Source of the DNA: Gemmatimonadota bacterium
GTDB lineage: Bacteria; Gemmatimonadota; Gemmatimonadetes; Gemmatimonadales; GWC2-71-9
NCBI GenBank assembly: GCA_022566515.1
Contig: JADFIT010000020.1
Span: forward strand, 1 to 34,510
Direction: 5' to 3'
DNA: 34,510 nucleotides
The notes under the pieces are model-generated. The model worked only from the letters and a program-made list of their open reading frames with translations. It was not told the origin of the DNA and did not search any database. Made by a program: the position numbers and the translations under genes. Positions 1 to 34,510 of this stretch are shown in pieces (position 1 is the first letter of the stretch; each line of letters starts with the position of its first letter).

Positions 1-899
1 ATCCATTCGATCTTTCGGAAGCGCTCAACATTTTCATGCGCGACTTCGGTGGCGCCGGGTTCGAGTCGATTTTCGGCGGGCGTCGCCGGGGGCGTCGGGA
101 CCATCCCGCTGGCCAAGACATCAGGATATCGCTGCGGTTGACCATGGAGGATGTCGCCAAGGGAGCCAAGCGGAAGGTGAAGCTCCGCGCGCTTCAGAAG
201 TGCGGCGCCTGCGATGGAACGGGCGCGGCGGCGGGAGGGTCGATGGTTACTTGCGCCACCTGTGGGGGCGCGGGAGATATCCGCCAGGCGACCCAGTCGT
301 TTTTCGGAAATTTTGTTTCCGTTGCCACCTGTCCCCACTGTGACGGCGGAGGTGAGGTAATTGATCGCCCTTGCCGCGAATGCGCAGGCGAGGGCCGAAG
401 CCGCGCCGATAAAATCGTCGAGATCGACATCCCGGCCGGCGTGGCGGAGAGCAACTATCTGACATTGCGAGGGCAGGGTAGTGCCGGGATCCGAGGCGCA
501 CCCGCCGGCGATCTGATCGTCGGGCTGGAGTTTGAAGACGACCCGCGATTCGAGCGCCATGGGGACGATCTGGTCTACGACCTCCCCGTGTCGTTCGCCC
601 AGGCGGCGCTTTCCCACGAGTTTGTCGTGCCCACACCACTGGGCGATGAGAGGGTCAAGGTGCCGGCGGGATCGCAAACCGGTTCCGTGTTGACGCTGCG
701 TGGCAAGGGGTTGCCGAGCCTGTCACGGGGGGGGAGGGGCGATCTGCACGTTCGGCTTCAGGTGTGGACTCCGGCCAACCTCACACCCGAACAGGAGGAT
801 CTGTTCCGCAAGCTGCGGGAGTCGGAGGGTGAGCCTCCGGCAGACGAGAGTCTCGGACGGCGCTTCTGGAGCAGGATGAAGGAGGCATTCGGAGGGTGA
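1..899 (+). CDS. dnaJ: Chaperone protein DnaJ, C-terminal part (5' truncated by window edge)
   Basis: Reading frame is open from nt 3 (PFDLSEALNIFMRDFGG) ahead of the listed ATG at 36. Four CxxCxGxG zinc motifs (CGACDGTG, CATCGGAG, CPHCDGGG, CRECAGEG) and the DnaJ C-terminal domain are present. Confidence 0.95.
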   Translation, partial: PFDLSEALNIFMRDFGGAGFESIFGGRRRGRRDHPAGQDIRISLRLTMEDVAKGAKRKVKLRALQKCGACDGTGAAAGGSMVTCATCGGAGDIRQATQSFFGNFVSVATCPHCDGGGEVIDRPCRECAGEGRSRADKIVEIDIPAGVAESNYLTLRGQGSAGIRGAPAGDLIVGLEFEDDPRFERHGDDLVYDLPVSFAQAALSHEFVVPTPLGDERVKVPAGSQTGSVLTLRGKGLPSLSRGGRGDLHVRLQVWTPANLTPEQEDLFRKLRESEGEPPADESLGRRFWSRMKEAFGG

Positions 900-995
900 A
901 GCGCGTTTGGCTCTTGAGTGAGTTTGAGGGCTTGTCTAACTTTGAGACTCACCCCGTTCCCGCCATATTTCGCGCCATATGAAGCTCTCTTCTTG

Positions 996-3287
996 ATGAC
1001 CGAGGTCACCGGCATCCCTTCCTCTTCTGCGCAGGCGATGGATGCAGCCACCGGGAGCCAGCTCGAGTTCGCCCAGGCCCTGGAGGTGGTGTCGCGATTC
1101 GCGCTTTCGGAAGCCGGCGCTGAACGGGTTTGTCAGCGGTTACCGGCGACCTCCGTGGATGAAGTCCGGGAAGAGCTTGCCGCCGTGGCCGAGCTGGCCG
1201 ACCTGATAGACAGAGGCAACGGCTTCTCCCCCCAATCCGTGCCCGACGTGCGGCCTACCCTGGAACGACTTCGGGTACCCGGGAGTGTGCTGGAGGGTGC
1301 TCAGCTCTCCGAGTTGGGGCAGGCAGCGGAAGCTATTCGGACGATGGCCACCGATCTCCGCCGGCTGCAGAAGCACAGCCCTCGTGTCTACGCTCTGGCC
1401 GTTGATCCGCCGCCGTCGGCGTTGGGGCGCCGTCTGACAGCGGCGATCGAGGTTGACGGCAGCGTGAGAGACAACGCCTCCGACGATCTCAAAGAGGCCC
1501 GGCGCAATTTCAGGACCACGCGCGACCGTCTGGTCGGGCTGCTCCAAGGCCTGATCGAGCGGTTCTCCTCCGCCATCTCGGGTGTCGATGCCGGAGTGAC
1601 GATGCGTGGCGGGCGATACGTGATTCCCGTCAGGCGGGAGGCGCGCTCCAAGGTGAGGGGGATCGTCCACGGAGAGTCGGGTTCCGGCGCCACTTTGTTC
1701 ATCGAGCCCCAGGATGCCGTTGCGCTGGGAAACGAGCTGAGCGCGTGTGAGGCCACGGAGCGCCGGGTCGTTCTCCAGGTACTACGGGATTTGACCGATT
1801 TCGCCCGGCCCGAGGCCGATCGAATCGCCGACGGATGGAACATGTGCGTGCGCGTCGACGACCTGTACGCCCGCGCACGGTACGCTCTCGACGTGGAAGG
1901 GTGTCTGCCGACCGTGGTCGAGGCGCCGTCGCCAATGGTGATACGCAACGGCCGCCATCCGTTGCTGCTTGCCGAGTTGGACGTGGTCGTGCCGTTCGAT
2001 CTCGAGACGAACGAGAAGGAGCGGGTAGTAGTGGTGAGTGGCCCGAACACCGGCGGCAAGACGGTGTTGCTAAAGGCGGTTGGTTTGATCAACGCGTTGG
2101 CGCAGTCGGGTGTAATTCCGCCAGTTGGGAAGGGCACGACGCTTCCGGTTTTCGGGATGATCTTTGCGGACATAGGCGACCATCAGTCAATCTCAGAAAA
2201 TCTCAGTACCTTCAGCGCCCATGTCGCGGCGTTGAAAGCGGTGCTTGAATCAGCCGACGACGCCTCCCTCGTTTTGCTCGACGAGTTCGGCACCGGCACG
2301 GATCCATCCGAAGGAGCTGCGTTGGCCGGGGCGGTGCTAAAGACGCTGTGTGACAGAGGCTGCGTCACGATTGCGACCACCCATCTCCATCAACTCAAGC
2401 GCCTGGCATCTGAAACCGAAGGGGCGGTCAACGCGTCGCTGCAATTCGATGCCGAACATCTGGAGCCTACCTACCGGGTTGTGAAGGGCATACCGGGGCG
2501 GTCGTACGGGCTGGCGATTGCGCAGCGGCTCGGCTTCCCGCCCCACGTCATGGCCCTGGCGCGAGAGCTGCAGCCTGATACCGAACGTTCCTTGGAATCG
2601 CTCCTCGCAGACGTCGAGAAGCGTGACAAACTGTTGCGGGCGAAGGAGCGAGAGACTGCGGAGGCGGAGACTCGTTTGCAGGCCGAGCGGGAGGATCTGG
2701 ATCAGCTGCACTCGGACCTGGCGAGCCAGGCCGCAGAGATCGACCGCCAAGCCCGGGAGATGGAGCTTCACGGTCGAGAGGAAGCACGGCGGTTTCTCCT
2801 CGAGGCGAGAAAGCGTGTGGAGGACGCACTGGGCCTGGCGCGCGCCGCGGTGACCGAGGCAACGGCCAAGGAGGCTCGCCGGTTGCTAGAGGAAGGCGCT
2901 CGGAACGAGCGGTCCGCGCTGAAGAGACTCGAAGAGGAAGCGCGCAAGAAGGGGTGGAGGGTCCAGGGCCCGGGAAGCAAGACGTTTTCGCCGCAACAGG
3001 GACGTCGCACGCCCTCATCCCTGCAAGTTTCCCAGCGAGCCGCCCGCCCGGAAATCGATCTTCGCGGCATGACCGCAGATGAGGCCGAGGAGGCCGTGAA
3101 GCGTGCGCTTGACGAGGCGATCGTGGCGGATCTGGGGTCGGTCCGCATCATTCACGGCAAGGGGACCGGAGTGTTGCGTGAGCGCGTGTCGGCGGTTCTT
3201 GCGCGTGACGGGCGAGTCACCTCGTTCCATACCTCGCCGCCGCACCAAGGTGGTTGGGGTGTTACGATCGCGGAGTTCGAGTGGTGA
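996..3287 (+). CDS. mutS2: Endonuclease MutS2 with C-terminal Smr domain
   Basis: Walker A GPNTGGKT, Walker B LVLLDEFGTGTDP, ATTHLHQLK, C-terminal Smr IDLRGMTADEAEEAV...IIHGKGTGVLR. Start chosen at ATG 996; 918 (GTG) and 1038 (ATG) are alternatives. Confidence 0.93.
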   Translation: MTEVTGIPSSSAQAMDAATGSQLEFAQALEVVSRFALSEAGAERVCQRLPATSVDEVREELAAVAELADLIDRGNGFSPQSVPDVRPTLERLRVPGSVLEGAQLSELGQAAEAIRTMATDLRRLQKHSPRVYALAVDPPPSALGRRLTAAIEVDGSVRDNASDDLKEARRNFRTTRDRLVGLLQGLIERFSSAISGVDAGVTMRGGRYVIPVRREARSKVRGIVHGESGSGATLFIEPQDAVALGNELSACEATERRVVLQVLRDLTDFARPEADRIADGWNMCVRVDDLYARARYALDVEGCLPTVVEAPSPMVIRNGRHPLLLAELDVVVPFDLETNEKERVVVVSGPNTGGKTVLLKAVGLINALAQSGVIPPVGKGTTLPVFGMIFADIGDHQSISENLSTFSAHVAALKAVLESADDASLVLLDEFGTGTDPSEGAALAGAVLKTLCDRGCVTIATTHLHQLKRLASETEGAVNASLQFDAEHLEPTYRVVKGIPGRSYGLAIAQRLGFPPHVMALARELQPDTERSLESLLADVEKRDKLLRAKERETAEAETRLQAEREDLDQLHSDLASQAAEIDRQAREMELHGREEARRFLLEARKRVEDALGLARAAVTEATAKEARRLLEEGARNERSALKRLEEEARKKGWRVQGPGSKTFSPQQGRRTPSSLQVSQRAARPEIDLRGMTADEAEEAVKRALDEAIVADLGSVRIIHGKGTGVLRERVSAVLARDGRVTSFHTSPPHQGGWGVTIAEFEW

Positions 3288-5071
3288 GTATCATTCCTGA
3301 CGAGCTGATCGAGCAGGTCCGGGACACAGCGGATATGGTCCACCTGCTCGGAGAGCATGTGGCGCTGAGGCGCACCGGTACGGATTACCGCGGGCCGTGC
3401 CCCTTTCACGGTGGAACGAACCGCAACTTCGCGGTCATTCCGAAGAAGCAGATGTACTATTGCTTCGTGTGTCACGAGGGCGGTGACGTATTCACGTTCT
3501 TCATGAAACATCTCGGGATGGACTACCCGACGGCAGTGAGAGAAGTAGCTGCCAAGGTTGGGGTGGTGATTCCCGATCGACCAACCGGCGGGCCCGATCC
3601 CCGAGAACCGCTCTATTCAGCCGCGGCCATTGCCGGCGAATGGTACGCCAAGCGTTTGCGGGAAGTGCCTGACGGTGAAGTCGCCAGAAAGTATTTGGCG
3701 CAGCGCGGCTTCTCCGGCGAAGCGCTCCATCCGTTAGGCCTGGGATTTGCTCCCAAGGGAGGCGCGTTTCTGGAGGCGATGGAAAAGTTGGGCATAGCGC
3801 AGGACGTATTGCTGGAAGCGGGTCTGGTGGTGCGCCGCGAGGATGGGTCGGTGCGTCCGCGTTTTTGGGGGCGGTTGCTGTTTCCCATTCACGATCTGCG
3901 CGGTCGTATCGTGGGGTTTGGTGGACGTGTACTGGGTGACGGCGAGCCCAAGTATCTGAACTCACCGGACTCGAGGATTTTTCACAAGGGACAGTTGCTG
4001 TACAACCTGCACCATGCCAGGCCGTCGATCCGCCGCGAGGAAAAGGCCATCGTCGTCGAAGGGTTTTTCGATGTGCTGCGTGCGGTGGAAGCCGGTGTGG
4101 AAAACGTGGTGGCGCCTTTGGGGACGGCGTTCACATCGGATCAATCCGCGCTCCTCAAGCGCTACACGCCGGAAGTGGTGTTACTGTACGACAACGATCA
4201 GGCGGGAATGCGGGCGAGCTTTCGTGCGGCCGACCAACTGTTGCGTACCAAGATCCGCGTGACGATTGCGACACTACCTCAAGGTGAGGATCCGGACTCT
4301 GTGGTGGTCAAGGGTGGTGCCGCAGCACTGACCGAAATCGTCTCCGACGCGATTGACGTCTTCGAGCGCGAGCTTCAACTGCTCGATCGCAAGGGATGGA
4401 TGGGAACGCTGGCCGGACGTCGTCGGGCGTTGGACCGGCTCTTGCCGACACTCCGGGCCGCAGCGGATCCCGTGACACAGGATCTCTATGTCAGCCGTGC
4501 GGCCGACACGCTGGGTATCACGGCCGAGTCGATTCGCCGGGAAGTGAATTCCGGTCCGTCGCGCGCTCTCGCGGCGCATCGCAGAGACGAGCGAACTAGA
4601 CGCTCGAGCGGCAGTACCGGGACGATGTCGGCGGAGCGGAACTTGACGCGCGTGATGGTTCACGAGCCACAATGGCGCTCGCGTATTCTGGAGCAGTTAC
4701 CCGATCCGTCGGTTCTGGGGGAGCCCGATCGCGAGTTGTTCGCATACCTCTCGATCCAACCAGACGATGTGGGTGCCGCAGAAATGCTCGGTCAGGTTCA
4801 GGGAGAGGCACGCACGGTACTGGCCGACGTGCTCCAAGAGGAGTGGGGAGAGCAGCTCGATGTGGACGCTATCGTAGCGGGTTCCTTGAACAGTATCCGC
4901 AGCCGGAGCATGGAAGTCGACCTCGAAACTCTGCAGCGCCGACTGACGGTTGCTTCGGAAGATGAAAAACTGGGAATCGTCCACGAGATAGAGGTATTGG
5001 TTCGACAACTGTCTACCTTGAAGCCGGGACGTTGGAACGCAATCCGAACAGGGAGGAGTAGTGCAGTCTGA
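3284..5071 (+). CDS. dnaG: DNA primase
   Basis: Zinc finger CPFH...CFVC, TOPRIM VVEGFFDVLRAVEAG...LGTAFT. GTG start overlaps the mutS2 stop (GTGA). Confidence 0.95.
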   Translation: MSIIPDELIEQVRDTADMVHLLGEHVALRRTGTDYRGPCPFHGGTNRNFAVIPKKQMYYCFVCHEGGDVFTFFMKHLGMDYPTAVREVAAKVGVVIPDRPTGGPDPREPLYSAAAIAGEWYAKRLREVPDGEVARKYLAQRGFSGEALHPLGLGFAPKGGAFLEAMEKLGIAQDVLLEAGLVVRREDGSVRPRFWGRLLFPIHDLRGRIVGFGGRVLGDGEPKYLNSPDSRIFHKGQLLYNLHHARPSIRREEKAIVVEGFFDVLRAVEAGVENVVAPLGTAFTSDQSALLKRYTPEVVLLYDNDQAGMRASFRAADQLLRTKIRVTIATLPQGEDPDSVVVKGGAAALTEIVSDAIDVFERELQLLDRKGWMGTLAGRRRALDRLLPTLRAAADPVTQDLYVSRAADTLGITAESIRREVNSGPSRALAAHRRDERTRRSSGSTGTMSAERNLTRVMVHEPQWRSRILEQLPDPSVLGEPDRELFAYLSIQPDDVGAAEMLGQVQGEARTVLADVLQEEWGEQLDVDAIVAGSLNSIRSRSMEVDLETLQRRLTVASEDEKLGIVHEIEVLVRQLSTLKPGRWNAIRTGRSSAV

Positions 5072-5774
5072 CCTCAAACGTTTGTTGACGTTGCAGGAAG
5101 CCGACCGACTCGTCATGTCCATCGAAGCCGAGATCCAGACGTTCGAGCCCGAGGTTGCGGAGTTGGACGCGGGCGTCAAGCGGCTGGAAGACGAGTTGAC
5201 GCGGGTGCAGAGAAATCTGGAAGAAGCCAACAAGAGGCGTACCGAACTCGAGAGCAACATCGAGACATATCGGGTGACTCAGGAACAGCGTCGTCAGAAA
5301 TTGGAGTGGGTGCGCGGAGCCAAGGAGGCGTCGGCGCTCATGGCGGAGATCGATCTGGCGCGGAGCGTTCTGGCGAAAGAGGAAGCCGACTGGATTCGGT
5401 CGTCCGACGAGGTGCAGGCGATTGAAGCGGCGGTGGCTGAAGTGGAGCAACGGGTGGCGGCCGAAGAAGAAGCCCAATCCCCGCGGCGCGAGGAGATTGC
5501 CCAGGCACAGAGTGAGTGCGATGGTCGGCTCGAAGAAGCGTCTGCGCGTCGTGCAGAAGCTGCGCAAGAAATCAACCGCACCAAGCGGCAGCTACTGACG
5601 ATGTACGACAAAATCCGCGGTGGCCGGGCACCCTTGGCGATGTATGAGCTTCACGCCGATGCGTGCGGTCACTGTTACACTTCGGTGCCCATGCACCTGC
5701 GCGAGCAAATCCGGCGTGGCGAAACGCTGGCTACGTGCGAGGCGTGTGGAGTGCTGATGTTCGCTGCGGAATGA
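5061..5774 (+). CDS. Coiled-coil protein with C-terminal C4 zinc ribbon (DUF164-like)
   Basis: Long N-terminal coiled coil, then CGHCYTSVP...CEACGVLMF. GTG start inside the dnaG 3' end. Confidence 0.8.
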   Translation: MQSDLKRLLTLQEADRLVMSIEAEIQTFEPEVAELDAGVKRLEDELTRVQRNLEEANKRRTELESNIETYRVTQEQRRQKLEWVRGAKEASALMAEIDLARSVLAKEEADWIRSSDEVQAIEAAVAEVEQRVAAEEEAQSPRREEIAQAQSECDGRLEEASARRAEAAQEINRTKRQLLTMYDKIRGGRAPLAMYELHADACGHCYTSVPMHLREQIRRGETLATCEACGVLMFAAE

Positions 5775-7477
5775 CATCGCTGGCGACTCGTTGGGATTTC
5801 GGCGAACAACCCGACGCCGGAGCGCGAAGTGCCTTGGCCCAAGCGTTGCAGGTTCCGGAGACCCTTGCGGCGCTGTTGATTCAACGTGGGTATTCCTCGG
5901 TTGAAGAAGCGAAGGGGTTTCTTCGCCCAACGCTCGACTCGTTGAGCGACCCTGCGGAATTCAAAGACCTTCCCGAAGCAACGTCGCTCATTGCCCAAGC
6001 GGTTCGCGCCGGAGAAACCATCGTCGTTCACGGCGACTACGACGTGGACGGCCAGGCGGGTGCGGCACTGCTTACCCGTGTGCTCCGGGAGGCCGGAGCG
6101 GACGTGAAACCGTTCGTACCACACAGGGTGCGCGACGGGTACGATCTTGGGCCGGCGGGCGTGACGTTCGCCGCACGGCATGGGGCGGCGCTGATCGTCA
6201 CCTGCGACTGCGGAATCACCGCCCACGAGGCCGTAGCCGATGCCAAGGCTCGCGGGATGAAGGTCGTAATCACCGACCACCACGTGCCGGGCGACTTGCC
6301 CCCGGCCGACGCCGTAGTGAATCCCAACCGCCCGGACTGCCCGTCACGCTCGAAGCAGCTTTGCGGGGCAGGAGTGGCGTTCAAGCTCGCCCAAGCCCTG
6401 GTGGGAGAATTGGGACTTCCCGAAAACATGCCGCTTCACCTCCTCGATCTCGTCGCCCTCGCGACGGTGGCAGACATGGTGCCCCTGACCGGCGAGAACC
6501 GCACGCTGGTCCGGTTCGGCCTCAAGACGCTGGCCCAGTCACGCTGGGCAGGCCTCCGCGCCCTCGTGGCAGCCGCCGGCCTCGAAGGAAGGCCCCTCCG
6601 GGCGGGACACGTGGGATATATTCTGGCGCCGCGGCTCAACGCGGTGGGGCGCATCGGCGATGCCAAGGACGGACTCCGGTTGCTCCTGACGGACGACGAA
6701 TCATCAGCCCGCGATCAGGCACGGGCGCTGGAGGCCCTGAACACCCGCCGCCAGGCGATGGATCAGGAGATCCTGCGGGAGGTGGTCGAAGAGATTGAAG
6801 AGACGGTGGATCTCGACACCAACTTTGCCTTGGTGTTGGCAAGAGATAGCTGGCATCCCGGGGTCATAGGTATCGTTGCGTCGCGGGTAGTCGAGCGCTT
6901 CGGGCGCCCCACCTTCTTGGTGGCCTTGGACGGCAACGAGGGCAAAGGCTCCGGCCGCAGTGTCAGCGGTTTCGATCTCCACGCTGCCCTCACGAGTTGC
7001 TCGGAGTACCTGGTGAAATTCGGTGGCCATCCAATGGCGGCCGGTCTCACGATAGCCCGCGATGCCATCGAACCGTTTCGCGAGGCGTTAAACAATGTGG
7101 CCCGAGCCAAGCTGTCGAAAGAAGATCTCGTCCGTGTGCAACGCGTAGACGTTGAGACACCGGTCGGCCGGCTGGATGCCGATCTGGAGCGCCTGTTACG
7201 TCACCTGGAGCCATGCGGGCTGGGAAACCCGGCACCGGTGTTTGCCGTTGCGAACGTCCGTGCGGCGCGACCCCGGGAGGTCGGCAAGAACCACCTCAAA
7301 TTCACCATCGAGGACGAGACCGGAAGCATCGACGCGATCGGATTCGAACTGGCCGATCGAGTAGAACCGGGCTGGCTCAGCGGCCCGGTGGACGTGGCAC
7401 TCCGTCTCGAAGAAAACGAGTATCGCGGCACCGTGAGCCTCCAAGCACGCGTACTCGCCTTGCGCCCGGCCGGCTGA
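5771..7477 (+). CDS. recJ: Single-stranded-DNA-specific exonuclease RecJ
   Basis: DHH-family motifs VHGDYDVDGQAGAALL, TCDCG, ITDHHVPG, GGHPMAAGLT. ATGA overlap with previous stop supports start 5771 rather than 5663. Confidence 0.95.
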   Translation: MTSLATRWDFGEQPDAGARSALAQALQVPETLAALLIQRGYSSVEEAKGFLRPTLDSLSDPAEFKDLPEATSLIAQAVRAGETIVVHGDYDVDGQAGAALLTRVLREAGADVKPFVPHRVRDGYDLGPAGVTFAARHGAALIVTCDCGITAHEAVADAKARGMKVVITDHHVPGDLPPADAVVNPNRPDCPSRSKQLCGAGVAFKLAQALVGELGLPENMPLHLLDLVALATVADMVPLTGENRTLVRFGLKTLAQSRWAGLRALVAAAGLEGRPLRAGHVGYILAPRLNAVGRIGDAKDGLRLLLTDDESSARDQARALEALNTRRQAMDQEILREVVEEIEETVDLDTNFALVLARDSWHPGVIGIVASRVVERFGRPTFLVALDGNEGKGSGRSVSGFDLHAALTSCSEYLVKFGGHPMAAGLTIARDAIEPFREALNNVARAKLSKEDLVRVQRVDVETPVGRLDADLERLLRHLEPCGLGNPAPVFAVANVRAARPREVGKNHLKFTIEDETGSIDAIGFELADRVEPGWLSGPVDVALRLEENEYRGTVSLQARVLALRPAG

Positions 7478-7992
7478 TGCGGATCATTGCAGGAGAGTTT
7501 CGCGGGCGCACGCTTTGTGCGCCGGGCGATCGCCGCACGAGGCCGACGGCAGACCGGGTGCGCGAGGCGTGGTTCAGCATTCTCGGTGACGAGTTGATCG
7601 ACGCCACCGTAGTGGATCTGTTCGCCGGATCGGGAGCGCTGGGGTTGGAAGCCCTGTCACGCGGCGCGCGCCGTGTGGAGTTCGTCGAAGTGGGAAAGGC
7701 CGCCCTCGCCGCGCTCCGAGCCAACATTGCGGCTTTCGATGCGGAAGATCGGGTCGGGGTACACAGGATCGACGCGCTGCAATTCGCCGAGCGACTCGAC
7801 GAGGGTGCCTTCGATGTTGCGTTCGCCGACCCACCGTACGCAGGAGACCAAGGGAGAGAAATCATTCGGATTTTTCAGACGCGGCCTTTCGCGCGCATAC
7901 TGGGCGTGGAACATCGGTCCGCAGATGACATCGGTGGCAGCGAAAAGCGTCGCTATGGTGATGCAGCAATAAGCTTCTGTTACCGCCCGTGA
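7477..7992 (+). CDS. rsmD: 16S rRNA (guanine(966)-N(2))-methyltransferase
   Basis: MRIIAGEFRGRTL, RPTADRVREAWFSIL, DLFAGSGALGLEALSRGA, FADPPY. ATG overlaps recJ stop by 1 nt. Confidence 0.93.
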   Translation: MRIIAGEFRGRTLCAPGDRRTRPTADRVREAWFSILGDELIDATVVDLFAGSGALGLEALSRGARRVEFVEVGKAALAALRANIAAFDAEDRVGVHRIDALQFAERLDEGAFDVAFADPPYAGDQGREIIRIFQTRPFARILGVEHRSADDIGGSEKRRYGDAAISFCYRP

Positions 7993-8468
7993 CCAGAATC
8001 GCGATATATCCCGGCACCTTCGACCCTCCGACGAAGGGCCATGAAGATCTGATCGCCCGGAGCCTCCATTTCGTCGATCGACTGATCGTAGGAGTGGCAG
8101 ATGTTAAGAGCAAGGAACCTCTCTTCACGCTCAGCGAACGCGTCGCCTTCCTTTCCGAGATCGTTTCCGGCGAGGATCGAGTCGATATCAAGCCGTTTGA
8201 CGGCCTGCTGGTCGATTTTGCCAAAGACGTCGGTGCCAACCTCGTGGTACGCGGTCTTCGTGCCGTCAGCGATTTCGAATACGAGTTCCAAATGGCGCTT
8301 ATGAACCGCAAGTTGCACAAGGGTCTCGAAACCGTGTTCCTGGTTCCGGCCTTGCATCTCACCTTTCTCAGTTCCAGCCTGGTTCGTGAGGTCGCCGGCT
8401 TGGGGGGCGACGTCTCTGACCTGGTCCACCCGGTAGTCCAGCGGGCGTTGGGGAAAAAGCGCGCGTAG
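7989..8468 (+). CDS. coaD: Phosphopantetheine adenylyltransferase
   Basis: IAIYPGTFDPPTKGHEDLIARS, VVRGLRAVSDFEYEFQMALMNR, FLSSSLVREVA. GTG start in GTGA overlap. Confidence 0.95.
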   Translation: MTRIAIYPGTFDPPTKGHEDLIARSLHFVDRLIVGVADVKSKEPLFTLSERVAFLSEIVSGEDRVDIKPFDGLLVDFAKDVGANLVVRGLRAVSDFEYEFQMALMNRKLHKGLETVFLVPALHLTFLSSSLVREVAGLGGDVSDLVHPVVQRALGKKRA

Positions 8469-9497
8469 ATGGGCTTCCGGCGGGAGCTTCATCGCCGTGC
8501 AAGCGAACTGCAGCGCACGGTCGTTCTCGCCGAAGGGTGGGACGAACGCGTGGGAGTGGCCGCGCGCCTGCTCGACGAGGCCGGCATCGCCAGAACGGTG
8601 GTATTGCAACCCGGCCGGCTGCCGCGCGTGGAAGACGTAGCGGCACTACTGCGGGAGCGTCGCCCGGACAAGGTCCGGGATGACGCCAGGGCGGCGAAGC
8701 TGGCCTCCAACCCGATCGTCTGCGCGGTAGGTCTCGTCGCCTTGGGTGAGGCGGATGTAGCCGTGGCCGGAGCGACCTGTCCTACCGCTGAAGTCGTGAG
8801 GTCGGCCCTTTGGCTCTTGGGCGCAGCGCCGGGGGTCGAGACGGTGAGCAGCGCCTTTTATATGTACCTTCCTGCCCCTCCCTCCTCCCTCCTCCCTGGG
8901 GAGAGGGGAGAGGGGAGAGGGGAGAGGTCCTTCCTCGCCCATCCCAGGGCGGGGGCATGGGGTGCATCTGGGGTGCTTACCTTCACTGACGCCGGGGTCG
9001 TGCCGGATCCCACGGCGGCTCAGCTCGCCGAAATAGCGCTGTCCGCGGCCCGAGACCGGCGCCGGATCGTGGGCGACGAGCCGGTGGTGGCCTTCCTCTC
9101 CTACTCTACCAAGGGGAGCGCCGCCGGGCCGAGGGTGGCCAAGGTAGCAGAAGCGGTGGAGCGGTTTGGCGAGTTGGCACCCGACATCGTGTGCGACGGA
9201 GAACTGCAAGGGGATGCCGCCATCGTACCGGAGGTGGCCGAAAGGAAAGCCTCCGGTTCACCGGTAGCCGGTAGGGCGAACATTTTGGTGTTCCCCGACC
9301 TTGACAGTGGGAACATTGCGTACAAACTGGTACAGCGTCTGGCGGGAGCGGTTGCCGTCGGACCCATTATTCAAGGTCTCGCGAAGCCGGTAGCCGATCT
9401 CTCTCGCGGAGCGTCGGCTGACGATATTGTTGATGTGGCAGCGGTTGCAATACTGCAAACGTACCAGCCATCCTTCACTTTGCAGGAGGACAGATGA
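8469..9497 (+). CDS. pta: Phosphate acetyltransferase (PTA/PTB family) with an in-frame low-complexity insertion
   Basis: VAGATCPTAEVVRSALWLLGAAPGVETVSSAFYMYLP ... VLTFTDAGVVPDPTAAQLAEIA ... AFLSYSTKGSA ... DGELQGDAAIVP ... ANILVFPDLDSGNIAYKLVQRLAGA. Confidence 0.88.
   Translation: MGFRRELHRRASELQRTVVLAEGWDERVGVAARLLDEAGIARTVVLQPGRLPRVEDVAALLRERRPDKVRDDARAAKLASNPIVCAVGLVALGEADVAVAGATCPTAEVVRSALWLLGAAPGVETVSSAFYMYLPAPPSSLLPGERGEGRGERSFLAHPRAGAWGASGVLTFTDAGVVPDPTAAQLAEIALSAARDRRRIVGDEPVVAFLSYSTKGSAAGPRVAKVAEAVERFGELAPDIVCDGELQGDAAIVPEVAERKASGSPVAGRANILVFPDLDSGNIAYKLVQRLAGAVAVGPIIQGLAKPVADLSRGASADDIVDVAAVAILQTYQPSFTLQEDR
8884..8927 (+). repeat. G-rich heptamer (AGAGGGG) array within pta, homologous to the 13308-13345 repeat
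   Basis: CTCCCTGGGGAGAGGGGAGAGGGGAGAGGGGAGAGG: four G4 tracts spaced by AGA, preceded by a near-palindrome CTCCCTGGGGAG. Confidence 0.85.
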
Positions 9498-9829
9498 CGT
9501 TCACTGTTAGCACCGCACCGAATGGTGTCACCATCGTGTCAGTGGACGGTCAGTTGATAGTAGCGAACCGAAACGAACTCAAGGACAAGGTGCTCAAAGC
9601 CCTGGAAGCCGGCGAGTCGAAGTTCGTGCTTGATTTCTTATCAACCGAGTACATCGATTCATCAGGTCTTGGCGTGCTCGTTTCGGTTTCGAAGAAAATA
9701 CGCGAGGCAGGCGGAGAGCTGCGCCTCGCGGGGCTCAATGAAGACCTTCGAATGCTATTTGAACTGACCAAGCTGGACACGCTGTTCAAGATCTGTGATA
9801 AAGCCGACGAAGCCGTCCAGAGTTTCTGA
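9494..9829 (+). CDS. STAS-domain anti-sigma factor antagonist
   Basis: LDFLSTEYIDSSGLGVLVSVSKKIREAGGELRLAGL, the STAS phosphoserine-loop motif (IDSSGLG). ATGA overlap with pta. Confidence 0.9.
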   Translation: MTFTVSTAPNGVTIVSVDGQLIVANRNELKDKVLKALEAGESKFVLDFLSTEYIDSSGLGVLVSVSKKIREAGGELRLAGLNEDLRMLFELTKLDTLFKICDKADEAVQSF

Positions 9830-9908
9830 GATGGTGATAGTGCCGCTGCGGCTGTGTGTCCGGCGTCCGGGTCGGGTGAATCCACGGGGACCGGAAGAAG
9901 GTCTGCTG

Positions 9909-10304
9909 ATGACCATCACCGTTCCCAGCGAACTCGAGATCGTGGAACAGACAGTCGATATAGTGGCTCGCTATTGCCTGGCGTGCGGCCTTTCGGTAAG
10001 AGCGGTGCGGTTCAACCTGCGTGTGGCGCTGTCCGAGGCGCTGGCCAATGCAATCGTCTACGGGAACAGACTCGATCCGGGCAAACGTGTACATGTGACG
10101 CTTCGTCGACACGGTGAAGGCGTCGCGGTTAGCGTGCAGGATCAGGGCAGCGGATTCGATCCCCGCTGCATCCCCGATCCTAGGCATCCAGACTACCTCG
10201 AGCGCTCCGAGGGTCGCGGTCTGCTCCTCATCAAAGAACTCGTCGACCACCTTGCCTTTAACGAAAAAGGGAACTCCGTCTGCATGACGCTCCGCCGCGC
10301 CTGA
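9909..10304 (+). CDS. Anti-sigma regulatory factor, HATPase_c (RsbW/SpoIIAB-like serine kinase)
   Basis: VALSEALANAIVYGN (N box), VQDQGSGFDP (G1 box), EGRGLLLIKELVD (G2). ATG 9909 is preceded by AGAAGG; 9831 is an alternative start. Confidence 0.87.
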   Translation: MTITVPSELEIVEQTVDIVARYCLACGLSVRAVRFNLRVALSEALANAIVYGNRLDPGKRVHVTLRRHGEGVAVSVQDQGSGFDPRCIPDPRHPDYLERSEGRGLLLIKELVDHLAFNEKGNSVCMTLRRA

Positions 10305-10336
10305 GCCGACTCGACACCGCACTGCGCGCACTCAGT

Positions 10337-11854
10337 TTGCTGGTGGGGGCTGACGTGCGCCTGTGGCGGGCCAGCGATGGTGCCCTGCAACTCGTGGCGG
10401 GGGTCCCTCTCCCACCTGACGCATCCACTCCCGTCGTGCCATCACAAGCAGGTGCGGACCCAAGACTGACCGCCCTGCCCGGCGCTCCCGACTACTACTG
10501 CCAATTCGACGGTCCCGGAGATGACGCCCAGTTGGCAGTACTGGTCGCGCGCCTGCTAGACAGCGAACGAGAGACGATGCAGGTGGCAGCAGAGCTGACG
10601 CACCGGTACGAAGAGATCGACCTCCTCTACACGATCAGTGAAGTCCTCGGTCGTACGATCGACTTGAAGGAGGCGGCCAACGTGATCGTGCGGGAAGTGA
10701 GTGCGGTAGTGAGTGCGCGACGCTCTTCCATACTAGTCTATGATCCTGAGACGTTAGAACTCCGCGCAGTCGCGGGCTGGGGCATTGACGTTAGCGACTT
10801 CCAGCCCATCTCCGTGGAAGACCAGTCGTCCGTCGCCGCACGGGTGTTCCGGGAAGGACGCGCGATCCGCGCAGGCGTCCCAGGAGAGAAAGACGGCGCA
10901 ACCTCCAACTCCGCCGATCGGTCCTACCGTGGGAACGCGTTCCTGTCGGTGCCCATTGTCTATCCTGATTCCAGCGGAACGCCGCGCCCCGTGGGTGTCA
11001 TCAATCTGACCGATCGCATGGAGCAGGACGCCTTCGATGAGGCCCACGTAAAGCTCGTCACCGCCGTGGCGCACCTTATCGGAGCGGCAATCGAGAACGC
11101 CCGCCTGGTTGTGCTGGATCAACAACGACAGCGCGTACGCCGGGAACTGGAGCTGGCGCACGATCTCCAACTGCGCCTGCTTCCCGCACCGGCGCTGCTC
11201 GAGGCCGAAGTCGACGTCGGGGCGAAATTCAGGCCCGCCGAAAGTGTGGGCGGAGACTTCTACCAGTTCGTCCGGCTCCCTGCGTCACAGGTCGGGATCA
11301 TGCTGGGCGACGTGTCGTCCCATGGCTTTTCGGCTGCGCTCATCATGGCCCTGGTCCTGTCGGCCGCGGCCATCCACGCGGTTACCGCCGAGTCGCCGGA
11401 GATAGCTCTCGAAAAGTTGCTCTCTTCCGTGAAGTCGGAGTTGGCTGGGGCGGAGATGCACGTGGCACTCTTCTACGGTGTGGCCGATGGCGACAACGGG
11501 CTGCTCCGGTTTGCCAACGCCGGGCATCCCCATGCGTTCCGGCTGCCCGCCAACGGCCCGGTGGAGCGGCTCGAAGCGACGGCTCCCCCACTGGGCCTCG
11601 GAGCCGACGACGAGATCTCGGGGGGACGTGTGTCGTGGCAGCGGGGGGCAGACCTGCTGCTGCTGTTTTCCGACGGGATCACAGAAGCGAGAAACGTTTC
11701 CGGCGAGGCGTTTGGCGAGGCGCGTGTAATCGACGTTGTACGGGCCGCTGGCAAGCAGCCCGCTGAAGATATTGTCAACGCCGTCTTTGCGGAGGTGGAT
11801 TCTTTTTGCAGCGCCAGGGCGGACGATCAAACCGTCGTAGTGCTGAAAGCCTGA
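10337..11854 (+). CDS. GAF domain-containing SpoIIE/RsbU-type PP2C serine phosphatase
   Basis: GAF region (LLYTISEVLGRTIDLKEAANVIVREV...VINLTDR) then PP2C (FRPAESVGGDFYQFV, MLGDVSSHGFSAALIMALV, FANAGHPHAFRL, LLLFSDGITEARN, DDQTVVVLK). Start uncertain; frame is open upstream. Confidence 0.88.
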   Translation: MLVGADVRLWRASDGALQLVAGVPLPPDASTPVVPSQAGADPRLTALPGAPDYYCQFDGPGDDAQLAVLVARLLDSERETMQVAAELTHRYEEIDLLYTISEVLGRTIDLKEAANVIVREVSAVVSARRSSILVYDPETLELRAVAGWGIDVSDFQPISVEDQSSVAARVFREGRAIRAGVPGEKDGATSNSADRSYRGNAFLSVPIVYPDSSGTPRPVGVINLTDRMEQDAFDEAHVKLVTAVAHLIGAAIENARLVVLDQQRQRVRRELELAHDLQLRLLPAPALLEAEVDVGAKFRPAESVGGDFYQFVRLPASQVGIMLGDVSSHGFSAALIMALVLSAAAIHAVTAESPEIALEKLLSSVKSELAGAEMHVALFYGVADGDNGLLRFANAGHPHAFRLPANGPVERLEATAPPLGLGADDEISGGRVSWQRGADLLLLFSDGITEARNVSGEAFGEARVIDVVRAAGKQPAEDIVNAVFAEVDSFCSARADDQTVVVLKA

Positions 11855-12640
11855 GTGGGACGGCGACTCGGTCAACACTTCTTGCACGATCCCGCCATCC
11901 TCGATCGGATAGTGGATGCGCTGGATCCGAGTCTCGACGACCAGGTAGTCGAGATTGGTGCCGGGAAGGGCACGCTCACGGGTCGGTTGGCTGCTCGCGT
12001 CGGCTCCGTGGTTGCCATCGAGCGCGATAAATGGCTGGCGGAGAAACTCCAAGCGACGGCACCCGAAAACTGCCGCATCGTTCTCGGTGACGCTCTAGAG
12101 ATCGACTGGCACGCTCACCTGCCACAGCCCGTCGAAGACGCGTCGTACAAGGTGGTCGGCAATATTCCCTATTCAATCACCACTCCCCTCATCGACAAGG
12201 CGCTGGCCGAACCGCTGCCGAGCGTGATCACCTTTCTCGTGCAAAAAGAAGTTGGTGAGCGACTGGAGGCCGCGCCGGGTTCGAAGACGTATGGAGCCCT
12301 CTCCGTGGGGGTGCAGTCAGTGGTGTCGGTGGAGCGCCTCCTCTCGGTGCGTCCGGGATCGTTCCGTCCACCGCCCAAGGTGGATTCCGTGCTGGTGCGC
12401 CTGAAACCCCTTGCCGACCCGCTGACTGTTTCGGGCGAGAGAGGCCCCTTTCGCCGCTTCGTCACAGGCCTGTTCGGCCAGCGCCGCAAGCAGCTGGCTC
12501 GCGCCCTCCGGACGGTGACCGGGAAGGGGCCAGCCGACGTCAGCCGCGTGCTCGACGAACTCGGACTGGATCGTGAGACCCGCGCAGAAGTACTGACACC
12601 CGAGGAATTTGTGGACTTGTTCAGGCTCGCGAGTCGTTGA
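11855..12640 (+). CDS. rsmA: 16S rRNA (adenine(1518)-N(6)/adenine(1519)-N(6))-dimethyltransferase
   Basis: GRRLGQHFLHDPAILDRIV, VVEIGAGKGTLT, VVGNIPYSITTPLI, FRPPPKVDSVLVRL. Confidence 0.95.
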   Translation: MGRRLGQHFLHDPAILDRIVDALDPSLDDQVVEIGAGKGTLTGRLAARVGSVVAIERDKWLAEKLQATAPENCRIVLGDALEIDWHAHLPQPVEDASYKVVGNIPYSITTPLIDKALAEPLPSVITFLVQKEVGERLEAAPGSKTYGALSVGVQSVVSVERLLSVRPGSFRPPPKVDSVLVRLKPLADPLTVSGERGPFRRFVTGLFGQRRKQLARALRTVTGKGPADVSRVLDELGLDRETRAEVLTPEEFVDLFRLASR

Positions 12641-12665
12641 CGGTTTCCGGCGGATCGGCTAAGTT
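12637..12665 (+). promoter_or_regulatory. Putative sigma70-type promoter of rex (TTGACG-N17-TAAGTT)
   Basis: -35 TTGACG at 12637-12642, 17-nt spacer, -10-like TAAGTT at 12660-12665. Confidence 0.45.
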
Positions 12666-12681
12666 GTGAAAAATTTCACAA
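12664..12681. promoter_or_regulatory. Rex operator (ROP box) upstream of rex
   Basis: TTGTGAA-AAAT-TTCACAA, exact match to the established Rex consensus TTGTGAANNNNTTCACAA. Confidence 0.9.
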
Positions 12682-12685
12682 AATC

Positions 12686-13306
12686 ATGCGCAAAATCGCC
12701 GAGTCGACAGTCCGCCGCCTCTCTCTATACCTGCGGTTCCTCGAAGAATTCGAGGAGCAGGGGGTGGATACCGTCAGTTCAGAAGCACTCGCTACCCGCG
12801 GCGGAACCACCTCCGCTCAGGTTAGGAAAGATCTGTCATTCTTCGGGTCGTTCGGCAAACGGGGCCTGGGATACTCCGTGCCGGAACTCGCCTCCCGGTT
12901 GCGAGACATCCTCGGCCTGGGCAAGACCTACCGAGTGGCCGTGATCGGCGCCGGTAACATCGGCGCGGCGATGGTCCATTTCCGGGGCTTTGAAAAACAC
13001 GGGTTTTGCGTGGTCTCGTTGTACGACGCCGATCCCAAGAAGATCGGGCGGAAGCGCAGCAATCTCGTCGTTCGTGACCAGATGTCGATCGAGGGGGACA
13101 TCTCGCAGGAGCCCATCGATATGGCGATCATCGTGACCCCGGCTTCCGCAGCGCAGGGGCTGGTGGATCGGTTGGTGCAGGTAGGTGTCAAGGCGTTTCT
13201 CAATTTTGCGCCGGTGCAGTTGCGGGTGCCCGACGACGTTGTGGTGAAGAACGTGAGCCTGGCCCTAGAGCTGGAGGCGTTGAGCTACGGCCTCAGGAAT
13301 CGCTAG
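12686..13306 (+). CDS. rex: Redox-sensing transcriptional repressor Rex
   Basis: RRLSLYLRFLEEF..., SAQVRKDLSFFGSFGKRGLGY, VIGAGNIGAAM, NFAPVQLRVPDDVVVKNVSLALELEALSY. Confidence 0.96.
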   Translation: MRKIAESTVRRLSLYLRFLEEFEEQGVDTVSSEALATRGGTTSAQVRKDLSFFGSFGKRGLGYSVPELASRLRDILGLGKTYRVAVIGAGNIGAAMVHFRGFEKHGFCVVSLYDADPKKIGRKRSNLVVRDQMSIEGDISQEPIDMAIIVTPASAAQGLVDRLVQVGVKAFLNFAPVQLRVPDDVVVKNVSLALELEALSYGLRNR

Positions 13307-13307
13307 A

Positions 13308-13345
13308 CCCCTCTCCCCTCTCCCCTCTCCCCTCTCCCCGGGGAG
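13308..13345 (-). repeat. Intergenic C4-TCT heptamer array ending in palindrome CTCCCCGGGGAG
   Basis: Five CCCC tracts spaced by TCT, then GGGGAG. Its reverse complement closely matches the pta-internal repeat at 8884-8927. Confidence 0.9.
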
Positions 13346-13370
13346 GTGTGAGGCTGGGTAGATTGCCCCC

Positions 13371-14603
13371 ATGCCCCCCGTTCACATTTCCTCGGAAATC
13401 GGTCAGCTCCGGGACGTCTTGGTTCATGAGCCCGGGAAGGAAGTCCTCGCCGTAACACCCGGCACCCGAAGAGACTTTCTCTACGAAGACATCATCGAAC
13501 TCGAAACGGCACGTTCGGAGCATCGCAAGATGGTGGCGGTGCTGGAGCGGTTTGCCACCGTGTACCAGACCCGCGACCTGCTGCGCGACATCGCCGGTCA
13601 TGAGGACGTGCGAGAGCTTCTGGCGGCGCGCACCGCGTTTGCGGCTCCGTCCGGCGCGCTTGCCAAGCAGCTGGTAGATCGGCCCGCCGAGGAGCTGGTG
13701 AAAATGTTGGTCGAAGGCACCGAGGAACCGGTCGGCCCCATCGCCCAGCTGCTCAACCAAGGCGGGTACTGCTTGCCTCCGCTCCCGAATCTCTTTTTTA
13801 CGCGCGACGTGGGGATCGTCATCGACGGGCATGTCATCATCGGGGCGATGCGCCACGGGGCGAGGTGGTCAGAAGAATTGCTCGTGAAGGCTTTGTTCGC
13901 CCACCATCCTCTGCTCGAGAACAGCGGTATTCTGTATGACGGCTCGGACGAGCGAAGGTTGGATTACACGATCGAGGGCGGTGACGTACATCCGGTGCGC
14001 AGCGACCTGTTGATTGTCGGGATGAGCGACCGGACGAGCGCGATGGGGCTGGATCAGTTGTGCGATCTGGTGTTCGAAAATTGTGGCATCTCCGACGTCA
14101 TCGTTGTTGTCATGCCGGATGAGCCGACCGCCATTCATCTCGACATGATCTTTACGCAGGTCGATCGCGGGCTATGTGTGGTTTCCCCGCATCAGTTCAT
14201 CGGCCCAGCGCGACTTGCGGTGCTGCACCGGAGAAAGGCACAGGCGAGCACGCATGAGATGCCCAACTTCTTCGCCGCACTGGAGGCAGTGGACTTCGCT
14301 CTCGAACCGATTCTGTGCGGGGGGACGAAGCGGCAATCGCAGGAGCGGGAGCAGTGGGCTTCCGGCTGCAACGTGCTGACCCTGAGGCCGGGGGTGACAC
14401 TGGCGTACCGGCGCAATGAAGCCACACTGGCCGAGTTCGAGAAAGCCGGCTTTCGGATATTGGAGTCAGAGCCCTTCCTGCTGGGTGAAGAGGACCTCGA
14501 GGAGGGGGAGCGAGCAGTCATCACCATGCGGGGGAGCGAATTGGTACGGGGTGGGGGTGGCCCGCGATGCATGACATTGCCTCTTAGGCGGGATCGGGTT
14601 TGA
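13371..14603 (+). CDS. arcA: Arginine deiminase
   Basis: RDVLVHEPGKE, LPNLFFTRD, YTIEGGDVHP, IHLDMIFTQVD, GCNVLTLRPG, GGGGPRCMTLPLRRD. Confidence 0.93.
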   Translation: MPPVHISSEIGQLRDVLVHEPGKEVLAVTPGTRRDFLYEDIIELETARSEHRKMVAVLERFATVYQTRDLLRDIAGHEDVRELLAARTAFAAPSGALAKQLVDRPAEELVKMLVEGTEEPVGPIAQLLNQGGYCLPPLPNLFFTRDVGIVIDGHVIIGAMRHGARWSEELLVKALFAHHPLLENSGILYDGSDERRLDYTIEGGDVHPVRSDLLIVGMSDRTSAMGLDQLCDLVFENCGISDVIVVVMPDEPTAIHLDMIFTQVDRGLCVVSPHQFIGPARLAVLHRRKAQASTHEMPNFFAALEAVDFALEPILCGGTKRQSQEREQWASGCNVLTLRPGVTLAYRRNEATLAEFEKAGFRILESEPFLLGEEDLEEGERAVITMRGSELVRGGGGPRCMTLPLRRDRV

Positions 14604-15460
14604 GCACCGGAGGGATTCACACCCAACAGAGTGGAACGCTCGTCGACCGGGCTCTCGAATTCCTCGGAGCCGGCCCCGCCGATAGTATCTCGCTAGCCCG
14701 CGACGTCCTCGGAGTACCGGCCGCCACGCCGCTCATCGCCGATCGATTGGCTGCCGCCCTGCTGGGATCAGACCCCCGAGTGCGGCGCCGGGTGGACTCC
14801 CGTTGGGAGTTGGTTCGGGAGGTGGTGGGCTCTCCACGCCTGGTCGACTGCGCGTTCGCCGTGGTCGATGTCGAGACGACGGGGACGAGCCCCTTACGCG
14901 GTGACCGCGTCATCGAGATTGCCGTAGCGGTACTTTCCGGCGGCGCGGTGGGAGTGGTCCTCGATACGTTGGTCAATCCCGAGCGGCAAATCCCCCGGGT
15001 AGTTACGGGCATCACCCGGATCGCCTATGACGATGTGCGCGACAAGCCCGTCTTTGGGGAGATCGCCGATCAGGTTGTTGACGCTCTCGCCGGCCGGATC
15101 TTCGTGGCCCACAACATGCGGTTTGATTGGTCGTTCGTATCGAATGAAATCCGTCGCACACTCCACCTGGCTCTCGACGGACCTCGGCTCTGCACCGTCA
15201 GGCTGGCCCGGCGTCTCCTTCCGGGTCTCCGGTCCCGCAATCTAGACAGTGTTGCGCAGTATTTCGGCGTCGAAATTGAGAATCGACACCGTGCGGCCGG
15301 CGACGCCACCGCCACCGCGTGGATCCTCTCCCGTCTCCTGGACCTGGCTGCCGAGAGGGGAATCGACACGCTTCGCGAACTCGAGGAACTAACTCGCCGC
15401 GCCAAGCGAAAGAAACGCAAGAAGCTGAGGGCGCTTCCCGCGCCCATGGAGGAGGCATGA
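14600..15460 (+). CDS. DnaQ-like DEDDh 3'-5' exonuclease with N-terminal winged-helix-like extension
   Basis: FAVVDVETTG (ExoI), VAHNMRFDWSFV (ExoII), HRAAGDATATAWI (ExoIII). About 75-aa N-terminal extension and a basic tail. TTGA overlap with arcA. Confidence 0.88.
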   Translation: MSTGGIHTQQSGTLVDRALEFLGAGPADSISLARDVLGVPAATPLIADRLAAALLGSDPRVRRRVDSRWELVREVVGSPRLVDCAFAVVDVETTGTSPLRGDRVIEIAVAVLSGGAVGVVLDTLVNPERQIPRVVTGITRIAYDDVRDKPVFGEIADQVVDALAGRIFVAHNMRFDWSFVSNEIRRTLHLALDGPRLCTVRLARRLLPGLRSRNLDSVAQYFGVEIENRHRAAGDATATAWILSRLLDLAAERGIDTLRELEELTRRAKRKKRKKLRALPAPMEEA

Positions 15461-16341
15461 GTCTGGTCACGACGTTCCGGGTCGGCGGCCTCACCTGCCA
15501 CACCTTGGAGGGCGGCCGCCAGCGGCTCGACGGCGGGGCGATGTTCGGCGTGGTTCCCAAGCCGCTCTGGAGCCGCCGCATCGCCGCGGACGACAAGAAC
15601 CGGATTCCCCTCGCCCTCCGCTGCCTCCTCGTGGAACACGACGACGGCCTCCTGCTCATAGACACGGGGATCGGCAACAAGGAATCCGAGAAATTCCGTG
15701 ACATCTACGGTGTGGAGAACACTGGGACGGCCGGACCCACCCAGCTGGACGATGCTCTTGCGGAAATAGGCTTCGCGGCGGCCGACGTGCGCTACGTGGT
15801 CAACACTCATCTGCATTTTGACCATGCCGGCGGCAACACGTTCCTGCCCGGCGATGCCCCACCGGAAGCTGAGGGCCGGGTGGCGTTTCCCAACGCGACG
15901 TACGTAGTGCAGGCGGCTGACCTCGAATTCGGGATGCAGGGTAACGAGCGGATCGCCGCGAGCTATCTCTCCAGGAACTTCGCCCCTGTGGTGGCCGCCG
16001 GCCTCTGGAGATTGCTGCATGGTGACGAGGAGGTCGTTCCGGGAGTTCAGGCGGTGCTCACCCCGGGACACGTCCCCCATCACCAGTCCATCTTGATCTC
16101 CGATGCCGGAGAAACCGCGTGCTTTCTGGGGGACCTGGTGCCCACGACCGCGCACCTGCCGCTGCCGTGGATCATGGGGTACGACCTGGAGCCGTTGGTG
16201 ACGTTGGAGAACAAGAGACGGCTTCTCACGCAAGCCGAGGCCGAGGGGTGGATCCTGGTATTCGAGCACGATCCGGAGCGCGGGCTGGGGCGGGTGGTCA
16301 GGGAAGGTAAGTCCTTTGGATTTCAAGCATTCGAGAGTTGA
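15457..16341 (+). CDS. MBL-fold metallohydrolase
   Basis: LLIDTGIGN, NTHLHFDHAGGNT, VLTPGHVPHHQSI, FLGDLVPTTAH. ATGA overlap supports start 15457. Confidence 0.88.
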   Translation: MSLVTTFRVGGLTCHTLEGGRQRLDGGAMFGVVPKPLWSRRIAADDKNRIPLALRCLLVEHDDGLLLIDTGIGNKESEKFRDIYGVENTGTAGPTQLDDALAEIGFAAADVRYVVNTHLHFDHAGGNTFLPGDAPPEAEGRVAFPNATYVVQAADLEFGMQGNERIAASYLSRNFAPVVAAGLWRLLHGDEEVVPGVQAVLTPGHVPHHQSILISDAGETACFLGDLVPTTAHLPLPWIMGYDLEPLVTLENKRRLLTQAEAEGWILVFEHDPERGLGRVVREGKSFGFQAFES

Positions 16342-16366
16342 CACTCCCACTGGGTTGAGGTAGGTT
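16338..16366 (+). promoter_or_regulatory. Putative promoter of infC operon (TTGACA-N17-TAGGTT)
   Basis: Perfect -35 TTGACA at 16338-16343, 17-nt spacer, TAGGTT at 16361-16366; same layout as the rex promoter candidate. Confidence 0.5.
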
Positions 16367-16372
16367 CGTTTC

Positions 16373-16550
16373 CACAATGAGCGAAGCAAGCGCTGAGGCG
16401 CTTCACCCTTTTAGCCGCCGATAGGCGAGCGTTCAGGGTTCCAATGACGTAGCCGGGCCGCATGGATTCCCGGCGTGGCGGCGGATTCCCTGGAACAGGG
16501 ATCCGTTTTTTTTTGGGAAAGATTTGGGATGACACCAGGAGGTAGCTTCA
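16373..16550 (+). promoter_or_regulatory. Structured 5' leader of infC operon, candidate attenuator
   Basis: Two copies of GGATTCCC (16464-16471, 16483-16490) and two of CAGGG[T/A]TCC (16434-16442, 16496-16504) that can pair alternatively, followed by a T9 tract and then AGGAGG at 16537-16542. Confidence 0.55.
16482..16514 (+). terminator. Rho-independent terminator or attenuator ahead of infC
   Basis: CGGATTCCCTG-GAA-CAGGGATCCG followed by TTTTTTTTT; 10-bp stem with one bulged nt. Confidence 0.85.
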
Positions 16551-17087
16551 CTGGCATACCAGAATAGGCAAGCACCACAGCGCGAACCCCGCACACGTGT
16601 GAACAGCCAGATTCGCATCAGCCCCGTGAGGGTGATTGCCGACGGGGGTGATCAGCTTGGTGTGATGCCGGTGGAAGAAGCGTTGAAAGAAGCTGTTGAG
16701 CGGGGGTTGGATCTCGTAGAGGTTGCCCCGACGGCCCGCCCACCCGTGGTCAAGATCATGGATTACGGGAAGTACCGTTACGAGCAAGACAAGGCAGCCA
16801 AAGCGGCGAAGAAAAAACAGCACGTGATTCACATGAAGGAGGTCAAGTTCAGGCCGGGCATCAGCATACACGACTTCGATTTCAAGGTGCGACACGCGCG
16901 GGTGTTTCTTGGGCAGGGCAACAAGGTGAAGCTCACCATGATGTTCCGGGGACGGCAAGTCACGCACCCCGAGTTGGGTCAGGAGGTGTTGGCGCGGGTT
17001 CTGGAGGAATTGCAGGACCTTGCCAAGGTGGAGGTACAGCCGAAGCTCGAGGGCCGCAACATGACGATGGTGCTGGCGCCGAAATAG
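16551..17087 (+). CDS. infC: Translation initiation factor IF-3, likely CTG start
   Basis: IRISPVRVIADGGDQLGVMPVEEAL, VEVAPTARPPVVKIMDYGKYRYEQ, MMFRGRQVTHPELG, EGRNMTMVLAPK. AGGAGG 8 nt upstream of in-frame CTG 16551; the listed ORF start GTG 16599 lacks an SD. Confidence 0.85.
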   Translation: MAYQNRQAPQREPRTRVNSQIRISPVRVIADGGDQLGVMPVEEALKEAVERGLDLVEVAPTARPPVVKIMDYGKYRYEQDKAAKAAKKKQHVIHMKEVKFRPGISIHDFDFKVRHARVFLGQGNKVKLTMMFRGRQVTHPELGQEVLARVLEELQDLAKVEVQPKLEGRNMTMVLAPK

Positions 17088-17183
17088 GACGACAGGCGGT
17101 AGGGCGGTAGGTGATGGGCGATCCGCCGAAATAACTTGGAGACGACAACTACGTTCGTGGGACAGCGGACGGAGGTGATAAAG

Positions 17184-17378
17184 ATGCCTAAAATGAAAAC
17201 CAAGCGATCGGCCGCGAAGCGCTTCAAGGTCACGGGCACCGGCAAGATTACCAGGCGTAGGGCGTTCAAGAGCCACCTTCTCACAAAGAAACATCCGAAG
17301 CGGAAGCGCCGTCTTCGTCAGGGGACCGTCATGTCCCCCGCCGACCAGCCACGGATTCGCAAACTGCTCGGCTTGTAG
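17184..17378 (+). CDS. rpmI: 50S ribosomal protein L35
   Basis: [47 protein letters not shown] upstream. Confidence 0.97.
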
Positions 17379-17385
17379 GGGGAGC

Positions 17386-17739
17386 ATGCCAAGAGTCAAG
17401 GACCGTGTTGCCCATCTGAAACGCAAGAAAAAGATTATGCGCGCCGCAAAGGGTGCACGCGGCGGCCGGAGTAAGCTGTACAAAACGGCGAAAGAGAACG
17501 TCGAGCGCGGACTGAGGTATGCCTACCGCGATCGTCGTCGAAAGAAACGTGACTTTCGTCGCTTGTGGATTGTCCGTATCAACGCCGGGGCCAGGTTGCA
17601 CGAACTGTCGTACAGCCGGTTTATGGCGGGTCTCAAACGGGCCGGTGTGGAGGTCAATCGGAAACTCCTCGCCGATTTGGCTGTGCGAGACCCTGGAGCT
17701 TTCGGCGCACTGGCAGAGGTCGCAAAAAAGAGTCTGTAA
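17386..17739 (+). CDS. rplT: 50S ribosomal protein L20
   Basis: [37 protein letters not shown]...[39 protein letters not shown]. Confidence 0.97.
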
Positions 17740-17760
17740 CCGACGCCAGTTGCAGTACTC

Positions 17761-17814
17761 GTGCCGTTCCAGCTCGTTTTCGCGAACGCGAACGTAATGG
17801 GATTGGAACGGCAC
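17761..17814. repeat. 11-bp perfect inverted repeat between rplT and pheS
   Basis: GTGCCGTTCCA (17761-17771) ... TGGAACGGCAC (17804-17814); internal TTCGCGAACGCGAA. No T tract follows. Confidence 0.85.
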
Positions 17815-17830
17815 TCGTCCACGGACACAC

Positions 17831-18856
17831 ATGTCAGAAGCTTTCCCCAACGACCAACTGGAGGCCGTTGCACGGACCATCGCAGAGCTACGTGAGGCGG
17901 ATGCCGTCCGTCTCACGCAGTTCAAGGTCGAGCTGCTAGGCCGCAAGAACGGTCGCCTCACTCAGATTCTGCGATCCCTCTCCACTCTGCCTCCGGATGA
18001 GCGGCGTGCCGTCGGGCAGCGCGCGAACCAGCTCAAGCGGGAAGTGGAGGAGGCGATTGCGGCGCGGGAAAAGGAACTCCATACCGGAGCTAAGTCGGGC
18101 GTAGCGGCCGATCTGAGCATGCCGGGCCGGCAGGTGTGGCGCGGCGCCATCCATCCGGTCACAGCGGTGATCGATGAGATCTGCGAGATTTTTCGCGAAC
18201 TCGGTTTCTCACGCGTCACCGGTCCGGAAGTCGAGACCGAAGAGTACAACTTCACCAAGCTGAACATCCCCCTGGACCACCCTGCGGCAGATATGCAGGA
18301 TACGTTCTACCTGTCTCCCGGAGTGCTGTTGCGCACGCACACGTCGCCGGTGCAAGCCCGAACGATGGAGCGGTACAAGCCACCGATTCGCATCGTGGTT
18401 CCCGGGATGGTGTATCGACGAGACGCGTTCGATGCATCCCACTCGCCGGTTTTTGCACAAATCGAGGGCCTCGCGGTGGACGAAGGCATAACGTTCGTCG
18501 AGTTCAAGGCGGCCCTCGACTACTTCGCAAAGCGGTTTTTCTCCCCCGATACGACCGTTCGGTTCCGGCCGTCGTACTTCCCGTTTACGGAGCCCTCCGC
18601 CGAAGTTGAGGTCCAGTGCCAGATGTGCAAAGGCGGTGGGTGTGCAACCTGCCAATACACCGGCTTCCTCGAGATCATGGGTGCCGGAATGGTGCATCCT
18701 GCCGTTCTGGAAAACTGCGGCATCGACCCTGAGCGGTACTCGGGCTACGCGTTCGGCATGGGGCCCGAAAGGATCACCATGCTGCGATATGGGATTCCCG
18801 ATATCCGGATGTTGTTCGAAAACGACATGCGATTCCTACAACAGTTTGCGGAGTAG
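17831..18856 (+). CDS. pheS: Phenylalanine--tRNA ligase alpha subunit
   Basis: HPVTAVIDEICEIFRELGF, NIPLDHPAADMQDTFYL, LLRTHTSPVQARTM, GMGPERITMLRYGIPDIRMLFENDMRFLQQF. Confidence 0.97.
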   Translation: MSEAFPNDQLEAVARTIAELREADAVRLTQFKVELLGRKNGRLTQILRSLSTLPPDERRAVGQRANQLKREVEEAIAAREKELHTGAKSGVAADLSMPGRQVWRGAIHPVTAVIDEICEIFRELGFSRVTGPEVETEEYNFTKLNIPLDHPAADMQDTFYLSPGVLLRTHTSPVQARTMERYKPPIRIVVPGMVYRRDAFDASHSPVFAQIEGLAVDEGITFVEFKAALDYFAKRFFSPDTTVRFRPSYFPFTEPSAEVEVQCQMCKGGGCATCQYTGFLEIMGAGMVHPAVLENCGIDPERYSGYAFGMGPERITMLRYGIPDIRMLFENDMRFLQQFAE

Positions 18857-18859
18857 CCG

Positions 18860-21217
18860 GTGAACGTCTCAATCAATTGGCTGTCGGCACTCCTGGATAT
18901 CAAGCTCGATCCCGACGACGTGGCTCACAAACTCGCGATGCTCGGCGCACCGGTCGAGGCGATTGAGCCGGTACATCAGAACCTTGCCGGCATCATCATC
19001 GTCGAGGTGGAGCGGGTCGAGCAACATCCCAACGCCGATCGGCTCACGCTGTGTCACGTCAACAACGGCACCGAGGTCGTGGAAGTGGTGTGTGGGGCTA
19101 CCAACGTGCAAGCCGGCAAGAAGTATCCCTACGCCGCTATGGGAACCGTGCTTCCGGGCGGCCTCGAGATCAAGGGCCGCAAGATCCGCGGGATTCGATC
19201 GAACGGCATGCTCTGTTCAGCGAGTGAGCTGGAGCTGGGCACCGACCATGAGGGAATCCTGGAACTCGACACGGATGCCCCCGCCGGTACGCCGCTGCTC
19301 GACGCGCTTCCGATCGGCGACTTTTGTCTGCATGTCGAGGTGACGCCGAACCGGCCCGACCTTCTCTGTCACAAAGGCGTGGCGCGAGACCTCGGTGCGG
19401 TGCTGCGGCGTCCAGTAAAGCTTCCGCCCATTCCGGGGGATCCCGGTGATTCCCATGCGCCGGTCCAAACGAAGAAGAGCGGGGTGGTGGGCGGCGTCGA
19501 GGTGACCTTGGAGGATGTGGAAGGATGCCCACGGTACTTGGCGGCGGTGATCGAGGGCGTCACAGTGGGCCCTAGCCCCGACTGGTTACAGGCACGCCTT
19601 CGCAGCATCGGCCAACGTCCCATCAATAACGTCGTCGATGCGACCAACTACATGTTGTTCGAGGTCAACCAACCAATGCACGCCTTCGATCGCGCCAAGC
19701 TCCGCGGGCCGAAGATCATCATCCGTAGAGGCGGAGAGAGCGAAACGCTCACTCTGCTCGACGGGGAAGAGCGCACAGTGGATTCCACTGTGACCGCCAT
19801 CTGCGATGCCGAACACCCCGTCGCAATCGGTGGGGTGATGGGAGGCCGGGACTCGGAAGTTTCACAACAGACCACGGACGTGGTGCTCGAGTGCGCGTAT
19901 TTCGACGCCAAGCGGATCAGGGCGACCCGCAAGGCAATGAAGATGAGCACCGAAGCGTCGTACCGCTTCGAACGCGGCACCGATCTGCAGGGGATGGCCG
20001 ACGCCATCCAACGTGCCGTCCGGTTGATCATCGCGGTGGCCGGAGGAACCGAAGCCGGCCCGCCGGTCGATCTCTATCCCAAGCCGGTAAAGACACCAGC
20101 GATCTTTCTCCGGCCCGAGCGAGTGGCCCATCTGCTCGGCGTCGAGATTTCCCAGAAAGACATCGAGGGATACCTCACGAGCCTGGGGTTTGCGGCGGGA
20201 CCGAAGAACGGACGCTTGGCGGTGCACGTACCCGGTTGGCGGCCGGACGTTGCCCGCGAGGAAGATCTGATCGAAGAAATCGCGCGGTTGCGGGGCTATG
20301 ACTCGTTCCCCACGGAAATGCGGCCGCTCCGTCCCAGCAGCGTTCCGAGTGATATGGCGCAAGTTACCGAGGCGCGCGTGCGCAGGGTCCTCACCGCCCT
20401 CGGTCTCAACGAAGCCCGAACTCTGTCCCTCGGCCCGGCACAGGGGAAAGAAGCGCAGGCCGTTCTCAACCCTCTTTCGACGGAGGAAGCATATCTGCGA
20501 ACGGACTTGATTGCGGGGCTGATACGCTCTGCGGAACGGAACTGGGCGGTTCGCGAGCGGAACATACGTCTTTTCGAGGTCGGGTCGGTGTTTCACGCAA
20601 AGGATGGTGGCGGAATGCCGGTGGAAGGGCGTCACGTGGCCGGGGTGATCACCGGGGCACGGAGGCCTCCCCACTGGTCGGATGGAGGCAAATACGTTGA
20701 TTTTGATCGGTGGGACGTGAAATCTTTGTTCGAGGAGGCGGTGCAGGCGGTTGGCGCCCATGGCACGGTATTGGAGGAGGAAGGGCGGTGGGTGCTGCGA
20801 GACGGCAACGGTGAACTGTGCGGCTGGGCAGACGAAGTGGACGCCGATCGCCCCGCGTGGGCCGCTCGGTTGTTCGGTTTCGAACTCGATGCGGTTGCCG
20901 CACCGAAACCGTTGATTCGGTTCCAATCGCTTCCGGTGACTCCACCGGTGGAGCGGGACCTCGCGTTGTTGTTGCCGGCGGAGGTTACGGCCCGCCAGGT
21001 GGAGGAGGTTGTGGCGCGACGTGGCGGCAAGCTACTGGAGTCGACGCGGCTGTTCGACGAATTTCGTGGCAAGGATATGAAAGGGCGCAGTGTCGCGTGG
21101 CGCTTGGTGTTCCGTTCGCCGGATCGGACGCTGCGTGACAAGGACGTCGATGTGGTCTTGAGGAGAATTCTCGAGGAATTGAAGGAGCGACTCGGTGTCG
21201 AACGCAGAGAGGCCTGA
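18860..21217 (+). CDS. pheT: Phenylalanine--tRNA ligase beta subunit
   Basis: VSINWLSALLDI, EQHPNADRLTLCHV, GIRSNGMLCSASELELG, VTPNRPDLLCHKGVARDLGA, C-terminal FDX-ACB domain. GTG start. Confidence 0.96.
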   Translation: MNVSINWLSALLDIKLDPDDVAHKLAMLGAPVEAIEPVHQNLAGIIIVEVERVEQHPNADRLTLCHVNNGTEVVEVVCGATNVQAGKKYPYAAMGTVLPGGLEIKGRKIRGIRSNGMLCSASELELGTDHEGILELDTDAPAGTPLLDALPIGDFCLHVEVTPNRPDLLCHKGVARDLGAVLRRPVKLPPIPGDPGDSHAPVQTKKSGVVGGVEVTLEDVEGCPRYLAAVIEGVTVGPSPDWLQARLRSIGQRPINNVVDATNYMLFEVNQPMHAFDRAKLRGPKIIIRRGGESETLTLLDGEERTVDSTVTAICDAEHPVAIGGVMGGRDSEVSQQTTDVVLECAYFDAKRIRATRKAMKMSTEASYRFERGTDLQGMADAIQRAVRLIIAVAGGTEAGPPVDLYPKPVKTPAIFLRPERVAHLLGVEISQKDIEGYLTSLGFAAGPKNGRLAVHVPGWRPDVAREEDLIEEIARLRGYDSFPTEMRPLRPSSVPSDMAQVTEARVRRVLTALGLNEARTLSLGPAQGKEAQAVLNPLSTEEAYLRTDLIAGLIRSAERNWAVRERNIRLFEVGSVFHAKDGGGMPVEGRHVAGVITGARRPPHWSDGGKYVDFDRWDVKSLFEEAVQAVGAHGTVLEEEGRWVLRDGNGELCGWADEVDADRPAWAARLFGFELDAVAAPKPLIRFQSLPVTPPVERDLALLLPAEVTARQVEEVVARRGGKLLESTRLFDEFRGKDMKGRSVAWRLVFRSPDRTLRDKDVDVVLRRILEELKERLGVERREA

Positions 21218-21491
21218 ATTTCGTGCGCTGGAGCAATTGGAAGCAGCGATCAAACTAGTGTCGGATGAGCTGGCCGTTTGGCGGCGGCGCGCTCACAAGG
21301 CGGAATCCGATCGAGTAGATCTGAGTGGTGACGGCGACATCGTGAGCGCCCGAGCCCGCATTCTGCAGCTGGAGGGTGAGAACAAAGAACTGCTTAGTAG
21401 GGTGCACCATACTCGTAAGAGAGTCACGGAATTGTTGACGCGGTTGCGGTTCCTGGAGGAGCAGACAGCCGCCGGGGAGGCCCGCCGATGA
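21195..21491 (+). CDS. Small coiled-coil protein of unknown function between pheT and zapA
   Basis: ORF overlaps pheT end by 23 nt and ends in an overlap with zapA; heptad-like ILQLEGENKELLSRVHHTRKRVTELLTRLRFLEEQ. Confidence 0.65.
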   Translation: MSNAERPEFRALEQLEAAIKLVSDELAVWRRRAHKAESDRVDLSGDGDIVSARARILQLEGENKELLSRVHHTRKRVTELLTRLRFLEEQTAAGEARR

Positions 21492-21823
21492 GCGCGAAGA
21501 AGACACTGGTCAAGGTTATGATCGGGGGCGACGAGTTCAGTTTGCGCTCCGACCGGTCGGATGACTACACCCGTGCGGCTGCAGAGCATGTTGATCGGGC
21601 CATGAAGGAGGTCCGGGCGTCCGGTAAGCTGATCGAGAGTCACAAAGCGGCCATTCTGGCGGCTCTCGCGATCACCGACGATCTGTTTCAGTCACGCGTG
21701 GCCGAACGGGAAATGGAACAGCGATTGAGCGCCCTCACAACCGAGCTTTCCCGCTTGCTGCCTCCCCGCAAACGGCTGTCTCGGGCGCCCGGGACGTTTG
21801 CCTCATCCGCTGACGACGGCTAG
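21488..21823 (+). CDS. zapA: Cell division protein ZapA
   Basis: VKVMIGGDEFSLRSDRSDDYTRAAAEHVDRAMKEV...AAILAALAITDDLFQ; ZapA-like N-terminal beta hairpin and C-terminal helix. Confidence 0.85.
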   Translation: MSAKKTLVKVMIGGDEFSLRSDRSDDYTRAAAEHVDRAMKEVRASGKLIESHKAAILAALAITDDLFQSRVAEREMEQRLSALTTELSRLLPPRKRLSRAPGTFASSADDG

Positions 21824-21918
21824 TTTCTCCATGGTCTTCGGCCCGGCAGCGGGTCGGGGGTTTTGACTCGAGCCATGAGCGGCCCCCCTGAAACTGGGGA
21901 GTGGTGCCGCTGGAGATA
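21824..21918 (+). promoter_or_regulatory. Structured element between zapA and rny (candidate cis-regulatory RNA or 6S-like RNA)
   Basis: Closing stem TCTCCA (21826-21831)/TGGAGA (21911-21916), inner CGGC (21839-21842)/GCCG (21906-21909), hairpins CCCG-GCAG-CGGG and GGGGG...CCCCC. Confidence 0.45.
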
Positions 21919-21922
21919 GATT

Positions 21923-23500
21923 ATGTCACCAAACGTGGCTGTATTGGGAGCCGCACTCGGGGCTGTAGTTCTGGCCGGGGCGGCTTTTTACTTTTTCGGC
22001 CGCAGAGTAGAGCGGCGTTTGGCCGAGCAGGCCGCTAGGTCGGCGGAGCAACAATCCGGGCTGTTGATCGCGAATGCTCGGCGCGACGCCGCGACGGCCA
22101 AGGCGGAGGCCATCCTTGCAGGAAAAGAAGAAGTCATGCGTTCCCGCGTGGATTGGGAGCGGGATGAGAAGGGACGGCGAGAGGAGATCGCTCGCGTCGA
22201 GCGGAGGCTTCAAGAGCGGGAAACCCACCTCGATCGTAAGATCACAGCTCTCGAAGAACGAGAGGCCGATCTCGAGCGGCGCGATCAATCGCTGCGCGAC
22301 AAAGAGAAGCATCTGGACGCGCAGGCTCAGGCGCTCACGGAGGAGTCCGCAGCCTATCAGCGGCGCTTGGAGCAGCTTGCGGGGATGTCGGCCGACGAGG
22401 CCAAGGCACAGCTTCTTCGCGAGGCCGAAGAACGGGCACGCAGCGAGGCGGCGGCTATTATGCGCGACTTGAAGGAGGAAGCGCAAAAGAACGCCGACCG
22501 CGAAGCCAAGAAGATCGTCGCGACAGCGATTCAGCGGATCGCATCTGAATACGCGTCCGAGATGTCCGTATCAGCCGTGTCTCTGCCCAACGATGAAATG
22601 AAGGGACGTATCATAGGTCGTGAGGGGCGGAATATCCGTGCCTTCGAGACTGCGACCGGGGTTGACGTTATTATCGACGACACCCCGGACACGGTGGTTG
22701 TTTCGTGCTTCGACCCTGTTCGGCGCGAGGTCGCCCGGCTGGCTCTCGAGCAGCTCATAACGGACGGCCGAATCCACCCGGGCCGGATCGAGGAGATCGT
22801 CGCCAAGTCGCGCGAGCAGGTGGAACGGCAAATCGTCGAGGCCGGAGAGGAGGCCGCATACGAGTTGGGAATTCACGGCCTCCATCCCGAGCTGCTAAAG
22901 CTCGTAGGGCGCATGAAATTCCGCACGTCATACGGCCAAAACATGTACCGGCATTCGAAGGAAGTGGCCTGGCTCGCAGGCATCATGGCGGCCGAGTTGA
23001 AACTGGACGTACACTTGGCGAAGCGCGGTGCGCTGTTGCACGACATTGGCAAGGTGCTCACACACCAGCATGAGGGAACGCATGTGGAGCTGGGTGTCGA
23101 AGTCGCGACGAAGTACGGCGAACACGCGGTGGTGATCAACTGCATCGCGGCCCATCACGACGACGTTCCGCACGAAACGCCGATTTCTGTGATCGTTCAG
23201 GCGGCGGATTCTGCCAGTGGCGCGCGGCCCGGTGCCCGCCGGGAAGCCTTTGAAACCTACGTGAAACGGTTGACTCGCCTGGAAGAAATCGCCAACGACT
23301 TTCCGGGTGTCGAAAAGACATATGCAATTCAGGCAGGGCGGGAGATACGCATCGTTGTTTCTCCCAATGAAGTGCCCGACGATCAAGCAGCACGGATGTC
23401 GGAGGAGATAGCACGCAAGATAGAAGAAGAACTTCAATACCCGGGGCAGATCAAAGTGGTCGTGATTCGGGAGACTAGGGCGGTGGAGATTGCCCGCTAA
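21923..23500 (+). CDS. rny: Ribonuclease Y
   Basis: N-terminal TM helix plus long coiled coil, KH domain [36 protein letters not shown] domain [22 protein letters not shown]. Confidence 0.96.
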
Positions 23501-24380
23501 GATCATCAGCGGAGAAGAGATTGGAGCCGAGATTCGGGCCGAACTGAAGCCGGAAATCGATAGGTTGAAGGAGAAGCAGGGGGTGACGCCGGGGTTGGCG
23601 GTAGTTCTGGTGGGAGAGGATCCGGCAAGCCAGGTGTACGTGCGCATGAAGGGCCGCGCGTGCGAAGATATGGGCATGCACGGTGAATCGATCGTGCTGC
23701 CGGAGTCCACATCGGAGCACGAGTTGCTGGCCACAGTGGATCGTCTCAACGAGGATCCGGCAATTCACGGCATGATCGTGCAGCTACCGGTCCCCGATCA
23801 CATTGATGCCAACAAGGTGCTACGGCGCATCGATCCTCAAAAGGACGTGGACGGGTTCCATCCGGAGAACGTCGGCAAGGTCGCCATAGGCGACGACTCC
23901 GGTTTCCCGCCGGCAACTCCGTTCGGCGTGCAGCAGATGTTGATGCGCAGCGGTATCGAAATCTCGGGAGCACACGCGGTGATCGTGGGTCGGTCGAACA
24001 TCGTGGGGCGACCTGTGGCGTCGCTGTTGCTGCAGAAGGGCCCGGGCGGCAACGCCACGGTGACGGTGTGCCACTCGCGGACGAAGAACATAGGCGAGGT
24101 CACTCGGTCGGCGGATATTCTCATAGTGGCCATCGGGCGGCCGGAGTTCGTAAAGGCCGACATGGTTCGCCCCGGCGCCGTAGTCATCGACGTAGGAACG
24201 AACCGGGTGGACGATGCCACGAGAGAACGGGGGTATCGCTTGGTTGGGGACGTAGATTTCGACGCGGTGAAGGAGGTCGCGTCGGCCATCTCTCCGGTGC
24301 CCGGTGGCGTCGGGCCGATGACGGTAACCATGCTGATCTACAACACTGTTCGGGCCGCACAGCGTTGGGCGGCGATCTAG
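23490..24380 (+). CDS. folD: Bifunctional methylenetetrahydrofolate dehydrogenase/cyclohydrolase
   Basis: [78 protein letters not shown]. Confidence 0.96.
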
Positions 24381-25531
24381 ATCTCTTCCTCTCTACAGCG
24401 CCCACGTCGTCCGACGGCGCGTGGACCGTGGCGCAGGTCACACGCCGCGCCCGGCAACTTGTGGAAGCCGGACTGCACCCGCTGTGGATCAAAGGTGAGA
24501 TCACGGGCTTCAAGACGTACCGCAGCGGACATTGGTATTTCTCGCTGCGCGACGCTGAGGCCCAGGTGCGCTGTGTCATGTGGCGCACCGATAATCAACG
24601 TGTTTCCCAGCCGGAAGACGGACTGCAAGTGTTCGTGGAAGGCAGGCCCACCGTCTGGGAGGAGAGAGGTGAGTTCCGGATCACCGTCAAGCGTCTCATC
24701 CCCACGGACGCGGACGGTCAGTGGGAACTCCAACTGCGAAAGGCGAAGGCGGCCCTCGAGCGGGATGGCTTGCTCGACCCGGCCCGGCGACGACCTCTGC
24801 CGCGGTTTCCTGCCCGAATCGCCATCATTACCAGTCCTGACGGGGCGGCACTCCACGACATCCTCACGGTGATAGAGCGGCGCTGGCCGGCGGTAGAGAT
24901 CTTGTTGCTTCCCACCCGAGTCCAGGGTGAAGCCGCGGAGCGGGAACTTTGCCGGGCGCTGCGGTTGACGAACGAGATATCTGTCGATGTGGCCATAGTA
25001 GGCCGCGGCGGCGGGTCGCGCGAGGACCTGTGGGCCTTCAACAGCGAAAAGGTGGCGCGAGCCGTGGCTGCCGTCGAAGTTCCAATCATATCGGCGGTGG
25101 GACATGAGCAGGACATCGTGCTCACCGACCTTGTGGCCGATCTCAGGGCGCCCACGCCCTCCGCCGCGGCCGAGGCTGTCGTTCCCGATCGGGACGAAAC
25201 AACACGTGTAGTCGAAGTGCTGGCGCGGCGGCTGGGACGGTCGCTCACCAGCCGGACGATGCTGGGCGGCGAACGTCTCGAGCGTACGGCCGATCGCCTC
25301 CACGTGGCAATGTCCGATCAAGTGGAACGGCGGGCCACTCGTCTTTCCCTGCTCTCGGGTAGGTTGGACGCGTTGAGCCCGCTGAGAGTGTTACAACGAG
25401 GATTTGCCGTGGCCCGTGACGATACAGGGAAGGTGCTGAAGACCGTCCGCGATTTCACTAGGGGAATTGATTTCCGACTGACCGTGACCGACGGTGACGT
25501 TCGCGCGCGCGTCGCTGGAGAGGAACCATGA
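24365..25531 (+). CDS. xseA: Exodeoxyribonuclease VII large subunit
   Basis: OB-fold LWIKGEITGFKTYRSGHWYFSLRD, ARIAIITSPDGAALHDIL, VAIVGRGGGSREDLWAFNSEKVARAV. Start uncertain (TTG 24365 or GTG 24428). Confidence 0.92.
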   Translation: MGGDLDLFLSTAPTSSDGAWTVAQVTRRARQLVEAGLHPLWIKGEITGFKTYRSGHWYFSLRDAEAQVRCVMWRTDNQRVSQPEDGLQVFVEGRPTVWEERGEFRITVKRLIPTDADGQWELQLRKAKAALERDGLLDPARRRPLPRFPARIAIITSPDGAALHDILTVIERRWPAVEILLLPTRVQGEAAERELCRALRLTNEISVDVAIVGRGGGSREDLWAFNSEKVARAVAAVEVPIISAVGHEQDIVLTDLVADLRAPTPSAAAEAVVPDRDETTRVVEVLARRLGRSLTSRTMLGGERLERTADRLHVAMSDQVERRATRLSLLSGRLDALSPLRVLQRGFAVARDDTGKVLKTVRDFTRGIDFRLTVTDGDVRARVAGEEP

Positions 25532-25752
25532 CCAAGCGAATGTCGTTCGGAGCCGAGCTGGAGCGGCTCGAGGCAATCGTCCGGAACTTGGAAGATTCCG
25601 AGGTCGATCTCGATGAAGCCCTGAAATTGTTTCAGGAGGGAGTCAAACGATTGAAGAACGCCCGCAAGCTGCTTCAGGATACCGAGCTTACCGTGAAAAA
25701 AGTCATAGATGCGGCTGACGGAAGTCTCCCCCATGACGACGTCGACGATTAA
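25528..25752 (+). CDS. xseB: Exodeoxyribonuclease VII small subunit
   Basis: SFGAELERLEAIVRNLEDSEVDLDEALKLFQEGVKRLKNARKLLQDTE; ATGA-type overlap with xseA. Confidence 0.95.
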   Translation: MTKRMSFGAELERLEAIVRNLEDSEVDLDEALKLFQEGVKRLKNARKLLQDTELTVKKVIDAADGSLPHDDVDD

Positions 25753-26638
25753 TCTCAACGGTTTCCTCGCGGAAGCCCGCGATGCGACCAACGCCGTACT
25801 GGATGAGTGGTGCGACCGAGTGCGGCGTGACCTTCCGGGTGATGTGGGTGAAGCGGTCGCTTACAGTCTGTCCGCTCGCGGTAAGCGGCTGCGGCCGGCC
25901 CTGGTACTGGGCGTGTACAGGGAGTTGGGAGGTGACGGCGACGTGGTCGAAATCGCCGCCGCCGTAGAGGTGATGCACACCTATTCCTTGGTGCACGACG
26001 ATCTGCCCTGCATGGATGACGACGATCTGCGCCGCGGGCGATCCACCACCCACCGGGAGTTCGGTGTGACCGCGGCCGTCGAGGCCGGTGTGGCCATGGT
26101 GCCGCTAGCCGCCCGGGTGCTGGCGGCGGGGTGTGCCAGGCTTGGCCTCTCCGAGGCCAGGTTGGGGAAGATCGGCGCCGAGCTGTTCCACGCGGCAGGG
26201 GCCAGCGGCATGATCGGTGGTCAGGTATTGGATCTCGAGGCCGAGGGGCGGCCAGTCAGCCTCGACGGCCTCCGCGAGATCCACCGTCGGAAGACTGGAG
26301 CCTTGATCACCGCCAGCGCGGTCATCGGAGCGATAGCCGCAGGAGCCTCGCCATCTCGACTGGAACCAGTGCGGGAGTACGGCCGGGAGATAGGCGTGGC
26401 CTTCCAGATCGCCGACGATGTTCTGGACGCTACAGCCACCTCTCAGGAGCTGGGGAAAACCGCGGGGAAGGACGCCCGGCAGCAAAAGGCCACGTTTGCC
26501 ACCCTGCTCGGCACCGAGGCCGCGATGGCTGAGGCCCACGACCGCATCCGCCGCGCCATAGACCATTTGGGGGGTGGTGGGATAGATTCCCCACTGCTCT
26601 GTAGCCTTGCTAACTTTATCGTGAATCGGCGCTCGTAG
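25733..26638 (+). CDS. ispA: Polyprenyl (farnesyl/geranylgeranyl) diphosphate synthase, IspA type
   Basis: GKRLRPALVLGVY, VHDDLPCMDDDDLRRGRSTTH (FARM), FQIADDVLD (SARM). Confidence 0.9.
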   Translation: MTTSTINLNGFLAEARDATNAVLDEWCDRVRRDLPGDVGEAVAYSLSARGKRLRPALVLGVYRELGGDGDVVEIAAAVEVMHTYSLVHDDLPCMDDDDLRRGRSTTHREFGVTAAVEAGVAMVPLAARVLAAGCARLGLSEARLGKIGAELFHAAGASGMIGGQVLDLEAEGRPVSLDGLREIHRRKTGALITASAVIGAIAAGASPSRLEPVREYGREIGVAFQIADDVLDATATSQELGKTAGKDARQQKATFATLLGTEAAMAEAHDRIRRAIDHLGGGGIDSPLLCSLANFIVNRRS

Positions 26639-26660
26639 CGAAAGGAACCGGCCAACGATC

Positions 26661-28565
26661 ATGTCGCTCTTGGAAACCATTCACGGCCCCGAAGACGTTC
26701 GGAGCATTCCACACGAACAGCTCCAGCAGCTGGCTGACGAAGTGCGTGAACGGCTCATCGACGTCGTCTCCGAAACCGGTGGACACATCGGTGCGGGGCT
26801 CGGCGTGGTCGAGTTGACGATCGCCCTCCTGTATAGCTTCGAGTCGCCACGCGACAAGATCCTGTGGGATGTGGGGCATCAAGGTTACCCGTGGAAGATT
26901 CTCACCGGGCGCAACGATCGACTCCCCACATTGCGACAAGAAGGCGGTCTCTCAGGATTTCTCCGCCGCGACGAGAGCGAGCATGATCAATTCGGCGCCG
27001 GTCATGCCGGTACTGCCATGTCCGCCGCTCTCGGCATGGCGGCGGCACGGGATTTGAAAGGCGAGTCGCATCACGTGGTTGCTGTGGTGGGAGATGGCGC
27101 TCTCACATGCGGCATGCCCTATGAAGGAATGAACAATGCAGGGCATTCCGACCGTGACATCATCATGATCGTGAACGACAACGGCATGTCCATAGCGCCC
27201 AACGTGGGCGCGATCAGCAAGTACTTCGGTTCCATTGACGCCTCCCTGATGGCGAACAAGCTTCGTGAGATAGCGAAGAGTATCATCAACAGAACGTCGA
27301 AATTCGTCGGTGGGAAGCGGATGGTAGACTTCGCCAAGAACATCGAAGAAAGCGTCAAGAATCTCTGGTCGCCGGGCATGCTGTTCGAGGAGTTGGGCTT
27401 CCGGTATTTCGGGCCCATCGACGGCCACGACATTACGGCGATGATCAATACGCTCAAAACGGCCAAGAGCGTCAAAGGACCCCGCGTGGTGCATGTCATC
27501 ACCAAGAAAGGCAAGGGCTTCCCGTTGGAGGAGCCCGATCTCGAAAAATTCCACGCCCGCAAGCCCTACGATCCCGTGACCGGGGAACTGAAGCCGTCGA
27601 AAGGCTCAGGACCTCCCGCGTGGACAAAAGTCTTCGGCAACGCAATCACTGAACTGGCTGCCGAACACCCTGAGATGGTGGTGATCACTGCGGCAATGCC
27701 TTCAGGGACGGGAACGAACATCTTCCAGAAGAAATGGCCCGACCGTTTCTTCGATGTCGGGATTGCGGAGGGACACGGAACGACGTTTGCGGCGGGACTG
27801 GCAACGCAGGGCGTTCGTCCGGTAGTGGCGATCTATTCCACGTTTCTGCAACGCGCTTACGACAGCATCATCCACGATATCGCTATCCAAAGGCTGCCGG
27901 TCATTTTTTGCATGGATCGTGCAGGAATGGTCGGAGCGGATGGTCAAACACACATGGGGTTGTACGACATCGCATACATGCTTGCCGTTCCCAACATGAC
28001 CGTCACGCAGCCGAAGGACGCGCCCGAACTGATCGGGTTGCTGCGCTGCGCGCTCGCTCACAAAGACGGGCCGTTCAGCTTGCGCTATCCGAGAGACAAT
28101 GCTCCCGCGCCCGCACCCCCGGCCGCCGAAGTGGCGCCCATCGAGTACGGCACTTGGGAGATGCTGCGGCAGGGAAAAGATTGCGCCATTCTTGCCGTGG
28201 GCGTCATGTGCCAGCCTGCGATGGACGCGGCCGAGATGTTGGCGTCCGAGGGACTCGACGTGTCGGTGGTCAATTGCCGATTCATGAAGCCGCTGGATCG
28301 GGACATGCTCCGAACGATCGTCGCCGATCACCGGTTCCTCGTCACCGTCGAAGACGCCACGGTTGTGAATGGGTTCGGAGCGTGCGTGTCGGCCGTGGTG
28401 CATGAGACTGCACCCGGGGTTCGCGTGAGGGTCATGGGCGTCCCGGACCAAACGTTTGAACACGCCCCGCGCTCCTCGCAGCTGGCGTGGGTCGGCCTGA
28501 CGGCGGAGGGCATTGCGGAGAACGTGCGAGCACGAGCGACCGAGGAGAGCCTTTCCACCGCATGA
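26661..28565 (+). CDS. dxs: 1-deoxy-D-xylulose-5-phosphate synthase
   Basis: DKILWDVGHQGYPWKILTGR, GLSGFLRRDESEHDQFGAGHAGTAMSAALGMA, VVGDGALTCGMPYEGMNNAG, FDVGIAEGHGTTFAAG, RAGMVGADGQTHMGLYD. Confidence 0.95.
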   Translation: MSLLETIHGPEDVRSIPHEQLQQLADEVRERLIDVVSETGGHIGAGLGVVELTIALLYSFESPRDKILWDVGHQGYPWKILTGRNDRLPTLRQEGGLSGFLRRDESEHDQFGAGHAGTAMSAALGMAAARDLKGESHHVVAVVGDGALTCGMPYEGMNNAGHSDRDIIMIVNDNGMSIAPNVGAISKYFGSIDASLMANKLREIAKSIINRTSKFVGGKRMVDFAKNIEESVKNLWSPGMLFEELGFRYFGPIDGHDITAMINTLKTAKSVKGPRVVHVITKKGKGFPLEEPDLEKFHARKPYDPVTGELKPSKGSGPPAWTKVFGNAITELAAEHPEMVVITAAMPSGTGTNIFQKKWPDRFFDVGIAEGHGTTFAAGLATQGVRPVVAIYSTFLQRAYDSIIHDIAIQRLPVIFCMDRAGMVGADGQTHMGLYDIAYMLAVPNMTVTQPKDAPELIGLLRCALAHKDGPFSLRYPRDNAPAPAPPAAEVAPIEYGTWEMLRQGKDCAILAVGVMCQPAMDAAEMLASEGLDVSVVNCRFMKPLDRDMLRTIVADHRFLVTVEDATVVNGFGACVSAVVHETAPGVRVRVMGVPDQTFEHAPRSSQLAWVGLTAEGIAENVRARATEESLSTA

Positions 28566-29428
28566 ACGTGGGGGTTGTAGGGAATTCGCTCTTTGCCGGA
28601 ATTCGTGAAACCCTGACCCGGGTTTTCGCCGCCGCTCAGTCGCATGGCTTTGCTATCTACACAGAGCCGGACATCGCGGATCTCTGGCCCAGCCAAGTTC
28701 CGCTTCTGGAGAAGTCTCAACCACTCGATCTCCTGGTGACCTTCGGTGGCGATGGCACCCTCTTGCGCGGTGCTCACGTGCTGGCCGGGCGTCAAGTTCC
28801 CATCATGGGTGTCAACACCGGGCGAGTGGGCTTTCTTACCACGGCTCCCCTCGATCGCCTGGAGGATGCGTTCGGAGCTTTTGTCGGCGGCGATTACGAG
28901 GTCGAATCGCGCTTGGTGCTGGCGACTACGATCATCGACAAGAACGGGGAAGGCCCTCTTGATTTCACGCTCAATGACATAGTCGTGCACAAGGGTGGTG
29001 TGGCGCGCGTTCTCCGGTTCAGGGTGGTCGTCGATGATGAAGTTGTGGGCCAGTACAGCGCAGACGGCATTATCGTGGCGACACCCACAGGATCAACAGC
29101 CTATTCGATGAGTGCCGGAGGCCCCATCGTAGTGCCGGGTGTGGATGCGTTGGTCGTCACCGCCATTTGCCCTCACACGCTCGCCGTCCGACCCATCATC
29201 GTGCCGTCATCCGCTGTGATCCGCATCGAGCACCTCTCACCATATACAGATTCGGTGCTGGTATCGTACGACGGCCAGTGGGACAGGAAACTAGAGCACG
29301 GCAACGTGGTGTGTGTCAGAACGGCGGATGCTCGCGTAAAAATGGTACGGTTGGGGACGGAAGGATTCTTCGATCGGGTCCGCAGCAAGTTACAATGGGG
29401 AGACCTGAGCGACCGCGAAAAGGTGTAA
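28562..29428 (+). CDS. nadK: NAD kinase
   Basis: LVTFGGDGTLLRGAHV, GVNTGRVGFLT, YSADGIIVATPTGSTAYSMSAGGPIV. ATGA overlap with dxs. Confidence 0.95.
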   Translation: MNVGVVGNSLFAGIRETLTRVFAAAQSHGFAIYTEPDIADLWPSQVPLLEKSQPLDLLVTFGGDGTLLRGAHVLAGRQVPIMGVNTGRVGFLTTAPLDRLEDAFGAFVGGDYEVESRLVLATTIIDKNGEGPLDFTLNDIVVHKGGVARVLRFRVVVDDEVVGQYSADGIIVATPTGSTAYSMSAGGPIVVPGVDALVVTAICPHTLAVRPIIVPSSAVIRIEHLSPYTDSVLVSYDGQWDRKLEHGNVVCVRTADARVKMVRLGTEGFFDRVRSKLQWGDLSDREKV

Positions 29429-29429
29429 T

Positions 29430-31127
29430 GTGTTGACCGAACTCCGGGTACGAGATCTAGCCATCATCTCGGATTCCACTCTTACGCTGCAGTACGGCCT
29501 CAACGTGTTGACGGGAGAGACCGGGGCAGGGAAGTCCATCCTCGTCGACGCCCTATCCCTCCTGCTCGGCGAGCGTGCCAGCGCCGACATAGTACGCCCC
29601 GGGGCGGCAAGGGCTGTGGTCGAAGCGGCGTTCGATCTCGGTCGAGCGGCCAATATCCACGCATCTGCTGATCAGTTGGGTGTGGATATAGAGGAAGGCA
29701 TGCTCATCGTTCGTCGAGACATCAATGCCGAAGGCCGGAATCGGGCATGGGCGAACGGCAGCCCCACCACGGTCGGGGTGCTGTCAACCCTCGGCCGCTC
29801 TCTGGTGGATCTTCATGGCCAGCACGAAGCCCAATCACTGCTCCGTCCGGCTGCGCAGCGTGACATCCTCGATGCGTTCGGCGGCACCGGCGACGAGCGG
29901 CAGCGAGTGAAGGAAGCGCATCGTGCGTGGGTAGAACTGAAGCGGAGAGAAACCGAACTCGTCGAACGGCGCAACGACGTGATGAAACGCGCCGACTACC
30001 TGCGACATGTCGTCAAGGAAATCGAGGATATTGCTCCGAAACCAGGCGAAGATGAGGCCCTGGCGACCGAGGCAAAGCGGCTGGCGAACGTCGAAGATCT
30101 GACACTCCTATCGCAACAAGTCGTCGAGTTGCTCGACGGCGAAACAGAATCGACGGCGGCGAAGGCAATGGCAGCCGTTCGCAAGACGTTGGATCAGCTG
30201 GCGCGGATCGACGAGAGCGTGGCTCGGTGGAATGAGTTGGTGGGTGCCGCTCTTGCGGATATCGACGAGTTGGTGCGCGAGGTCCAGGATTATTCCGCCT
30301 CAATCGAGCGCGACCCCGGGAGGCTCGCCGAAGTAGAGAGCCGCCGCGACCGGATCTACCGGCTCTTGCAGAAGTATGGTGCGACCCTCGAAGCCGTCTT
30401 GACGACGCACGACGAGGCACGTCGCGAGCTGGACGTTCTGGACACCGCGGATCTCGACCTCGAGCAGATTGCCGAGCGCCGGACGGTGGCTCAACACCAG
30501 CTCGAGACTGCGGCTGCTGCGTTGACCGCGGCGCGGAAGGATGCGGCGGAGCGGCTGGCGCTGGCGGTGGAGGAGTGGCTGCCGGAATTGGGCATGCCCG
30601 ACGCAACATTCAGTGCCGAGTTGCGGACCCTGGATGAGGTGAGCCCCAACGGATGCGAGGAGGTCACCTTTGTGGTTCAATTGAACAAGGGCCTCGAACC
30701 GCGTCCGCTGGCCCAGGTTGCCAGCGGCGGCGAGTTGTCGCGGATCATGCTGGCCCTGAAGGTGGTGCTCGCCGCCCACGACGTGGTCCAAACCCTGGTG
30801 TTCGACGAGGTGGATCAGGGTGTGGGTGGTGGGACCGGTTCGAAAATCGCCGACGCACTGGCTCGCGTAGCCAAGTCGCGCCAGGTTCTGGTTATCACCC
30901 ACCTGCCACAGATCGCGGCGCGAGCCAGCCACCATGTTCGAGTCAGCAAGGGCGAAATAGACGGGATTGCCACGGCCAGCGTCGAGGTGCTAACCGGAGA
31001 CGAGCGAGTGCGGGAAATCGCGCGAATGCTGGGGGATGCCGATGACCAATCCTTGTTGCACCACGCGAGGGAACTACTGCGGGGAGCAGGGAGCAGGGAG
31101 CAGGGAGCGGTTGCAGGGAACAGGTGA
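29430..31127 (+). CDS. recN: DNA repair protein RecN
   Basis: LRVRDLAIISDSTLTLQYGLNVLTGETGAGKSILVDALSLLLG, VASGGELSRIMLALKVVL, LVFDEVDQGVGG, VLVITHLPQIAARA. The last ~14 aa are encoded by the heptamer repeat. Confidence 0.95.
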   Translation: MLTELRVRDLAIISDSTLTLQYGLNVLTGETGAGKSILVDALSLLLGERASADIVRPGAARAVVEAAFDLGRAANIHASADQLGVDIEEGMLIVRRDINAEGRNRAWANGSPTTVGVLSTLGRSLVDLHGQHEAQSLLRPAAQRDILDAFGGTGDERQRVKEAHRAWVELKRRETELVERRNDVMKRADYLRHVVKEIEDIAPKPGEDEALATEAKRLANVEDLTLLSQQVVELLDGETESTAAKAMAAVRKTLDQLARIDESVARWNELVGAALADIDELVREVQDYSASIERDPGRLAEVESRRDRIYRLLQKYGATLEAVLTTHDEARRELDVLDTADLDLEQIAERRTVAQHQLETAAAALTAARKDAAERLALAVEEWLPELGMPDATFSAELRTLDEVSPNGCEEVTFVVQLNKGLEPRPLAQVASGGELSRIMLALKVVLAAHDVVQTLVFDEVDQGVGGGTGSKIADALARVAKSRQVLVITHLPQIAARASHHVRVSKGEIDGIATASVEVLTGDERVREIARMLGDADDQSLLHHARELLRGAGSREQGAVAGNR

Positions 31128-31161
31128 GCAGGGAGCAGGGAGCAGGGAGCGGGGAGCGGGG
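31080..31161 (+). repeat. Degenerate heptamer GGGAGCA/G tandem array spanning recN 3' end and intergenic space
   Basis: GGGGAGCAGGGAGCAGGGAGCAGGGAGCGGTTGCAGGGAACAGGTGAGCAGGGAGCAGGGAGCAGGGAGCGGGGAGCGGGG. Confidence 0.93.
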
Positions 31162-31165
31162 CCCC

Positions 31166-32773
31166 TTACTGCCCAAACGCCTGAAAGAACAGCCGCAGGT
31201 ACAACTGCATGCTGTTCGTCTTTGGCGTCAGTCCGCCCGAGCCGGAAAACGCAGCACGGTAATTGAGGCCCGCTTCGATGGGAAGCGTTCGTCCCCTCGA
31301 CGTTTGATCCGACCGGTACGCGATTCCTCCTCCGTAGCTCAGTGCGCGCATTTCGGTTTCTACCTCCAGCAGAGCAATATCTGGGGCACCGGCAGGAGAC
31401 GAACCGGGATAACTGAAGCTGTCCCGCCCCTTCCGGAAGTAGTGCACTGAGCCGAACACCCGAAAGGCGCTGCTGAGTCTGATGGTGGGGTATGCGGAGA
31501 ACCGTATCACGTTCCCCAAGTCGCGCTTCACCAGAAACCGATGGCTGACGGGAACGAGTGGTGCGTCGGGTGTAGTCACCCGGCGATTGAGAGTGTGCGC
31601 CAGTTGCAGCGTGTACGAGGCTCCGAACGACACCCCGATGGAATTCCCCGGCTCGAATGCCGCCTCGATGCCTAACTCTACATCCGTCTGGCCGTCTCCC
31701 GTTCCGATGTCCACGAAGTTGTCAGCCGACGATGGCCGGCCGGTGGGTAGCCGTATCGTGGTGGTCAGCACGGCCCGCGTCGTCGCGTTCATCAACACGC
31801 CGAACCGCGCGCCGATTTCGATATCGCCGAACCTGGTCTGGCGGTTGAAGCCGATGGGTAGAGCCATGAAGTCCGGACCGGCGAGCAAAACATTGTTGAT
31901 GTCGTCCGCGCTCAGCCTGCCCGTTGGCAGTGGAAGGGTTGCGGTCACCGGTGAGGCGCCCAGGGCTTGCAGGTTCAACGCGACCGCGGCGATTTCCGCC
32001 AGCACCGCAGCACCAGCGGTGGACGTCGCCAGCGGGGCGAAGGCCACCGTGTCCGCACCGGCACCAAGACCCGTGAGGGCAAACAAGTTGCCGAGCAGTG
32101 TTGTGGCTCGTGTGACTATGCTGCGGGCCTGATCGCACCCCGGCCCGGTAGGGCAGCCGAAATTACCGGCGGCAATCATTGCCTCGATCTCGGAGATAGC
32201 CGCCGAAAGCTGGCTGATCAGGGCAGCTGCATCCGCCGCCGTCGTTGCGTCGCCGTAATTCTCGTTTGCCAGATTCCAGCCGACATTGGCATCCGTGGTG
32301 TCACTCGTGAACGTCACCTGAGAGCGGGTGGTGACTATTGGGATGTTGAGGCGTACCGTCAAGCGTTGCGAAATGCCCAATGCAAATCCGAACGGAAAGT
32401 GCCGGACATCGGCGTCTCTGATCGTCGAGAACTTACCTACGTTGAGGCGATACGTCGCGTCACCGGTCAGCGACCGTATTGCGTTTTCGGCGCCAGAAAA
32501 GGTCGGAAAGATGTTGCTGCCGGCGGTGTCGACGGTGAGGTCTGTTCCCAGCGGCTCGGCGGTTCCGTCTGAAATGCCGGGCGTCCCGAACGAGAAGCGG
32601 AGGTCGTAATTGGTGTAACGAGGCGAAAAATCGATGCGCAGTGCGCCGCGCGGGATCAGTCGCGCATCCAGGTACTGCGCGTGCGCTGAACCAGCGGACG
32701 ATGTCGCCAGGACGATATACGCCGCCAACTTTCCGGCTCGTGTGATCCACGAGCAACGAGATATCCCTATCAT
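31166..32773 (-). CDS. Secreted outer-membrane beta-barrel-like protein of unknown function
   Basis: N-terminal signal-like segment (KLAAYIVLATSSAGSAHAQ), many alternating beta-strand segments (ALRIDFSPRYTNYDLRFSFG; RFGDIEIGARFGVL), C-terminal aromatic-ended strand MQLYLRLFFQAFGQ. ATG 32773 preferred over TTG 32812. Confidence 0.7.
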   Translation of the reverse strand: MIGISRCSWITRAGKLAAYIVLATSSAGSAHAQYLDARLIPRGALRIDFSPRYTNYDLRFSFGTPGISDGTAEPLGTDLTVDTAGSNIFPTFSGAENAIRSLTGDATYRLNVGKFSTIRDADVRHFPFGFALGISQRLTVRLNIPIVTTRSQVTFTSDTTDANVGWNLANENYGDATTAADAAALISQLSAAISEIEAMIAAGNFGCPTGPGCDQARSIVTRATTLLGNLFALTGLGAGADTVAFAPLATSTAGAAVLAEIAAVALNLQALGASPVTATLPLPTGRLSADDINNVLLAGPDFMALPIGFNRQTRFGDIEIGARFGVLMNATTRAVLTTTIRLPTGRPSSADNFVDIGTGDGQTDVELGIEAAFEPGNSIGVSFGASYTLQLAHTLNRRVTTPDAPLVPVSHRFLVKRDLGNVIRFSAYPTIRLSSAFRVFGSVHYFRKGRDSFSYPGSSPAGAPDIALLEVETEMRALSYGGGIAYRSDQTSRGRTLPIEAGLNYRAAFSGSGGLTPKTNSMQLYLRLFFQAFGQ

Positions 32774-32812
32774 GAGCCGCAGCAATCTAAAGGCACTCGA
32801 GAGTTTGACCAA

Positions 32813-34510
32813 CTACAGCGACCCTCCGGTTTCGGTGAGGAGGGCGCGATCGTAGGCGGCAAAGATCTCTTGACGGCTGATCAACCCGACCAGTTTCTGG
32901 CTGTCCTTCTCGGCCATCACGGGAATGTGGTGACTGCCGCGTACGCCGAGGCGCTGGAGCGCAGTGCGTAGATCATCGTCGAGGGACACGCTCTCGTACT
33001 CAGTGCTTGCCAAGTCTCCGGCGACGACCACTTCGCCAAGCGACTCCGATTCGGCGATGACGGTGCGAAGATCGCCGTACGTCAGCATCCCCAGGAAGTG
33101 AAGCTCCCCGTCGACAACGGGAAACTCGGTCTGAGTGCTGGCGCCGATTGCCTTGAGGATCTGGGGCACCGTGGCCGTTTCGCCAATCACGTGCGGGTCG
33201 GGGTTGTAGCAGGAACGAACGTCCAGCCGCTCGAGTAGCGCCGTGTCCCGACCGAATGCGATCTTTTCTCCTTTGCGAACCAGCCATTCGGAGTAGATCG
33301 AGTGGGGGTGAATCCTACGTGCGGTGATGTATGCAATGGCTCCCGTCAGCATCAAGGGCAGAATCAGATCGTAATCGTTGGTCATCTCGAAGACGATCAT
33401 GATCGCCGTCATAGGAGCGTGCGTCGCTCCTGCCACGAGCCCGGCCATCCCCACCAGGGCGAACGCTTCCGGAACGATGGTGAACCCCGGCAGCAGTCCT
33501 GACGCCGCGGTGGCAAGTCCACCGCCCAGTGTCGCTCCGATGAACAGAGCGGGTGTGAACACGCCCCCGACGCGCGTCGCGGCCACCGTCATGGAGGTGG
33601 CGATCAGCTTGGCAAACGCGAGGGCTATTAGGAAGTACGCTTCACGCTCGCCAATGATCCCAATATTGACCGTCTCATGCCCTTGGCCCCACAAGTCTGC
33701 CCTGAAGACGATGTTGAGGCTCGCCACCACCAGACCGGCGACGAGCACTCTTGTCCAGGTGGACTTGAACCGGTCCAGCAGGTCGTGTGCGGCATACATG
33801 CCGCGGGTATATAATACCGCCACGACACCAGTGACGATTCCCAGGGCGGCGTAAAGGACCAGCTCGCCGGCCGACCCGATTCCGTATTGCTCGGGGATCT
33901 CTACAACCGGTGCGTTTCCAAGCCAGGCCCGTGAGATCACGGCAGCGATGACGCTCGCCACGAGAATCGGTGGAAAGGCGCTCACCCCGAACGTGCCGAG
34001 CACTTTCTCGAGTGAGAAGAATACACCGGCAATCGGCGCGTTGAAGGCCGCGGAAATACCGGCCGCGGAGCCGCATGCCACTAGCACTCTCAAACGCACG
34101 GGACTCGAGCGGAAGAAACGGCCGATCTGCGAGCCGAGGGCGGCGCCGGCGACGGCCACCGGACCCTCGGCACCGACGCTGCCGCCCACCCCCATCGCCA
34201 TCGCCGCCCCCGCCGTCTTTATGGCCACAGGAAAGGGGTGAATGATCCCACCCCGCTTCACCACGGCCCGGGTCACGTCTGGAATGTTCTCCCCGTCGGA
34301 ATCGTTAGCCCCGTACTTGACGAGTAGTCTCGTGAGTGAAAGACCGACGACGACCACCACGACGATGGACAGGCTACCGATGCCCGATAGTTTCCCTGCC
34401 GCCGACAGGGCCAGATACTGGATCAAGTCGATGAGCTTGTAGAAGACGATCACCCCCAGCCCCACTGCCGCGCCGATAGCCACAGCGAACCCGATGAGCA
34501 GGGTGCTCTC
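32813..34510 (-). CDS. ClC-family chloride channel/H+ antiporter with C-terminal CBS pair (5' end beyond window)
   Basis: GVGGSVGAEGPVAVAGAALGS, GSAAGISAAFNAPIAGVFFSLEKVLG, GGVFTPALFIGATLGG, then CBS repeats. The frame continues past 34483 to the window edge (STLLIGFAVAIG). Confidence 0.9.
   Translation of the reverse strand, partial: ESTLLIGFAVAIGAAVGLGVIVFYKLIDLIQYLALSAAGKLSGIGSLSIVVVVVVGLSLTRLLVKYGANDSDGENIPDVTRAVVKRGGIIHPFPVAIKTAGAAMAMGVGGSVGAEGPVAVAGAALGSQIGRFFRSSPVRLRVLVACGSAAGISAAFNAPIAGVFFSLEKVLGTFGVSAFPPILVASVIAAVISRAWLGNAPVVEIPEQYGIGSAGELVLYAALGIVTGVVAVLYTRGMYAAHDLLDRFKSTWTRVLVAGLVVASLNIVFRADLWGQGHETVNIGIIGEREAYFLIALAFAKLIATSMTVAATRVGGVFTPALFIGATLGGGLATAASGLLPGFTIVPEAFALVGMAGLVAGATHAPMTAIMIVFEMTNDYDLILPLMLTGAIAYITARRIHPHSIYSEWLVRKGEKIAFGRDTALLERLDVRSCYNPDPHVIGETATVPQILKAIGASTQTEFPVVDGELHFLGMLTYGDLRTVIAESESLGEVVVAGDLASTEYESVSLDDDLRTALQRLGVRGSHHIPVMAEKDSQKLVGLISRQEIFAAYDRALLTETGGSL

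Follow-up and report, generated by a model that had tools for sequence, protein, structure and literature searches.

A candidate L20-type transcription attenuator upstream of infC-rpmI-rplT in a Gemmatimonadota bacterium

Genes at the locus

The window (the whole stretch of DNA analyzed, 34,510 nucleotides) belongs to a Gemmatimonadota MAG of 3.6 Mb in 241 contigs and carries infC, rpmI, rplT, pheS, and pheT in that order, with a gene for an MBL-fold, lactonase-like protein 5′ of the operon. By name, its infC relatives are Gemmatimonadales and Gemmatimonadetes MAGs. The first three genes of the operon were assigned as follows.

16551 to 17087, plus strand: infC (IF3; TIGR00168, 222 bits), likely start codon CUG at 16551 behind AGGAGGT
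17184 to 17378, plus strand: rpmI (L35; TIGR00001)
17386 to 17739, plus strand: rplT (L20, the presumed ligand; TIGR01032, PF00453)

The product of the MBL-fold gene (15460-16341) resembles YtnP-type lactonases, scoring below the cut-off of the YtnP model, and the gene precedes infC in many relatives within the order. The start region of infC (16538-16553) holds an in-frame CTG, ATT, ATC, or ATA codon, never ATG, in 66 relatives, two GTG calls in this tally looking artefactual; such a pattern would be expected from autoregulation of IF3 translation by way of rare start codons. Between rplT and pheS lies a long inverted repeat (GTGCCGTTCCAG ... TGGAACGGCAC, 17760-17816), possibly a separate control or processing site, and an RNase Y gene is present 3′ of the operon within the window.

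Leader anatomy and conservation

The leader (about 16373-16514) is made up of an AAG-hairpin (H1), a junction C, a helix H2 (ACCCU/AGGGU), and an intrinsic terminator, with the following elements.

16338 to 16366, plus strand: promoter candidate, from sequence only, TTGACA (16338-16343), 17 nt, TAGGTT (16361-16366)
16384 to 16387, plus strand: junction AAGC, its AAG unpaired and 5′ of H1 (equivalent to the "AA dimer" at L20 sites), from conservation and the RF00558 consensus
16388 to 16403, plus strand: H1 hairpin AAGCGC-UGAG-GCGCUU, from covariation
16404 to 16409, plus strand: junction C (16404) and H2 5′ strand ACCCU, which holds the two successive C-G pairs known from L20 sites; RF00558 consensus CgCCU
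16414 to 16430, plus strand: H2 inner helix GCCGCC-GAUA-GGCG-A-GC with a single bulged A on the 3′ side, from the MFE fold
16435 to 16439, plus strand: H2 3′ strand AGGGU, pairing with 16405-16409, from the fold
16434 to 16442, plus strand: candidate antiterminator strand CAGGGUUCC, overlapping the H2 3′ strand, with 16483-16492 as alternative partner in place of H2
16452 to 16475, plus strand: H3, a variable hairpin containing a second GGATTCCC, from the MFE fold, its sequence not conserved in congeners
16482 to 16514, plus strand: intrinsic terminator CGGAUUCCCUG-GAA-CAGGGAUCCG-U9, from sequence, terminator scan, and fold

The promoter candidate overlaps the stop codon of the MBL-fold gene (TGA, 16339-16341), as an earlier note on this DNA had claimed, and from its position a transcription start near 16373 would be expected. 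It was not listed by a consensus promoter scan of the window because TAGGTT fits only three of the six positions of the scanner's consensus. Weak by consensus, it is conserved: 47 of 66 Gemmatimonadota loci have a comparable TTGAC(A)-N16-18-TAnnnT site 7 to 29 nt 5′ of the leader core, a tally that includes two loci with CATCTT instead of TAnnnT. The crude MBL motif is missing upstream at 23 of these 66 loci; leader and terminator are kept there, and 16 of the 23 keep the promoter too.

A common core was present in three congeners and more than 50 other Gemmatimonadota leaders; read 5′ to 3′, AAG and one further base precede a hairpin, after which come C, ACC(C), another, irregular helix, GG(N)GU, a hairpin that varies, and a terminator. 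AAG was found in 66/66 Gemmatimonadota rows and 9/9 rows of other phyla, at the same place as the AAG of the RF00558 consensus, and 66/66 Gemmatimonadota rows also had the C of the junction and the CC in H2; the invariance of AAG, C, and CC is partly due to selection, since the rows were picked by their match to a model that prefers these bases. GG(N)GU or similar stood at the H2 3′ strand in 64 of 66 rows, and the H2 closing helix appeared in the MFE fold of 55 of 63 cores. The RF00558 consensus likewise has a one-nucleotide bulge on the 3′ side of H2.

Every sequence element named in the earlier note is present. The hairpin that it pointed out at 16388-16403 is real and covaries strongly. 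Aligning the leader across related genomes, a check proposed at the same time, gave two-sided compensatory changes at all six pairs of H1, with 96.2% of cells paired in a 75-sequence alignment that was fitted to the model and hence leans towards the structure; an unfitted MAFFT alignment agrees for H1. The covariation score for H1 and H2 together was 0.578, versus 0.203 for shuffled and at most 0.157 for slid controls, the signal being carried by H1. The closing pairs of H2 are nearly invariant and are therefore uninformative about pairing. The fold of the whole leader was mildly better than that of shuffles (z of -1.77), so the evidence is comparative, not thermodynamic. A 15-codon ORF proposed from ATG 16377 was rejected because its ATG is absent in all three congeners and because it overlaps H1/H2.

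Terminator and competing pairing

The terminator, described earlier as CGGATTCCCTG-GAA-CAGGGATCCG-T9, is real: of 75 relatives in the alignment, 72 have an intrinsic terminator at the corresponding position, mostly 25 to 75 nt after H2. The upstream CAGGGTTCC (16434-16442), put forward as a partner of the terminator arm, is present and can pair with 16483-16492 (5 plus 2-3 bp with an internal loop), and the antiterminator shows little compensatory change across relatives. In the proposed arm order B1-A1-A2-B2, the B1 arm CAGGGTTCC is itself the 3′ strand of H2, the helix that L20 would be expected to stabilise. The switch is therefore restated as a competition between H2 and the antiterminator, in which formation of H2 leads to the terminator. 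The second GGATTCCC (16464-16471), claimed as an additional partner, lies in the variable hairpin and is absent from congener leaders; it was dropped as a conserved partner since it is not conserved even within the genus.

Constrained folding of transcripts with 3′ ends at 16492, 16495, and 16500 gave -43.4, -46.4, and -49.0 kcal/mol for the antiterminator state versus -44.2, -47.7, and -49.7 kcal/mol for the H2 fold, the two differing by only about 1 kcal/mol, and once the full terminator was transcribed the state with H2 and terminator was ahead by 6 kcal/mol. Across relatives, pairing between the H2 3′ strand and the terminator arm averaged -12.0 versus -8.3 kcal/mol for shuffled sequences. 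Own-genome antiterminator pairings had a modest advantage over swapped ones (mean rank 0.36; the group-swap test was weak), and the best partner of the terminator arm lay within 8 nt of the H2 3′ strand in 25 of 63 loci. Mutually exclusive pairing of the H2 3′ strand and the terminator 5′ arm is thus plausible, with moderate comparative support, and we infer the details of the switch, since complementarity exceeds that of shuffles, own-genome specificity is modest, and the best partner is often elsewhere.

Relation to RF00558 and distribution

An Rfam RF00558 (L20_leader) search of the leader, also suggested in the earlier note, left the window undetected both at the gathering cut-off (58.7 bits) and at E ≤ 10, and 0 of 61 relatives scored above the cut-off; three sub-threshold RF00558 matches (family f2) fall exactly before infC. 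Other Rfam families were rejected for the leader, the matches being chance matches only. The RF00558 consensus reads AAGaAGAAGC-ACCC-GCUUCU-C-gCCUua...CAGGcuu, and the corresponding window sequence is AAGCAAGCGC-UGAG-GCGCUU-C-ACCCUu...CAGGGUU.

R1, a covariance model derived solely from leaders of Gemmatimonadota, matched just before infC, on the coding strand, in Actinomycetota, Bacillota, one Acidobacteriota, and further bacteria. R1 and RF00558 matched at one and the same site, the R1 match beginning 3 nt inside the RF00558 match, in L059, G132, G133, G136, G142, and G147; the five G genomes include Actinomycetota and Bacillota, and the 3-nt offset is the one predicted by the consensus sequences. 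When the whole genomes of 101 Gemmatimonadota were searched, 52 had an R1 match below E 1e-5 directly upstream of infC on the same strand, and the sole other match below that value belonged to G114, which has a second copy at the extreme end of a different contig. Adding weaker R1 matches gave 61 of 98 infC-bearing Gemmatimonadota genomes. No infC-adjacent R1 match was found in 5 of 22 sampled same-family genomes or in the deepest sampled family (f9). One same-family genome (L013) has infC without the leader, the region there leading out of the MBL gene and into an inverted repeat. Among 41 Actinomycetota genomes (the phylum of L065), the seven best genome matches all adjoin infC.

A model-free signature (AAGN, a perfect hairpin of 5 to 8 bp, and C-R-CC, at most 320 nt before infC) was found in 68 of 75 Gemmatimonadota loci, a count that includes some genomes twice, in 12 of 13 Bacillota, 15 of 19 Actinomycetota, and 1 of 23 others, with an expectation of 0.006 per locus. 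The Actinomycetota counts are the independent ones, because the signature was derived from Gemmatimonadota leaders and RF00558. The leader is outside RF00558 as now modelled, yet it has the architecture and the tested marks of the class, to which it is connected through intermediates.

Interpretation as an L20-type leader

The leader is best read as a divergent L20-type ribosomal leader acting by transcription attenuation, to which we assign a probability of about 0.85. The earlier guess at L20 is well supported by the H1-C-H2-terminator architecture and the junction nucleotides common to RF00558, and by both models matching the same infC leaders at a constant 3-nt offset. L20 leaders have been described as bearing two rRNA-like marks, an AA dimer plus two G-C pairs in succession (PMC7247131), and both marks are present here and near-invariant. 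Direct comparison of the leader with the organism's own 23S rRNA gave short chance matches only, and no sequence alignment of the 23S L20 site with the leader could be obtained, so the case for rRNA mimicry depends on the marks described in the literature.

The L20 protein of B. subtilis binds at the junction of H1 and H2 and makes the terminator more stable (PMC6097659, PMC10931766). By the proposed mechanism, RNA polymerase would start near 16373, and H1 and H2 would fold first; the junction between them, made up of AAG, C, and two C-G pairs in H2, would mimic the L20 site on 23S rRNA. With L20 in excess of free rRNA, the protein would bind and keep H1/H2 together, the terminator (16482-16514) would form, and transcription of infC-rpmI-rplT(-pheST) would stop in the cell. 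With L20 scarce, the H2 3′ strand CAGGGUUCC may instead pair with the terminator 5′ arm GGAUUCCCUG, which would block the terminator and allow the operon to be read.

The arrangement is like that of the B. subtilis L20-interacting RNA and RF00558, which lie 5′ of infC-rpmI-rplT and consist of AAG 5′ of H1, C, H2, an optional H3, and a terminator, and the junction layout at which L20 binds in B. subtilis (PMC6097659) is the same. It differs in that H1 and H2 of the window are G+C-rich, H2 closes with ACCC/GG(N)GU, the distal terminator and antiterminator sequences are different, and the host is a member of Gemmatimonadota. In Deltaproteobacteria, an L20 leader candidate (Eckert and Weinberg 2020, PMC7247131) likewise combines an AA dimer with two successive G-C pairs, which were proposed as 23S rRNA mimics, but it was reported as another structural scaffold. 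The translational operators for L20 that lie within the infC-rpmI-rplT mRNA of E. coli share the ligand and the principle of rRNA mimicry (PMC10931766), but they control rpmI-rplT and not infC, use a long-range pseudoknot and an irregular hairpin, and act on translation. The B. subtilis rplJL leader, which responds to L10(L12)4, is likewise an example of attenuation driven by a ribosomal protein through a competing terminator and antiterminator (PMC4538822), with another protein, a kink-turn based RNA, and another operon.

Three other explanations were weighed. The terminator lies 3′ of the MBL-fold gene on the same strand, and the promoter overlaps the MBL stop, so the terminator might merely end the MBL-fold transcript, with the rest of the leader incidental. 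This is very improbable, as leader, promoter, and terminator persist at loci without the crude MBL motif, and H1 covariation and an invariant junction would be superfluous for a simple terminator. The operon also encodes IF3, L35, and PheST, and since L20 binding here is a prediction, an attenuator responding to another protein or ligand (e.g., IF3, L35, or a signal for pheST) deserves consideration. Its register and junction are nonetheless those of the L20 leader model, and its AA dimer and two G-C pairs fit the described L20 rRNA mimicry (PMC7247131). T-box control was rejected as the window has no RF00230 match, and control by a Phe leader peptide was rejected as the congener leaders have no conserved Phe-rich peptide; a ligand other than L20 is accordingly considered improbable.

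The remaining alternative accepts L20 binding but places control in H1/H2 stabilisation or in mRNA processing, with no real antiterminator. The weak covariation of the antiterminator is in keeping with it, as is the RNase Y gene encoded downstream. It is nonetheless unlikely given that a strong terminator is found nearly everywhere after H2, that complementarity between the H2 3′ strand and the terminator arm exceeds that of shuffles, and that the alternative folds of the window are near-isoenergetic. The L20-type attenuator therefore remains the preferred reading.

Range of the element

The B. subtilis-type L20 leader has been described as narrowly distributed, being assigned to Firmicutes alone (PMC6097659) or to both Firmicutes and Thermotogales, with the advice that lineages with apparently missing motifs be re-examined (PMC3766115), and ribosomal leaders that span phyla have been called unusual (PMC7247131). 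A search of the literature turned up no paper dealing with an infC leader from Gemmatimonadota. What is new is the range, with the element placed before infC across Gemmatimonadota and in many Actinomycetota; given its recurrence there, this control RNA, so far described chiefly from Firmicutes, appears to be far more widely distributed. We give an even chance to the view that the L20 attenuator is an old element held by Bacillota, Actinomycetota, and Gemmatimonadota through common inheritance, most instances of which are missed by public models. If so, it would belong to the small set of ribosomal-protein leaders found across several phyla. The shared H1/H2 junction makes common descent versus repeated rRNA mimicry directly testable, and the finding also provides an improved model for annotation.

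Actinomycetota infC leaders with the L20-leader signature were seen in L065, L074, L083, L104, L064, L069, L077, L081, L095, and L098, and the Actinomycetota leaders searched with RF00558 all scored below the cut-off. In M. tuberculosis, infC has an abundant 326-nt 5′ UTR with a high UTR:CDS ratio (PMC3207917).
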